Part shown: one piece after another, positions 1 to 64,000 of the stretch
How positions within the stretch are numbered: position 1 is the stretch's first letter
How the letters are laid out: each line of letters begins with the position of its first letter
Origin: Heliorestis convoluta
GTDB lineage: Bacteria; Bacillota; Desulfitobacteriia; Heliobacteriales; Heliobacteriaceae
Assembly (NCBI RefSeq): GCF_009649955.1
Contig: NZ_CP045875.1
Coordinates: forward strand, 911,501-975,500
Reading direction: 5' to 3'
DNA length: 64,000 bases
Program-made: the position numbers and the translations under genes
Notes under the pieces: generated by a model
Database searches by the model: none
The model's input: only the letters and a program-made list of their open reading frames with translations
What the model was told of the DNA's origin: nothing

Positions 1-281
1 TTACGCCACACTGGCTCTTCCTGCCCTTGCACCTCATCGAATTAATCACCAAGCCGGTGACACTTGCTTTCCGTCTATACGGGAACATTTACGCGAAATC
101 GGTGCTCATGGGCGTACTCCTCAAGTTCATCCCATTTGGGTTGATCTTCATCTTGGGTGGATTTATCCCCCACGTAATCTGGCTAGGCTTCTCACTCTTT
201 ATTGGAGCCATCCAGGCCTTCGTATTTACCATCTTAACCATCGTGTATGTTTCCCAAGCCGTCAATGCTTCTGAACACTAA
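1..281 (+). CDS. atpB: ATP synthase F0 subunit a, C-terminal part (partial at window start)
   Basis: This is the C-terminal end of the membrane subunit a, which forms the proton half-channels against the c-ring of the F-type ATP synthase. The reading frame is open from position 3, so the gene starts upstream of the window. The FRLYGN segment carries the conserved arginine that faces the c-ring carboxylate. Two hydrophobic helices follow, the last ending in a short polar tail (VNASEH). It is the first gene seen of the atp operon, 69 bp upstream of atpE. The assignment is secure from the motif and the gene order. Confidence 0.95.
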   Translation, partial: TPHWLFLPLHLIELITKPVTLAFRLYGNIYAKSVLMGVLLKFIPFGLIFILGGFIPHVIWLGFSLFIGAIQAFVFTILTIVYVSQAVNASEH

Positions 282-335
282 AACATCAGAAGTCTTGAAC
301 CATAAAAATCTAAAAAACTTACAGGGGAAAAGTGA

Positions 336-587
<252 letters not shown>

Positions 588-691
588 TCGACAGCTCCAA
601 GTACCGTCTAAGATTTATTTTATTTCACTAAAATCATGAGCGTAGCGAAGCAGGAGCGAACCCATAACGGCTCCATAAAGGAGGTTACGCG

Positions 692-1192
692 TTGCTAGAG
701 GCATTAGGCATTAAATTAGGTTCCATCTTAGCCATGGTCATCAGCTTCTTGCTGCTCGTTGGCCTGCTTCACAAATTTGCTTTTGGTCCCCTGATCAAAG
801 CTATCGACGACAGACGAGCTAAGATCCAGTCTGATTTTGACAAAGCCGAAAGAGAACTTGTTGAAGCAAGTAAACTGCGTGAAGACTACGTAAAAGAGCA
901 GACCCGTGTTCGCAAAGAAGCCCATGACATCATGACCAATGCAACCAAAGTGGCTGAAGAAAAAGCCCAAGAAATCGTCGCCGCCGCCCGGCAAGAAGCG
1001 GACAACCTGCGTGACCGGGCTCGTGCCGAGATCGAACGGGAAAAGCAAAAGGCCCTTGACGAATTACGCACATACACCGTCAATATCTCCATCTTAGCAG
1101 CCCAGAAAGCGATTCAGCAAAACATCGATCCCGCCACCCAGAAAAAGCTGGTTGACGATGCGATCAAAGAGGTGGGGAGACTGCCATGTTAG
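692..1192 (+). CDS. atpF: ATP synthase F0 subunit b
   Basis: This is the 166-residue peripheral-stalk subunit b. An N-terminal membrane helix (about residues 8-28) is followed by a long charged coiled-coil region rich in Lys, Glu, Ala and Arg that dimerises and reaches F1. The start is TTG with AAAGGAGG about 7 nt upstream. The stop codon overlaps the start of atpH in an ATGTTAG arrangement, which implies translational coupling. Length and composition are normal for the family. Confidence 0.95.
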   Translation: MLEALGIKLGSILAMVISFLLLVGLLHKFAFGPLIKAIDDRRAKIQSDFDKAERELVEASKLREDYVKEQTRVRKEAHDIMTNATKVAEEKAQEIVAAARQEADNLRDRARAEIEREKQKALDELRTYTVNISILAAQKAIQQNIDPATQKKLVDDAIKEVGRLPC

Positions 1193-1740
1193 TCGGAGCA
1201 GTGGCCCGTCGCTATGCCCAGGCTTTGTTGGAGATAGGAGAGCAGACGAACTCCCTCGATCAACTGGAAAAAGAACTCGGTACCTTTGTTGTCCTTCTCG
1301 ATAACAATCGTGAATTACAGCAGCACCTCTACCACCCTTCCATCGTGGTAGAAGCCAAAAAAGAACTCGCAGACGCTATCTTAGAAAAAGGCGGCTATTC
1401 AGAAGCAGCCCGTGCTTTTATCTTGCTCGTCATCGAGCGGCGTCGCGAAAATTACTTCATTAGTATTTACAGAGAATTTGTGCGCCTGGCTAACCAGGCC
1501 CGCAACCTCTTAGAAGCTCACGTCACCAGTGCTATCAAACTGACAAAAGAGCAAGCCGACAAGATGACGCAAGAGATCGCCCGCCTAACGGGCAAGACAA
1601 TCATCTTGAGACAAAAAGTCGACCCTGCTCTTATCGGTGGCGTCGTCATCACCATTGGCGATCGCGTCATTGACGCCTCTGTCGTGGGCAAACTACAAGG
1701 ACTCCGAGAATCTCTGCTCAAGGCACCTTTGACTGTATAG
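1186..1740 (+). CDS. atpH: ATP synthase F1 subunit delta
   Basis: This is the 184-residue delta subunit, which joins the peripheral stalk to the top of the F1 hexamer. It starts with ATG inside the last codons of atpF. The N-terminal ARRYAQALLEIG segment and the C-terminal LIGGVVITIGDRVIDASV segment are the two conserved signatures of the OSCP/delta family. It sits in the standard position between atpF and atpA, with an 85-bp gap before atpA. Confidence 0.95.
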   Translation: MLVGAVARRYAQALLEIGEQTNSLDQLEKELGTFVVLLDNNRELQQHLYHPSIVVEAKKELADAILEKGGYSEAARAFILLVIERRRENYFISIYREFVRLANQARNLLEAHVTSAIKLTKEQADKMTQEIARLTGKTIILRQKVDPALIGGVVITIGDRVIDASVVGKLQGLRESLLKAPLTV

Positions 1741-1798
1741 AATAAGTAGCGGAGAGTAAAGCACAACGAATCAGAACCATCTCAAGATATTTCAATAA

Positions 1799-3349
<1,551 letters not shown>

Positions 3350-3430
3350 GCCTACGCTTCATGGCCCCTGAACGGTCGAGGACCCGCCAAAGGCCCTTTT
3401 CTGAGAATTGCGAGAGCGAGGTGAAAGTAT

Positions 3431-4309
3431 ATGTCCGGTATGCGCGATATTAAGCGCCGCATTCGGTCTATCAAAAATACGCAACAAATTACCAAGGCCA
3501 TGAAAATGGTTGCGGCCGCCAAGCTCCGTCGTGCCCAGGACAAGGTGAGCCAGGCGCGACCCTATGCGAACCGCATTCAGGGCGTGCTTTCTCGCCTCGT
3601 CGAAGCGGCACAAGACGTGAACCATCCGCTCCTGGAGACTCGTGAAGTCAAACATATTGGCTATGTTGTCATCACAGCAGACAGAGGACTCTGTGGCGGT
3701 TATAACGCCAACGTGATCAGGAAAGTGAACGGTCAAGTCAAAGGTCGCGACGATATCTCACTGGTCTGCATTGGACGGAAAGGTCGAGACTTTTTCCGTC
3801 GTACAGGTCAGAAGATTGAACAAGAATACATTGGTCTTGGTGAAGATATTCATTATGGGATAGCCAAAGAGATTGCTGGCGAAGTCATGAAGCTTTATGA
3901 AGAAGGCGTTTATGACGAAGTACACCTCGTCTTTAACGAATTCATCTCCGCTTTAACCCAGCGTCCTACGCAGATGCAACTTCTGCCCATTCCAGCAGAG
4001 AAAAACGAAGAAAGTGCTGCGAAAGTAGAACAGGATAAAGCTGAACCAGCACCGCTTTATGAGTTTGAGCCAGGAATGGAAGCTGTCCTGAACGAACTTC
4101 TTCCCAAATACGTAGAGAACCAGATCTACCGAGCCCTCTTAGAAGCGAAAGCTTCCGAACAAGGTGCACGGATGACAGCCATGGGCTCTGCGACTGACAA
4201 TGCCAAAGAAATGATCGACAAGCTTACCTTGTCTTACAACCGCGCTCGTCAGGCAGCCATCACCAAGGAGATCTCCGAAGTTGTTGGCGGTGCCGCCGCA
4301 CTCGGTTAA
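3431..4309 (+). CDS. atpG: ATP synthase F1 subunit gamma
   Basis: This is the 292-residue rotor shaft of F1. The N-terminal helix ([20 protein letters not shown]) and the C-terminal helix ([20 protein letters not shown]) form the coiled coil inside the alpha/beta hexamer and are strongly conserved here. The internal [12 protein letters not shown] motif is typical. A charged, Glu-rich insertion near residues 190-210 is the only variable part. It is preceded by a GAGGTGAAAG ribosome site. Confidence 0.96.
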
Positions 4310-5800
<1,491 letters not shown>

Positions 5801-5817
5801 GAGGGGAGTGACAAGTT

Positions 5818-6246
5818 ATGGCCAATAAGACCTACCAACTCGAGGTTGTCACACCCGAGCGGGTTGTTGTCACCGAGGAAGTGGAATTCACCTCTGCTCC
5901 CGGCATCGAGGGCAGCCTCGGCATACTGGCCGACCATGCCCCTATGCTTACGGCACTTACCATAGGCTTACTCGAATACGAAGCAGGCTCCAAAAAAGAA
6001 AAGCTCACCCTCACCGGTGGCTTCATGGAAGTATCCGGTGACAAAGTGACCATTCTAGCCAACGCCGCTGAAAGGTCCGTCGAGATCGACATCACACGTG
6101 CCGAAGCCGCTCGCCGCCGCGCCGAGCAACGCATGGAAAGCGCACCGATGAGCAACGAAGACCTCGACCTAGCCCGCGCCGAACTGGCCCTAAAAAGAGC
6201 CATCCTTCGACTCGAAGTAGCCAAAGACAAAAACTACGACGCCTAA
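5818..6246 (+). CDS. atpC: ATP synthase F1 subunit epsilon
   Basis: This is the 142-residue epsilon subunit, which couples the gamma shaft to the c-ring and can inhibit ATP hydrolysis. The N-terminal beta-sandwich contains the conserved FTSAPGIEGSLGILADHAPM stretch. The C-terminal half is a helical hairpin rich in Ala, Arg and Glu. It is the last gene of the atp operon and a strong terminator follows about 40 bp downstream. Confidence 0.95.
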   Translation: MANKTYQLEVVTPERVVVTEEVEFTSAPGIEGSLGILADHAPMLTALTIGLLEYEAGSKKEKLTLTGGFMEVSGDKVTILANAAERSVEIDITRAEAARRRAEQRMESAPMSNEDLDLARAELALKRAILRLEVAKDKNYDA

Positions 6247-6284
6247 AGCAAAACACAAAGCAAAAGCCCAAAAGGCCCGCTTCA

Positions 6285-6327
6285 AAAAGCGCCTTGCAAT
6301 CCATACAATGGAAGCAAGGCGCTTTTT
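6285..6327 (+). terminator. Rho-independent terminator of the atp operon
   Basis: An AAGCGCCTTGC arm pairs with GCAAGGCGCTT, followed by a run of Ts. It lies about 40 bp after atpC and marks the operon end. Confidence 0.93.
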
Positions 6328-6570
6328 TCTATAAACCCAAGGGAGCATCCATAAACCACACAAAAGGAGACTCTAGACAAATCCCGAGAATCTTACATAA
6401 CTGTGGTACTTTTCGCCATATTGTGCGATAATAAAAAAGAACAAAAAAGAACTTTACAAGTAACCTTACAATAAATGCAAGCAAATCAAGCAACACCAAC
6501 GGAAGATGTAACTTCACAAGTCCCAACAAGAAGTACCAAAAAAACATTTCAAGGGTATGGTGCATAAACA

Positions 6571-8085
6571 GTGAAAAGCTACAAAATCCTCCTTATCGGT
6601 CTCTACAACAACAAAGCCCTCGGCGTTCGCTACCTCTCCTCGGTCCTTCAGCAAAAAGGCTACGAAGTCGACATCATCTACTTCAAAGACTTCAACAGTC
6701 TCAACGCCTCTAGCCCCACCGAACGAGAGTATCACCTGCTCCTCGAACAAATCAAAAAATCATCGCCAGACATGATTGGACTTAGCGTCATGTCTTCCTT
6801 TTATATAGAAGTAGCCAAAGAAATGTCCAAGCGCATGCGCCAGGCTTTCCCCGACACACCTTTTGTCTGGGGCGGCGTCTACGCCACCTTAATCCCGGAC
6901 GAAAGCCTCAACCACTGCGATTATCTCATGCGCGGTGAATGCGAAGAAGCCATCATTGAACTCGTCGAAGCTTTTCAAGGGAAACGTCCCCTTACCAGCG
7001 TTGCCAACCTTACCTATCGAGACAAAAGTCAAAAAGACGAACCCATCATCATTAACGAACTACAACCTTTGCACGTCCATCTCGACACCATTCCTTTTCC
7101 CGACATGGGCGGCAACAACATGGCACACATCACCGGCGACAAAGTTCACTGCGGAGATCCCCTAATCAACAGCATCTCCTACGAACTCAGCGCCTCGCGA
7201 GGCTGCCCCTACGTCTGCTCCTACTGTAGCAGCCTGAACATGAAGCGCCTCTACAAAGGCAAAGGCCCCTTCGTTCGACAGCGTTCCGTAGAAAACACCA
7301 TGGCAGAACTGCGCATGGCTCGCAGCAAAATGAAAAACCTGCGCATGGTCTGGTTCTGGGACGAAATCTTTGCCGACGACGAAGAATGGGTTCAAGAATT
7401 CGTCACAGCCTACAAAAAAGAAATTAATTTGCCCTTTAACATATGGGGTCACCCCTTAAAAATCAAGAAAAAAATCATGGACATGCTCGTAGATGCCGGA
7501 CTACACCAGATCGTCGTCGGTTTACAGCATGGTTCGCCACGCATCCGCAAAGAAATCTACTTCCGACCCGAAACAGACGAACAAATCATCGAGATGAGTC
7601 GCGTCCTCTCAGAAGCCAAAGTGCCAGAAGTCATCTTCGACCTCATCCTCGACAGCCCTTTTGAATCCGTAGAAGACCTCGAAATGACCTACCACCTCTG
7701 CATGAAGCTACACAAACCTTTCAAACTACAAATGCACGGCCTCCACTTCCTACCCGGCACCGATATCGAAAAAGTAGCCGTAAAAAAAGGCGTCCTCACC
7801 TGGGAAGAACTCAAAGATCAACAAAACAGACCCATCGAAGAACAATACCGATCCTTCCTCTGGTGGACCCACACAGGCTCCCACGAAGACCGCGAAAGAG
7901 CCTACTGGAAAATCATGATCTACCTCACCCAATTTGGCTGGACATCTCGCATGATGCCCCTTTTCCAAAAAGACCTATTCAAAAGAAAGCCAGAACTCAT
8001 GAACATCCTTCGCACCTCCGCCAACGGTTGGAATCTTATGCGCCGCGCCAGTCGCAAAGCACTGATGAAACTTGGCTTAACCTAA
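6571..8085 (+). CDS. B12-binding radical SAM protein of unknown substrate
   Basis: This 504-residue protein has an N-terminal cobalamin-binding-type Rossmann domain (about residues 1-150). A radical SAM core follows, with the cluster motif CPYVCSYC (Cys212, Cys216, Cys219). The order and length match class B methylase/BchE-type enzymes, which use SAM and often cobalamin to methylate or cyclise unactivated carbons. The N-domain lacks a DxHxxG cobalt-ligand motif, so cobalamin would bind base-off without protein histidine, or may not bind at all. The GTG start is chosen by frame; the upstream ribosome site is weak. It lies alone between atpC and a thiamine-binding protein gene. The substrate cannot be told from the sequence. 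Confidence 0.85.
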   Translation: MKSYKILLIGLYNNKALGVRYLSSVLQQKGYEVDIIYFKDFNSLNASSPTEREYHLLLEQIKKSSPDMIGLSVMSSFYIEVAKEMSKRMRQAFPDTPFVWGGVYATLIPDESLNHCDYLMRGECEEAIIELVEAFQGKRPLTSVANLTYRDKSQKDEPIIINELQPLHVHLDTIPFPDMGGNNMAHITGDKVHCGDPLINSISYELSASRGCPYVCSYCSSLNMKRLYKGKGPFVRQRSVENTMAELRMARSKMKNLRMVWFWDEIFADDEEWVQEFVTAYKKEINLPFNIWGHPLKIKKKIMDMLVDAGLHQIVVGLQHGSPRIRKEIYFRPETDEQIIEMSRVLSEAKVPEVIFDLILDSPFESVEDLEMTYHLCMKLHKPFKLQMHGLHFLPGTDIEKVAVKKGVLTWEELKDQQNRPIEEQYRSFLWWTHTGSHEDRERAYWKIMIYLTQFGWTSRMMPLFQKDLFKRKPELMNILRTSANGWNLMRRASRKALMKLGLT

Positions 8086-8103
8086 AAGAGGAGGAATTGA
8101 ACC

Positions 8104-8415
8104 TTGCCCGTGATCGCAGAAGTCACCATCGTTCCCCTAGGCACAAAAAGCCCAAGCCTAAGCCCCTACGTAGCTGCCTGCCATCGTATACTGCAAGAAG
8201 CAACGGACATACGCTATCAACTCACACCCATGTCCACCATTATAGAAGGCGAACTTCCTCGAATCCTAGAAATCGTCCAGAAAATGCACCAAGTTCCCTT
8301 TGACGAAGGTGCCCAACGAGTCTCCACAACCATACGCATCGACGACCGCAGAGACAAATCCAACACCATGGAAGGAAAAGTAAACTCTGTAATCCTTGCC
8401 ATCGGTACCAAATAG
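8104..8415 (+). CDS. MTH1187-family (DUF77/YqgV-like) thiamine-binding protein
   Basis: This 103-residue protein matches the small ferredoxin-like-fold MTH1187/YkoF-type family. Characteristic segments are VTIVPLGTKSPSLSPYVA at the N-terminus, YQLTPMSTIIEG in the middle and RVSTTIRIDDRRDK near the end. Family members bind thiamine or related pyrimidines and form oligomers. The TTG start follows a perfect AGAGGAGGAATT site. It is 18 bp downstream of the B12 radical SAM gene and is probably co-transcribed with it. The tenI-thiE genes lie far away at 32.5-33.9 kb. Confidence 0.85.
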   Translation: MPVIAEVTIVPLGTKSPSLSPYVAACHRILQEATDIRYQLTPMSTIIEGELPRILEIVQKMHQVPFDEGAQRVSTTIRIDDRRDKSNTMEGKVNSVILAIGTK

Positions 8416-8452
8416 TGTATATCCCTCACCCTTAATGGCAATAATTGTGTAG

Positions 8453-9502
<1,050 letters not shown>

Positions 9503-9875
9503 AGTTGTGGGGGGCGCCTCTACCCCCCACGTGCAGGTCTCGCAGAAAGCAATAGAAGAAAGCATTTGCCACTCTACAAAGCAAGGTAAAAAATCTCCAC
9601 TAGCACTATTATTTCGCAAGACAAACCTTGACTAGCAGCATTACCACAAGGAAAAAGTAAGTACAAGCAGGAACAAAAAAAAGCAACGTCGAAACAATAC
9701 CAGCATAAGAAAGATAAGTTATTTATAGGCGAAAAGAACCACATGCTACGTAGGGTTCGCATCCACATACAATACATACCTATCATGATAGGCATCACTT
9801 AACAAAGAAAAAAGGGGGGTCAGGCCGGCTTCTCCTGTTGATACCAACGAGATGAGAGCGGCAAAAGAGATATAT
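9503..9875. other. Intergenic region upstream of murA
   Basis: About 370 bp without a convincing gene. After the GC-rich hairpin at 9507-9530 it is A-rich. A perfect 14-bp palindrome (CCTATCATGATAGG, 9779-9792) lies about 85 bp before the murA start and could be an operator. No clear -35/-10 pair was found, and a GGTTCGCATCC string near 9753 does not sit in a tRNA fold. Confidence 0.5.
9507..9530 (+). terminator. GC-rich hairpin behind the YwmB-like gene
   Basis: GTGGGGGG pairs with CCCCCCAC around an 8-nt loop directly after the stop codon. There is no T-run, so it may be a weak terminator or a 3' end stabiliser. Confidence 0.5.
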
Positions 9876-11144
9876 ATGGAAGAAAAAATTATCGTCACCG
9901 GAGGAAAGCCTCTACAAGGCCGGATCAAAGTCAGTAACGCCAAAAACGCGGTCCTTCCCATCCTCATCGCCTCTCTTCTCGGTGAAGGTGAATCAAAAAT
10001 CCTAGAAGTCCCACACCTAACCGATGTTGACACCACCTGTGCAGTTTTACAACATCTAGGACAAGAAGTAGCCCGTGAAAACGGCAATATTATCATACGC
10101 AGCGCCAAACCAACCAGTTTTGAAGCACCTTACCAGTATGTCAGGCGCATGAGAGCCTCCTTCTTGCTCATCGGACCTTTGCTCACCCGTTATGGACAAG
10201 CCAAAATCCCCCTGCCTGGCGGCTGTGCCATCGGCTCAAGACCGATTAACCTACATCTCAAAGGACTCGAAGCCATGGGAGCGAAAGTCAATCTCGAACA
10301 TGGCCACGTAGAAGCCCACTGTCAAAGACTGCAGGGCGCCCGCATCTACCTAGACTTTCCCTCCGTCGGCGCCACCGAAAACCTGATCATGGCCGCTGCC
10401 TTAGCCAAAGGCCAAACCATCATCGAAAATGCCGCCGAAGAACCGGAAATCGTTGACCTTGCCAACTACCTCAACGCCATGGGTGCCAAAGTCAAAGGCG
10501 CCGGCACAACAGTTATCAAAATCGAAGGCGTCAAAGAACTACAAGGCACGACCCACACCCCCATCCCTGACCGCATCGAAGCGGGCTCTTACATGGTAGC
10601 CGCTGCCGCCACACGCAGCGACCTGACCATCGACAACGTCATCGCCGAACACCTCAAGCCCGTCATCGCCAAGCTCAAAGAAATGGGCATCCCCATAGAA
10701 GAAGGAGAAAGCTCCATCCGCATCCGTCCCTACCAAGAAGAGATCAAAGCCGTCGATATTAAAACCCTCCCATACCCCGGTTTTCCCACAGACATGCAAG
10801 CCCAGATGATGGCCCTCAACTGCATCTGCAAAGGCACCGGCGTCATTACCGAAACAGTCTTTGAAAACCGCTTCATGCACGTCGACGAACTCAAGCGGAT
10901 GGGAGCCAAAATCAAAGTCGAAAGCCGCAGCGCCATCATAGAAGGCGTCAAAAACCTCTCCGGCGCCCCCGTCAAAGCCACAGACCTCCGCGCCGGCGCC
11001 GCCCTCATCATCGCCGCCCTCAGCACCGAAGCCTCCACCGAAATCGGCGCCCTCGAACACATCGACCGCGGCTACGACAACATCGTCGGCAAACTCCAAC
11101 AAGCCGGCGCCAGAATCGAGAGAACGAATGGGAACGGGGGATAA
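9876..11144 (+). CDS. murA: UDP-N-acetylglucosamine 1-carboxyvinyltransferase (MurA)
   Basis: This enzyme transfers enolpyruvate from PEP to UDP-GlcNAc, the first committed step of peptidoglycan synthesis. From the chosen ATG at 9876 it is 422 residues long and starts [10 protein letters not shown], the usual family N-terminus. An in-frame ATG at 9852 would add eight residues (MRAAKEIY) but has no better ribosome site. The catalytic cysteine is Cys117 in [11 protein letters not shown], and Lys/Asn in KVSNAKNAV are the substrate-binding residues. The last third of the gene is unusually rich in C-ending codons. A strong terminator follows directly. Confidence 0.96.
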
Positions 11145-11168
11145 CTAGGGTATAACCGCAGAGAACCA

Positions 11169-11208
11169 AAAAAAGCCAAGGATCAACAAAAAAGATCCTC
11201 GGCTTTTT
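11169..11208 (+). terminator. Rho-independent terminator of murA
   Basis: AAAAGCCAAGGATC pairs with GATCCTCGGCTTTT, followed by Ts. Repeat copy A begins about 10 bp downstream. Confidence 0.92.
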
Positions 11209-11217
11209 TCATTTTAA

Positions 11218-11495
11218 CCCCCCATGCCCAGTCGGGCGCAACCAACGATGAAAATCAATATTTCCTGATTACATTGGGGTTACTTCATAGAGCGGCCAGG
11301 TCATCACGCTTTCCTCCGCTCTGGACTGGTCCCACGCTGTTACCGCCAGCAAGCTGGCGACAGCTGAGGTCCCAAGTCCCGCTGCGGAAAGCGTGATGCC
11401 CAGGCCCAGAGAATTTTTGCTGATTGTTACTTTCCGTTGACATTGCTTTGCGCAATTTTCTGCGATGTATATGCAACTGCTTAGTAGCTATTTTC
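11218..11495 (+). repeat. Composite hairpin repeat, copy A (R2 arm deleted)
   Basis: Left part: a small GCCCAGTCGGGC hairpin, then the ACATTGGGGTTACTTC segment, then the R1 hairpin at 11294-11406. In R1 the outer arms are TCATCACGCTTTCC and GGAAAGCGTGATG. The inner pairs are GGACT/AGTCC, GCTGT/ACAGC and CGCCAGC/GCTGGCG. After the TTTTTGCTGATTGTTACT tail the sequence runs to GCAACTGCTTA, then jumps straight to the element's usual right end, GTAGCTATTTTC (11484-11495). The whole R2 arm, which other copies carry, is missing. It follows the murA terminator. From 11496 to 11640 I see nothing recognisable. Confidence 0.9.
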
Positions 11496-11653
11496 TTTCG
11501 TGTTAACTAAAGTAGAGACTTTTTCAGTGCTTTCAAACTGTACAAGAAAAATGATTTTTCCTAACAAATTCCGAATCACAGAAGAAGGAATAAATAGAGA
11601 TATGTCGAAAGAATTGAAATTAAGGAAAACAATGGTCGCAGGAGGAATTTTTG

Positions 11654-12148
11654 GTGGAAAACAAAAAAAGGATCTATTACATTGCTGGTGCAATTGTAAT
11701 CGCCCTTGTGGTCGGCATGCTTTTGCAAGGAAGTCGTTTTTATTCTAATGAAAGAGTCATTAACTTGCCCAATGAAGCCCATGCACAAAATCAAAGTGAT
11801 AGAAGCAAAGATAATGCTTATGATGAGGTAGAAGAAGAAGGGCCTTCTATCTTTATTCAGTCTGATCACCTCTATTCCATTGGTGAACATGGTGCGGATC
11901 ACGATGGAAAGGATCCAGTTATGTACGATGGCGAAGATACCTGGCAAGAGGTGGCTGCCTACGGTTCTTCAGACTCTCCCAGTGATATCGAATTTACACC
12001 GGAATACCCCAACATCTATCCAGATCATGGTGAAAGAATCGGTGGCTCTGAAGCCATCGAGATGATTCCTGTAGAAAAAGACAAAGATGGCACCTTCTAT
12101 CAAGACATGGATGGTTTCGATGATGAAATCGGGCCAAGACCTCTATAA
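11654..12148 (+). CDS. Small membrane-anchored acidic protein of unknown function
   Basis: A 165-residue protein I do not recognise. A short basic N-terminus (ENKKR) precedes one membrane helix (about residues 8-25, YIAGAIVIALVVGMLLQG). The remaining 140 residues are very acidic and hydrophilic, rich in Asp, Glu, Gly, Ser and Tyr, and probably lie outside the membrane. The GTG at 11654 is preferred because AGGAGGA lies 7 nt upstream; a TTG at 11651 is equally in frame. The gene is bracketed by repeat copies A and B, which have the same orientation, and it has its own terminator. Confidence 0.75.
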   Translation: MENKKRIYYIAGAIVIALVVGMLLQGSRFYSNERVINLPNEAHAQNQSDRSKDNAYDEVEEEGPSIFIQSDHLYSIGEHGADHDGKDPVMYDGEDTWQEVAAYGSSDSPSDIEFTPEYPNIYPDHGERIGGSEAIEMIPVEKDKDGTFYQDMDGFDDEIGPRPL

Positions 12149-12179
12149 AAAAAGGCACCCTTTCTAGGGGCCTTTTTTT
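12147..12179 (+). terminator. Rho-independent terminator behind the acidic membrane protein gene
   Basis: AAAAAAAGGCACCC pairs with GGGGCCTTTTTTT (one bulged A), with a long T-run. Repeat copy B starts within 10 bp. Confidence 0.92.
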
Positions 12180-12187
12180 CGAGTTAA

Positions 12188-12701
12188 ACCGCCCCCATGC
12201 TTGGTTGGCACAACCCTTTGATGAAAATAGCTACCAAAAGGAATGTCCCTGTGCCATCCCTGCTATGTCCGATTACGTTGGGGTTACTTCATAGAGGGGC
12301 CAGGTCATCACGCTTTCCTCCGCTCTGGACTGGTCCCACGCTGTTACCGCCAGCAAGCTGGCGACAGCTGAGGTCCCAAGTCCCGCTCCGGAAAGCGTGA
12401 TGCCCAAGCCCAGAAGGTTTTTGCTGATTGTTACTCCCATTGGCATTGCTTTGCGTAACTTCCTAATGTTTCTGCTGCAAAGAGGGTTTTGCAGCGGAAT
12501 CCCTATTGAATTTGCAATAGGCCAAAACCCAGTCACAACCAGCAAAATGTACCTGGGTCAGGCGTTATGACTTCCTGGAGAGAGGACTTCAGACCTCAGC
12601 CATCGGCAGCTTGCTGCCGCTCATGGCGTGGGATGAGTCCGTTCGGAAGGAATTCATAACGCCTGACCCCACCACAAAGTAACAATTGACTATTTTCGTA
12701 C
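12188..12701 (+). repeat. Composite hairpin repeat, copy B (complete, both arms)
   Basis: A full copy. R1 hairpin 12298-12410, R2 hairpin 12555-12670. R2 outer arms are GGGTCAGGCGTTATGA and TCATAACGCCTGACCC. R2 inner pairs are GGACT/AGTCC, GCCAT/ATGGC and CGGCAGC/GCTGCCG. The segment behind R1 (TTTTTGCTGATTGTTACT) is nearly complementary to the one before R2 (AGTCACAACCAGCAAAA), so the whole unit can fold back. The left end is diverged and the spacer carries an additional CTGCTGCAAA/TTTTGCAGCG hairpin. The right end TATTTTCGTAC abuts the mutY promoter. Confidence 0.92.
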
Positions 12702-12705
12702 TATC

Positions 12706-12735
12706 TTGAGCCGAAAAGCAAAGACACAGTATAAT
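12706..12735 (+). promoter_or_regulatory. Putative housekeeping promoter of mutY
   Basis: TTGAGC (12706-12711) and TATAAT (12730-12735) are separated by 18 bp, about 40 bp before the mutY start and just outside the right end of repeat copy B. Confidence 0.55.
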
Positions 12736-12775
12736 CAGGAAATACAACAAATTTTGCATAAGTGAGCTGACAGTA

Positions 12776-13822
12776 TTGAACACAAACAACTGGGTCCTAC
12801 CATTGCTACATTGGTATGAACATACAAAGCGCGATTTGCCTTGGCGACAAACCAAAGATCCCTATCGAATTTGGGTCTCTGAAATCATGCTGCAACAAAC
12901 TCGTGTTGAGACAGTCATCCCTTATTATGAACGCTTTTTGCATACTTTTCCCACCGTTCATGATCTGGCGCAGAGTCCCCTCGATCAGGTCTTAAAAGCG
13001 TGGGAAGGACTTGGTTATTACAGCAGAGCTAAAAATTTACACAAAGCAGCGCAGCAAATTGTTCAGGATTATAAAGGCGACTTTCCGCAGAGTTATGAGG
13101 CATTGCGTAGGCTCCCTGGTGTAGGAGATTATACCGTAGGCGCTCTGCTTAGCATTGCTTTTAACCAGCCCTATCCAGCCATTGACGGCAATGTACTACG
13201 AGTACTTTCTAGAGTTTATTGTATTAACGAAGAAATTAGCAGCCTAGCTGTAAAAAAGAAAATGTATCAGATCTTAAAAAGTCTTTATCCCGCCGGAGAA
13301 TCATCTAATTTTACCCAAGCCTTGATGGAGCTTGGTGCTCTTGTCTGTATAGCAACATCGCCACGCTGTCATAGCTGCCCGATTACGCCATTTTGTATAG
13401 CTCAGAAAAAAAAGATGCAAAGTGATTTGCCCATAAAGAAAAAAGGAGCGAAGAAAAAAGCAATCGCTCGTTCTCTTGCTTTGATTCAAGAAGAGAATAA
13501 GGTATTGCTTCATCAGCGTCCTTTAGAAGGTTTACTCGGTGGTCTTTGGGAATTTCCTGGCATCGATGGCGATTCAGACAGCGATCGTTTCTTTCAGGAA
13601 CATGGCTTTAAGATTCTCTGGGGGGCTCCCTCTATGACGGTGCGTCACGAGTTTACCCATCTTATCTGGGATATGACCCTTTATAAAGCGCAAAAGGTAG
13701 AACCACTATCTCCTCTGACCGAAAGATGGCACTGGTTCACGGTGGAAGAACTTTCTGAGATCACAATTCCTTCTGCTTTTCGAAAAATTGTGCAGTCACT
13801 TAAAAACGAAAACGGTTTGTAA
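12776..13822 (+). CDS. mutY: A/G-specific adenine DNA glycosylase MutY
   Basis: This enzyme removes adenine mispaired with 8-oxoguanine in base-excision repair. It is 348 residues long. It shows the [12 protein letters not shown] segment with the catalytic glutamate, the helix-hairpin-helix [12 protein letters not shown], and [10 protein letters not shown] with the catalytic aspartate. The [4Fe-4S] cysteines are in [17 protein letters not shown] (Cys-x6-Cys-x2-Cys-x5-Cys). The C-terminal third is the NUDIX-like domain that recognises 8-oxoG. The TTG start is chosen by homology; the ribosome site is weak. Its 3' end overlaps the convergent chemoreceptor gene by 23 bp. Confidence 0.95.
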
Positions 13823-15503
13823 TCTCATTTAACTTCTCGGCGATTAGGGCTTGTTCTGTTGCAGCTTCACTGATCTGTATACTTGACTGCGTTGTGAAGT
13901 CAGTCCCTTTGGCGATTTCCGTCGTACCATAAGAAACTTGCTCAATCATGGTCGCTACAGAAGCCATCGATTTTGACACTTCTTCGACAGAGCGTAGTAC
14001 CTCCGTACTCATCAGGCTCGTCTTTTCTGTTAGATCTTGCATCGCTTCTGCATCAGCGCGATACTGCTTGCCTACGGATACAAAATCTTCATAGTCTCTT
14101 GCAACTTCTCCATTTAAAAACGACATTAGTTCAGTAGAACGTTGTAACAATCGCTCAATTGCTGCTTCTACTTCTTTGGTCACAGCTTGAATATTACGAG
14201 CCATTTCTGCTGAATGAGCAGAAAGATTGCGAACTTCATCGGCAACAATCGCAAAGCCGCGGCCTTGTTCTCCGGCGCGCGACGCCTCAATGGCTGCATT
14301 AAGCGCTAATAAGTTACTCTGACTCGCGATTTTGGAAATTTCATCAGCCAGGGTGACAATCTGATGGACTACTTTGGCGCCCTTCATAGCCTCTTGCATT
14401 TCTTGATCTATGTTATGATACATCTGCTGCGTACAGTCAACCGATTGAATCGCTTTTTCTTCCAGACGTACCGCCCTTTCTTCAATCTCTCTGGCTCTAT
14501 CTTTTCCTGAAAAAGCTTCATCATGTAATTGTCTCAGATAACGAGTCATCTCATCACTGGCTTTATCAATGGCTATAGCCGTTGCCGATAGGGAATCCAT
14601 ACTTGCAGAGATTTCTTCTGTTGATGCAGAAGTCTCTTCCATATTCGAAGAAATGTTTTGCGTATTTGCTGCCATTTCTTCTGTTGAAGCAGCCATAGTC
14701 GTCGCCATGGACGATATTTCCCCAAAAACTTGCCTCATTTTTTGATTCATACTATGAAGAGAACGAGACATTGCAGCCACTTCATCTTTTCCTTGCCTAT
14801 AGCGCTCATCTACATCCATGGAAAAATCGTGATTGGCCATCTGATCAAGATGTTTGGCTGTCGCAACAATCGGCTTGGCAATATACGCTGCAAAGGCATA
14901 GGCCAACAGGGCTGCGATCGCTAGGATTCCTACTAGAAAAAGAAGCAAAGCTTGGCTAAAGTTGCTCACCATTTTGTCAATGGCTTCTTGATTCACCCCA
15001 ACATAAAACATCCCAATTGCTTGATTGTTCGCATCAAAAATGGGTTGGTAGGCTGTCTGATAATTTACACCCACTACATTGGCCTTATTCAAATAAATTT
15101 GTTCTTGCACCAGCACTGTATCAATAACTTCCTGAGAAGCCCTTGTGCCTACAGCGCGAGCGCCATCACGGACCACATTGGTCGTAACTCGTTGATCTCC
15201 TAGAAAAATCGTAACAGTACCGCCGCTTAACTCGGCAATGGCATCTACCATTTCTTCATTGCCATTAACGAGTATATCTCCTTTATATAAGTTTTCTTCT
15301 CTAACGGTCCAAGGCCCCGGCCACCTCTCATCTAAAAAAGCATAACCTAAAGAAAGGTCTGACTTTGCTTTTTCTAAAAAGGCAACTTCTCCTTCACTTT
15401 TCATAAACCAAATGGAAGTGGCTCCAACTAGAGATAGGCTTGTAATTAGTAGTAGTAATGTAAATAGAATCATTTTCTGCTTTATCTTCATTCTCTTTGC
15501 CAT
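13800..15503 (-). CDS. Methyl-accepting chemotaxis protein with extracytoplasmic Cache-type sensor
   Basis: A 567-residue chemoreceptor. Order: N-terminal membrane helix (about 11-31), a periplasmic-type sensor resembling a single-Cache domain (about 35-180; note [16 protein letters not shown] and [19 protein letters not shown]), a second membrane helix (about 185-210), HAMP, and the cytoplasmic signalling helix bundle. The hairpin tip is diverged from the enteric one but contains the conserved [20 protein letters not shown] region. The GAAAGG site supports the start at 15503. The gene is monocistronic and its ligand is unknown. Confidence 0.92.
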
Positions 15504-15571
15504 ACCTTTCAGTTTTCTTAGTATTTATAAGAATAGTATAAAAATTATAGCATAGGTAGGCGCATTAGAGT

Positions 15572-15600
15572 AAAAAAAGCGTGATTTTTATCACGCTAAA
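15572..15600 (-). terminator. Terminator behind the Big2-ankyrin gene (minus strand)
   Basis: GCGTGAT pairs with ATCACGC around a short T-rich loop. On the minus strand the stem is followed by seven Ts. It lies about 90 bp after the stop of the gene at 15691-18255. Confidence 0.75.
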
Positions 15601-15690
15601 AACTGGGGGACGTTTTTTTGTTTTGAGTGGGGGTGTTGCGGTGTATATTTTATTTTGCTTTTACTTAAAGAAAACGGCAGGTGAAATTAC

Positions 15691-18255
15691 TTACTCCCTT
15701 GCTCCAGCTTGTAATAGTACTGTGGCCAGATCCATACGACCATACCAACTGGCGTTCATCAACGCTGTCCAGCCATCGGTCCGCTGAGAGGGATCTGCGC
15801 CCCTACTGAGAAGAAGCTGCGTCATCTCAAGATTGTTTTGACTCACGGCCCAGTTCAGAGGTGTCCATCCATCTTCTTTTCTTTTGCCTGCTTCATAGTA
15901 TCGTACGTTGGGATTCGCACCTGCTTCTAAGAGTATCTTAGTGATATCTAAATTGCCTGCCCAAACAGCAGAGAACAAAGCTGTCCATTCACCCATTTTT
16001 TCATTCTTTTGGTTTACATCAGCCTGAGCGGTTAACAGAGCTTTTACCATCTCGCTTTGGTTTAGTTGAGCCGCCAACATCAGCGCTGTCATCGCTTCAC
16101 TGTTTTTCTGTGCTGGATCAGCACCGGATGCAAGCAATGCTTTTGCTTTTCGCAGATCTTTTTGAAGAACTGCTTTAATTAAAGCACTATTGCCTTGGCT
16201 GTCTCGGGCATTCACATTGGCCCCTTTTTCGAGTAGAGTTACAAATTCCTCGTAAGATCCTCTTTCTAAGGCCCTTAAGAAATCACTATCTCGTACAGGC
16301 GTATGAACGGTCACTTGTGCTGTCGCTTGTAAGGCTTTATCAGCCGTAGTTGCGGTAATCGTTGCTACACCGATAGAATGGCCTGTTATCGTACCTTCTT
16401 GATCGACCGTAGCAATTTTTTCATTGCTAGAAGACCAGGATACATTTTGAGGAGCTTCTTGCGGCAAAATGATAGCTCTTATTTTTTGTGCTACTCCACC
16501 GACGGCAAGATTGATTTGCTCTCTATCCAGTTGAATTGATTCTGCAGGAAGGACTTTACTTTCTACAGAAATACGTGAGGAACTTTGGTGCTTGCCATCT
16601 TCTGTTGTAGCTGTGATAATGGCTTCACCAACAGCATGAGCTTGCACCATTCCATCCTTATTGATAGTAACGATATCAGGTCGACTGGAAGACCAGTTCA
16701 ACTTACTTATGGCATTTTCTGGTGTGATTTTTACTGCTATTGTAATAGGATCGCTTTTTCCTTGATCATCGAGCAGTATCCTTACTTCCTTGGGTTCTAT
16801 GGTAAGGCTACTTACAGTAACGGGTCGCTTCTGATTTTCTTCTAGAGGAAGCAAGAGTATTTGAAAGGGCCCATAACTGTTTGGTGGCAACATAACTCGT
16901 AAACGATGATTTCTTGTCCCAACATCATCTAATACATAAGCTACTTTGACCTTGCCTAAAGGTTGCAAGCGTTCAAAGTTTGAATAATAGAGATGATAAT
17001 TGGGATCTTTAAAATGTAACGTTCGAATCTGCGACGGATCATCGTCAAGCATGACTGTTAGAAATTGATTATACATATCTACAAAAGGCTTACTCCCATC
17101 AGCATGCAAGGGCTTGGCTTCTTGTAAAGCAATGACAGTCGGTCCCGTTATTTGAAAAGTAAAGTCATAGTCAGTTCCATAGGAACCATTGTTCATGGCT
17201 TTTACAGCAACAGCTTGGCCATTTTGTACATAACCGTAAGAGTCCACACCATTTCTCAAAATATCATTTGCAAAAATTGTAGGTACGTAATGTTCTCGAG
17301 CTGGCTCAAGATGCTGCATACGATAATGAGCTCCAACAGTAATGCTTTGTGGACCATCATCATAACTATCGTAGGTAAAGGTTTTTCGACGACTCACACC
17401 TTCTACGTGGACACCATTGGCGCTGATAGAGTCGGCAAAAAGGCCACGCATATGTAAATGTTCTCCTGCACCTAACGTAAGGACCGATGCTGGGTTATTT
17501 TTATCTCGGAAAAAATCCCTCAAATCAAAAGAGTGACGAGCAATAAAGGAACGTACTCCTACAGCTTCACCAGGACGCAAGCTCTGTAATGTAATAACTT
17601 CTTTGGTGTGACTGTCTCGAAAAACAAAATCACCCATGCCAATGGCCCAACCAAGAGGGCCAACTTGATCAGAAAGCCAAGCAATCTGGCCTGGTGCGAC
17701 AGTAGCAAACAACCGTTCTTGCTGTCTATAAGAAGCAAAGAAGTCCGCGACTACCTTGTTCCCCAGTTCGGTGCCGTAATATAAAGCTGTATCAATACCA
17801 GGCCTTTGGGGAGCCCGATCTTCTATATAAAGCATTTTTCCATCCACGGTTTTGCTAACGCCTTTACCTAGACGTTTGTAGTAAATATCAAGAGAGCGAG
17901 ATGTATCATTGACGAAATACACTCCGATCTGAGCAGGCACATTGACTGGCTTCGACGTGCTGTAATCAATTAACATGTTAAAATGAGAGTATAAGATCCG
18001 AACTTCTCCACTTTTTGAAATCACATTATCAGCTCTAGCCAAAATACCTGGCATCGTTGGCATCTCAGGCGCGTTACTGAAAAAGAGATTCTTGCCACCC
18101 TCTATCTCGAGCACTTGCCCAGCGCTTAAAGATTGCGCCGATGCGAAAACTCTTTCCGGCAAAAGGTCGCCTTCTTTCCACCTTGCTTCTGCTACAGGCA
18201 AAAGAGAAAATAGCAATAGAGAAACCGATGTTACCAAAGCTGTCAAGCGTCTCAT
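15691..18255 (-). CDS. Large secreted protein with two Big2 (Ig-like) domains and a C-terminal ankyrin-repeat array
   Basis: An 854-residue exported protein. A signal peptide spans about residues 1-24 (hydrophobic core LVTSVSLLLFSLLP, cleavage after AEA). Residues 30-480 form a large domain I cannot name. Two bacterial Ig-like group 2 domains follow (about 485-565 and 570-650), each with the WSSS..I.TI/V..G and AVGEA/SIGVATITATT pattern. The last 200 residues hold about six ankyrin repeats (for example EGGSYEEF-type starts and the TALMLAAQ, TALFSAVWAG, TPLNWAV, TALMNASWYG units). The GAGGTGATCAG site fits the ATG. The combination suggests a surface protein with binding roles, but no activity can be assigned. 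Confidence 0.85.
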   Translation of the reverse strand: MRRLTALVTSVSLLLFSLLPVAEARWKEGDLLPERVFASAQSLSAGQVLEIEGGKNLFFSNAPEMPTMPGILARADNVISKSGEVRILYSHFNMLIDYSTSKPVNVPAQIGVYFVNDTSRSLDIYYKRLGKGVSKTVDGKMLYIEDRAPQRPGIDTALYYGTELGNKVVADFFASYRQQERLFATVAPGQIAWLSDQVGPLGWAIGMGDFVFRDSHTKEVITLQSLRPGEAVGVRSFIARHSFDLRDFFRDKNNPASVLTLGAGEHLHMRGLFADSISANGVHVEGVSRRKTFTYDSYDDGPQSITVGAHYRMQHLEPAREHYVPTIFANDILRNGVDSYGYVQNGQAVAVKAMNNGSYGTDYDFTFQITGPTVIALQEAKPLHADGSKPFVDMYNQFLTVMLDDDPSQIRTLHFKDPNYHLYYSNFERLQPLGKVKVAYVLDDVGTRNHRLRVMLPPNSYGPFQILLLPLEENQKRPVTVSSLTIEPKEVRILLDDQGKSDPITIAVKITPENAISKLNWSSSRPDIVTINKDGMVQAHAVGEAIITATTEDGKHQSSSRISVESKVLPAESIQLDREQINLAVGGVAQKIRAIILPQEAPQNVSWSSSNEKIATVDQEGTITGHSIGVATITATTADKALQATAQVTVHTPVRDSDFLRALERGSYEEFVTLLEKGANVNARDSQGNSALIKAVLQKDLRKAKALLASGADPAQKNSEAMTALMLAAQLNQSEMVKALLTAQADVNQKNEKMGEWTALFSAVWAGNLDITKILLEAGANPNVRYYEAGKRKEDGWTPLNWAVSQNNLEMTQLLLSRGADPSQRTDGWTALMNASWYGRMDLATVLLQAGARE

Positions 18256-18362
18256 CTGATCACCTCTATAATGATTTAAAGAACAGCAACATTGTAACGC
18301 TAAGGAGTTCTCACTTCATGCTCCTTCATAGACGAAAAGGTAACAAAACAAGAGAGCTTTGA

Positions 18363-18408
18363 AAGAGAAAGCCTAACACAAGAACAATTTTGTGTTAGGC
18401 TTTCTCTG
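18363..18408 (-). terminator. Strong hairpin terminator behind the lectin-domain gene
   Basis: AGAGAAAGCCTAACACAA pairs perfectly with TTGTGTTAGGCTTTCTCT around a short loop, just after the minus-strand stop at 18417. It also separates this gene from the start of the next. Confidence 0.8.
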
Positions 18409-18416
18409 GGATATGC

Positions 18417-19379
18417 TTACTTCCACTCTACAATAAAACCATGACTTTCAGGATTTCCAATCCAAGCACCATAACTATCTACCCATCTACCAATTTCTCT
18501 ACCGTAATTGATCACTTTCAAGTAATCTTGGCCACCATAATTGTTGGGATGGTTTTGTGCCCAATTGCTATATGTCCAAGGCTCTCCGGTGATCCATCGC
18601 CATTCTCCTTCTACCACTTCATCGGTGCCACCAAGCCAGTAGAAGGTTCTGTTGCCAGTTGCTAAAAGGAATTTTAAGATATTCTGCTCACGAAAACTGG
18701 TAATTGTAGCTAAATGACCACCCTGACTTTCAGCAAAACGCTTTGCATCGCTCCAGATGGAGCCTCTATCGTAGAGAGCATAGTAATGACCTGTTGTTCT
18801 ATCATAAATTGTCGGTACAGGCAAGCAAGGATTATAAGAAAAATCCCATTCCACAAGTACACCAAAAGTGATAGGACTAATCTGAAGTTCATTTCTTCTA
18901 CCAAAAAGATCGTTCCAGAGACCATTTGTTCTTACGACAGCCATATAGTTTTCGCCGCCATAATTATTCGGTTCACCGGGTGCCCAGTTGGTATATACAA
19001 AGGGCTCACCAGTTACCCATCGCCACTGGCCTTCCACTAGTTCATCAGAAGCACCAATCCAGTAATAATCTCTTTTACCGAAAGAAAGCAGGTAGTTAAT
19101 CTGATCTTGTTCTTGCTTGGAAGTAACCGTTACCAGTTGTCCTCCTAGCGATTCTGCAAACGCTTTGGCTTCATACCAATTCTTATTCAGCTCAAAAAGA
19201 CCATAGGTTTTTCCTCGATGGGGATCAACAACAATTTTCCCTGTAGCCCAACCAAAAAAGTTCATATCCATAGGGCTGCAGGAACGTGCAAGTGCACTAG
19301 AAGGTACCAATAGAGAAAGAAAAAATAAGAAGACGAGAAAAAGGGCTCCCGCTTTTTTACCTCTGTTTATAACACCCAT
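18417..19379 (-). CDS. Secreted protein with two C-type lectin-like domains
   Basis: A 320-residue exported protein with a signal peptide (about 1-31, cleavage after SALA) and two tandem C-type lectin folds (about 55-175 and 190-320). Each begins with a Y(G/A)L..(N/R)..W.(E/D)AK.FAES.GG start and continues with the DYYWIGASDE or TFYWLGGTDE segment. The first domain has the EPNNYGGENY calcium-site motif and a WNDL segment. The second has HPNNYGGQDY in place of EPN, so its sugar specificity may differ. An AAGGGTGG site precedes the ATG. About 270 bp upstream (19380-19652) is AT-rich with short inverted repeats but no gene. It is probably a surface adhesin. Confidence 0.88.
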   Translation of the reverse strand: MGVINRGKKAGALFLVFLFFLSLLVPSSALARSCSPMDMNFFGWATGKIVVDPHRGKTYGLFELNKNWYEAKAFAESLGGQLVTVTSKQEQDQINYLLSFGKRDYYWIGASDELVEGQWRWVTGEPFVYTNWAPGEPNNYGGENYMAVVRTNGLWNDLFGRRNELQISPITFGVLVEWDFSYNPCLPVPTIYDRTTGHYYALYDRGSIWSDAKRFAESQGGHLATITSFREQNILKFLLATGNRTFYWLGGTDEVVEGEWRWITGEPWTYSNWAQNHPNNYGGQDYLKVINYGREIGRWVDSYGAWIGNPESHGFIVEWK

Positions 19380-19654
19380 TCATACACCACCCTTGTCCTT
19401 TTTGAAAATACTGTAAATCTGCTCTCCCTGCAAATGGAGAAACACCTCCTTTTTTCTCACTCTGTCGATTCTATAGGGCAAGGGAGGCTTTTTACCTTAC
19501 AGAATCATAATTAGAAATGTCTGCACTATTTTGGTTTTCTTTGGAATACACACTTTACTTTATATTACCACTTGAAGGAATTCAGCACAATATTCTTTTG
19601 TTATAACAAAATATTATAGCAAATAAGCCCTGTTGCTTTATATTTTTACATAAG

Positions 19655-19688
19655 AAAAAAGACTGCCTTAATAATGACAGTCTTTTTT
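19655..19688. terminator. Bidirectional terminator next to repeat copy C
   Basis: AAAAAAGACTG pairs with CAGTCTTTTTT around a 12-nt loop, with runs of Ts on both strands. The nearest gene for which it could work is the minus-strand MTA-phosphorylase-like gene at 20167-21000. If so, repeat copy C now lies between that gene and its terminator. Confidence 0.8.
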
Positions 19689-19696
19689 CTCTCTAT

Positions 19697-20156
19697 CCCC
19701 TATGTCCGGCCGGGCACAACCAATGATGAAAATCAGCTTTTCCTGATTACGTTGGGGTTACTTCGTGCAAGGGCCTGGTCATCACGCTTTCCTCCGCTCT
19801 GGACTGGTCCCACGCTGTTACCGCCAGCAAGCTGGCGACAGCTGAGGTCCCAAGTCCCGCTGCGGAAAGCGTGATGCCCAGGCCCAGAAGGCTTTTTACT
19901 GATTGTTACTTCCGTTGGAATAGCTTGCTTGGCGAATCTTTCTTCTATCCGCAACTACCTATTGTATTTGCAATGCAATAGACCAAAACTCAGTCACAAC
20001 CAGCAAAATGTACCTGGGTCAGGCGTTATGAATTCCTGGAGAGAGGACTTCAGACCTCAGCCATCGGCAGCTATGCTGCCGCTCATGGCGTGGGATGAGT
20101 CCGTTCGGAAGGAATTCATAACGCCTGACCCCACCACAAGGTAGCTATTTTCGTAC
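19697..20156 (+). repeat. Composite hairpin repeat, copy C (complete, both arms)
   Basis: The best preserved full copy. R1 hairpin 19772-19884 with extended outer arms (GGCCTGG at the base). R2 hairpin 20016-20131, whose outer helix is a perfect 21 bp from GGGTCAGG to CCTGACCC. The left end has the GTCCGGCCGGGC hairpin and AATCAG/CTGATT plus CCAATG/CGTTGG pairing; the right end is GTAGCTATTTTCGTAC. The R2 apical loop has one extra A (CAGCTATGCTG) compared with the other copies. It starts about 10 bp after the terminator at 19655-19688. Confidence 0.93.
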
Positions 20157-20166
20157 TAGCTTCAAC

Positions 20167-21000
20167 CTACTTCCGCTCCCGCAACAAAGTCGCCTTACGC
20201 AGCTCACCGCAACCACAGTCACGCTCTTCTGGAAGGGCCTCCAAAGCCATTAACAGTCTTTTTCCAGCTAGTGTTGACTCTTCGTAAAAGATATCTTTCA
20301 GTTCCTCATGGCTCCAGTCGGTAACAATACCTTCTGCATAATTTACTACCAATTCTAAGCGTGCATAACAAGCACCAATTTCTCGAGCCAGGTAGACTTC
20401 AGGTGCTACGCTTTGTCCGATCACGTCACCACCGGCCATGCGATAATGCTGTACTTCAGCAGGACTTTCAAAGTGTCGGCCATCGGTAACAACATAATTG
20501 GAGCGATCAAAGACTCGTCCTTTGCCTGGCAATTCTTCTGAAGCCTTCACAAGCAAAGTACGTAAGATAGGGCAAAAAGGTTGCCGCATAATACATAAGT
20601 ACCCTGAACCTATATGAACATCTTTACGCAGTGAAAAGTCAAGATAATCATTAGGAATGACCAAGTCACGAGGCCGCAAAAGATGACTGATCGCACCTAC
20701 GCCACCTTCTGAAAGAATGGACTGTACACCCGCTTGCTGAAAAACCCAGAAGATCTGTCGCGAAGCATCAGCTCTCGTGACACCGGGACGCCAACCATGC
20801 ATCACACAAGTCAAAGTCCTTTTTCCATTCAATTCAAAAAGGACAAAAGAAGGGCTGTCACCAAAAGGTGTCGGAAAACTTTTGTAAAACTCTAAGACCT
20901 TCACACCAGGAAAAGTGATCTCTTCTGGAAAGTTTAACGAATTGGTACTCGATCCTCCGATAATCGCATAGGACGCTGCCGGAACAACCGTCTTAGACAA
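20167..21000 (-). CDS. MTA/purine nucleoside phosphorylase family protein, divergent
   Basis: A 277-residue member of the MTAP branch of the nucleoside phosphorylases, which split 5'-methylthioadenosine or purine nucleosides with phosphate. Visible segments are the N-terminal YAIIGGSS, the central SEGGVGAI, TDGRHFESPAEVQ (the phosphate/ribose-binding equivalent of the family's GPRFST.AE) and the helical GGDVIGQSVAPEVYLAREIGACYA. Several key positions differ from classical MTAP, for example MHGWRPG where RHG..H is usual, so the exact substrate is uncertain. The TTG start has a GAGGCGG site. A Cys-x-Cys (DCGCGEL) lies at the C-terminus. Repeat copies C and D bracket this gene. Confidence 0.8.
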   Translation of the reverse strand: MSKTVVPAASYAIIGGSSTNSLNFPEEITFPGVKVLEFYKSFPTPFGDSPSFVLFELNGKRTLTCVMHGWRPGVTRADASRQIFWVFQQAGVQSILSEGGVGAISHLLRPRDLVIPNDYLDFSLRKDVHIGSGYLCIMRQPFCPILRTLLVKASEELPGKGRVFDRSNYVVTDGRHFESPAEVQHYRMAGGDVIGQSVAPEVYLAREIGACYARLELVVNYAEGIVTDWSHEELKDIFYEESTLAGKRLLMALEALPEERDCGCGELRKATLLRERK

Positions 21001-21103
21001 AATAAACCGCCTCTTTCACAAACAATTTATCATGCAGTAGCAAGAACTACGTCAAATTCTAATTGTTCCAACAAGCCGATATATACTAGGTGTTTGATAC
21101 TAA

Positions 21104-21561
21104 CCCCCCATGCCCGGTCGGGCACAACCACTGATGAAAATAACTTTTCCTGATTACGTTGGGGTTAATTCATAGAGGGGCCTGGTCATCACGCTTTCCT
21201 CCGCTCTGGACTGGTCCCACGCTGTTACCGCCAGCAAGCTACTGATACGCTGAGGTCCCAAGTCCCGCTACGGAAAGCGTGATGACCAGACCCAGAGGAC
21301 TTTTTGCTGATTGTTACTTTCCGTTGACATTGCTTTGCGCAACTTTCTACGATGTATACGCAACTGCTTATTGTTTTTGTATTTGCAATAGGCCAAAACT
21401 CAGTCACAACCAGCAAGATGTATCTGGGTCAGGCGTTATGACTTCCTGGAGAGAGGACTTCAGACCTCAGCCATCGGCAGCTTGCTGCCGCTCATGGCGT
21501 GGGATGAGTCCGTTCGGAAGGAATTCATAACGCCTGACCCCACCACAGAGTAGCTATTTTC
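21104..21561 (+). repeat. Composite hairpin repeat, copy D (both arms; R1 tip damaged)
   Basis: Full-length copy with GCCCGGTCGGGC at the left end. R1 is at 21179-21292 and R2 at 21426-21540. In R1 the apical helix is broken: after CGCCAGCAAGCT the complementary arm reads ACTGATACGC instead of GGCGACAGC. R2 is intact. The copy lies between the 3' end of pfkA and the 5' end of the MTA-phosphorylase-like gene. It is the only full copy without a recognisable terminator directly on its left. Confidence 0.92.
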
Positions 21562-21582
21562 GAAACGAAGAAACCATTGCTT

Positions 21583-22674
21583 CTAATCGCCAAAAGAAAT
21601 CCCCACAGACTTGGCAGCTTGTACCATCTGACCTTCTGGATCAACGTTGTTTAAGGTGCCAATTGCTTCAGTCAACGGCACTGGCTCAATTCTAGGCGTC
21701 CTTAAAGCGACCATATGGCCGTAATAACCAGCCATCACTGCATCAACAGCCGACGAGCCATAGCGTGTGCTTAAGATCCGATCAAAAGAAGTCGGCGAAC
21801 CACCGCGCTGTACATGACCGAGCACCGTAACGCGCGTCTCCATCTGTGTGCACATCTCAAGCTTGCGCGCCACATCCTGACCAATGCCACCTAAACGAAT
21901 GGGATCGTGACTTTGTTCCACTCGTTGCTGCACCACCATTTGACCACCTTTTTCCTTGGCCCCTTCCGCAACAACAACAATGGAAAACTTACGACCTCGC
22001 TCATTGCGAGCTCGAATATGGTTACATACTTTTTCTATCTCGTAAGGAATCTCTGGAACTAAAATCACATCAGCGCCACCGGCTACACCAGAATAGAGCG
22101 CAATCCAGCCCGCGTAACGACCCATAACTTCTAAGATCATAATGCGATGGTGCGATTCTGCTGTTGTATGAAGTTTATCAATCGCTTCTGTGGCCGTCGT
22201 CACAGCCGAATCAAAACCAAAGGTGTAATCTGTTGCCGATAGATCATTGTCAATCGTCTTAGGAACACCAACAACAGGAATCCCTTTTTCATGAAACTGA
22301 TGAGCAATGTTAAGACTGCCATCACCGCCGATAACGACTAGAGCATCTATTGCATGCTTACGTAAATTCTCAATACATTGCTCGGATCGATCTTCAAAAG
22401 TCAACTGACCATTTTGTTCTACAGCATAACGAAAAGGATTGTCACGATTGGTCGTTCCTAGAATCGTTCCACCACGATGAACGATACCGGCCACTGCTTC
22501 TTCGTTCAGCGGTATCATCACATCGTTGACGAGACCATGAAAGCCATTCAAGATTCCTACGACTTCCACGTTATAACGACGAATGGACGTCTTCACAACA
22601 GCTCGAATCACCGCATTAAGTCCAGGACAATCGCCACCGCCAGTAAGAACAGCTATACGTTTCACAGGTTTCAT
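21583..22674 (-). CDS. pfkA: 6-phosphofructokinase, group III (mixed-type) family
   Basis: This 363-residue enzyme phosphorylates fructose-6-phosphate in glycolysis. The N-terminal LTGGGDCPGLNAVIR loop, GGDGS at 116-120 and PKTIDND at 138-144 mark it. The Gly in GGDGS is the ATP-type residue, whereas Lys in PKTIDND (instead of the Gly of the E. coli enzyme) is shared with PPi-type and group III enzymes. By the rules published for Streptomyces and Amycolatopsis enzymes, Gly plus Lys indicates use of ATP, but this is inferred. HVQRGGSPTSFDR near the C-terminus is the allosteric/substrate segment. Upstream is a 136-bp gap to trmL. Confidence 0.93.
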   Translation of the reverse strand: MKPVKRIAVLTGGGDCPGLNAVIRAVVKTSIRRYNVEVVGILNGFHGLVNDVMIPLNEEAVAGIVHRGGTILGTTNRDNPFRYAVEQNGQLTFEDRSEQCIENLRKHAIDALVVIGGDGSLNIAHQFHEKGIPVVGVPKTIDNDLSATDYTFGFDSAVTTATEAIDKLHTTAESHHRIMILEVMGRYAGWIALYSGVAGGADVILVPEIPYEIEKVCNHIRARNERGRKFSIVVVAEGAKEKGGQMVVQQRVEQSHDPIRLGGIGQDVARKLEMCTQMETRVTVLGHVQRGGSPTSFDRILSTRYGSSAVDAVMAGYYGHMVALRTPRIEPVPLTEAIGTLNNVDPEGQMVQAAKSVGISFGD

Positions 22675-22810
22675 CCAGCAACGAACCCCTTTCTGAATAT
22701 CTGCTTCTATACTTATCAGTTACTTTACATACTCTTCGAGAAAGATTTCAGACCTTAGCTTTCCCACCAGATCTCGCAACAGTAAAGGCTGAGCCTGTTG
22801 TTATTAAGAA

Positions 22811-23272
22811 TCAGACCATCCCCGGATACTCATGGTGCCGCAACGCTTCATATAAAACCACTGAAACAGCATTCGACAAATTCAGTGACCGAGCATTCGC
22901 AACAAGAGGGATCCGAACAACCTGTTCAGGCTGTTCCTGCAACATCCAATCAGGCAACCCTTGCGTTTCTTTACCAAAAACAAAAAAGTCCCCTGGCTCA
23001 TAGGCCACTTGGTGATAGCTCTTTTTCCCTTTGGTGCTCAAAAAAAACATCCGGGCCCCTCTGTTGGCTTCTCGAAAGGCCTCCCAATTCCGATGAGTTC
23101 GCACATCGAGAAGGTGCCAATAATCTAAGCCTGCTCTCTTTAACTGTTTATCATCAATCGAAAAGCCTAAAGGCTCGATCAGATGCAAGACCGACTGGGT
23201 GCCTGCACAAAGACGAGCTACATTGCCCGTATTCGGTGGTATCTCTGGTTCAACCAATACAATATGAAACAA
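22811..23272 (-). CDS. trmL: tRNA (cytidine/uridine-34-2'-O)-methyltransferase TrmL
   Basis: A 153-residue SPOUT-class methyltransferase that methylates the wobble ribose of tRNA-Leu. It has EPEIPPNTGNVARLC at the N-terminus, FGKETQGLP in the knot region and ARSLNLSNAVSVVLYEALR at the C-terminus, the SAM-binding trefoil knot. TTG start behind an AGGAG site. It lies alone in front of pfkA on the same strand. Confidence 0.93.
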   Translation of the reverse strand: MFHIVLVEPEIPPNTGNVARLCAGTQSVLHLIEPLGFSIDDKQLKRAGLDYWHLLDVRTHRNWEAFREANRGARMFFLSTKGKKSYHQVAYEPGDFFVFGKETQGLPDWMLQEQPEQVVRIPLVANARSLNLSNAVSVVLYEALRHHEYPGMV

Positions 23273-23394
23273 AACTGCATCTACTCCTGTAGCTAAATTC
23301 CTTTAACAATAGACATATAAATGTTCGCCTTTTTCCAGCAAAATCCTGCCTAACTCTTTTTTCAGTATACATTAAAAATATAGAACCATTCAAA

Positions 23395-23423
23395 TTGACG
23401 GTACTTCAAATTTCTGCTACATT
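23395..23423 (+). promoter_or_regulatory. Putative housekeeping promoter of the aconitase gene
   Basis: TTGACG (23395-23400) and TACATT (23418-23423) with a 17-bp spacer, about 30 bp upstream of the ribosome site of the aconitase gene. Confidence 0.65.
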
Positions 23424-23454
23424 GTACAGGTGATTACACTGAGGAGGGACAACC

Positions 23455-25380
23455 ATGGGCAAAAATATCGTGCAAAAGATTTTAGGCGCTCATCTATTAG
23501 ATGGGGAATTAGTTCCCGGTCAAGAGATTGCCATTCGTATTGATCAGACCTTGACGCAGGACGCGACCGGTACCATGTCTTATCTTCAATTCGAAGCCAT
23601 GGGCGTGCCGCGAGTCAAGACTGAAATATCGGTATCTTATGTAGATCACAACACATTACAGAGCGGCTTTGAAAACGCTGACGATCATCGTTTCTTACAG
23701 ACTGTAGCTTCCAAACACGGCATTCACTTCTCTCGTCCTGGTAACGGTATCTGTCACCAGGTACACCTTGAGCGATTCGGTATTCCTGGCAAAACCATGC
23801 TTGGTTCAGACTCACACACACCAACAGGTGGTGGCATCGGCATGATTGCCATCGGGGCAGGCGGCCTCGACGTAGCAGTAGCCATGGGTGGTGGTCCTTT
23901 CTATTTAACTTGTCCTAAAGTCGTCGGTATTACACTGACAGGACAACTATCTCCTATGGTTTCAGCCAAAGACGTTATTCTCGAAGTACTTCGTCGTCTC
24001 AGTGTTAAAGGCGGCGTAGGTAAGATCATTGAATATAAAGGACCTGGCGTAGCCACTTTATCTGTTCCTGAGCGAGCTACCATCACCAACATGGGTGCTG
24101 AACTCGGTGCAACGACCTCTATTTTCCCTTCTGATGAAGTAACCAAAGCTTTCTTGAAAGCACAAAAACGCGAAGATGTGTGGGTAGAGTTGCAAGCAGA
24201 CGACGATGCGACCTACGAAGAAGAGCTTACCATTGATCTTTCTGCCTTGGAACCAATGGTAGCTTGTCCTCACTCTCCTGACGCTGTCAAAACGGTGAAA
24301 GAAGTAGGTCCAATCAAAGTTGATCAAGTCTTAATTGGCTCCTGCACCAACTCCTCTTATTCTGACTTAATGAAAGTGGCGGGCCTCTTAAAAGGCAAAA
24401 CAGTTCATCCTACCGTAAGCCTTGGTATTGCACCGGGCAGTCGTCAAGTTTTCGAAATGTTGGCTCGCAATGGCGCTTTGGCAGACTTGATCGCTTCTGG
24501 TGCTCGCATACTAGAATCAGCTTGTGGTCCCTGTATCGGCATGGGTCAATCGCCGAATTCTGGCGCCGTCTCTGTGCGTACTTTCAATCGCAACTTCGAA
24601 GGTCGCAGTGGTACAGCCGATGCTAAGATCTATCTTTCCAGCCCAGAGGTAGCTGCAGCCGCCGCTATCACAGGTCTGCTTACCGATCCTAGAGAGTTAG
24701 GCAATGCCATTGACGTAGCCATGCCGGAGCAGTTCCTTATTGACGATAGCATGGTCTTAGCACCGGCTGCAGAAGGCAATGATGTTGACGTTTTACGAGG
24801 CCCTAACATTAAGCCTTTGCCCATTAACGAAGCATTGGCGAATACGTTACAAGCACCTGTTCTCCTTAAAGTTGGCGATAACATTACTACAGACCACATC
24901 ATGCCAGCAGGCTCTAAAATCCTGCCCCTTCGCTCTAACATTCCGGCTATATCCCAATACGTCTTTTCTGGCGTCGATGCTTCTTTTGCTGATCGAGCCA
25001 AAGAAGCCGGTCGCGGTATTATTGTAGGCGGCCAAAACTATGGACAAGGTTCTTCCCGAGAACATGCTGCTTTGGCCCCCATGTATTTAGGCGTTAAAGC
25101 AGTGATTACGCAATCTTTTGCTCGCATTCATCGTGCCAACTTAATCAACTTTGGTATCTTACCTCTTACCTTTGCCAATGAAGCTGAACTGGCCAAAGTG
25201 AATCAAGGCGACGAGCTAGAAATCGTCAACTTATCAGAAAAGCTGGGTCAAGAAGAAACTTTAGAAGTTCGCAACTTGACCACAGGTGATAGCTTTACTG
25301 TCCGTCCCGACTTAACAGCCCGCCAAGTAGCTATCATCAAAGCAGGCGGCTTACTCAACTATACCAGACTGAACGCATAA
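23455..25380 (+). CDS. Aconitate hydratase (single-chain, about 640 residues)
   Basis: This enzyme interconverts citrate and isocitrate through a [4Fe-4S] cluster. The three cluster cysteines are in GSCTNSSYSD and ACGPCIGMGQ. The swivel domain (about 485-640) contains GGQNYGQGSSREHAAL. The length and N-terminus (VQKILGAHLLDGELVPGQEIAI) match the short aconitase/homoaconitase-like clade of Clostridia rather than the 890-residue AcnA. An AGGAGGG site precedes the ATG. It has its own promoter and is monocistronic. Homoaconitase or isopropylmalate isomerase is less likely because the large and small parts are fused. Confidence 0.92.
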   Translation: MGKNIVQKILGAHLLDGELVPGQEIAIRIDQTLTQDATGTMSYLQFEAMGVPRVKTEISVSYVDHNTLQSGFENADDHRFLQTVASKHGIHFSRPGNGICHQVHLERFGIPGKTMLGSDSHTPTGGGIGMIAIGAGGLDVAVAMGGGPFYLTCPKVVGITLTGQLSPMVSAKDVILEVLRRLSVKGGVGKIIEYKGPGVATLSVPERATITNMGAELGATTSIFPSDEVTKAFLKAQKREDVWVELQADDDATYEEELTIDLSALEPMVACPHSPDAVKTVKEVGPIKVDQVLIGSCTNSSYSDLMKVAGLLKGKTVHPTVSLGIAPGSRQVFEMLARNGALADLIASGARILESACGPCIGMGQSPNSGAVSVRTFNRNFEGRSGTADAKIYLSSPEVAAAAAITGLLTDPRELGNAIDVAMPEQFLIDDSMVLAPAAEGNDVDVLRGPNIKPLPINEALANTLQAPVLLKVGDNITTDHIMPAGSKILPLRSNIPAISQYVFSGVDASFADRAKEAGRGIIVGGQNYGQGSSREHAALAPMYLGVKAVITQSFARIHRANLINFGILPLTFANEAELAKVNQGDELEIVNLSEKLGQEETLEVRNLTTGDSFTVRPDLTARQVAIIKAGGLLNYTRLNA

Positions 25381-25385
25381 AAAGT

Positions 25386-25666
25386 CTATAGTAGTTCTGT
25401 CGTCACTTCGATCACTTCTACTTCACCTGAATACTCCATCTGCCGCACCGCCTCATCGAGAACTTGACGAATATGCTTTCGATTGTTGCTTACGACAGCC
25501 AAGCCAATCACGCTGCTTGCCATAGATCATGCTTATCCACTTCTGACACAGAAACATTAAAGCGACTTCGCAAACGATCAACAATGCTCTTTACAACGCG
25601 ACGCTTGCCTTTTAATGAGTCAACACCATGGATATGTAAGGATACTTCTGCGTAACCAACTGTCAT
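25386..25666 (-). pseudogene. DUF503 (YlxP-like) gene with a single-base frameshift
   Basis: On the minus strand an ATG at 25666, preceded by GGAGGGG, opens MTVGYAEVSLHIHGVDSLKG, then a VVKSIVDRLRSRFNVSVSEVD segment. This is the DUF503 family, about 95 residues, normally near rbfA. After DLWQAA the frame meets a TGA. Shifting by one base restores VIGLAVVSNNRKHIRQVLDE and a natural end, TTELL-stop, at 25386-25388. The total length is 281 bp, one base short of a whole reading frame, with the missing base near 25512. It is either a recent lesion or a sequencing error. The region was not spanned by any single open frame. Confidence 0.85.
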
Positions 25667-25754
25667 GTCGTCCCCTCCATATTTATACTACTACTATTTT
25701 ATAAGGTTCTCTTCTCAAAAAGAAAAGATAATTGCAAAATTTTTGGTAAAATTA

Positions 25755-25797
25755 AAAGCCATTGGATACTTCTTTCGAAGTCCAATGGCTTTTTTTA
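25755..25797. terminator. Hairpin terminator between the DUF503 region and the PRC-barrel gene
   Basis: AAAAGCCATTGGA pairs with TCCAATGGCTTTT and Ts follow on both strands. The minus-strand PRC gene ends inside its T-run. Confidence 0.88.
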
Positions 25798-26871
25798 TTC
25801 CTTGACATGAATGATCATTTCTAAGTACTTCCCTGCTTTTTTTACTCTGTTTAATAACGTTTCTGTAATAACATCACCAGGCTCTGCCAAGATTTCTCCG
25901 ATGGGGCTTTCAATTCGTTTGGTCAAAGTTTTGCCAATATAATATTTATGTTGAAGCTCACCAAAAAGAGCACCTGGCGGCTTGGCAGAGGGCTGACTTC
26001 TCTGCTGAGATATTTTTTCACTTTCCTGCATAGAATTATCCCGTTCTTCGGAAAGATTCTCTTCTTTTAAGACTTGCAAAAGTGGTAAAAACTCACGCTG
26101 ATCTTGATCATTTCTGTTCTTGTAGGCTTGCGCCACTTTCATATTCATAGGCTTAGCAGGTTCTTTCTTCGGCAAAGCCTTTTCTGCTATAGCCAATAAG
26201 GCAGAGACATCAGGAGCCATCTCTTCCTTATCTATCGCTCGGGTAGAAGTATTTCTTGAGTGGATCTGGGCAAGCGGTTTCTCAGGGTTTTCTACCTCTA
26301 CCTCTATCTCATCTTTTCTTTGTAATTCTGTATGTTCTAAGAAATCTGATTTCTGCAGACCTACCGTCTGATGATCATACAAAGGCAGATCTTCCAATCG
26401 TAAATTTCTTTCTACGAGTAAAATCTGAGTTCCAATAGATAGAATCTTATCCATTTCAATCAGCCGTTCTCCCACATCTATCTGCTGTGGTACGAGCAAG
26501 GCACCCATAATAGCGCCTTCTATCTCATCAATAAAGAACTCACGTACTTGACCGAGTAGAACACCATTGCCCGTTAGAACTTTCGATTCTTTCAGCTCAC
26601 ACTTTTTATCAAGCAGAGCGGCCACATCAGGCCGCTCTGTCAAAGACTGCAAGGATTTGAAGCCTTCGATAATAACCGCATACTCCCCAATGCCTTGAAT
26701 CTGATCAAAAGCAAGGGTCTTGGCCCCGTTATACCAATCTTCTGGCTCGATCAACAAGCATTGAACCTTACAAGTCTCTGGATTGATAACCAGATCGCGA
26801 ACATAACCGATTTCTTTACCATCATGGATACTGATAACGGAAAGGCCCAATATACCCTGGCTATGGATCAT
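25795..26871 (-). CDS. PRC-barrel domain protein with two N-terminal barrels
   Basis: From the chosen ATG at 26871 (AAGAGGG about 6 nt upstream; a TTG at 26889 is also in frame) the protein has 358 residues. Two PRC-barrel domains can be seen: about 5-75 (LGLSVISIHDGKEIGYVRDLVINPE) and about 85-160 (GNGVLLGQVREFFIDEIEGAIMG). A Glu/Lys-rich linker follows, and the last 60 residues carry an IGKTLTKRIESPIGEILAEPGDVI segment that looks like a third beta-rich module. PRC-barrels occur in RimM and photosynthetic reaction-centre H subunits; no function can be assigned. In heliobacteria and other Clostridia such proteins are common next to cell-surface genes. Confidence 0.82.
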   Translation of the reverse strand: MIHSQGILGLSVISIHDGKEIGYVRDLVINPETCKVQCLLIEPEDWYNGAKTLAFDQIQGIGEYAVIIEGFKSLQSLTERPDVAALLDKKCELKESKVLTGNGVLLGQVREFFIDEIEGAIMGALLVPQQIDVGERLIEMDKILSIGTQILLVERNLRLEDLPLYDHQTVGLQKSDFLEHTELQRKDEIEVEVENPEKPLAQIHSRNTSTRAIDKEEMAPDVSALLAIAEKALPKKEPAKPMNMKVAQAYKNRNDQDQREFLPLLQVLKEENLSEERDNSMQESEKISQQRSQPSAKPPGALFGELQHKYYIGKTLTKRIESPIGEILAEPGDVITETLLNRVKKAGKYLEMIIHVKE

Positions 26872-26904
26872 CCCATTCCCTCTTTTCAAGAATCATCCCA
26901 TCTT

Positions 26905-28371
26905 TTATAACCGACCGACTCGTTGTAAAGCTCGACGATAGAAAGCCATATAATCTCCAGCAGAACGAGCCCAAGAAAAATCTAAGGTCATCAAATGGCG
27001 CACCAGCTTATTCCAGTCATTCTTCTGCTCATAGAGACGTAAAGACCGCTCAATCGCATCTAACAAAGCACTTGACTCATAGTCTTTAAAAACAAATCCA
27101 TTGCCCTTTTCTCGATTTTGATCATAGTCAAAAACGGTATCAGCAAGCCCCCCAGTTGCTCTCACGATGGGGACAGAGCCATAACGAAAAGCAATCATCT
27201 GTCCCAAGCCACAGGGCTCATAGCGAGAAGGCATTAAGAAAAGATCGCTACCACCATAAACGCGCTGGGCTAGAGGCTTGTTAAAGCCAATATAAGCGCG
27301 GACTTGCTCCGGGAAGCTTTCTTCTAGATGACGGAACAAATTCTCATAGTAAGGATCGCCTTCTCCAACTACAACAATCTGCAGACCTTTTTGCAACAGC
27401 GCATGGGCGATCTGACCGATTAGATCAAATCCTTTTTGATCAACAAGACGCGAAACTACGCCTAGTAAAGGAACGTCACTGACAGGAAGGCCTAGCTCTT
27501 GCTGCAAACTTTTCTTAACCTGCTTTTTTCCCTCTATATAATCGGGGGAAAAGTGATGAGGTAGATAAGGATCGGTCCCAGCATTGTACTGATCAATGTT
27601 AATCCCATTCAGAATTCCAAAAAGCTGGCCTTCTCGACTTTTCAATAGACCTTCTAATTGCTCGCCGTACTGGGCTGTTTTAATCTCTTCTGCGTAGGTG
27701 GGGCTGACAGTATTAATCAAATCGGCATAAACAATTCCCGCTTTAAGAAAATTAACTTGCCCATAGAACTCTGCTTTATCGACGTGGAAAATCTCTCCCG
27801 GAAGGCCGAGAAAGTCAAGCATAGCAGGACCAAAAAGACCTTGGTATTTCAAATTATGAATGGTCAAAACCGACGCAATGGCATCATAACCTTTGCGATG
27901 ACCATACTGTTCCTTTAACATCACAGCAGCTGGTCCTAGCTGCCAATCATTAAAGTGAATAATATCAGGTATAAAATCGATAGGTTCAAGCATCTCTAAT
28001 ACAGCACGACTAAAGAATCCCCAGCGGTCACCATCATCAGCATAACCGTAAATATTGTCCCGATAAAAATAATGATAATTGTCAATGAAAAAAACTGGCA
28101 CTTCCAACGAATCGTCAGGGTTTGAAGTTGCCTTGATGCTGCTTTGCCGCACAATTGCTGTCTCGATTCTATCTTTCATCGGAACAGGAAAATCAGTGAC
28201 GTAGGTACCTTCCTCAATAAACTTATAGCGAGGCATGGCAATGGCAATCTCCACCCCAGCAGCGGCCAAAGCGCGTGGTAAAGAGCCTGCTACATCGGCC
28301 AGACCACCGGTTTTTGCAAAAGGCTCCACTTCTGTGGACAGGTACAATACTTTTAATGGCTGAGCAGTCAA
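26905..28371 (-). CDS. glgA: Glycogen synthase (ADP-glucose type)
   Basis: This GT5 glycosyltransferase extends alpha-1,4-glucan chains from ADP-glucose. From a TTG at 28371, with AAAGGGTGG upstream, it has 488 residues; a further TTG at 28398 would add nine. The N-terminal [14 protein letters not shown] carries the ADP-glucose-binding [16 protein letters not shown] and the C-terminal [20 protein letters not shown] (glycosyltransferase E-x7-E type) are intact. No other glycogen gene lies in the window. Neighbours are the PRC-barrel gene downstream and ktrA upstream. Confidence 0.94.
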
Positions 28372-28482
28372 GATGGCTATCCACCCTTTCTTTAACAATT
28401 ACATACTCTTGTTCTTATAAAAACTTATTCGAGAAAAGGAAGCCAATTCCTCCCACCTATCTTTTTCTGATCATTCTATATC

Positions 28483-29145
28483 TTACCCAAAGTTCTCCGT
28501 TTCGAAGAGGTGCATTTTCGTCTTCCGTCCAAAAACAATAATTAAGTCGCCTCTACAAAGGACCGTATCAGCTCTCGGTTGGATAGGCTCATCTTTATGA
28601 TAAATCATTAAAAAAGATACGCCAAAACGATTCGTTGTATTGATATCACGAATCGTCTTCCCGGCATAGCCTTTACCCACTTCCATTTGCTCAACTACAA
28701 AGCCTTGAGGCATCTCTAAAATATCAATTTGTGACTCTGTCGATATCATCTGCGCCAAGCGCATGCCAATATCCCGTTCTGGATAGACCACATTGTCAGC
28801 GCCCATTTTCTCTAAGACATTGCCTCTGCGTTCATTCGAAGCTTTTACAGAGACGCGAACGCCTGCTTCTTTAAGTATATGGGTAGATACAAGAGCACCT
28901 TCAAAGTCCGATCCTAAAGCCACCACAGCTTCATCAAAATTTTTCTCCCCTACAATGCGAATCAGTTCTTCATCATCTTCTCCTACATCTAAGATAGCCC
29001 CCGATACGATCATATCCCGAACATGATCGAGGGCTTCTTCATCTTGATCAATGGCAAAAATATCTTGCCCTCGCTCATAAAGCCCCTGAATAACACCACG
29101 ACCAAAGCGACCGACGCCGATAACAAGGACTGACTTTTTTTTCAC
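28483..29145 (-). CDS. ktrA: Potassium uptake regulatory subunit KtrA (RCK domain)
   Basis: The 220-residue cytoplasmic gating ring of the Ktr K+ uptake system. The N-terminal RCK_N Rossmann domain begins VLVIGVGRFGRGV and has the conserved acidic residue in FAIDQDEEAL, which binds ATP/ADP or NAD(H). The C-terminal RCK_C domain (about 135-220) is present. Its start is 11 bp behind the stop of ktrB, so the two are an operon. Confidence 0.93.
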   Translation of the reverse strand: MKKKSVLVIGVGRFGRGVIQGLYERGQDIFAIDQDEEALDHVRDMIVSGAILDVGEDDEELIRIVGEKNFDEAVVALGSDFEGALVSTHILKEAGVRVSVKASNERRGNVLEKMGADNVVYPERDIGMRLAQMISTESQIDILEMPQGFVVEQMEVGKGYAGKTIRDINTTNRFGVSFLMIYHKDEPIQPRADTVLCRGDLIIVFGRKTKMHLFETENFG

Positions 29146-29156
29146 TGATACGCCTC

Positions 29157-30473
29157 CTAGCCTATAAGAATGGACTCTTTCATATAGCGAACTCTACGAA
29201 TCTCTTTACCCGCCAAAATGGTAATCAGTGAAAGGACGCCTATACGTCCTACTAACATCAACAACCCAATCACAACTTGACCAAAAGGAGATAGATCAGC
29301 TGTAATTCCCATAGACAAACCGACCGTAGCCAGTGCTGAGACAACTTCAAAAAGTACAGGCTTAAAAGGCAACCCTTCTATGAGCATCAACAAAAGGGTA
29401 CTTATAAAAACGAGTAAAGCTGCTGTAACTGCAACTGTAAAGGCTTTCATTACACTATCTGCAGCAATTTCTCGTTCAAAAATCACAACTTCTTTTCGTC
29501 CTCGAACAAATGCCCACACAGCAAGAATAATCGTTCCGAAGGTCGTTGTCTTAATACCACCACCAACGGACCCAGGGCTAGCGCCAATAAACATCATCAG
29601 AATCATTAAAAGAATATAGGGATCGGCCCAAAAAGTTACAGGTTCCGTTGTAAAACCGGCCGTTCGAGTAATCGATTGAAAAAGGCTATAGATCATTTGG
29701 TGTGTCCAAGAAAACTCTTCCAGTCCCCTTGAATAGGCTGTTATTAAGTACAGAAAAGCTCCCACCAGTGCAATTGCCGCAGTAACCCAGAGCACTAGGC
29801 GGCTGTGCAGACTAAGGCGCCTCCAGTTGCGCATCACAAATAATTCTTGTAAAACAACAAAGCCAAGACTTCCAATAAGAATCAAGGCTGTAAAGACAAA
29901 AACGACAGCGCTATAGTCTTTATAAGGCGCTAAGCTCTCTCCTGTCAGGTCAAAACCAGCGCCATTAAAAGCGCTCACAGTGTGAAATAGAGTAAAGAAG
30001 AAGCCCTCAAACCAACCATTGTCCCAGAGGCCCGGTAATAACAAAGCCAGGGCGATGACGCCAATAAGTTCAATGAGCAAAGTAAGGATTAGTACACTTT
30101 GCACCAATTTAACGACGCCCGTAAGGCTAAAGTGATTCCGCTCTTGGGCAATCAAGGCACGGTGGCCTAGTTGAATTTTCATGCCGAGGGCTGTCAATAG
30201 AAGCGTAGCTATCACCATCAGGCCAAGCCCACCAATTTGCATTAGGAAAAGAATCACTGTATGGCCCCAGATACTCCAATAGGTATCTGTAGGTACCACA
30301 ATTAAACCTGTCACAGTCAGTGCCGACGTGGCTGTAAACCAGGCTTCCAGCAAAGTAGCTCTTCCTGGCTGTGCCGAAGACCAGGGCAGCAAGAGCAACA
30401 GTGTACCAACCATATTGACAAGAAGATAGCTCATTAAAATTAATGGACCTGGTTTCGTCCTGAAAAACCGCAT
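29157..30473 (-). CDS. ktrB: Potassium uptake membrane subunit KtrB
   Basis: The 438-residue pore subunit of the Ktr/Trk/HKT superfamily. Four pore-loop repeats are recognisable, each with a filter glycine: TSALTVTGL, TVSAFNGAGFD, ITRTAGFTTEPV and ALATVGLSMG. The GGGIKTTTFG loop after the third repeat is the intramembrane gate region. Length fits KtrB rather than the longer TrkH. An AGGAG site lies about 12 nt before the ATG. Operon with ktrA. Confidence 0.93.
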   Translation of the reverse strand: MRFFRTKPGPLILMSYLLVNMVGTLLLLLPWSSAQPGRATLLEAWFTATSALTVTGLIVVPTDTYWSIWGHTVILFLMQIGGLGLMVIATLLLTALGMKIQLGHRALIAQERNHFSLTGVVKLVQSVLILTLLIELIGVIALALLLPGLWDNGWFEGFFFTLFHTVSAFNGAGFDLTGESLAPYKDYSAVVFVFTALILIGSLGFVVLQELFVMRNWRRLSLHSRLVLWVTAAIALVGAFLYLITAYSRGLEEFSWTHQMIYSLFQSITRTAGFTTEPVTFWADPYILLMILMMFIGASPGSVGGGIKTTTFGTIILAVWAFVRGRKEVVIFEREIAADSVMKAFTVAVTAALLVFISTLLLMLIEGLPFKPVLFEVVSALATVGLSMGITADLSPFGQVVIGLLMLVGRIGVLSLITILAGKEIRRVRYMKESILIG

Positions 30474-30599
30474 CGAACAAAGATTCTCCTATTCTTAACT
30501 AGCCTAAATCTGTTCATCACCAAAAAAAAAGATTCAACATAGTCTTATAGTAGCCCAAGTGGTGTCTAAGATTACAGGAAAGCAAAGGAGGGGCTAACT

Positions 30600-31214
30600 A
30601 TGACCATTAAAGAAATCCTCCGCTCTTTCGCTGATCATATGCAAAAAGAATATAATTACTATTTAAGAAGTCCTCAAAGCTTCCCTGGGGAGTGGCATGG
30701 ATTAAAATTTACCTTTCTAGGCCATGGCGACTACATGGTTGTTTTTCGCTACCAAGATCTAGCTATTAAAATTCCTAAAAGAAGCGACTATCCTTTAGAA
30801 AAAGATAAAGAAAGACTGCTTACCCTAAAACCCTGGTCGTCCTACGAAAAGTATGTAGCCCATGATTCAAACTGGATTGCGACGCGCTTTATTCAGGGAG
30901 AGCGCCTTGACAAACTTTGGGAAAGTGATTCCCTTGTGTTAACGGACGAAGCCATTCTTCATCTAGAATTCGATCTACGGCATTCTATGATTGCGACGTC
31001 CTACTTGCCCTGGGATGTAGAACTTTTTAACCTGATTAAAACCCCCCAGGGGCATCTTAAACTGATCGATACAGGTGAGTTCTTAAATCGCCAGGAACTG
31101 CCAGTCTACGAGCAGAAAGAAGCTTTTCAAGCTTCTCTAGAGCGCATTAACAAAGCCATCTTACTTTTATCAGAGCATGTTACTCGCTCTCTTCCTCATC
31201 AGCAACACAAGTGA
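30600..31214 (+). CDS. Small atypical protein-kinase-like protein
   Basis: A 204-residue protein with a minimal kinase-like pattern. LGHGDYMVVFRYQDLAIKIPK resembles a glycine loop followed by the VAIK lysine. LPWDVELFNLI resembles the catalytic loop with D..N spacing, and LKLIDTGEF resembles the DFG metal site. The HRD-type histidine is absent (Trp in its place). Such small kinase-like proteins in Firmicutes include YrbL/PhoP-regulated and sporulation-related groups, but I cannot assign a substrate. An AAAGGAGG site precedes the ATG. The end overlaps the convergent GNAT gene by 35 bp. Confidence 0.65.
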   Translation: MTIKEILRSFADHMQKEYNYYLRSPQSFPGEWHGLKFTFLGHGDYMVVFRYQDLAIKIPKRSDYPLEKDKERLLTLKPWSSYEKYVAHDSNWIATRFIQGERLDKLWESDSLVLTDEAILHLEFDLRHSMIATSYLPWDVELFNLIKTPQGHLKLIDTGEFLNRQELPVYEQKEAFQASLERINKAILLLSEHVTRSLPHQQHK

Positions 31215-31662
31215 CATGATAAAGCATGGCAATCTCATCACAATTGGGGAACTTTGGGCATTCAATGCATTCTTTCCACACTTTTTGCGGCAATTCGTCT
31301 TTCGTAACCTTATAAAAACCGCAGCGAGCAAAAAAGCCTTCTTGATAAGTAAGAGCAAAAACACGAGGAATTTTTAAGCTTTTGGCCTCATCCAACAAAG
31401 CTTCTACAAGGGCGCGACCGACGCCTTTTTTTTGTGCATCTTTGACAATGGCCAAAGCTCGAATCTCCGCTAAGTCTTCCCAAAGAATATGCAAAGAAGC
31501 GGTACCAATAATTTTTCCTTCTTCCTCTACGACCATAATATCCCGTAAGCCTTCATAGAGACGAGAGCGAGGACGGGCTAACATTAATCCTTCTCCAGCA
31601 TAGTAGCTAATTAGGCTGTGAATCGCCTCAACATCGGTCATTTTTGCTTTTCGTAATAACAT
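31180..31662 (-). CDS. GNAT acetyltransferase, short ArgA-type (N-acetylglutamate synthase-like)
   Basis: A 160-residue acetyltransferase. The fold starts RKAKMTDVEAIHSLI. The acetyl-CoA-binding motif A is in IVKDAQKKGVGRALVEALL, and the C-terminal LTYQEGFFARCGFYKV is typical of the amino-acid N-acetyltransferase branch. A cysteine-rich CIECPKFPNCDEIAM segment is the signature of the stand-alone short ArgA proteins of Clostridia that make N-acetylglutamate for arginine synthesis. No other arg gene is in the window. It follows nfo by 18 bp and is probably the last gene of the tenI-thiE-nfo operon. Confidence 0.85.
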   Translation of the reverse strand: MLLRKAKMTDVEAIHSLISYYAGEGLMLARPRSRLYEGLRDIMVVEEEGKIIGTASLHILWEDLAEIRALAIVKDAQKKGVGRALVEALLDEAKSLKIPRVFALTYQEGFFARCGFYKVTKDELPQKVWKECIECPKFPNCDEIAMLYHVTCVADEEESE

Positions 31663-31680
31663 AACCTTACCACCTCGTAT

Positions 31681-32520
31681 TTAAATTTTTGCTTCTGCTG
31701 TTACTTCTTTCATCCAGGCGATTTCTCGTCTATAGTCATCTATTTCTCCAGGTGTTTCTAAGTTAATCGGCAGATTCCGTAAAGCCGGTGCTTGCAATAC
31801 TTTCGCCAGTGCTTCAGCACCTATCAGACCTTGGCCGATCATGGCGTGGCGATCTTTACGAGATCCCAACGGTTGTAAACTATCGTTAAAATGCATCGCT
31901 TTCAGGCGCTCTACGCCCACAACATCATCAAATTCCTGTAAGACGCCTTGAAAATTTTCTTGTACATCATAGCCGGCACCGAAAAGATGGCAGGTATCAA
32001 GGCAAACACCTACGACTTCTGGCACATCCAACCGCTCAATAATGGCAGCAAGCTCTTCAAAGCGCCCTCCGACTTCCGAACCAGCCCCTGCCATTCCTTC
32101 TAGCAGAATCATCACTTCCTGATCTGGCTTTAAGATATCATTAAGCGCTTTCGCAATCTTTTCAATACCTACTTCTAGTCCTTGACCGACATGACTGCCA
32201 GGATGAACGACAATATAAGGAATTTTAGCTTGTCTCATCCGCTCAATATCGGCTGCTAAGGTTTGACGAGCAAAATTCCAAGTCTCCTCTTTAGGAGCGG
32301 CCATGTTAATTGTATAAGGCGCATGGGCCACAATGGGTCCAAATTGATGAGCTTCTCGCAATTCTATAGCCTGATCAAGATCTTCCTGCTTCAAGGCCTT
32401 CGCCTGGCCACCACGAGGGTTTCTCGTAAAAAACTGAAAGGTCCTCGCCTCTATAGATATAGCTTCACGAACAGCACTGGCAAAGCCTTTCGAAATGGAT
32501 AGATGAGCACCAAAGTACAA
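31681..32520 (-). CDS. nfo: Deoxyribonuclease IV (AP endonuclease, Nfo family)
   Basis: A 279-residue trinuclear zinc AP endonuclease that nicks abasic DNA during base-excision repair. Metal ligands are visible in order in VAHAPY, VVHPGSH, LLEGMAG, CLDTCHLFGAGYD, AMHFNDS, DRHAMIGQG and LETPGE. Length is normal. It is 45 bp downstream of thiE on the same strand. Confidence 0.95.
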   Translation of the reverse strand: MYFGAHLSISKGFASAVREAISIEARTFQFFTRNPRGGQAKALKQEDLDQAIELREAHQFGPIVAHAPYTINMAAPKEETWNFARQTLAADIERMRQAKIPYIVVHPGSHVGQGLEVGIEKIAKALNDILKPDQEVMILLEGMAGAGSEVGGRFEELAAIIERLDVPEVVGVCLDTCHLFGAGYDVQENFQGVLQEFDDVVGVERLKAMHFNDSLQPLGSRKDRHAMIGQGLIGAEALAKVLQAPALRNLPINLETPGEIDDYRREIAWMKEVTAEAKI

Positions 32521-32565
32521 TGTTTTTAGCTCCTCTCTACAACTGTAACGAAATTTCTTCTCTAC

Positions 32566-33201
32566 TTAATATAAAAGACTTTTCAAAGTACGGGCCGCTT
32601 CCTGTGGATTCTCTTGCTTAAAAATTGCCGCTATCATCGCTGCTCCACGGGCGCCTGTTCCTCGGAGCCCCTCTAGATTGGATTCATCCAAACCACCGAT
32701 GGCAATGACAGGAATATTCACGATTGCGCAAAGTTCTCGTAACCCCTCATAGCCCAAAGTTTTCACATCAAGTTCTTTTGAAAAAGGTGTAAAAACAGGA
32801 CCTGCTCCTACATAATCGGCCCCATCTATTTCAGCCTGACGAGCGGTAGTAGCATTGCGTACCGTAACGCCTATGAGTCCCTGGGGCCACAATGCTCGGG
32901 CTTTTACAAGGGGGAGATCTTCTTGCCCTAGATGAACGCCGTCTGCTTCAACAGCCATAGCAATATCAAGGCGATCATTAATAAAAAGCAATTTTCCAGC
33001 TTCAGCCGTTATGGTACGAAGCAGTGAAGCTCTACGATAATAATCGGATGTTGAAATATTTTTCTCCCGCAATTGAATGATATCACAGCCTCCGGCGAAG
33101 GCTGCCTTTGCCTTATCTACCAGCTCTTCATCTGATGAAGCTTGCCCTTGGCCTAAAATGCCATATAAAATAGGTGAATCGTCAGTGATTCTTTTTTTCA
33201 T
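32566..33201 (-). CDS. thiE: Thiamine-phosphate synthase ThiE
   Basis: This enzyme joins the hydroxymethylpyrimidine and thiazole moieties to give thiamine phosphate. From the ATG at 33201 (AAAGGGAG 8 nt upstream) it has 211 residues; a longer in-frame start at 33249 adds 16 unlikely ones. The TIM-barrel shows GGCDIIQLREKN, LFINDRLDIAMAVEADGVHLGQEDLP, VTVRN and GADYVGAGPVFTPFSK. It lies directly behind tenI, and the two are homologous. Confidence 0.93.
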   Translation of the reverse strand: MKKRITDDSPILYGILGQGQASSDEELVDKAKAAFAGGCDIIQLREKNISTSDYYRRASLLRTITAEAGKLLFINDRLDIAMAVEADGVHLGQEDLPLVKARALWPQGLIGVTVRNATTARQAEIDGADYVGAGPVFTPFSKELDVKTLGYEGLRELCAIVNIPVIAIGGLDESNLEGLRGTGARGAAMIAAIFKQENPQEAARTLKSLLY

Positions 33202-33255
33202 GAGCGTAACTCCCTTTAATAATACAACCTGTACGTGCCAAGACGGCATGACTGG

Positions 33256-33894
33256 TTAACTAGAAAAAGCCTTGCGAAGCTGTTGAACGGTCCTAGCTGG
33301 CTCTGGAGAAGCCATCACCGCACTCATCACAGCCACTGAGGCAGCGCCCTGTCGCAGCGCCATGGTTCCATTCTCAGCAGATATACCACCAATGGCAACA
33401 ACAGGCCAAGGAGAAAGAGTCGTAAAGTCTCGTAACAATTCCAGCCCCAGACCTTTCTTACCAGCCTTGCAATCAGTCTCAAAAAGATTGCCTAGCATTA
33501 GATAATCTAGAGCTGCTTGATCTTGCTTCGACAAAGCAGCTACTTCATTCCAAGAATGAACAGAAAGACCCAGCCACTGCTGAGGTCTTAAAAGACGTCG
33601 TGCTACCGAAGGCGCTAGAGCTCCCATTCCCAGGTGAACTCCATCAGCCTCCACAGCCAGAGCCACTTCCACAGAGCCATTCACAAAAAAAGCCGTCCCT
33701 GTCTTTGCTGTCAACGCTTTCACCTGAGAAGCCAACTCAAAGAGATGGCGCGGCGATAAGTCCTTTTCACGCAAAACCAACACATCGGGCTTACCTTGCA
33801 AAGCCGACTCTAGCACCTGCAAAAAAGAAGCCTCACCAGCCAAGTGACGATTTGTTACAACCCACAAGGGGCCCGGAAAGGTTCTCCCCTTCAA
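33256..33894 (-). CDS. tenI: Thiazole tautomerase TenI-like protein
   Basis: A 212-residue ThiE/TenI-family TIM-barrel. It keeps VLVLREKDLSPRHL, FVNGSVEVALAVEADGVHLG and LGLSVHSWNE. It replaces the ThiE phosphate loop by YLMLGNLFETDCKAGKKGLG, the segment typical of TenI, which aromatises the thiazole tautomer. A second ThiE is the alternative. TTG start with GAGG upstream. First gene of tenI-thiE-nfo-GNAT. Confidence 0.85.
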   Translation of the reverse strand: MKGRTFPGPLWVVTNRHLAGEASFLQVLESALQGKPDVLVLREKDLSPRHLFELASQVKALTAKTGTAFFVNGSVEVALAVEADGVHLGMGALAPSVARRLLRPQQWLGLSVHSWNEVAALSKQDQAALDYLMLGNLFETDCKAGKKGLGLELLRDFTTLSPWPVVAIGGISAENGTMALRQGAASVAVMSAVMASPEPARTVQQLRKAFSS

Positions 33895-34074
33895 AAACGC
33901 CTCAACCTTTCATAGACAATCAAAAAGCAATCATAAAGAAGATCGGAGCAATGACAATCATAGACGCCCTGCTCCGCTTTAATCCTATCCTATCAAATTT
34001 TCCTGAACGGTGCTACTGATTTTAGCGTTATTCAAGAACCCGATTCGTAAGACAGAACCTTCTGAATAAGCACC

Positions 34075-35877
34075 TTAAAGCGTAGCAAGCTCCTCTAGCA
34101 ATTGCTCAAAAAGCGCAAGGGATTCTTCAACAGGTCCTGGCGTACTCATATCTACACCAGCCTTTTTCAGTAACTCTAGGGGATAGTCAGAGCTACCTCC
34201 AGCGAGAAACTCCAGATAGGGTCCTACAGCCTTTTCTCCATCTTCTATGATCCTCTTGGTCAAGGCTGTCGCGGCCGCAAAGCCCGTTGCATACTTGTAA
34301 ACATAGAAATTGTTATAAAAGTGAGGAATTCTAGCCCATTCCACATCAATCTCTTCATCAACAACCATGGCGGGCCCATAGTAATCATGATTTAACTGTC
34401 TGTAGCTGCTTTTCAAAACTTCAGGCGTTAGTGCCTCGCCCTTTTCCACTTTATGATGAATCAACTTTTCAAACTCTGCAAACATGGTTTGACGAAAAAC
34501 AGTGCCGCGGAATTGCTCTAGATAGTGATTGAGCAAATAACGCCTTTTGGTCTTATCTTTTTCGATTTTCAACAAGTGGTGGATAAGCAAAGACTCATTG
34601 ACTGTTGAGGCCACTTCGGCCACAAAAATCGAATAATGAGCATACACATAAGGCTGTTTTTGATAAGAGTAATGGGAATGAAGAGCATGGCCCATTTCAT
34701 GAGACAAAGTAAAGACATCAGAAAGCTTCTCCTGGTAGTTCATAAGAACATAAGGATGGACCCCATAGGGACCCCAAGCGTAAGCGCCACTCGTTTTGCC
34801 ACGATTCTCATAAACATCAATCCAGCGATTCTGAAAAGCTTTTTGCAAAATGGTACAGTACTCTTCACCGAGAGGTTTTAAGCTTTCTTGCACCATTGAG
34901 ATCGCTTCTTCATAAGGAATTTGCCAATCTACACCTTCCACAATGGGCGTATAAAGATCATACATATGAAGCTCTTCGACTTTAAGTTCTTTTTTGCGCA
35001 GTTCTACATAACGATAGAAGGTTGGCAAATGCTGACGAACAGCCTTAATTAAGTTGTCATAGACCTCAACAGAAATATTATCACTAAAAAGGGCTCTTTC
35101 TAAGGCTGAAGAATGGTTGCGAATGCGAGCCATTACAACATCGCGCTTGACTGCTGTGCCTAAAGTAGCGGCAATGGTATTTTCTAAGCCTTGATAAGTA
35201 TGGTAAAGAGCTTGAAAAGTCTGTCGACGTAGTTCACGATCGCGGCTTTCCATAAGCTGCCCATAACGACCATGGGTAATCTGAATCTCCTGGCCCTGGC
35301 TATCCTTCACCGTTGGAAAAGTTATATCGGCATTGTTTAACATGGTAAAAATTTTACTCGCTGCCTGCGTTACTTCACTTGTCTGAGCGAGTAAAGCTTC
35401 TTCTTTTTCTGATAACACATGGGGTTTTTGTCGCCGCAGATCGTCCAAAGCAAAGCGATAGAGGGCAAGGCCTTGCTCTTTCTGTAGAAATTGTTGCAAC
35501 GTTCCATCAGGGATAGCTAAGATTTCTGGCAATAAAAAAGCCGTTTGACTGCTTACATCACTGCTTAAAGCGGTAATTCGATCTGTTAAAGCTTGGTACA
35601 CTGTATTGCTATTGTTCTCATCGCGACGCATTCTAGCGTACGTAAAAAGTTTCTCCATCTTCTGACCCAGTTCATCTTGCCATTGAAGTGCTTGCAGTAA
35701 GGTAGCGCTATTTTGAGCCAGTTGACCTTGTAAGCTTTTCAGTTTTTCTACTTGTTCAGACACAGATAGATACTCTTTTTCCCAAGCTTCATCGGTTGAA
35801 TAAATATCTTCTAAGCGCCAACGATATTTTTCTTCGATAGCCTCACGTTGTGGCAGATCCTTTTTCTGTTCAGACAT
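34075..35877 (-). CDS. pepF: Oligoendopeptidase F
   Basis: A 600-residue M3-family zinc metallopeptidase that degrades short peptides in the cytoplasm. The zinc motif is in LSHEMGHALHSHYS (HExxH). The N-terminal oligopeptidase F region (KYRWRLEDIYSTDEAW) and the C-terminal YKYATGFAAATALTKRI segment are typical. The ATG at 35877 has AAAGGAAAG 7 nt upstream and is preferred over a TTG two codons earlier. Monocistronic, with about 180 bp to tenI. Confidence 0.95.
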   Translation of the reverse strand: MSEQKKDLPQREAIEEKYRWRLEDIYSTDEAWEKEYLSVSEQVEKLKSLQGQLAQNSATLLQALQWQDELGQKMEKLFTYARMRRDENNSNTVYQALTDRITALSSDVSSQTAFLLPEILAIPDGTLQQFLQKEQGLALYRFALDDLRRQKPHVLSEKEEALLAQTSEVTQAASKIFTMLNNADITFPTVKDSQGQEIQITHGRYGQLMESRDRELRRQTFQALYHTYQGLENTIAATLGTAVKRDVVMARIRNHSSALERALFSDNISVEVYDNLIKAVRQHLPTFYRYVELRKKELKVEELHMYDLYTPIVEGVDWQIPYEEAISMVQESLKPLGEEYCTILQKAFQNRWIDVYENRGKTSGAYAWGPYGVHPYVLMNYQEKLSDVFTLSHEMGHALHSHYSYQKQPYVYAHYSIFVAEVASTVNESLLIHHLLKIEKDKTKRRYLLNHYLEQFRGTVFRQTMFAEFEKLIHHKVEKGEALTPEVLKSSYRQLNHDYYGPAMVVDEEIDVEWARIPHFYNNFYVYKYATGFAAATALTKRIIEDGEKAVGPYLEFLAGGSSDYPLELLKKAGVDMSTPGPVEESLALFEQLLEELATL

Positions 35878-35967
35878 GGGCAACTTTCCTTTCCCTTATA
35901 CTCGATTTCTCTATTCAATTAGTATGTTTTGAAAGACAAGAAGATATTTGCCTTTTCCAATCGGTAA

Positions 35968-36018
35968 AAGAAAGATAGCACTTTGCCCTCAAATCAAGGT
36001 AAAAGTGCTATCTTTCTG
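35968..36018 (-). terminator. Long hairpin terminator behind the pyrophosphatase gene
   Basis: AGAAAGATAGCACTTT pairs with AAAGTGCTATCTTTCT around a 17-nt loop, just after the minus-strand stop at 36043. Confidence 0.85.
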
Positions 36019-36042
36019 ATTTCATACCTTATAGAGAGCCTT

Positions 36043-37677
36043 TTAAGCACCTAAGACAGAAGATAAAGGTGGAATCACTTGTTTCTTTCTAGAAAGAACA
36101 CCAGGTAGATAGGCTTCTTGTGCTTCTACTGTTACTTTGAAAGCTTTTTCAATCGTTTCTAGATCTTGTCCGGCGACTAAAAGGAGCGTGCCTTCATTGA
36201 TAATATCCGTAAGCATCAATAAGACCATATCTAGCTTTTTATCAACGCGAATGCTTTCCATGGCATCTAAGAGGCTACCTTTTCGTTTCTGAGCACCTTC
36301 CATATCCATCGTCTCAACTTGGCAAATGCCTAGTTGCTTCTCGCCCAAGTGAAACTCTTTAAAGTCTTGGAAGATAATCTCTTCTGGACTGCGCCCTTCT
36401 AAAGAAGAGCCAGCTGCAAACATAGCTCGTCCAAATTCCATCAAATCAACACCGGCGATTTTGGCAAGCTTTTCAGCAATGACCTTATCTCGTTTGGTGC
36501 AAGTTGGGCTCTTAAAGAGAACCGTATCTGACAAGATAGCCGCTAGCATAATGCCGGCCATATCTTTTGGAATTTCTACATCTTGCTCATCATACATGGA
36601 AGCAATAATCGTAGAAGTACAACCTACCGGCTCCCCGCGGAAGAAGATGGGTTCTCCCGTTTGCACATCTCCCATGCGATGATGATCGATGACTTCTAAG
36701 ATTTGTGCTTGTTCTAACCCTAGAACAGCCTGGCTTTTCTCGTTATGGTCTACCAAAATAACTTGCTTTCGCTGTAAGGTAAGCAGATGATAACGAGAAA
36801 CGACGCCAACAAGACGCTTGTCCTTATCGACAACTGGATAAGAACGGTAACGAGTATCGAGCATGACTTTGCGCACATCATCTACATAATCGTCTTCTTG
36901 AAAAGTAATGATGTTATCTTGGTGCATAATGGTTCGAACAGGTGCACACATGCCCAAGAGGCGAGCCGCACTATAGGTATCGTGGGGTACCGAAAGTACA
37001 GGAACAGATGCCTCGAGAGCCGCTTCTTTTACTTTCTCCGTAACAGAAAAACCACCTGTAATAATCAAGCAACCTGCGCCTGATTTAATAGCAGCAAGCT
37101 GGGCTTCTTCGCGATCTCCAATAATAACAAAATCGCCCGGTTCTATATGCTTCACCATGCTATTGGGATTCATTCCACCAATAACAGCTTTTCCTTTGAG
37201 AGGTCTTTCTTCATCGGTAGGAGATAAGAAGCAACCACCCATTGTATGAACAAGGGCCCCTAAAGTGATGCCCATTTTATCAAAATCTTTAAATTCTTCT
37301 AAGTTAAGATAGCGCTCTGCAATATCGCCAAGTGTAATCATGCCAACAAGATGATTCTCTGTATCGACGACAGGCAAAGACTTGGTATTCTCTTTCGCTG
37401 CTAAAATACCTACATCGCGAATGGGAGCGCTGGCTAACACAGCAAAAGGGCTTTCCTGACCGAGCATATCGGTCACTCGAGCTTTTACATCTTCAAAGTA
37501 CCTAGGCTCATCTACTTGAAAATAATCCAGTACATATTTGGTTTCTGCTTTCACCTTACCACAGCGACCGGCTATGTATGCTTCATTCGTAGCCTGGCGC
37601 TTTAAGTAAGCATAGGCAATGGCCGAACATATAGAATCTGTATCAGGATTGCGATGACCAATTACGATGACGGACAT
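36043..37677 (-). CDS. ppaC: Manganese-dependent inorganic pyrophosphatase with regulatory CBS and DRTGG domains
   Basis: A 544-residue family II (DHH) pyrophosphatase. The catalytic half is split: VIGHRNPDTDSICSA at the N-terminus and IDHHRMGDVQ after the insert. Between them lie a CBS domain (about 65-120), a DRTGG domain (about 125-240) and a second CBS (about 240-300). In characterised relatives these bind AMP/ADP as inhibitors and ATP or diadenosine polyphosphates as activators. The ATG at 37677 gives the usual MSVIVIGH start; an upstream ATG at 37704 contains the GAGGAGG site itself. Monocistronic with a strong terminator. Confidence 0.94.
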   Translation of the reverse strand: MSVIVIGHRNPDTDSICSAIAYAYLKRQATNEAYIAGRCGKVKAETKYVLDYFQVDEPRYFEDVKARVTDMLGQESPFAVLASAPIRDVGILAAKENTKSLPVVDTENHLVGMITLGDIAERYLNLEEFKDFDKMGITLGALVHTMGGCFLSPTDEERPLKGKAVIGGMNPNSMVKHIEPGDFVIIGDREEAQLAAIKSGAGCLIITGGFSVTEKVKEAALEASVPVLSVPHDTYSAARLLGMCAPVRTIMHQDNIITFQEDDYVDDVRKVMLDTRYRSYPVVDKDKRLVGVVSRYHLLTLQRKQVILVDHNEKSQAVLGLEQAQILEVIDHHRMGDVQTGEPIFFRGEPVGCTSTIIASMYDEQDVEIPKDMAGIMLAAILSDTVLFKSPTCTKRDKVIAEKLAKIAGVDLMEFGRAMFAAGSSLEGRSPEEIIFQDFKEFHLGEKQLGICQVETMDMEGAQKRKGSLLDAMESIRVDKKLDMVLLMLTDIINEGTLLLVAGQDLETIEKAFKVTVEAQEAYLPGVLSRKKQVIPPLSSVLGA

Positions 37678-37874
37678 AAGTTCTGACGCCTCCTCTGGTT
37701 CCATTTCATAGGACTATTCTTTCTTTTCTGTTGTATTCTACCCTATTTTTATAAACAGTACCAGTCTAGAAAATAAAGCGTCACAAAACCCTTATATTAT
37801 CACCATTTCATTTTTTTGCCATATTATTTTATAAAGAGAAATAGAAAGTTGAAGCAGAAAGGAGTGAGCTTTCC

Positions 37875-37991
37875 GTGAGCTATGCAGGTCATGGTTTCTT
37901 CGGCGGCCTACGCAATGTGGCCGGGTTAGTAATTGCTCTAATCGTAATCGGAGCTTTCTTCCCCGATCTTTTCGGTTACAGAAAATGTTAA
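37875..37991 (+). CDS. YjcZ-like small hydrophobic protein 1
   Basis: A 38-residue ORF starting with GTG, 9-10 nt after AAAGGAG. It has a short Gly/His/Phe-rich start (SYAGHGFFGGL), one hydrophobic stretch (VAGLVIALIVIGAFF) and a DLFGYRKC end. Size and layout resemble YjcZ-family spore/sporulation mini-proteins of Bacilli and Clostridia, but similarity over such a length is weak. It lies 31 bp before a second ORF of the same type, sharing one terminator with it. Confidence 0.6.
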   Translation: MSYAGHGFFGGLRNVAGLVIALIVIGAFFPDLFGYRKC

Positions 37992-38022
37992 TTCAGCATT
38001 GATAAGGAAAGGGTGAGATTCT

Positions 38023-38127
38023 ATGAGTGCTTGTGGTGGTTTTTACAGCAACGACATCGTTGCATTGGCCATCTTAATCATCATCATTGCTATTCTCGGC
38101 TCAGCGACGTGCTACGTTCGTTATTAA
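38023..38127 (+). CDS. YjcZ-like small hydrophobic protein 2
   Basis: A 34-residue ORF (MSACGGFYSND, then the hydrophobic IVALAILIIIIAILGSA, then TCYVRY). The GGAAAGGGTGAG site is 6-8 nt before the ATG. The Cys-Gly-Gly-Phe-Tyr start followed by a single hydrophobic helix is the YjcZ pattern. It forms a pair with the preceding ORF and is followed by a rho-independent terminator. Confidence 0.65.
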   Translation: MSACGGFYSNDIVALAILIIIIAILGSATCYVRY

Positions 38128-38143
38128 TGTAGAGAGCCCTAGC

Positions 38144-38170
38144 AAGGGAGCAGGTTATGGCTCCCTTTTT
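38144..38170 (+). terminator. Rho-independent terminator of the YjcZ-like pair
   Basis: GGGAGC pairs with GCTCCC, followed by TTTTT. Repeat relic F lies about 25-40 bp downstream. Confidence 0.85.
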
Positions 38171-38195
38171 CTATTTTTATACCTACGATAAAATG

Positions 38196-38280
38196 GGGCA
38201 AATACGTGCAAGGCCTGGTCATCTCGCTTTCTTCCACTCCAGAAAAGCGAGATGACCAGGCCAAAGCATTTTACTTAATT
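38196..38280 (+). repeat. Composite hairpin repeat, relic F (outer R1 helix only)
   Basis: The core at 38212-38262 reads GGCCTGGTCATCTCGC and TTTC, a short loop, then GAAAAGCGAGATGACC and AGGCC. This is the outer R1 helix of the repeat family with the whole inner part deleted. Compared with the other copies it has CATCTCGC for CATCACGC, and the opposite arm has the matching GCGAGATG for GCGTGATG, so the helix is kept. Flanks CGTGCA and TTTTACTTAATTGTTA match the other copies. It is followed directly by the end of the LysM gene. Confidence 0.85.
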
Positions 38281-38281
38281 G

Positions 38282-38794
38282 TTAAGGAATACAAAGCTTC
38301 TGCCCAATAAGCAAGGCAAAGGGATCAATCGTAGGATTGGCCTCCATAATCGCATCAACAGTCGTATTAAACTGCCTAGCAATGCGGTAAAAACTATCGC
38401 CTGGGCGTACGGTATAACTACGAGTACCAGGAGGACAAACAACAGGGGGCGTAGCCAAAGGAATACAAATCACTTGGCCGGGACGTAAATTCTGTGGATC
38501 AATGGCTGGATTGGCTTCTAGTAAATCATCTAATGAGATGCCAAAAAAGTCAGCAAGGCGATAAAGCCTATCACCGGGCCGAATCGTATAATAATTTTGT
38601 TCGGGACAAGGAGGAAAGACAGGCTGCCTGGGAATACAAAGTGGTTGACCTACCGGCAAATTGTTGGGATCATAGGTTGGATTGGCTGAAACGAGAGCAG
38701 CAATAGTGGTATTAAATTGCTTAGCCAACTTATAATAGGTATCTCCTGAGCGAATTCGGTAAGGCACTGTTCCAGGTGGACAGCGAAAAGGCAT
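38282..38794 (-). CDS. Triple LysM-domain protein
   Basis: From the ATG at 38794 (AGGAGG 8 nt upstream) this is a 170-residue protein made almost entirely of three LysM domains (about 10-55, 65-110, 122-167). Each has the (Y/S)Y.(I/V)R.GD..Y.(I/L)A pattern and an LCIP/ICIP end, joined by short Pro/Cys linkers. No signal peptide is visible. Proteins like this (SafA or spore-coat type, or phage-tail type) bind N-acetylglucosamine glycans. A spore-coat role is plausible given the neighbouring YjcZ-like genes, but is not shown. Confidence 0.88.
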   Translation of the reverse strand: MPFRCPPGTVPYRIRSGDTYYKLAKQFNTTIAALVSANPTYDPNNLPVGQPLCIPRQPVFPPCPEQNYYTIRPGDRLYRLADFFGISLDDLLEANPAIDPQNLRPGQVICIPLATPPVVCPPGTRSYTVRPGDSFYRIARQFNTTVDAIMEANPTIDPFALLIGQKLCIP

Positions 38795-38856
38795 AATAGA
38801 CACCTCCTGTAAGATTCCTTACAGGATATGCAAGTGACCAATTTTTGCCATGCTTT

Positions 38857-39489
38857 CTAGGAAAATAAAGCGTGCAAACCTGTCACTCCCAGAAAAGCAA
38901 GGCCCCCAAAATACAGGATTGTCAGTAAGACCATAGCGTAACCAGCCAATAAGAAACCACCATCTCGTTCTAAACTACCAGCCGCTAGAAAAAGTATGGC
39001 ATAAGCAGGAAAGGTATTGGATAAGGGCAGCGGTAGAGGCGCCATTAACATTATGGCACTAAAAACAACCAGAAAGCGATTAATGAAAACCATAGTAGGT
39101 CCATGTGATAGAAAGTATAGACGGGGTCTCACGAGCTTCTCAATTTTCTCAAAGATTCTCGCGCCTTGTAGCAGCACTTTTCGTAACCAATCAGCAGCGA
39201 TGGGCTTATCCACATAACGACGAGGCAACAATAGCGGCCGGTTTGCCAAAAGAGCGATACCAATTAATGCAATAAGAAAGCCAAAGGGCGTACTGCTTCC
39301 TGGGATTGACATAGGTAACAAAAAAGGGAGAGTGAGAACCATGCAAATTGATAGCATGCCTCGCTCTCCTAGTTGGTAGATTAGTTGCCTTAATGTCAGT
39401 CCTTGCGAAGGTATCTTTTGAGCAACTGTTTTTAAGCGGGAAGAAAAAGTCTGGCCTTTAGAAGAATAGTTTTTTGCCATCAACGTCAT
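38857..39489 (-). CDS. ExoD-family membrane protein
   Basis: A 210-residue integral membrane protein of the exopolysaccharide synthesis ExoD family. Signatures are the N-terminal GLTLRQLIYQLGERGMLSI and the LPFLLPMSIPGSSTPFGFLIALIGIALL hydrophobic region. Further membrane segments lie near 135-155, 160-180 and 190-210. The function of the family is poorly known (linked to polysaccharide production and alkali tolerance in rhizobia). A GGAG site lies just before the ATG. It is probably transcribed alone. Confidence 0.85.
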   Translation of the reverse strand: MTLMAKNYSSKGQTFSSRLKTVAQKIPSQGLTLRQLIYQLGERGMLSICMVLTLPFLLPMSIPGSSTPFGFLIALIGIALLANRPLLLPRRYVDKPIAADWLRKVLLQGARIFEKIEKLVRPRLYFLSHGPTMVFINRFLVVFSAIMLMAPLPLPLSNTFPAYAILFLAAGSLERDGGFLLAGYAMVLLTILYFGGLAFLGVTGLHALFS

Positions 39490-39556
39490 CTATCTCCAAC
39501 AGGCTTAGCTTGTACCTATTAATATACTCCATTGGAATCGTTCCCGGCAAATCATT

Positions 39557-39883
39557 TCAGTCTTCCCATTTCTCATCGTTACTGAACTCTTTGTCATCAT
39601 CACTGTAATCATCAAAACACATCTTTAAGCTTCTTATCTTCAGCGCATCATCGCCGTCTCTCTCATAAAGAATATTATGGGCTTTTTCGCTGAACTCATA
39701 AGCTCCAATAATTGACTTGTATATGCTATCGGAGAGTATGGGGCCAAATTCTTTGCGAATGGCTTTTTCTAAGAGCTGCTCAAATGTTTCTGGCTCCTTG
39801 CTTCTATCAATTCTTTTCTCCTGCATCTTATCAAGTTGCTTTCTTTTATAGGAATCCAATGAGACGACTTTTTCTTTATCCAT
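39557..39883 (-). CDS. Small acidic protein of unknown function
   Basis: A 108-residue protein (start ATG at 39883; a TTG at 39910 would add nine). It is hydrophilic and mostly helical: a Lys/Arg/Gln-rich start (DSYKRKQLDKMQEKRIDRSK), a middle segment (LEKAIRKEFGPILSDSI) and a very acidic end (DDYSDDDKEFSNDEKWED). I do not recognise a domain. No membrane segment or signal peptide is present. Confidence 0.6.
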   Translation of the reverse strand: MDKEKVVSLDSYKRKQLDKMQEKRIDRSKEPETFEQLLEKAIRKEFGPILSDSIYKSIIGAYEFSEKAHNILYERDGDDALKIRSLKMCFDDYSDDDKEFSNDEKWED

Positions 39884-40049
39884 GCTTCTCGCCCCCACTT
39901 CCCCATCCAAAAAGAAAAAAACAACATAGTAATGACCTCATTGAAAGTCATCATTTCCTATAAGCTCGCACTTGCGTTCATCTTCACTTTATCATAATTT
40001 TACCGGAATTCCAATTCTTTTTTCTAAAATTTTTCCTTACAGGAAAGAA

Positions 40050-40082
40050 AAAAAGCCCTTTACGACATAGCGTAAAAGGCTT
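40050..40082 (-). terminator. Hairpin terminator behind the coiled-coil protein gene
   Basis: AAGCCCTTTACG pairs with CGTAAAAGGCTT around a short loop just before the minus-strand stop region of the gene ending at 40103. Confidence 0.75.
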
Positions 40083-40102
40083 CTTCATTGACCTTTGTCT
40101 TC

Positions 40103-41017
40103 TTAGTTTCGTTTCTGACGTAAGCGATGAATTTCCTGATTGGCTCGGTTTAACTTTTCTTCCAAGTGATCTTTTTCTTGTCGCTCAACGACAAGTTGAT
40201 CCCGCAAATGGTTGATAGCGACCCTTTTGCCACTCAGTTCGCTCTCTAGCTTTTGAATCTTTCGAAACAACACTTTAGAACCTGTCCGAGGTTGCTCCGG
40301 TATTAACATGGTTACAGCTTGTAAGCGCATTGCTTCAAATTCCTCGACCAAAGGAAGGTGCAGCAAAATATAATTTGTTCTTTTTTCGCCATAGTCTTTT
40401 TGATACTGTTTTGCGTTGCTCCAATGTTTGCACAAGTCGTGTTGCAACGTATTTACCAAGAATTTATTGGCAGCAACAAAAAAGTCGTGATGCTCGTCAT
40501 GGGGAAGTTCTTTGACATACTGTACCATCGACGATTTCGAAAGTCCTTCTAACTCTTCAAAATCAAAGCCAACCGCAGCGAGACCTATGGCAATTTCATG
40601 GTTGACCATCTCCTCCAGAATGCCATTCCACTGTTTTTTGCAAAAATGGAAAAAGCCATCCCAAAATAGAGTCGATTGTCTCTTCCAGTACGCATCTTGC
40701 TCCTGCATTAACTTCGGAAAATCTTGTTTTTGACTTTGTTCAGAAGATTTAAGTCTGCCCATGGATTGATCAATAATCTTAAAGCCTTTATCAGAAATCT
40801 TGATTAAAAATACAATCTGCTTCCCCACAAAAAATTCGTAATGGGTAGCGAAGGCTTCTTGACCACAGCAAATAATAGAGGGTACATAAAGATCTTGTTC
40901 TTTGGCTTGCTTTATGATCTCTTCCATGGTGTCGCCAAGGAAATGAGCAAGATTGACTTTGGCGTTCTTTTTACATTCTGAACAAAGCCTTGTTGCAATC
41001 AAACGAGCCCCCGTCAA
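40103..41017 (-). CDS. Unknown protein with an N-terminal Cys pair and a C-terminal coiled coil
   Basis: A 304-residue protein I do not recognise. The N-terminus has CSECKKNAKVN, a possible half zinc-ribbon, and a CCGQEA segment near residue 50. The middle is globular and rich in aromatic residues (FWDGFFHFCKKQWN). The last 70 residues are a strongly charged coiled coil (KLESELSGKRVAINHLRDQ onwards). TTG start with AGGGA 5 nt upstream. No membrane segments. It stands alone. Confidence 0.65.
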   Translation of the reverse strand: MTGARLIATRLCSECKKNAKVNLAHFLGDTMEEIIKQAKEQDLYVPSIICCGQEAFATHYEFFVGKQIVFLIKISDKGFKIIDQSMGRLKSSEQSQKQDFPKLMQEQDAYWKRQSTLFWDGFFHFCKKQWNGILEEMVNHEIAIGLAAVGFDFEELEGLSKSSMVQYVKELPHDEHHDFFVAANKFLVNTLQHDLCKHWSNAKQYQKDYGEKRTNYILLHLPLVEEFEAMRLQAVTMLIPEQPRTGSKVLFRKIQKLESELSGKRVAINHLRDQLVVERQEKDHLEEKLNRANQEIHRLRQKRN

Positions 41018-41159
41018 TTTTATCCCTGCCTTATCGATGAATTGAAAACTATTGTATCAGAGATGTCTTCGTCATCAACCACCGATTCCCTTCTCTACAC
41101 TGAAAGAAATTTCACGAACTTTGCAGAAAAAAGAGGTTCAATCAATTTGTTACTAAAAA

Positions 41160-42323
41160 TCAAGATAAAGCCGCTTCTACTTTCGCTGTAATCATGTCAA
41201 GATCTTCTTGATTCGGAATATATTGCACTTTGCCTTGCTCCATCATTTCAAAACCACAACTTTTGAGCCATTCTTCTACCTGCCCAATGCTTTGACCGCC
41301 CCAACCATAAGAGCCAAAGGCCAATCCTTTTCTTCCCTTCGGTGCTAGGCCTTTCAAGTAAGTTAGAAAAGCAGCCACAGAAGGTAGCAAGTTATTATTC
41401 AAGGTCGGAGAACCCACACAAACGTATTCAGCATCAATCAGTTCCGTCATAACATCAGAAATATGATTGGCTTTGAGCGGCAACATTTTGGAGTGAATGC
41501 CTTTGTTTGCAAAGGCTTTTTGAATAGCATAAGCAATTTTTTCTGTAGAATCCCACATGGTATCATAGACAATAATTGCTTTGGGCGCGGTCTGGTTTGT
41601 TGACCATTTCTTATAAGCCTCTACGATTTCAGCAATATGAGAACGCCAGATAATGCCATGGCTTGTTGCAATGACGTCAATTTCCAAAGGTGCTACCGCT
41701 TCTAAAGCTTTTTGTACTTGACCGCCATAAGGCAAGACAATATTGGCATAATATTTTTTGGCTTCTTCCATTACCAGGTGTAGGGGTGCTTCATCATCAA
41801 AGCGCTCCGTCGTCGCTAGATGTTGACCAAAAGCATCATTGGAGAATAGAACCTTGTCTTCTACAAGATAGCTCACCATGTTATCGGGCCAATGCACCAT
41901 TTGGGTCAGTACGAAAGCAAGATTTCGTTTTCCTATATTTAGGGTATCGCCTGATTTGACGATTTTGAATTCCCAGTCTTTCTTATAATGGCTTTTTAGG
42001 CCTTTTTCACCGTTTGGAGAAGTTACGATTGTAGCATTCGGCGCTACCTCCATTAATTTGGGGATACCGCCAGAGTGATCCATCTCCACGTGGTTGCAAA
42101 TAATGTAGTCAATCTTGGCAGGATCGATAATCTGAGAAATTCTTTCTATCATCTCATCATAAAGATAGTGTTTTACTGTATCAACGAGCGTAATTTTTTC
42201 ATCAATGATTAAGTAGGCGTTATAGGTAGATCCTCGTTGTGTAAGATAGCCATGGAAGTCTCTCAAATCCCAATCTATTGCTCCAACCCAATAAATACCT
42301 TCTTTAACTTGTACCGGTTTCAT
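41160..42323 (-). CDS. fprA: A-type flavodiiron protein (FprA, O2/NO reductase)
   Basis: A 387-residue enzyme that reduces O2 to water or NO to N2O at a non-haem diiron site fed by FMN, a common oxygen-defence enzyme of anaerobes. The N-terminal beta-lactamase-like domain has the iron ligands in NHVEMDHSGG (HxExDH) and SNDAFGQHL. The C-terminal flavodoxin domain (about 250-387) begins KAIIVYDTMWDSTEKIAYAI and ends with GSYGWGGQS. Length and start fit; AAGGAGG lies 7 nt before the ATG. It stands alone. Confidence 0.94.
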   Translation of the reverse strand: MKPVQVKEGIYWVGAIDWDLRDFHGYLTQRGSTYNAYLIIDEKITLVDTVKHYLYDEMIERISQIIDPAKIDYIICNHVEMDHSGGIPKLMEVAPNATIVTSPNGEKGLKSHYKKDWEFKIVKSGDTLNIGKRNLAFVLTQMVHWPDNMVSYLVEDKVLFSNDAFGQHLATTERFDDEAPLHLVMEEAKKYYANIVLPYGGQVQKALEAVAPLEIDVIATSHGIIWRSHIAEIVEAYKKWSTNQTAPKAIIVYDTMWDSTEKIAYAIQKAFANKGIHSKMLPLKANHISDVMTELIDAEYVCVGSPTLNNNLLPSVAAFLTYLKGLAPKGRKGLAFGSYGWGGQSIGQVEEWLKSCGFEMMEQGKVQYIPNQEDLDMITAKVEAALS

Positions 42324-42411
42324 TGTTTTGCCTCCTTGTTCGCGTAGCGAAGATTGCTTGTAGTCTTATCGCTACTTGTAGATTTCATTTTGCCTTAAAG
42401 AAAAGAGTTTG

Positions 42412-42969
42412 TCAATCAGTAATGGTTACTGATTTTGCAGGCTGTTTTTGTAAAGCTTTCATGGTGCTTTTTACAAGTTCACGATCTTGATAAGGGCCTC
42501 TTTCTTGGTCTAGAGAGAATATGTACCTTTCTATCTCTTGTCGATGCTGTTTTGCTTCTTTGGCCCAGTTTTCGATAATTGCTCTTTCAATGACAGAGTC
42601 TTCCTTGTATAGCTGAATCCAGAAGCTTTCGATAGTTTGAGCAAAGTCACGTCGAATCTGACAAAAATCATCATTACTTTGAGCATCAAGGTGAGGTAGC
42701 AAAAAAGAAGTTACTTTGGCAGGAAAGGCTTTCGAAGCAGCCAGGGCATATGCTTTTGATTCTTCCTCATCTCTTTCCAAATAACCTTCAAGCGATTGCT
42801 CAAAGCTTTCTAGCAATAGCTTGAATAGGTATACGTCACGACTGCTTTCATATAGCAAGATTTCTTGCTGATTGTTAACTTGATGCCGCCATTGATAGCC
42901 AAAGAAAATCGATAGACCTAAGAAAAGCACAAGACCGGCTATCATAAATTTTTGAAGTTCCTGTTGCAA
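42412..42969 (-). CDS. Membrane-anchored protein of unknown function
   Basis: A 185-residue protein with one N-terminal membrane helix (about 9-27, MIAGLVLFLGLSIFFGY) and a helical, Glu/Lys-rich extracytoplasmic body. I cannot assign a family. The TTG start has a near-perfect GGAGGTGAT site. It lies behind acs on the same strand but with a terminator between them. Confidence 0.6.
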   Translation of the reverse strand: MQQELQKFMIAGLVLFLGLSIFFGYQWRHQVNNQQEILLYESSRDVYLFKLLLESFEQSLEGYLERDEEESKAYALAASKAFPAKVTSFLLPHLDAQSNDDFCQIRRDFAQTIESFWIQLYKEDSVIERAIIENWAKEAKQHRQEIERYIFSLDQERGPYQDRELVKSTMKALQKQPAKSVTITD

Positions 42970-43023
42970 TTTCTATCACCTCCCTCAATTCCTTAAAGAA
43001 ATGAAGATAGCAAAGGCAAGTAG

Positions 43024-43056
43024 AAAAGCACCGGTCTGGTCACAACCGGTGCTTTT
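43024..43056 (-). terminator. Hairpin terminator of acs
   Basis: AAAAGCACCGGT pairs with ACCGGTGCTTTT around a 9-nt loop, with Ts on both strands. It lies 17 bp after the acs stop. Confidence 0.9.
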
Positions 43057-43072
43057 ATCCTCACAAACAGGC

Positions 43073-44962
43073 TTATTCTTCTAAAGTTGTTAAGTCACCA
43101 GGATCGGCTCCCATTTCCACTGCTTTTAGTAGCCGACGAATGATTTTGCCAGATCGAGTCTTAGGCAACTTCGGTACAAAGTCTAATTCGGAAATAACAA
43201 CGATAGGACCGAGGACGTTACGCACATGCTTGACCAAATCTTGGCGTAGCTCTTCCGAACCTTCATAGCCAATCTTTAGAATTACGAAGGTTTTCAGGAC
43301 TTCACCTTTTACAGGATCAGGCTTACCGATAGCAGCCGCTTCTGCAACAGCTTCATGAGATACGAGCGCACTTTCTACTTCCATGGTACCAATGCGATGA
43401 CCGGCAATGTTGAGAACATCATCGGCTCTACCTAGCACAGCAATATAACCGTCCTCATCCATGACAGCCATATCTCCTGTTAAGTAGCTGCCGGGCACTT
43501 GTGACCAAATCTGTTCATAACGCTCAGGGTTTCCGTAAATTGTTCTCATCATATGAGGCAAGGGTGAGCGCAATACCAAAAGGCCGCCTTTGTTAGGCTC
43601 TACAGGATTGCCATCGGAGTCTACAATGGCTGCTTCTACACCCATCATTGCTTTGCCAACTTTACCAGGCTTGGTCGCCATATTCGGCAAGGTACCTAGC
43701 GTGGGTGCTGATAACTCTGTTTGCCACCAGTTATCAATTACATAACCGCCATGGGCTGCTACGAGATTGTCGTTAGCCCAGCGCCAAGCTTCTGGATTCA
43801 GAGGTTCACCGGCGCAAGTAATCAAGCGAAGGCTTGTCAGATCATATTTTTTCGGCCACTCTTCACCATATTTCATTAGCAAGCGAAGGGCTGTTGGCGC
43901 TGTAAATAGCACAGTTACTCCGTATTGCTCTATAATTTCCCAAGGCGTACCCGCTGAAGGATAATCCAGAGCCCCTTCGCGGAATACGGTCGTAACGCCT
44001 GCTACAAGAGGGCCGTAGACAATGTAAGAATGACCTACAATCCAGCCAATGTCAGATGTGCACCAGTAGACATCATCTTCGTTGAGATCATAAAAAGATT
44101 TGGCATGAAAATATGTTCCCACCATATAGCCGCCATGGACATGAAGAACGCCCTTCGGCTTGGCGGTGGTACCTGATGTATAGAGAATAAAGAGTGGATC
44201 TTCTGATTCCATCACTTCAGCAGGGCAATCACTACCGCCGACTGTCATAAAGTCATCGAAGTCAACTTCCAAAGGACCTAGTTCGTTTTTCTCTTGCCGT
44301 TGCCATACAACGACATGTTGTACACTTTCAGCACCGACGACGGCTTGATCTACGATTGTTTTCAGGGATACTACTTTACCACGGCGATAGGTCACATCAG
44401 AAGTAAAGACAACTTTCGCCTGACAATCTTCGATCCGCTCTCGCAAAGCGCCTGCTCCCAGACCAGCATATACAACACTGTGAATGGCACCAACGCGAGC
44501 GCAAGCGAGCATCGTTACAATGCCTTCAATCGTCAATGGTAGATAAATAATAACTCGATCGCCTTTGGATACACCCAAAGACTTTAAGCCATTGGCAGCC
44601 CGGCAAACAAGCTTATAAAGCTGTCCATAGGTAACTTGGCGCTCTGAGCCATCTTCACCAAGGAAAATGTAAGCGACTTTGTTTTTACGTCCTTCTTTTA
44701 CGTGACGATCCAAGGCGTTGTAGGTAATGTTAACTTGACCACCTACAAACCATTGATGATTGGGACATTGCCAGTCTCGAACTTTCTCCCAAGGTTTGAA
44801 CCAAGATAGTTCTTGTGCCACTTCCCCCCAAAAGCCTTCTGGATCTTCAATGGAGCGCTTATAAACTTCGTCAAAATTCTGCAAAAAGGCTCTTTTAGCA
44901 ACTTCCTCTGGTGCCTGGTACAGTTCGTTCATCTGCAAAAGGTTGTCCAGTGATTGCGTCAA
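43073..44962 (-). CDS. acs: Acetyl-CoA synthetase (AMP-forming)
   Basis: This 629-residue adenylate-forming enzyme makes acetyl-CoA from acetate, ATP and CoA. The AMP-binding P-loop is YTSGTTAKPKGVLH. The adenylate site is near WWQTELSAPT and YLTGDMAV, and the hinge is GRADDVLNIAGHRIGT. The acetylatable catalytic lysine lies in PKTRSGKIIRR. TTG start with AAGGAGG 8 nt upstream. Propionyl-CoA synthetase is a less likely alternative. Monocistronic. Confidence 0.95.
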   Translation of the reverse strand: MTQSLDNLLQMNELYQAPEEVAKRAFLQNFDEVYKRSIEDPEGFWGEVAQELSWFKPWEKVRDWQCPNHQWFVGGQVNITYNALDRHVKEGRKNKVAYIFLGEDGSERQVTYGQLYKLVCRAANGLKSLGVSKGDRVIIYLPLTIEGIVTMLACARVGAIHSVVYAGLGAGALRERIEDCQAKVVFTSDVTYRRGKVVSLKTIVDQAVVGAESVQHVVVWQRQEKNELGPLEVDFDDFMTVGGSDCPAEVMESEDPLFILYTSGTTAKPKGVLHVHGGYMVGTYFHAKSFYDLNEDDVYWCTSDIGWIVGHSYIVYGPLVAGVTTVFREGALDYPSAGTPWEIIEQYGVTVLFTAPTALRLLMKYGEEWPKKYDLTSLRLITCAGEPLNPEAWRWANDNLVAAHGGYVIDNWWQTELSAPTLGTLPNMATKPGKVGKAMMGVEAAIVDSDGNPVEPNKGGLLVLRSPLPHMMRTIYGNPERYEQIWSQVPGSYLTGDMAVMDEDGYIAVLGRADDVLNIAGHRIGTMEVESALVSHEAVAEAAAIGKPDPVKGEVLKTFVILKIGYEGSEELRQDLVKHVRNVLGPIVVISELDFVPKLPKTRSGKIIRRLLKAVEMGADPGDLTTLEE

Positions 44963-45291
44963 AAAAATACCTCCTTGTCCAAATAAAGTGAATATTTCAA
45001 TTTGGCAAAATTATTTTACGTCGAAAAAACACTTTTGGCAAGCAGATCCAGCTTATTCTTTTTTTAATTTGTAATTTTATAGCTTTTTTCTGCGATATTT
45101 AGTACAAAAATAGATAATTTGTGGTGGGGGTTCCTTATCCTTCGTTTCGAACTATTAATTACCATTAATAGTTTATCTATTTTAGGACCTGAGACCGATG
45201 TCTCCTTTTTCACCCTGTGTTACAGTGGTTGTACAAATTCACAAGTGGTGTCTTTCACAAAAGAATAGTACATCCAGAAAGGAGAAAGATG
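44963..45291. other. Intergenic region between acs and the GH18 gene, with two inverted repeats
   Basis: The divergent promoter region of about 330 bp, AT-rich. A perfect CTATTAAT-TACC-ATTAATAG inverted repeat lies at 45152-45171. A GAGAC-CGAT-GTCTC hairpin followed by CTTTTT lies at 45191-45210. They may be operators or a small attenuator; no known riboswitch pattern was recognised. Confidence 0.45.
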
Positions 45292-46677
45292 ATGAAGAAA
45301 AAAATTACCCTGATCACAATCTTGTTTTTTCTTGTTTCATTGTTGATACCCATGATGGCCACTGCTGATATCCAGTATGGAAGTCGTACTTTAAATCAAA
45401 CTTCCAGTGGCAGTGATGTGGCCCAATTGCAACAGTATCTTTTCGATCTGAGCTATCTATCCCACACACCCACATCTTTCTACAGTGCCAGTACTCGCAA
45501 TGCCGTAAGAGATTTTCAGCGAGATCACGACTTACGACCTAACAATGGCTTTGCTAACATCCAAACACAAGTTGCGGTGCAACAACAATGGCTCCTTCAC
45601 AGTGGAAGTGCCCCCTCCATTCCAGTGCCAGAAGAACCTCAGCCAGTTCCTCAACCAGAGCCGGAACCACAACCTGAACCCACACCAGAACCGGCACCAA
45701 CGCCTCAACCGACACCCTCTTCAGAGAGAAAGATTCTAGGCTATTACACCGTTGATTATCCAGGTGACAAAGTCTCCTATAATTCTCTAGCCAATTACGG
45801 TGATCATTTTAATGCCATGTCAACCTTCTCTTATCGTGTTGATGGAAATGGCAACTTACATGGAACAGCCCCAACAGATGGTCTAACCCTAGCCAAGTCA
45901 AAAGGCATTGAGACCTATGCTTTGATTCATAACTATGTCTACCCAACCGGTTTTGATATAGACATTGCTTCGAATTTGCTTAGCCGCCCTAGTGCTCGCC
46001 AGAACTTGATCAATCAATTAAAGCAAATTCTACCAGCGCATGGATACGCCGGTGTTAATGTTGACTTAGAGTACATAAGAGCAACAGAGCGACCGAATTA
46101 CACACAATTTATCAAAGAATTAAAAGAAGAGTTAGGCCCTCTTGGTTATACTGTAATCGTTTCTGTTACAGGTAAAACTTTTGACGACCGTACCTCGCCC
46201 TGGGGTGGTGTCTTTGACTTTCCTGCTCTTGGAGAACATGCTGACTATGTACAGATTATGACCTATGACGAACACTGGTTCGGAGGAACACCAGGTCCTG
46301 TTGCCTCAATTGGCTATGTAGAAAGGGCTCTCAATTATGCCCTATCAACGATTCCAAAAGAAAAGATTTTACTTGGCATTGCCGCTTACGGCTATGACTG
46401 GTATGGAAGCAATACCAAAGTGGTTAACTATCATAGTGTTCCAAAACTTTTAGACCAATACAACATTACACCTTCTTGGGATGACAAAGCCAAATCTCCT
46501 TATTTCTTCTACACCGATGAAAGAGGCCTTCGTCATGAAGTATGGTATGAAAACCCACGTTCGATGGCTTATAAATTAGAGCTTGTCAACAAACATGATC
46601 TCGGTGGCATTGGTATCTGGCGTTTGGGCTTTGAAGACCAAAGCTTCTGGGATGAAGTTGACAAATTTATGAAATAA
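45292..46677 (+). CDS. Secreted GH18-family glycosidase with N-terminal peptidoglycan-binding domain
   Basis: From the ATG at 45292 (AGGAG 7 nt upstream) the protein has 461 residues; a longer open frame begins at 45217. It has a signal peptide (ITLITILFFLVSLLIPMMATA). A PG-binding type 1 domain follows (about 35-90, SGSDVAQLQQYLFDLSYL and RNAVRDFQRDHDL). A Pro/Glu/Gln linker at about 105-145 leads to a GH18 barrel (about 150-461). The catalytic glutamate is in GVNVDLEY, and MTYDEHW is typical of the YaaH/SleL spore-cortex group that cleaves N-acetylglucosaminyl bonds. The terminator at 46711-46738 follows. Confidence 0.92.
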   Translation: MKKKITLITILFFLVSLLIPMMATADIQYGSRTLNQTSSGSDVAQLQQYLFDLSYLSHTPTSFYSASTRNAVRDFQRDHDLRPNNGFANIQTQVAVQQQWLLHSGSAPSIPVPEEPQPVPQPEPEPQPEPTPEPAPTPQPTPSSERKILGYYTVDYPGDKVSYNSLANYGDHFNAMSTFSYRVDGNGNLHGTAPTDGLTLAKSKGIETYALIHNYVYPTGFDIDIASNLLSRPSARQNLINQLKQILPAHGYAGVNVDLEYIRATERPNYTQFIKELKEELGPLGYTVIVSVTGKTFDDRTSPWGGVFDFPALGEHADYVQIMTYDEHWFGGTPGPVASIGYVERALNYALSTIPKEKILLGIAAYGYDWYGSNTKVVNYHSVPKLLDQYNITPSWDDKAKSPYFFYTDERGLRHEVWYENPRSMAYKLELVNKHDLGGIGIWRLGFEDQSFWDEVDKFMK

Positions 46678-46710
46678 CCAAGCAACCCCTTTATCCTCTT
46701 TTTCCTTTTA

Positions 46711-46738
46711 GCCAGAGCACTTTCGCTCTGGCTTTTTT
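46711..46738. terminator. Hairpin terminator between the GH18 and cwlD genes
   Basis: GCCAGAGC pairs with GCTCTGGC followed by six Ts; it sits between two convergent genes. Confidence 0.9.
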
Positions 46739-46759
46739 GTACCCTTTTTCCGGCTATCT

Positions 46760-47557
46760 TTATTCCATACCCGGTCTTTCAGAGGGTATAAACTGATCGG
46801 GAACTTGAGAGAAGTATTTGATTAGCCCTTTTACAATGGCTTCGCAAAATTCCTCCTGAAAGGATTCTTGTTGAAATATTTTACGATCTTCGGCATTGGT
46901 CACAAAGCCCATCTCCACAATAACAGCAGGCATTTTTGTATGTTTTAGTACAAAGTAATTGCCTTTAATCGGCTCATGTTTATAAATCTCACCTTTATGT
47001 GCATAGGCACTGTAAAAATAATTCAACTCTCGTTGTAAGTGTCGCGCTAGACGTTCTGCATCGGAGTTCTCTTTTACATGTTTATAGTAAAGCAACAAAG
47101 CACCTCGAACACGACTGCTTTGAGAAGAATTCATATGAAGACTTAAAAAAATATCACCACCCACCTGATTGGCCCAGCGAATTCGATTGGTCAGATCGAG
47201 GGTGTTTCTTCTTCGGTCATTGGGATTGACACCGCTTAGATCTCTATCACTATCTCTTGAAAGAAAGGTAATTGCGCCGTGCTGTTGAAGTGTTTTCTGT
47301 AATTGCAGTGCCATCTGAAGATTCATGTCTTTTTCTAGAAAAGAGTCACCTTTGCTCGCCCCTCCATCAACGCCACCATGGCCAACATCAACCAGTATGG
47401 TTTTTCCTTGTAATGGTGATATGGCAGAAGGAGGCGCTTCTCTTTTCCCTGAAGATAAAGGCAACCCAAGAAACCAATAGGTCATAAAGCCTAACAGTAT
47501 CAAAACGAAGAAGCTGAATAAGAGTAGCATCTTTCGTCGTACAAAAAACCAATACAC
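46760..47557 (-). CDS. cwlD: N-acetylmuramoyl-L-alanine amidase CwlD-like
   Basis: A 265-residue amidase_3 enzyme with an N-terminal membrane helix (about 9-30) and the catalytic domain outside. Zinc ligands are in DVGHGGVDGG, FLEKDMNL and SLHMNSS; the catalytic glutamate is in VEMGFVTN. The DLTNRIRWANQ segment is typical. CwlD removes peptides from spore-cortex muramic acid so that delta-lactam can form, in keeping with a spore former. GTG start behind AAAGGAGG. Convergent with the GH18 spore-type glycosidase. Confidence 0.92.
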   Translation of the reverse strand: MYWFFVRRKMLLLFSFFVLILLGFMTYWFLGLPLSSGKREAPPSAISPLQGKTILVDVGHGGVDGGASKGDSFLEKDMNLQMALQLQKTLQQHGAITFLSRDSDRDLSGVNPNDRRRNTLDLTNRIRWANQVGGDIFLSLHMNSSQSSRVRGALLLYYKHVKENSDAERLARHLQRELNYFYSAYAHKGEIYKHEPIKGNYFVLKHTKMPAVIVEMGFVTNAEDRKIFQQESFQEEFCEAIVKGLIKYFSQVPDQFIPSERPGME

Positions 47558-47695
47558 TCCATTCCTCCTTTCGAAGGTTCATCCCAAAGAATTTGATTCG
47601 CTAATGTATACGCAATCATGGACAAAAGAAAAACCCACACCTTTGAAAAAAAGAGTGTGAGCGAACAGATACTCCTAGCGATTTCGATTGTAAAG

Positions 47696-50251
47696 CTATA
47701 ATTTATCGGACCCATAGGTTGCAATTTCGCCTAAAGCCCATTGCGTCTTTTCAAATTCCTTGAGTAACTTTTCTAGAGATTCCTCAAGCCCTTCTGATAC
47801 CCTTTTTCTTCCTAGATTTTCCATATAAGCGCATTGTTCAGAAAGTGCCAGGGCACCTAGGCTAGCACTGCTTGATTTCATACTATGGGCTACTTTTTCC
47901 AGCACATAACAATCTTTTTGCGTTACAGCCTGACGCAACGCCTCAATTCGTGGTTGTGTGTCTTCGAGATACATTCCAATCACTTGTTGTAAAAATTCAG
48001 GCTCACTATCCATAGCAAGCTCATGAATATCTCTCAGTGAACGAAGGTCTAGGATCTCTTCTATCTTCCAATTTTTCTCTATTTCGTCTTTGTTCAGCTC
48101 CAGATTATTCACAAGTTCGTCCTCCTTCGTCACTGTAATCGCACTTTTTTCTTGGTTACCTTCCTTTTCTACCATCGCTTTTTCTGATATTCCTTTCTTT
48201 TTCTTTAGCCATTGCGTTAACACTTTACGCAGCTCTTCGAGCTTCACAGGCTTGCACAGATAATCATCCATGCCAGAGCGAATGCATTGCTCCCGATCAC
48301 CAACAAGGGCTCTTGCCGTCACAGCAATAATGGGCGTATAGCGCCCCATGATCGCTTCCATTTCTCGAATAATCCCGGTGGCCTCATACCCATCCATCAT
48401 AGGCATCTGACAGTCCATCAGAATAGCAGCATATTGATTCTTTGACAGGGCCTCTACCGCTTCTCTCCCATTGTTTACAATGTGAGTAACAACACCTAAC
48501 TTTTTCAACTGCATCAAAGCCAATTTTTGATTTACTTTGTTGTCTTCGGCTAACAATATAGATCTACCTGCTAAAAGATCCTGCAAACTTTCTTCCTCAC
48601 AAAAAGGCATCTCTTTTCGGTCTGAATCTAGGGTTGTTTTCAAAAGAACTTCTTCTTGTTCATGCAGAAGAGGAAGAGAAACCCAGAAGGTAGCACCTTC
48701 ACCTTGTATACTCTGAGTGCCAATCTGTCCACCCATTATTTCCACAAGACGCTTCGTAATAGCAAGACCGAGACCGGTACCACCATACTTTCGAGTTGTT
48801 GAACTGTCCGCTTGCGTAAAAGGGTTAAAAAGACGTTGTTGCATCTCCTCAGAAATGCCAATTCCCGAATCGCTCACTTCAAAGCGAATGGTGCTATACA
48901 GTTTATCCTGTTCTTGTAGCTTTGTTTCTAATTGCACATACCCTCGTGCAGTAAACTTAATAGCATTGCTTAATAAATTCATTAAGATCTGATGGAGACG
49001 TCTCGCATCACCTCGGAATAAACGGGGCGTTGTTTGATCAAAATGAGTGGCAAAGGTAAGCCCTTTCATTTTCGCTTTGGGTTCAATGATTTTTTTTATA
49101 TCTTCAATTAAGTTGTGCAAATCAAAAGTATACTGTTCTAGATCTACTTTTTCTGCTTCAATCTTGGAAAAGTCTAATACGTCATTCATGATCGAAAGAA
49201 GAAGGTTGGCCGAATCGCGGATAATATTTACATAGCTACGTTCTTCTTTCTCATCAATCATATCGCCTAGTAGCTCAGTCATACCAATAATACCGTGCAA
49301 GGGTGTCCGAATTTCATGACTCATCGTAGCAAGAAAAGCACTCTTGGCCTGGCTTGCTAACTCTGCTTTCTCTTTCGCTTCTCGCAGCTCTACTTCTGCA
49401 TTTTTCCGCTCTGTAATGTCTCGAGAAACAGAAATGACTTCATGAATTTGCCTTGTGTCAGGATTGCAAATGGCCTGATTGGTCGTTTCGAACCAGATAT
49501 ATTGACCATCTTTTTTCCGGATTCGATACTGCAGTGTATACGTTTCTCTTCCAGGCGTTCCCACGGAAAAAAGCTCACGACCCTGCTCTTCTAAATCACA
49601 AGGGTGAAAAAACTCATAGACCGAGTGCCCTAGCAATTCCTTGGGCTCGTAGCCTAACAAAGGCTTGGCAGCAGGTGAAGCATAAAGAAAGGTGCCTTCT
49701 ATAGAATGTCGGGAAATAAGGTCTGATGAATGCTCGGCCAATAAATGATATCGCTCTTCGCTCGTTTCTAGCTTTTTGGCCATTCTACGCTGTAAAGTGA
49801 TCAATTCGTTATTCAATCTTGTTAATTCATCATAAAGCTCTTTATCTCGAAGAGCTTGCACCGTCGCTTGTAAAGAAAGATTTTTTAAGGCTTTGCGCAG
49901 CGCTGTTGTCTGCTCATTGTTGATTTTCATCATTTCGCCATAAAAGCGAATAATGCCTGATCGTGATTGACTTCCTACAATCAAAAAACGCCCTTCTGTA
50001 GAACCACCAGCTAAGTAGACAAGCGTAGGGCTGTTGTTTACATTAATATAAAACTCCCAGTCAAAAACAGCACTTTGTAAACGAAGCATGGCTAAAAAAT
50101 TTTCTGCCTTATCTACACTATCTTCAGAAACAAGATAGCGAAAATGCATTCCTTCTTCTACATTCAGTCCCAACTCATCACGAATCACACGTAATATGAT
50201 TCCATCATAATCACAAAGAACAGAGATGCCAGCGCTTTCTTCTTGCATCAT
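47696..50251 (-). CDS. Hybrid sensor histidine kinase with PAS domains, receiver and Hpt
   Basis: An 851-residue cytoplasmic phosphorelay protein. Order: an N-terminal PAS-like sensor (about 8-115), a helical linker, a PAS/PAC domain (about 165-290), a HisKA dimerisation domain with His312 in FLATMSHEIRTPLHG, a HATPase (about 415-535, SDSGIGIS and YGGTGLGLA), a receiver domain with Asp613 in LMDCQMPMMDG, and an Hpt domain with His789 in VAHSMKSS. No membrane segments. It follows a B12-binding light-sensor-like gene by 52 bp on the same strand and is probably co-transcribed with it. Confidence 0.94.
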   Translation of the reverse strand: MMQEESAGISVLCDYDGIILRVIRDELGLNVEEGMHFRYLVSEDSVDKAENFLAMLRLQSAVFDWEFYINVNNSPTLVYLAGGSTEGRFLIVGSQSRSGIIRFYGEMMKINNEQTTALRKALKNLSLQATVQALRDKELYDELTRLNNELITLQRRMAKKLETSEERYHLLAEHSSDLISRHSIEGTFLYASPAAKPLLGYEPKELLGHSVYEFFHPCDLEEQGRELFSVGTPGRETYTLQYRIRKKDGQYIWFETTNQAICNPDTRQIHEVISVSRDITERKNAEVELREAKEKAELASQAKSAFLATMSHEIRTPLHGIIGMTELLGDMIDEKEERSYVNIIRDSANLLLSIMNDVLDFSKIEAEKVDLEQYTFDLHNLIEDIKKIIEPKAKMKGLTFATHFDQTTPRLFRGDARRLHQILMNLLSNAIKFTARGYVQLETKLQEQDKLYSTIRFEVSDSGIGISEEMQQRLFNPFTQADSSTTRKYGGTGLGLAITKRLVEIMGGQIGTQSIQGEGATFWVSLPLLHEQEEVLLKTTLDSDRKEMPFCEEESLQDLLAGRSILLAEDNKVNQKLALMQLKKLGVVTHIVNNGREAVEALSKNQYAAILMDCQMPMMDGYEATGIIREMEAIMGRYTPIIAVTARALVGDREQCIRSGMDDYLCKPVKLEELRKVLTQWLKKKKGISEKAMVEKEGNQEKSAITVTKEDELVNNLELNKDEIEKNWKIEEILDLRSLRDIHELAMDSEPEFLQQVIGMYLEDTQPRIEALRQAVTQKDCYVLEKVAHSMKSSSASLGALALSEQCAYMENLGRKRVSEGLEESLEKLLKEFEKTQWALGEIATYGSDKL

Positions 50252-50303
50252 TCAAGGAGAAACCTCCCTTCCCTCACCACGCTTACGTGGAGCAGGCAAA
50301 CGG

Positions 50304-51383
50304 CTACAAAAGATTTTGTAACCTCTCTCCAACTATAACCGCTTCATTGGCATCTCTTGCATAACCGTCAGCTCCCACATTTTTCCATAAACCAGGCGCG
50401 ATGTTAAAAGGATAACCGCCCACAATAATCTTCACATTGTTACAACTTTTCTCAGCTCGCACTGCTTCAATCACCCTGGTTATATTCGTGACGTGATAGG
50501 TCATCGTAGCTGACAACGCTAAGAGATGGGCGTTCCATTCTTTGATCGCTGAAATAATCCCAGCTGTAGGCGTACTGGCCCCTAGATAATAAGTATCCCA
50601 ACCTTCCATCTCAAAAAAGTCAGCTACCATCCGAATGCCCATTTCATGAAGATCACCACCTACCGATGTAGCAACGAGTCGATATCCATTTTTGGGAACA
50701 CTGAAGATATGAGGATAGAGCTGTGACATGATTAATTGCGTTGCCGCTGTACAGTAATGTTCTTGCGCCACCGATATGCGATTGATCTGCCAGAGACGTC
50801 CTATCTCATACTGCGTTCGCTGAAATACATGCATATAAATATCTTTAATCGCCGCGCCTTGATGAACTGCTTTATCTATTAACTCTTTTGCTTTTTCCCG
50901 TTCCCCCTCTAATAAAGCTTGTAAATAGGCAGTGGCGAGGTCGTTCCACACCTGACTGTCCTGGCTGTTACTTCCATCAGCAAAAGGTACCACCTGCAAG
51001 GGCATCGTAGGCAACTGCTGCTGGGCTATCTCTATATAGGGAGTCACAATGGCATCCGCTTTATCCGGTAAATAGTCTCTCAGTACCGTTAAAGTCTGGC
51101 CTAAGTGAACTCGCAAGTCCTCTTGAGAAACACCGATTCCATCTAACAAAACTTTAAGCCAAGCGATATGATCAAGAAAGAGCAGCGGTTGACCAGCACG
51201 GATCGCTTCAGATAGATAGGCCAGATGGCTTTCAAAATCCTGCATAGCCCTGTCCTTATCCAATTGACGAAACTTTTTGCTTAATTCATTAGATAAAGAA
51301 AGTTGTCGCTCATAAAGTTTACGAGCTAGAATAGCTCGTTGTGCATCGATCGCTTTGCTCACACTACCGTTAAGATCAGTCAT
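50304..51383 (-). CDS. B12-binding photosensor-like protein (CarH-type sensor without HTH)
   Basis: A 359-residue protein with two sensor parts. A helical bundle (about 140-230) contains the W-x9-EH motif, Trp198, Glu208, His209 (RLWQINRISVAQEH). The B12-binding Rossmann domain (about 230-359) has the cobalt-ligand motif DxHxxG as Asp244, His246, Gly249 (GGDLHEMG). In CarH this set holds adenosylcobalamin as a light-sensitive dark state, and the spacing between the two histidines (37) is close to that of CarH (35). There is no MerR-type DNA-binding domain; the N-terminal 140 residues are helical and unknown. An AAGGAGG site precedes the ATG. The next gene is a hybrid kinase. A methyltransferase-type corrinoid protein is the alternative, but those lack Wx9EH. 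Confidence 0.85.
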   Translation of the reverse strand: MTDLNGSVSKAIDAQRAILARKLYERQLSLSNELSKKFRQLDKDRAMQDFESHLAYLSEAIRAGQPLLFLDHIAWLKVLLDGIGVSQEDLRVHLGQTLTVLRDYLPDKADAIVTPYIEIAQQQLPTMPLQVVPFADGSNSQDSQVWNDLATAYLQALLEGEREKAKELIDKAVHQGAAIKDIYMHVFQRTQYEIGRLWQINRISVAQEHYCTAATQLIMSQLYPHIFSVPKNGYRLVATSVGGDLHEMGIRMVADFFEMEGWDTYYLGASTPTAGIISAIKEWNAHLLALSATMTYHVTNITRVIEAVRAEKSCNNVKIIVGGYPFNIAPGLWKNVGADGYARDANEAVIVGERLQNLL

Positions 51384-51589
51384 CTATTGCGCCTCCTTCC
51401 CTGCTCACTTTTTGCGAAGTTCCTTTATCACTTGTTCCTTTAAGTACGATATTTCCATAAAAAGAACGAGAATCCTGCTTCTCCTTACATTGCTTTTTCA
51501 ATATATCTGCGTTAGAATTTTTTATATTGGAAAGGTACGAATAACATGAAAGAATCAGTGCCAATCGGCTAAGAGGATGAGATATTTTC

Positions 51590-53116
51590 ATGGAAAGAAT
51601 CGGTATTATAGACCTTGGTTCTAACTCAGTCCGCTTAATGGTCGCACAGCTGTTGGAAGATGGTTCCTACAAGCTAATTGATGAAGCCAAAGAAGGTGTA
51701 CGACTAAGCCAGGGAATGGGCCCTGAAAAGACACTAAAAGGACCTGCCATTCAACGAACCATCGATGTGCTTCGCCTTTTTCAACATCTTTGTCGAGCCC
51801 ATGGCGTGTCAAAAATCATTGCTGTCGCTACCGCAGCAGTGCGTCAAGCAGTAAATCAAGAAGAGTTTCTACAGGCGGTCCGTACGGGGACAGGCCTTGA
51901 TTTCACCGTTTTATCGGGTTACGAAGAAGCGAAAACGGTATATCACGGTGTAATCAACACAGTTGACGTCGCGGAAGGTTTAATCGTTGACATTGGTGGT
52001 GGTTCTACAGAGCTCATCCTAATCGAGAACCGCCGAATTCGTCATGCACTCAGCCTTCCTTTCGGTGCTGTCACGTTAACAGAAAGCTTTCTTGATACCA
52101 ACAAGCCTTCGGAAGAAGAGCTGAAGAAAATGGAAAGCTATCTGCGACAACAATTGGACGAGGTAGAGTGGTTGCGTCAGTCTAGACCCATCCCACTGAT
52201 CGGCCTCGGCGGCACCATACGTAACTTATCCAAAATGGATCGAAAGCGAAAACATTACAGTTTTGACGTAACTCATAACTATCGAATGACTTGCAAAGAT
52301 ATACAAGAGATTTATCGCTTCTTAAAAACAACGAACTTGGAGCGACGCAAAAAAATTGTAGGTCTTTCTAAAGACCGCGCTGATATCATCGTAGCCGGTG
52401 TAGCCATTATCGATAGCTTGGAGCACTATCTTGCTGGCCCAGACGTAATTGTTTGTGGTTCTGGTCTTCGCGATGGACTGCTTTATCAGCATTTATTACG
52501 TCATCAAGAAGAACCGCTAGTAGATAACGTACTTGCTCACAGTGTTGAAAATTTGATGAAATACTATCATATAGAAAGTCATCACAGCCGTCACGTGGCC
52601 AAGCTAACCCTGGCTATGTTCGATCAGTTGGCTACGCTGCACGATATGGGGCCCGAGGAGCGAAAAATCTTAGAAGTGGCTTCCCTTCTTCATGATGTAG
52701 GCATTGTTGTTAATTTCTATGATCATTACAAACATAGCTTCTATCTCATTGCCAACTCTAGAATCAATGGTCTTACCCATCGGGAAATTTTGTTAACCGC
52801 TTTGACTGCAGCATCCCATGCCAAAGCCATACGGGGACCCTGGCTCGATTACAAAGATATTTTATCAAAAAAAGACTGGGACATCGTTAAGAAGCTTTCC
52901 ACCTTGCTACGAATTGCGGAAGCTCTAGAACGTAGCGAATCAGCAATTATTCAGGATCTTCGCTGTCACCATTATGTAGACGCCGTACACGTTATAGCAA
53001 TCACTTCTTATCCTGCAGACCTTGAAATCTGTCATGCTCATAAAGTGGCTGATGATTTCAAACGTGTTTTTGGTCTTAAAATGATCGTTTCTGCTCAACC
53101 ACCTCTAGGATTATAA
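51590..53116 (+). CDS. ppx: Exopolyphosphatase / pppGpp phosphohydrolase (Ppx/GppA)
   Basis: A 508-residue enzyme of the ASKHA superfamily that releases phosphate from polyphosphate or pppGpp. The N-terminal IGIIDLGSNSVRLM and the central VDIGGGSTELILIE are the nucleotide/phosphate loops, with EEAK as the next motif. The C-terminal part (about 320-508) is an HD-like domain with LLHDVGIVV and EALERSESAI. An AGAGGA site lies 13 nt before the ATG. It converges on ppk1 with one shared terminator. Confidence 0.93.
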   Translation: MERIGIIDLGSNSVRLMVAQLLEDGSYKLIDEAKEGVRLSQGMGPEKTLKGPAIQRTIDVLRLFQHLCRAHGVSKIIAVATAAVRQAVNQEEFLQAVRTGTGLDFTVLSGYEEAKTVYHGVINTVDVAEGLIVDIGGGSTELILIENRRIRHALSLPFGAVTLTESFLDTNKPSEEELKKMESYLRQQLDEVEWLRQSRPIPLIGLGGTIRNLSKMDRKRKHYSFDVTHNYRMTCKDIQEIYRFLKTTNLERRKKIVGLSKDRADIIVAGVAIIDSLEHYLAGPDVIVCGSGLRDGLLYQHLLRHQEEPLVDNVLAHSVENLMKYYHIESHHSRHVAKLTLAMFDQLATLHDMGPEERKILEVASLLHDVGIVVNFYDHYKHSFYLIANSRINGLTHREILLTALTAASHAKAIRGPWLDYKDILSKKDWDIVKKLSTLLRIAEALERSESAIIQDLRCHHYVDAVHVIAITSYPADLEICHAHKVADDFKRVFGLKMIVSAQPPLGL

Positions 53117-53120
53117 TATG

Positions 53121-53155
53121 GAAAGACCGGCCCAAAAAATGAGCCGGTCTTTTTC
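53121..53155. terminator. Bidirectional terminator between ppx and ppk1
   Basis: AAAGACCGGC pairs with GCCGGTCTTT around an 11-nt loop with Ts on both strands. Confidence 0.93.
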
Positions 53156-55305
53156 TTATCGTATAGAACAATTGTCGAAGAGCATCACTTTCTCAGATGC
53201 TCTTTTCATAAAATAGTTTTGGCTTTCGAATGGCTCTTCTCCGTAAGTTGCGATTTCATAAGTGCCGTCCGGATTCATACGGCGCGCTTTCACATTGTCT
53301 CTGAGCATAATCTCTAAAGCTTCTTTCAACCGGTGGCGCAGTTTTTCATCTCTCACAGGAAAAAGGAGTTCAATTCGTCGTTCCAAATTGCGATGCATCC
53401 AGTCAGCACTTGAAAGATAGGCCTCTTCTTCTCCACCGTTTTGAAAGTAAAAGATGCGATGATGCTCCAAGAACCTACCCACAATGCTAATCACTCGAAT
53501 ATTATCACTAACACCTGGAAGGCCGGGACGAAGGCAACATATCCCCCGTACAATGAGATCAATTTTTACACCAGCACAAGAAGCTTTGTAGAGACATTGA
53601 ATCATTCTTTCATCATTAAGTGAATTCATCTTGGCAATAATTCGCCCAGGCTTTTCTGATGTACTTACAGAAATCTCCCGTTCAATCAACTCTTCAAAAC
53701 GCTTGCGCATACCTAAAGGAGCGACGGCCAATTGGCGCCACCGCGCAGGAATGGAATAGCCCGTCACTTCATTGTAAAAATCAGTGGCATCAGCACCAAA
53801 TTCTTCGGCCGACGTAAAGAGACCATAGTCTGTATAGAATCGGGCTGTCATGTCGTTATAATTTCCTGTTCCAAGGTGAACATAACGACGAATACGTCCC
53901 TCTTCTTGCCGCACTACTAAGGTGATTTTGGAGTGAGTTTTTAAGTTTACCAGTCCATAAATAACGTGACAGCCTGCTTTTTCTAGTTTCTTGGCCCAGG
54001 CAATGTTTTTTTCTTCATCAAAACGTGCTTTCAATTCCACCAGTACCGTTACTTGTTTGCCATTGCGCACGGCTTCAGCAAGGGCTCGAATAATCGGTGA
54101 GTCACCACTAACTCGATAAAGCGTCTGCTTAATCGCCAACACTTGTGGATCTCGGGCCGCTCGTGTTACAAAGTCAACGACACAATTGAACGACTCATAG
54201 GGATGATGAACAAGAATATCTTTTTTCGCAATGGCTTCAAATATATCTTTTTCTCCAAGTAAGTCTTCCGGGACTTGTGGTTTCATGGGTTTGTAGCGAA
54301 GATGATCGTAGCCCTTTAGGTCATATAAGGTCATCAATGCTGTCAGATCAAGGGGTCCTGCTATGAGATAAATATCTTTCTCATCCAGTTCGAGCTCTTC
54401 TTGTAAATATTGCTTTAATATAGGACTTACAGAAGCTTCTACTTCCAGACGAACCTCGGCGCCCCACTTTCGCTTCTGCAACTCTTTTTCAATGGCCAAC
54501 AAAAGGTCTTCTGCACCTTCTTCGTCTACAGATAAGTCGGCATTTCTGGTAATGCGAAAAGAAACGGCATCAACAAAGGTGTTACCACGAAAAAGCACTG
54601 GCAAATGATTTTTAATCACTTCTTCCAAAGCCAAAAAAGCGTGTCCTTGCTCTACTGGAATGGAGATAAATCGAGGCAAAACAGAGGTACTTGCACAACA
54701 CCAAAAAGAAGGCGTTTGCAAATCAGCGGTTGATGAGGCTCTAACAGAACAGCCACGTTAAGACTTTTGTTCGCAAGAAGAGGAAAAGGGCGGCTCTGAT
54801 CAACAGCCATAGGCGTTAATACGGGATATACAATATGTTCAAAGTACTCTTCTATAAAAGCTTGTTGGGTAGCATCCAGTTGGTCATAAGAAAGAATGTG
54901 GATCCCCTCTTTATGCAACTGTGGCAACAACTGCTCTGTTAGCTCTTCGTATTGTTCTCCTACGAGACGATGAACTCGCTCAGAAATCAATTGTAGTTGC
55001 TCTAGCGGTGTCAAGCCAGCGGCATCTTTTTTGCGAAAACCGGCTTCCACTTGATCTTGTACGCCTGCTACACGCACCATAAAAAACTCATCGAGGTTGG
55101 AGCTCACAATAGCAAGAAACTTAAAGCGTTCCAACAAAGGATTGTTGTGATTGAGTGCTTCCTCCAATACTCGATGGTTAAACTCAAGCCAACTTAATTC
55201 CCGATTAATATAATAATCGGGAGATAAGAATGACTCCGTTTCCTCACATAATTCTATTTTCTTTTTTTCTTCTACTTCAATCGATTGAAGTCTACCACTG
55301 TACAT
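53156..55305 (-). pseudogene. ppk: Polyphosphate kinase 1 with a single-base frameshift
   Basis: PPK1 makes inorganic polyphosphate from ATP. The 5' part (55305 to about 54690) encodes the N-terminal domain (YINRELSWLEFNHRVLEEA, SNLDEFFMVRVAG). The 3' part (about 54690 to 53156) encodes the head and catalytic domains, including the phospho-histidine region NLKTHSKITLV and VHLGTGNYND. At about 54684-54688 the frame breaks: one frame ends FGVVQVPLF, the other starts TSVLPRFISIP. The family continues VQVPSVLPRF, so exactly one base is missing. All catalytic residues remain, so a functional gene with a sequencing error or a recent mutation are both possible. AAGGAG lies 12 nt before the ATG. Together with ppx it forms a polyphosphate locus. 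Confidence 0.9.
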
Positions 55306-55544
55306 AACCTGTTACACTCCTTATGCTACTTCCCAAGAGGTTACAAGTTCCATTCTATATTTTTTTAAGTGGAAAAACTAAAAATTCATCATTTTTTTCC
55401 ACAAAGTTTACTTAATTTACAAAAATCTATTCGTAATCTTCTTTCCAAATTCCTTCTTTCCTTCGTTGCCAGAGTTATGAACAGGTGATACCATCATAAC
55501 TACATGAATTGAAAAGATATCAAAGACGAGGAGTCGATATAGCG

Positions 55545-56483
55545 ATGAACATATTGATATATGGCCTCGGTGCACTAGGAACAGTCTATGCTACCTTACT
55601 GCAAAAGAAAGGTCATCAAGTGACAGCCTTGGTACGTCCTACTGTCGCAGAATTATTACGACAAGAAGGCCTTACAGTCACAGGAATTTGGGGTGATCAT
55701 AAGATATATCTTCAGTCAATCATAACAGATCTTACCGCACTTTCGGAAAAGCCAGATCTTGTCATTGTAACGGTCAAGTCTTTTGATACGGAAGAGACGG
55801 CACGACGAATTGCTCCTCTTCTCTCTAACAACAGCTACGTGCTTCTAGCCCAAAATGGTTATGGTAACTATGAAGCAGCCTTGTCTTATATTCCAGCGGA
55901 ACAATTGATTCTCGGGCGTGTCATTTTTGGTGCTGAAACAATTGGTCCTGGTCAATCTAAAGTAACTGTCATTGCTGACGACGTCGTTATTGGCTCACCT
56001 GATCACGTGATTCCTTTGCAGATCCTTGAAGATATGGCTCAAACGTTTTGTGAAGCCTCTATTCCCACAAGAGCTTCTACTGAAGTGATGAAATATATCT
56101 GGAGTAAAATTATTTATAATGGCGCTTTAAATTCATTGGGAGCCATTCTAGAAGTTAACTATGGGACCTTAGCAGCATCAGAGCCTTGTCGTCAAATTAT
56201 GAATAAGATGATCGCAGAAATCTTTCAACTCTTAGAAGCAATGGGGCAACCTGTACTATGGCCCAACGCCGAAGCCTATCGCAAGGTTTTCTATGAGCAG
56301 CTTGTTCCTGTTACAGCCTCTCATCATCCTTCTATGTTACAGGATATTCAACGAGGGCGAAGAACAGAAATCGATGCCCTCAACGGCGCTATAGTGGGCT
56401 TAGGGAAAAAGCATGGTATTCAAACACCGGTAAACGAAGTGATTGCCACTTTGGTAAAAGCAAAAGAAAGCTTGAGAGCATAA
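55545..56483 (+). CDS. 2-dehydropantoate 2-reductase family protein
   Basis: From the ATG at 55545 (GAGGAG 11 nt upstream) the protein has 312 residues; an in-frame ATG at 55509 adds twelve. The NADPH-binding loop is LIYGLGALGTVYA, the lysine and glutamate region is MKYIWSKIIYNGALNSLGAI, and HHPSMLQDIQRGRRTEIDALNG is the C-terminal catalytic signature. It would reduce ketopantoate to pantoate for CoA synthesis, but KPR paralogues have other substrates. It lies 45 bp in front of hydG on the same strand, so it may be transcribed with the hydrogenase maturation genes. Confidence 0.88.
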   Translation: MNILIYGLGALGTVYATLLQKKGHQVTALVRPTVAELLRQEGLTVTGIWGDHKIYLQSIITDLTALSEKPDLVIVTVKSFDTEETARRIAPLLSNNSYVLLAQNGYGNYEAALSYIPAEQLILGRVIFGAETIGPGQSKVTVIADDVVIGSPDHVIPLQILEDMAQTFCEASIPTRASTEVMKYIWSKIIYNGALNSLGAILEVNYGTLAASEPCRQIMNKMIAEIFQLLEAMGQPVLWPNAEAYRKVFYEQLVPVTASHHPSMLQDIQRGRRTEIDALNGAIVGLGKKHGIQTPVNEVIATLVKAKESLRA

Positions 56484-56528
56484 TACCGTTGAATAAGCAT
56501 AACCACGAACTAGGAGGGCGACACAGCC

Positions 56529-57947
56529 ATGCAAATCGCTCTGACAAAAATTGAAGAGGCCCTCAACAAAAGTCAGACTGACGATCCAGTTCTGATTCAA
56601 GAAATTATCGCCAAGGGGCGCGAGAAAAAAGGCTTACATTTGGAAGAAGTAGCGTTTCTTTTAAACCTAAAGGATCCTGCTATGCTCGATGGGCTTTATC
56701 AAGCAGCAGCGGCCGTAAAAGATGAAATCTATGGAAAACGGATTGTCCTTTTTGCGCCTCTCTATACGAGCAATTATTGTATTAATAACTGCCTCTATTG
56801 CGGCTTTCGCCAGGCCAACGAGGCCTTACCACGTCGTCGCCTTTCTCTACAAGAAGTGCAGCAAGAAGCGCGCTTTCTAGCAGCGGCAGGACATCATCGC
56901 TTGTTACTCGTTACAGGAGAAGCGCCTTCAGACTCTTCCGCACCGACCATTGCTGCTACAGTGGAAGCAATCTATCAAGCTGTCGACATTCGTCGTATTA
57001 ATGTTAATTGTGCCCCCTTATCGATAGAAGGATTTCGAATCTTAAAAGAAGCGCAAATTGGAACGTACCAACTTTTTCAAGAAACATACCATCCAGAACA
57101 ATATAAAGCCATGCATCCTTCGGGACCAAAAAGCGATTATCAGGATCGAGTGACTGCCATCCATAGAGCTATCGAAGGAGGGCTTGACGATGTAGGGCTC
57201 GGTGTTCTTTATGGGCTCTATGATTATCGCTTCGAAACACTAGCCCTTCTTGAGCACGCCCGTCTTCTAGAAGAGCAATATAATCTAGGTCCTCATACCA
57301 TCTCAGTACCTCGATTAAAAAAAGCGCCCGGCATGGCCCTCACAACCATTCCTGCAGAAGTAGACGATGAAAGCTTCAAAAAAATCATCGCTATCCTACG
57401 TCTTGCCCTTCCCTATACAGGCATTATCTTATCAACACGGGAACCCGTAACACTGCGTACAGAACTACTTCATCTCGGCGTCTCTCAGATGAGTGCAGGT
57501 TCATCAACTCATCCCGGTGGATACAGTGACCATGTAGAACAGCACAACGGCAAGGAAAAAACAGAAGAGCCAGGTGCTTCTACAGACACGCTGGGAACGA
57601 TAGGAAGTCAATTCTACCTAGAAGACCACCGACCTTTACAGGAAGTCGTTCATTCCATTATGGAAGAAGGCTTTATCCCTAGCTTTTGCACCGCCTGTTA
57701 TCGCAGTGAGAGAACAGGGGAAGCTTTTATGGCTTTGGCAAAATCAGGCGCCATTCATAAAATGTGTAATCCCAATGCATTGCTTACGCTAGAAGAGTTT
57801 CTAATCGATTTTGGTGATGAAGAAACGAAAAAGTTGGGTCGTCAGCGCATTACGGAAGAAATCGAAAAGCTACCGCCTTCTCAGGCCACTCGGATCAAGC
57901 AGCACTTGCAAGAGCTACGGAGTGGAAAACGGGATCTGTACGTGTAG
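56529..57947 (+). CDS. hydG: [FeFe]-hydrogenase maturase HydG (tyrosine lyase)
   Basis: A 472-residue radical SAM enzyme that splits tyrosine to give CO and CN- ligands on an Fe-cysteine synthon. The N-terminal cluster motif is CINNCLYC (Cys84, Cys88, Cys91). The auxiliary cluster is CTACYRSERTG plus a later cysteine (Cys387, Cys390, Cys413; C-x2-C-x22-C), the HydG-specific feature that separates it from ThiH. The family insert near residue 340 (KEKTEEPGAST) is present. AGGAGGG lies 9 nt before the ATG. First of hydG-hydE-hydF. Confidence 0.96.
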   Translation: MQIALTKIEEALNKSQTDDPVLIQEIIAKGREKKGLHLEEVAFLLNLKDPAMLDGLYQAAAAVKDEIYGKRIVLFAPLYTSNYCINNCLYCGFRQANEALPRRRLSLQEVQQEARFLAAAGHHRLLLVTGEAPSDSSAPTIAATVEAIYQAVDIRRINVNCAPLSIEGFRILKEAQIGTYQLFQETYHPEQYKAMHPSGPKSDYQDRVTAIHRAIEGGLDDVGLGVLYGLYDYRFETLALLEHARLLEEQYNLGPHTISVPRLKKAPGMALTTIPAEVDDESFKKIIAILRLALPYTGIILSTREPVTLRTELLHLGVSQMSAGSSTHPGGYSDHVEQHNGKEKTEEPGASTDTLGTIGSQFYLEDHRPLQEVVHSIMEEGFIPSFCTACYRSERTGEAFMALAKSGAIHKMCNPNALLTLEEFLIDFGDEETKKLGRQRITEEIEKLPPSQATRIKQHLQELRSGKRDLYV

Positions 57948-57978
57948 TGTTAACAGCCCTATCGAAAGGAGGTCTTTC

Positions 57979-59319
57979 ATGTCTTTGCTGAACCAATTTC
58001 TTACCACTGTTTCTACCGAGGAACGGTGGTTGCTCATCTTTCCTTCTATGCAACAAACTTTGCAAGCACAACATCTTATGGAGCGTTCAGGGCTTCAAGG
58101 TGACTTTATTCCTACGCCCAAGGGATTTGGACCCGTCTGTACGACAGCCATTGTATTCTCCGGTTTGTTGGCACCGGAAGTAAAAGAGCTTTTAGAGACG
58201 CATCAGCTTCAACCAACCTATCTAGAGCCTTGGCGTCGTCTCCCACCAGGTCCTGCTTGGGAAGAAGCTTTACAGGCCATAGAGACGCCTGCTTATGGTG
58301 ATCTGCTTTTGCAATGTCGAGAACGAGAAGATTGGGCTGTTGATGATGTAACGACTCTTCTATCACCACCGACGGCGCAAGATAAGATTGCATTGCGTCT
58401 CGCTGCCGAGGCGGCGCGGCAAGAAACGCTTGGAGATGTTGTTGATGTTCGAGGGGCTGTAGAGTTTGGCAATGAATGTCGTAAAGATTGCTTCTACTGC
58501 GGCCTGCGTAAAAGCAATCGTCATCTTACCCGTTATCGCCTCAGTGAAGAGCAAACGATGCAAGCCATTGAAGATCTCTACAACATGGGCATTCGTACGA
58601 TCATATTACAATCGGGTGAAGAAGATGAAAGGGCCACCGCTTCCATTGTCGACTTGATCAGAACTATCAAAAGTCGCTTTGGGCTGCGTATCACATTGAG
58701 TCTGGGCGAACGGTCTTTGGCCGATTATCATGCCTTTCGTCAGGCTGGCGCCAACAACTATTTGCTGCGCATTGAAACGACCGATCCTGAACTTTTTCGT
58801 CGAGTCCATCCTGATGATGATCTGGAAGAACGGATGCAACACCTTATCTGGCTTCGCGAAGCAGGTTTTTTACTTGGTACGGGTGGTCTTGTTGGACTTC
58901 CCGGCCAAAGCATTTCTTCGCTAGCCCAAGATATTCTCTACTGGCGTAAGCTTGGTGCCAATATGATTGGAATAGGACCCTTTTTGCCAGCTGCTCATAC
59001 ACCTTTTTCACAGCTTGAACCAGGTGATTTAGATCTAACGTTGCGTGTCTACGCAGTGACCCGATTGCTTTGTGGTCGTACCTTTATTCCTTCCACGACG
59101 GCTCTAGCTAGCCTTCATCCGGAGGGACAAAAGCTCGGGTTACAGTGGGGCGCTAACTCTATTATGCTCACCCACACACCGGAAGAAGTGCGGGCTCATT
59201 ATCATCTTTATCAAAACAAAGCCAAGGTTGATCTGGACTTTGCCTGTCAGTCCATTCTTGATGCGGGTCGGCAGATTCCGCCTTACTTGCGTTGGACGCA
59301 GAAAGAGGAGAGATACTGA
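57979..59319 (+). CDS. hydE: [FeFe]-hydrogenase maturase HydE with an N-terminal DUF3343 domain
   Basis: A radical SAM enzyme that works on the Fe-cysteine synthon during H-cluster assembly. The cluster motif is CRKDCFYC at 167, 171 and 174. From the ATG at 57979 (AAAGGAGG 5-8 nt upstream) the protein has 446 residues; a longer open frame begins at 57811 inside hydG. Typical HydE is about 350 residues, with this motif near residue 65. The extra 90-100 residues at the front (ERWLLIFPSMQQTLQAQHLM, PTPKGFGPVCTTAIVFS) look like a DUF3343 (Se/S-carrier-like) domain with its conserved Cys. The later body (GLVGLPGQSISSLAQDI, GPFLPAAHTPF) is a normal HydE barrel. Confidence 0.92.
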   Translation: MSLLNQFLTTVSTEERWLLIFPSMQQTLQAQHLMERSGLQGDFIPTPKGFGPVCTTAIVFSGLLAPEVKELLETHQLQPTYLEPWRRLPPGPAWEEALQAIETPAYGDLLLQCREREDWAVDDVTTLLSPPTAQDKIALRLAAEAARQETLGDVVDVRGAVEFGNECRKDCFYCGLRKSNRHLTRYRLSEEQTMQAIEDLYNMGIRTIILQSGEEDERATASIVDLIRTIKSRFGLRITLSLGERSLADYHAFRQAGANNYLLRIETTDPELFRRVHPDDDLEERMQHLIWLREAGFLLGTGGLVGLPGQSISSLAQDILYWRKLGANMIGIGPFLPAAHTPFSQLEPGDLDLTLRVYAVTRLLCGRTFIPSTTALASLHPEGQKLGLQWGANSIMLTHTPEEVRAHYHLYQNKAKVDLDFACQSILDAGRQIPPYLRWTQKEERY

Positions 59320-59343
59320 GCGTTAGGGAAAGGAGCTTATACT

Positions 59344-60573
59344 ATGAGTCTTCAAGAAACACCTCGTGGGGAACGACTTCATATTGCTTTGCTAGGACGC
59401 CGCAACAGTGGTAAATCTAGCTTGATCAACGCCTTATCGAACCAAGAGGCTGCCATCGTATCGCCCCAAGCTGGAACGACAACAGACCCTGTATATCGAG
59501 CCATGGAAATTCTTCCTCTTGGTCCTGTTGTTTTGATTGATACCCCGGGCTACGATGATGAAGGAGAGCTTGGTGCTCTTCGAATAAAGAAAACTTACGA
59601 GGTATTTGCCAAAACCGACATCGCTTTGCTCGTCTTAGAAGCCACAACAGGCTGGACAGAAATCGATAAGCAGTGGTTGCAAAGGCTGCAAAAAACAGCA
59701 ATCCCGCTTGTAATCATCTGGAATAAAGCAGATCTGTTATCAGAAGAAGCCAAAGAGTCTTTTCCTGCCCTACATAGCAGGGATGAAAACATAGAATCTC
59801 CAGTCCCTTCTGAAATTGTCAGCGCAATAACAGGCCAAGGCCTTTCAAAGCTCGTCGATCAACTCATCAAAGTGGCAGAAAAAAAAGAGGAAAGCCCTCT
59901 TATTATTGCTGATCTAATTCAACCTGGTGATGTTGTCATTCTTGTCGTGCCTATCGATGATTCAGCACCAAAAGGTCGCATTATTTTGCCGCAAGTACAA
60001 ACCTTACGAGAACTGCTCGATCACCAGGCTGTAACAATGGTCGTCCAACCAGAAAAGCTACAAGAAACCCTCTCTACAATGACGAGACCGCCCGCATTGG
60101 TCGTCACGGATTCACAAGCTTTTAACCAGGTGAAAGAGCTTTTACCACCGCAAATAGCACTGACTAGCTTCTCCATTTTAATGGCTCGCTACAAAGGTGA
60201 CCTAGAAGTCCTCAACGCAGGGCTTCAAAAAGTAAAAGAGTTACAACCGGGAGAATCGGTCTTAATAATTGAAGCCTGTACCCACCGCCGTCAGCACAAG
60301 GATATTGGCACTGTCCAGATTCCCAGACTATTAGACAAGAGAGCAGGCGGCCCCTTGCACTATACCTTTGCTTCCGGCCAGACCATTCCAGAAGACCTAT
60401 CACCCTATCAATTGATTGTGCACTGCGGTGCCTGTATGATCAACCGAAAGCAAATGCTCTCTAGAATTCAAAGAGCCCAACTTGCAAAAATCCCCATTGT
60501 TAACTACGGCGTTTTACTCGCTCACTTTGCAGGCATTCATGAGAGAGCCTTAGAACCTCTGCAAAAACTATAA
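59344..60573 (+). CDS. hydF: [FeFe]-hydrogenase maturation GTPase HydF
   Basis: The 409-residue scaffold on which the 2Fe subcluster is assembled before transfer to HydA. The N-terminal GTPase domain has the P-loop GRRNSGKS (18-25), the switch AGTTTDP, DTPG and NKAD. The C-terminal cluster-binding domain has CTHRRQHKDIG and HCGACMINRKQM, the C-x-H and HC-x2-C ligands of the [4Fe-4S] cluster. AAAGGAG lies about 9 nt before the ATG. The operon ends at the next terminator; no hydA is in the window. Confidence 0.96.
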   Translation: MSLQETPRGERLHIALLGRRNSGKSSLINALSNQEAAIVSPQAGTTTDPVYRAMEILPLGPVVLIDTPGYDDEGELGALRIKKTYEVFAKTDIALLVLEATTGWTEIDKQWLQRLQKTAIPLVIIWNKADLLSEEAKESFPALHSRDENIESPVPSEIVSAITGQGLSKLVDQLIKVAEKKEESPLIIADLIQPGDVVILVVPIDDSAPKGRIILPQVQTLRELLDHQAVTMVVQPEKLQETLSTMTRPPALVVTDSQAFNQVKELLPPQIALTSFSILMARYKGDLEVLNAGLQKVKELQPGESVLIIEACTHRRQHKDIGTVQIPRLLDKRAGGPLHYTFASGQTIPEDLSPYQLIVHCGACMINRKQMLSRIQRAQLAKIPIVNYGVLLAHFAGIHERALEPLQKL

Positions 60574-60614
60574 AAAAGAGACCATCTCTTTGTTACTAAG
60601 AGATGGTCTCTTTT
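60574..60614 (+). terminator. Rho-independent terminator of the hyd operon
   Basis: AAAAGAGACCATCTCTT pairs with AAGAGATGGTCTCTTTT around a 7-nt loop. Repeat copy E begins directly in its T-run. Confidence 0.95.
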
Positions 60615-60615
60615 G

Positions 60616-61018
60616 TTTCCTGTTACGTTGAAGTTACTTCGTGCAGGGGCCAGGGCATCACGCTTTCCTCCGCTCTGGACTGGTCCCACGCTGTTACCGC
60701 CAGCAAGCTGGCGACAGCTGAGGTCCCAAGTCCCGCTGCGGAAAGCGTGATGCCCAGTCCCAGAGGGTTTTTGCTGATTGTTACTCCCATTGGCATTGCT
60801 TTGCGTAACTTCTGCTATGTTTAATCAACTACCTATTGTATTTGCAATGCAATAGGCCAAAACTCAGTCACAACCAGCAAAATGTATCTGGGGCAGGCGT
60901 TATGACTTCCTGGAGAGAGGACTTCAGACCTCAGCCATCGGCAGCTTGCTGCCGCCTATGGCGTGGGATGAGTCCGTTCGGAAGGAAATCATAACGCCTG
61001 ACCCCACCACAAATTATC
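60616..61018 (+). repeat. Composite hairpin repeat, copy E (both arms, left end truncated)
   Basis: R1 hairpin 60648-60760, R2 hairpin 60890-61005. The usual left part (GCCCGGTCGGGC hairpin and the arm before TTTCCTG) is missing: the sequence joins at TTTCCTGTTACGTTG right after the terminator of hydF. R2 has one mismatch at the helix base (GGGGCAGG against CCTGACCC) and another in GACTTCC/GGAAATC. Everything else is as in copies B-D. A fragment with left-end sequence follows at 61023-61118. Confidence 0.92.
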
Positions 61019-61022
61019 TAAC

Positions 61023-61118
61023 CAGTCATGCCCGGTTGGCACAACCAACGATGAAAATTGCATGGCAAACGAAACGTCCCCGCGACACGCATTTTCGAGT
61101 TAACCAACCATGCCCGGT
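61023..61118 (+). repeat. Left-end fragments of the repeat family behind copy E
   Basis: CATGCCCGGTTGGCACAACC with AACGATGAAAATT (61027 onwards) and, after about 70 bp, a second ACCATGCCCGGTCGAACC (61107 onwards) match left-end segments of the other copies. ATTTTCGAGTTAACC also occurs at the left of copy B (TTTTTTTCGAGTTAAACC). These are relics or the start of nested copies. The chemoreceptor gene ends within a few bases of the last one. Confidence 0.75.
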
Positions 61119-61123
61119 CGAAC

Positions 61124-62824
61124 CTACCTATACGTAAACTGATCCATCATAGCCTTCAACGTATCCCCTTGGTCAGAAAGCAAAGAAGCCATAGACGAAA
61201 GCTGCTCAATACCAGCTGTTAATTCTTCCGAAGAAGCCGATACTTCCTCTGTTGCAGCAGAAGCTTCTTCTGTAATCGCAGAGATATTTTGCATATCTTT
61301 ATTCAATCGCTCCACAGAATCCATAATCTCTTTGGAGCGAATCGTCATCTGAGAAATCTCCGAAACCATGTCTACCATGGCTACTTTGATTTGATCGAAA
61401 AGCACTTGCGTCTCATCAACAGAAACAGACTGTTCTTGAACAATATGCTCTACTTCGCCAACCTGGTGTACAGCTTCCCCTATACTGGAAGTAATTGTTT
61501 CAATTAAAAGTCTAATTTCTTCTGTTGCCCGAGAAGATTCTTCGGCCAATTTTCTCACTTCTTCAGCCACAACAGCAAAGCCTCTTCCACTTTCACCGGC
61601 TCTGGCCGCTTCAATGGCTGCGTTAAAAGCCAACAAGGTAGTCTGATTGGCAATACCAGAGATGGTTTGCACGATTTTTTGAATCGACGTAGACCGATCT
61701 TCTAAGTCGCCAATGGCTTTTGCTACTTCTACGGAAATCGTACGATTTCTTTCCATCATAGATCGTTGCTTTTCCATTTTTTGCTGACCCATAACAATGG
61801 CTTGATCGACTTTTTTGGCCTCTATTGACACTCTTTCTACGACCGACTCAGTGCTTGATGCCGTCTGCTGTATCATCCCTAATGCAGTGGCTGAATTATT
61901 TACAGCTGTAGCCACTTCCTGGTTCCCTTTGGCGATTTCTCCAATCGTAGTGGCCACCTGTTCCGTTGCTTTACTGCTTTCGTCACTGGTCATAGAGAGC
62001 TCCCCGGCTTTCTCCGAAACATCGTTGGCCGTGTTAGCGACGTCAGCGACAATCCCTCGTAACTTAGCAAGTAGTTTATTAACTGCTTCTGCGAGTTGAC
62101 CTACTTCATCTTTACTATTAACAGTGACTTTTTGAGTAAGATCGCCACCTTGTTCAGCCACTTCATCAATTTTATCAAGCAAAAGTTTTAATGGGACAAC
62201 GACAGAGCGAATGACATAAATCGCAATGGCAATTCCTAAGACAATACTAAGCAACGATAGAGTTAGGGCGATTGTCACCTTTCTCTCTCCATCGATCATA
62301 ATTTCACTGTGAAGCTCTTTGCCTCTTTCTATGTTGATATCAATCAGAACTGATAAGGCATTTTGGGCTCTTTCAAAAGGCTCTGAAGCAAGGGCGACAC
62401 CAATAACTGCTTCTTCCATCTGGCCTGCTTCTATAAGCGTTAAGTTATTTAACATCCTTTCTTTGTAGGGCTTCCAGGCAAGGTGCCATTCTTGAAGTGC
62501 CCGCTCTTCCTCTTCAAGTAAATAGGTCTGCTCAAACTTTTCGATCAAAGCCTCTATATCGATAACATGCTTTCTTGTATCGGCAAGCCATCTTGTTCGT
62601 TCAGATGGATCGGCATTTTGCATCATTTCTAAAATATTTCTTCGGACTTCCAGTAGATGCTCTTCCGTTTGAGATAAATCAACAATGGGAGTAAAGCGAT
62701 CATAGTAAAACTCATGGTTTTTTTCTATTATGCTTTGAGAAGTAATGTAAGAAAAAGCACCGAGAACCCAAGTAAAGAGGATCAGCACCGCAAAAGCAAG
62801 AGATAAACGCGTCTTAAAGGTCAT
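61124..62824 (-). CDS. Methyl-accepting chemotaxis protein with four-helix-bundle sensor
   Basis: From the ATG at 62824 (GAGGAAAAAT site; an in-frame start at 62845 adds seven) the protein has 566 residues. Order: membrane helix (about 5-27), a helical extracellular sensor of the 4HB_MCP type (about 28-175, rich in Glu, with [20 protein letters not shown]), membrane helix (about 180-205), HAMP, and a signalling bundle. The hairpin tip contains [32 protein letters not shown]. The ligand is unknown. Its 3' end is only a few bases from repeat fragments. Confidence 0.93.
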
Positions 62825-62961
62825 ATTTTTTCCTCTTTTCTCCAATTGTTTCTTAAATATCGTGCATTATCGACAAGATTCGTCACACAGTGCCCATCTC
62901 CTTCCCAAGCTCTTAAAAAAATCATCTTATCCAAAGCTTGAATAGAGAGTACACAAATAAA

Positions 62962-63009
62962 AAACATCTTTTTCTCTGCAAGATATTCATTGCAAAGAAA
63001 AAGATGTTG
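62962..63009 (-). terminator. Hairpin terminator behind the HD-GYP gene
   Basis: AACATCTTTTTCT pairs with AGAAAAAGATGTT around a longer loop that itself has TGCAA/TTGCA pairing. It overlaps the 3' end of the gene at 63010. Confidence 0.75.
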
Positions 63010-63645
63010 TTATGCTGTTAGGGAAGTTATGGGCTTTGTTTCAATGGGTTGTGAAGTTATACCTTGTAGTACTAGATAGTTTTGCCAGGCTCTAAAGAGA
63101 ACTCGATCATAATGGTTTTCCTGCTCTAGCATGTGCGTCAATGCTTGAAAAGAACTTCTTACTGGATGGCCCGGTCGAATCTCTTGAAGGGCTGTATAAT
63201 CATTAACAATGGCAATGATAGAGGCGAGAGGCGTCATCTTGTTAATCTTGTTGGGATAGCCAGCCCCATTCTCTCTTTCATGATGCTGTGCTACCGACTC
63301 TATAATTATTGCAGGAAAGACAGCTGCTTCTGTAAGGATATTTTGACTATGGCTAGCGTGAACTTCCATTTGAATATATTCTAAGATGGTTATACCCTGT
63401 TCTTTTGACCACAATTCTTTTTCAACACGCATTTTTCCGATATCGTGAAGAAGAGCCGCTGTCGTTCCGATGATAATATCTTGGGAGGACCAGTTTAAGT
63501 AGCGTAAGAAACTTTGCGTTACTTTTCCTACTTGCAAACTATGGTGGTAGATGGGGCTGTGGTAGTTATAAAGCGCTGAAAGCAGTTGATGGGTCTTCGA
63601 TACCATCTCTTTATATTGTTGCTCAGTAAGTATGCAAGTGCTCAT
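63010..63645 (-). CDS. HD-GYP-type phosphohydrolase domain protein
   Basis: A 211-residue soluble protein made of one HD-GYP domain. Metal ligands: HSLQVGKVT, ALLHDIGKM, the HHERENGAGYP motif (the GYP part) and IAIVNDYTAL. HD-GYP proteins cleave cyclic di-GMP; this one is shorter than usual and has no receiver domain. The C-terminal 30 residues are extra. AGGAGG lies 9 nt before the ATG. It stands alone, next to a chemoreceptor, which fits a signalling role. Confidence 0.88.
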   Translation of the reverse strand: MSTCILTEQQYKEMVSKTHQLLSALYNYHSPIYHHSLQVGKVTQSFLRYLNWSSQDIIIGTTAALLHDIGKMRVEKELWSKEQGITILEYIQMEVHASHSQNILTEAAVFPAIIIESVAQHHERENGAGYPNKINKMTPLASIIAIVNDYTALQEIRPGHPVRSSFQALTHMLEQENHYDRVLFRAWQNYLVLQGITSQPIETKPITSLTA

Positions 63646-63730
63646 GTCCCCACCTCCTATTTCCTAATAATTCATATTAATAAATTGTATGATTTATCTT
63701 TATTATATGTTACTGTAGGGCAAAATAAAA

Positions 63731-63769
63731 TAAGACCTTGGTCTTTATTTTTCTAGGACCTAGGTCTTT
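63731..63769 (-). terminator. Hairpin terminator behind the DUF4230-like gene
   Basis: AAGACCTTGG pairs with CCTAGGTCTT around a 17-nt loop with Ts on both strands. It overlaps the stop codon of the minus-strand gene. Confidence 0.7.
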
Positions 63770-63999
63770 TGATTTTGAACAATTTGCACCGTAACGATAT
63801 CTTTTTCTTGGAGGAGCTTTTCGATTTGTTCTTTTGCTTTTTGAGCCGCTTCTTCTAGCAATCCTTTTTCGTGTACTTCCCTTACTAAAGATTCGAGGGC
63901 TTCTGTTTCTAACTGTCGTATCTCTGTTTGTGTCAATGGCTTAATAAATCTACGAACGTAAGGTTCTTCCTGGTAAATGATTTCCCAAGAATCAACATC
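63760..63999 (-). CDS. C-terminal part of an unknown protein, possibly DUF4230 (partial at window end)
   Basis: An open minus-strand frame of 79 codons runs in from the right edge and stops at 63760-63762. It begins DVDSWEIIYQEEPYVRRFIKP, continues with a charged helix (IRQLETEALESLVREVHEKGLLEEAAQKAKEQIEKLL as two segments) and ends DIVTVQIVQNQKT. A charged helix followed by a short strand is like the end of DUF4230 proteins, but this is a weak match. The frame is not interrupted and codon use looks coding. Confidence 0.65.
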   Translation of the reverse strand, partial: DVDSWEIIYQEEPYVRRFIKPLTQTEIRQLETEALESLVREVHEKGLLEEAAQKAKEQIEKLLQEKDIVTVQIVQNQKT

Positions 64000-64000
64000 T

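Follow-up and report, generated by a model that had tools for sequence, protein, structure and literature searches.

Photocobilins are the closest described relatives of the locus analysed here. SasPcob and AbDPcob (PMC10979010; PDB 8J2W, 8J2X and 8J2Y) combine an adenosylcobalamin (AdoCbl)-binding domain, with the motifs W-x9/10-EH and DxH, and a phycobiliprotein-like globin; a globin-first class has also been reported, and standalone photocobilin domains are able to regulate another protein through contact (PMC10979010). The photoglobin family (Schneider et al., 2022), as represented in the papers citing it (PMC10979010, PMC10151467), likewise has a globin fused to a B12-binding domain, and a CxQD motif was reported for it (PMC10151467). 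BBAG-2 globins also tie a bilin-binding globin to a B12-binding protein and a heme oxygenase, but there the globin and the B12 protein are encoded by separate genes, and the main text of that paper does not mention a histidine kinase (PMC10151467). CarH/LitR proteins (PDB 5C8D-F, 8C31) use an AdoCbl pocket of Trp, Glu and His with a lower axial His, and the published light-response signature of AdoCbl photoreceptors consists of GxxW, EH, GxxH and GxxxP (PMC11796333).

The window, a stretch of 64,000 nucleotides from Heliorestis convoluta (NZ_CP045875.1, positions 911,501 to 975,500), contains a gene for a 359-residue protein followed, after an intergenic gap of 52 bp, by a hybrid histidine kinase gene on the same (minus) strand, both ORFs being confirmed as given in the initial annotation. 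The protein had been described there as CarH-like minus the DNA-binding domain; Pfam indeed identified no MerR HTH, but the N-terminal 127 residues, which had been overlooked, correspond to a photoglobin domain. The sensor candidate has the following features in window coordinates:

50304..51383, minus strand: sensor candidate, 359 aa, photoglobin (phycobiliprotein-like) plus AdoCbl-binding domain (ORF, profiles, structure comparison)
51003..51383, minus strand: photoglobin domain, aa 1-127 (profile matches, AlphaFold2)
51237..51248, minus strand: A46-M-Q-D49, equivalent of the photoglobin CxQD and phycobiliprotein CxRD bilin motifs (homologue alignment)
51159..51161, minus strand: W75, equivalent of SasPcob Trp296 (71/71 conserved; mapped via sequence matches)
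50718..50936, minus strand: B12-binding_2 four-helix bundle, aa 150-222 (PF02607, E 2e-17)
50757..50792, minus strand: W198-x9-E208-H209, adenosyl pocket and dimer-interface motif (71/71; SasPcob Trp61, Glu71, His72)
50337..50681, minus strand: Rossmann-type B12-binding domain, aa 235-349 (PF02310, E 7.9e-26)
50637..50654, minus strand: D244-L-H246-E-M-G249, His being the predicted lower axial Co ligand (71/71; SasPcob His108)

A profile of the sensor-family N-termini matched the C-terminal globin of SasPcob (E 2e-9), AbPcob (E 2e-6) and allophycocyanin (E 1.7e-6), and PF00502 (Phycobilisome) was matched by 25 of 38 family members. The domain, of about 130 residues, was conserved over 71 homologues and its AlphaFold2 model was all helical, with pLDDT mostly >90. 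When the whole sensor model was used in Foldseek and VIA searches the alignment covered the AdoCbl-binding domain (CBD) only, because the domain order is reversed relative to SasPcob and AbDPcob, and the globin assignment therefore rests on sequence profiles. Given this N-terminal photoglobin, the protein falls, by its predicted domain make-up, into the known globin-first class of photocobilins as a standalone member, and the globin represents a possible second tetrapyrrole site. Asp49, equivalent to SasPcob Asp270, was kept in 69/71 homologues including heliobacteria. Position 46 was Cys in 17/71 homologues and Ala in all heliobacteria, which thus have AxQD in contrast to the CxQD of photoglobins. 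The SasPcob residue corresponding to Trp75 touches the bilin D ring and the corrin (PMC10979010); in heliobacteria there is no evident reason for keeping Asp49 and Trp75, unless the two residues have a structural role or touch the corrin.

Trp198, Glu208, His209 and His246, the residues on which the initial annotation had relied, were all located in the AdoCbl-binding part, and the light-response signature was complete (GRLW at 195, EH at 208, GDLH at 243 and GASTP at 268). The position of CarH His132 was occupied by Gln199 (Gln in 55/71 and His in 7/71 homologues). The sensor shares with SasPcob its AdoCbl residues, the key bilin Asp and Trp and the lack of the CarH-type second axial His; SasPcob likewise has no bis-His state (PMC10979010). 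The closest solved chains were photocobilins (phmmer E 3e-24), and structure comparison using VIA gave a Z of 26.8 against a photocobilin compared with ~20.5 against CarH. When the eight top-ranking B12-binding ORFs of the genome were inspected, only the sensor had Wx9EH. These comparisons support a predicted place among AdoCbl photoreceptors, with photocobilins as the nearest structures, followed by CarH-type domains.

Unlike SasPcob and AbDPcob, the sensor is accompanied by a separate neighbouring histidine kinase, with these features:

47696..50251, minus strand: partner hybrid histidine kinase, 851 aa (ORF and Pfam)
49922..50251, minus strand: N-terminal PAS-like domain, aa 1-110, belonging to the partner-specific module (AlphaFold2, and Foldseek to PAS, E 2e-6)
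49757..49921, minus strand: coiled coil, aa 111-165, motif LYDELTRLNNELxxxQR (partner-kinase comparison)
49403..49756, minus strand: second PAS, aa 166-283 (PF08447, E 1.7e-16)
49151..49348, minus strand: HisKA, aa 302-367, phospho-acceptor His312 in MSHEIRTP (PF00512, E 1.1e-19)
48668..49012, minus strand: HATPase_c, aa 414-528 (PF02518, E 7.4e-30)
48218..48559, minus strand: receiver, aa 565-678, phospho-acceptor Asp613 in ILMDCQMP (PF00072, E 1e-21)
47756..47983, minus strand: C-terminal Hpt, aa 757-832, His789 in AHSMKSSS (PF01627, E 7.9e-12)

The order PAS-PAS-HisKA-HATPase-REC-Hpt proposed previously was recovered, five domains by Pfam and the first PAS by AlphaFold2 and Foldseek only, as residues 1-110 had no match in Pfam. 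All the elements of a hybrid kinase were present (HisKA His, HATPase, REC Asp and Hpt His); in other heliobacteria the Hpt is a separate upstream gene. Neither sensor nor kinase contained a 19-residue window hydrophobic enough for a membrane helix, in keeping with the kinase having been annotated as soluble. No response regulator was found adjoining the pair, and promoter and terminator scans at the locus gave signals at chance level.

The survey of gene neighbourhoods suggested in the initial annotation was carried out, and it tied the kinase to the sensor more strongly than had been claimed. The PAS-coil module formed the N-terminus of the next gene in 75 of the 79 loci, in Bacteria and Archaea, that had sequence downstream of the sensor gene, four loci having a sensor without it, and nearly all module matches in 42 genomes adjoined a sensor gene. 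Among 398 phylum-wide genomes, 14 had both sensor and module, adjacent every time, two had a weak coil match alone and two a sensor alone (Fisher p 6e-22). The module was absent from 24 other kinases at the same loci, and distances between sensors were correlated with those between modules (r 0.64, Mantel 0/2000). In the partner kinases of Paenibacillus, L021 and Methanolobus the coil was the sole part of the module retained. The adjacency and genome-wide distribution of the module speak against a chance neighbour, a reading that was rejected, and support the kinase as the dedicated output partner of the sensor, with an N-terminal domain almost private to sensor loci. Of eight further genomes surveyed within the order, six carried the locus, with an intron interrupting it in one of them, and the sensor-kinase core is spread from Acidobacteria to Lokiarchaeota. 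Many hosts of sensor homologues are uncultured and sediment-derived, where the presence of light is uncertain.

A second recurring neighbour suggests a source of bilin. Directly upstream of the sensor, 31 of 80 loci encoded a homologue of a heme-degrading enzyme, 27 of them ABM/IsdG-type and four canonical heme oxygenase (PF01126). The IsdG-type group matched ABM (PF03992, E down to 4e-14) and IsdI (E 3.9e-9) and, like IsdG, IsdI, HmoB and MhuD, kept the catalytic Trp and His positions, but had Ser at the aligned catalytic Asn position. In Rufibacter or Adhaeribacter this ABM protein is 99 aa long. The presence of such genes beside the sensor suggests that bilin may be made locally. The IsdG-type gene is absent in heliobacteria. 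The H. convoluta genome contained no PF01126 heme oxygenase and no IsdG-like gene, HutW gave nothing above cut-off, and no biliverdin source was found in this host, unlike those of SasPcob and AbDPcob. Heliobacteria have no recognised bilin-making enzymes, the absence of PF01126 being suggestive only. PF01126 was not found in 68/79 genomes, a search that also missed two of six phytochrome-bearing genomes (Rufibacter). Since Rufibacter carries phytochromes without PF01126 and an IsdG-type neighbour was found, the argument that the whole family binds no bilin was dropped and retained for heliobacteria only. Sequences with Cys46 had a heme-degrading neighbour in 16/17 cases against 14/50 of the others (Fisher 1.6e-6); on the tree this link comprised two well-supported independent pairs only and was not significant once corrected for descent. 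With no bilin enzymes and Ala at the position of the attachment Cys, the heliobacterial sensor may use AdoCbl alone or an unidentified tetrapyrrole.

That the heliobacterial globin pocket holds a linear tetrapyrrole from an unrecognised O2-independent route, which would give this strict anaerobe a photocobilin with two genuine chromophores, is a doubtful reading: Asp49 and Trp75 occur in all heliobacteria despite the missing enzymes, but there is no enzyme candidate, Ala replaces the Cys, corrin contact alone could explain Trp75, and the AbPcob pocket has lost most bilin binding (PMC10979010). Alternatively, the same pair might respond to AdoCbl level, redox or oxygen, with the CBD reporting coenzyme status and the globin being structural. 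The hosts are anaerobic without a known bilin source, many relatives come from sediment and the activity of the solved photocobilin already depends on AdoCbl occupancy (PMC10979010); against this, the whole light-response signature is invariant, the heme-degrading genes at 31/80 homologues are more readily explained by a chromophore than by a gauge of B12, and the host is phototrophic, and we regard such a signal as unlikely, if worth keeping in mind.

A corrinoid methyl carrier of the MtgC/MtbC type, with a kinase beside it by chance, is highly improbable. MtgC was the top NCBIfam model by bits, yet MtgC and MtbC reached only 81/370 and 67/350 bits of their cut-offs, Wx9EH was missing from the other B12 ORFs checked, and a phycobiliprotein-like domain would be useless for methyl transfer. 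The scanned heliobacterial loci had the kinase module beside the sensor and no recognised methyltransferase gene, the neighbour that the initial annotation had named as pointing to a methyl carrier, and the reading was rejected on these scores and neighbours. No more credible is the idea that the protein is a decayed CarH, derived from a MerR-family light repressor by loss of the HTH and standing next to the kinase by accident. The CBD is CarH-like and the HTH is missing, but the conserved photoglobin N-terminus, the greater structural closeness to photocobilins and a neighbour kept across phyla all speak against it, and the domain make-up refutes it.

The reading we favour, and hold to be probable as a full mechanism, is a globin-first photocobilin with a dedicated kinase as output partner, in which a light response, direct contact, signal direction and target are inferred. 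In the dark the sensor would bind AdoCbl base-off and His246-on and form head-to-tail dimers through the Trp198/Glu208/His209 adenosyl pocket. Green light would break the Co-C bond and release the adenosyl group, giving an aquo/hydroxo-cobalamin rather than a bis-His state, as expected from Gln199 at the CarH His132 position. The altered dimer or helix geometry would then act by direct contact on the N-terminal PAS-coil module of the kinase and change autophosphorylation at His312, from which phosphate would pass His to Asp to His, reaching the Hpt and finally a response regulator whose gene lies elsewhere. In relatives with an adjacent heme-degrading gene, often carrying Cys46, a bilin in the globin pocket would probably add a red-light response. 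We give even chances to a widespread three-part light-signalling cassette in which an IsdG-type or canonical heme degrader makes the bilin, the photocobilin is globin-first and the kinase docks through a PAS-coil module of its own, with heliobacteria and other anaerobes lacking the enzyme and using AdoCbl alone or a new bilin.

Photocobilins being already known, what appears to be new is the dedicated kinase domain and the heme-degrading neighbour, of which no earlier account was found in the literature searched, where Schneider et al. (2022) is represented by the papers that cite it. The Heliorestis and Heliophilum genome papers searched make no mention of a photoreceptor, and the locus provides an explicit candidate for light sensing in strictly anaerobic phototrophic heliobacteria and many other microbes. 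The anaerobic members raise the question of whether photocobilins require a bilin at all, and the recurrence of two unrelated heme-degrading enzymes at one spot is a pointer to bilin origin. For standalone photocobilins the locus suggests a specific output, as binding could be sought in a kinase module of just 165 residues (~55 in some relatives), and the pair bears on how Bacteria and Archaea signal in response to green and red light. Since many partner kinases elsewhere are short (~400 aa), the pair could be useful as an optogenetic part.

The genome holding the window is a single contig of 3,218,981 bases and belongs to the heliobacteria, which are strictly anaerobic phototrophs (PMC7143216). 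The two ORFs with 52-bp spacing reported in the initial annotation, encoding a 359-residue sensor (50304-51383, minus strand) and, downstream, an 851-residue hybrid histidine kinase (47696-50251, minus strand), are both present. The kinase has the PAS-PAS-HisKA-HATPase-REC-Hpt domains ascribed to it, and the view that it is soluble agrees with the lack of a membrane-spanning hydrophobic stretch in either protein. In the sensor, the W198-x9-E208-H209 and D-x-H246-x-x-G motifs and the lack of an HTH were borne out; a globin-type N-terminal domain had been overlooked. The sensor carries each of the four sequence elements in the light-response signature published for cobalamin domains (PMC11796333). 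When the genome's eight top-ranking B12-binding ORFs were compared, Wx9EH occurred in the sensor alone.

The N-terminal 130 residues of the sensor gave no Pfam match when searched as a single sequence. A profile of this region from the sensor family matched the C-terminal globin domain of the known photocobilin SasPcob (E 2e-9), the globin domain of the photocobilin AbPcob (E 2e-6) and allophycocyanin (E 1.7e-6), and 25 of 38 family members individually matched Pfam Phycobilisome. The sensor was modelled by AlphaFold2 with a pLDDT of 93.9; the structures nearest to its B12 half were photocobilins (VIA Z 26.8, rmsd 1.6 over 208 residues), with the MerR-type AdoCbl light repressor CarH less close (VIA Z about 20.5). 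Residues were mapped onto SasPcob using the numbering of PDB entry 8J2W (chain index + 6; anchors Trp61 and Trp296). D49 and W75 correspond to the bilin-binding Asp270 and Trp296, kept in 69 and 71 of 71 homologues, respectively, while W198, E208, H209 and H246 correspond to Trp61, Glu71, His72 and His108, each kept in all 71. CarH His132 is replaced by Gln199 in the sensor; SasPcob likewise has no His there, and its light state is water-ligated, not bis-His (PMC10979010). The N-terminal globin matches, the photocobilin-like B12 half and the SasPcob residue equivalents together identify the sensor, as judged from sequence, as a photocobilin of the globin-first class, already mentioned in the photocobilin paper (PMC10979010); its membership in the photocobilin-type proteins is close to certain. 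Photoglobin-B12 genes were also seen in Archaea, including Asgard MAGs, namely in Lokiarchaeota (L042, L061, L077, L083), Bathyarchaeota (L065), Methanolobus vulcani (L074) and Methanobacteriaceae (L082), with an adjacent kinase module or its coil in L042, L077, L074 and L082.

This module spans residues 1-165 of the kinase in the window and has no Pfam entry. Its first 110 residues form a PAS fold according to AlphaFold2 and Foldseek, and the following coiled coil was modelled with low confidence. The survey of gene adjacency proposed in the initial annotation covered 80 loci with sensor homologues from many bacterial phyla, Lokiarchaeota, Bathyarchaeota and methanogens; the module opens the next gene in 75 of the 79 loci with downstream sequence (72 by an automatic rule, plus L024, L025 and L036, where overlapping ORFs start earlier). 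Most partners are kinases of about 400 residues, comprising the module and a kinase core. The Paenibacillus, L021 and Methanolobus partners keep the coiled coil alone, joined straight to the remainder, which points to the coil, with its LNNEL motif, as the common denominator of the partners and the best candidate for a contact site. Free-standing module proteins of 164-200 residues, without a kinase domain, follow the sensor in Adhaeribacter and Rufibacter (L022, L030, L039, L048) and are possible adaptors for another protein.

Genome-wide searches of 42 genomes yielded module matches almost exclusively adjoining the sensor gene, with one very weak match elsewhere, and the module was absent from all 24 other kinases of the same loci. 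Among 398 genomes of the phylum, sensor and module occur together in 14 and are adjacent in all 14; two have a weak coil match without the sensor and two the sensor without the module (Fisher p 6e-22 for co-occurrence). Sensor and module distances are correlated (r 0.64; Mantel 0/2000). We consider the pairing of sensor and kinase almost beyond doubt. The established steps are those of sequence, domain content and neighbourhood; every functional step is one that we infer, drawing on the published finding that a standalone photocobilin domain is able to control a second protein through contact (PMC10979010). Light is quite probably the signal, and the sensor is likely to contact the kinase directly via the PAS-coil module.

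Of eight further genomes of the order that were searched, six encode the sensor; no close match was found in G087 (2.1 Mb, 87% complete) or in G085, where the module was not found either. Hpt is fused to the kinase in Heliorestis. In freshwater heliobacterial genera the sensor-adjacent kinase stops at REC, and an upstream gene provides REC-Hpt or a complete second hybrid kinase with Hpt. This distribution supports a predicted His-Asp-His phosphorelay. Features of these loci are:

L100:9057-11192 (minus), L102:4053-6113 (plus), L101:3917-4864 (plus), L099:6530-7465 (plus): second hybrid kinase with Hpt, or its REC-Hpt part alone, upstream of the sensor in other heliobacteria
L099 about 8135-10010 (G083:C1 near 1906130-1908015), sense strand: group II intron with its own reverse transcriptase/maturase, inside the sensor gene of G083, a 3.08-Mb heliobacterial genome

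In 27 loci the upstream neighbour of the sensor gene encodes an ABM protein of about 99 residues related to IsdI, HmoB and MhuD:

L010:5670-5969, L022:5597-5893, L027:5694-5993, L048:5596-5895 and 23 other loci: conserved ABM/IsdG-like gene directly upstream of the photoglobin-B12 gene

A canonical heme oxygenase is the upstream neighbour in four further loci (L026, L031, L033, L034). That two unrelated types of heme-degrading enzyme recur in one place suggests that the globin domain binds a bilin. The ABM group differs from IsdG in having Ser at the position aligned with the catalytic Asn; its members are possibly dedicated bilin-making enzymes. A heme-degrading neighbour accompanies 16 of 17 sequences with Cys46, the phycobiliprotein attachment position, and 14 of 50 others, an association lost after correction for shared descent. 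The upstream neighbour is a better guide to the bilin than the host genome as a whole: a search for heme oxygenase PF01126 was positive in only 11 of 79 host genomes and negative in the genome holding the window, which is not proof of absence because the same search misses two phytochrome-bearing genomes. Position 46 is Ala in all heliobacteria, and neither an IsdG-like gene nor HutW above cut-off was found in those searched. The heliobacterial sensor may bind AdoCbl alone, or an unknown tetrapyrrole; a bilin is unlikely.

Photocobilins, photoglobins and the globin-first architecture are already known. The kinase module and ABM neighbour find no mention in the literature covered; the 2022 photoglobin paper, outside that coverage, reportedly analysed gene neighbourhoods and may contain part of this.

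The window also contains a split polyphosphate kinase, encoded by one 764-residue ORF in H. acidaminivorans (L104:10350-12644), and the split reflects either a frameshift or a sequencing error:

53156-55305, minus strand: polyphosphate kinase divided between ORFs 54652-55305 and 53156-54721, which overlap and lie in different frames
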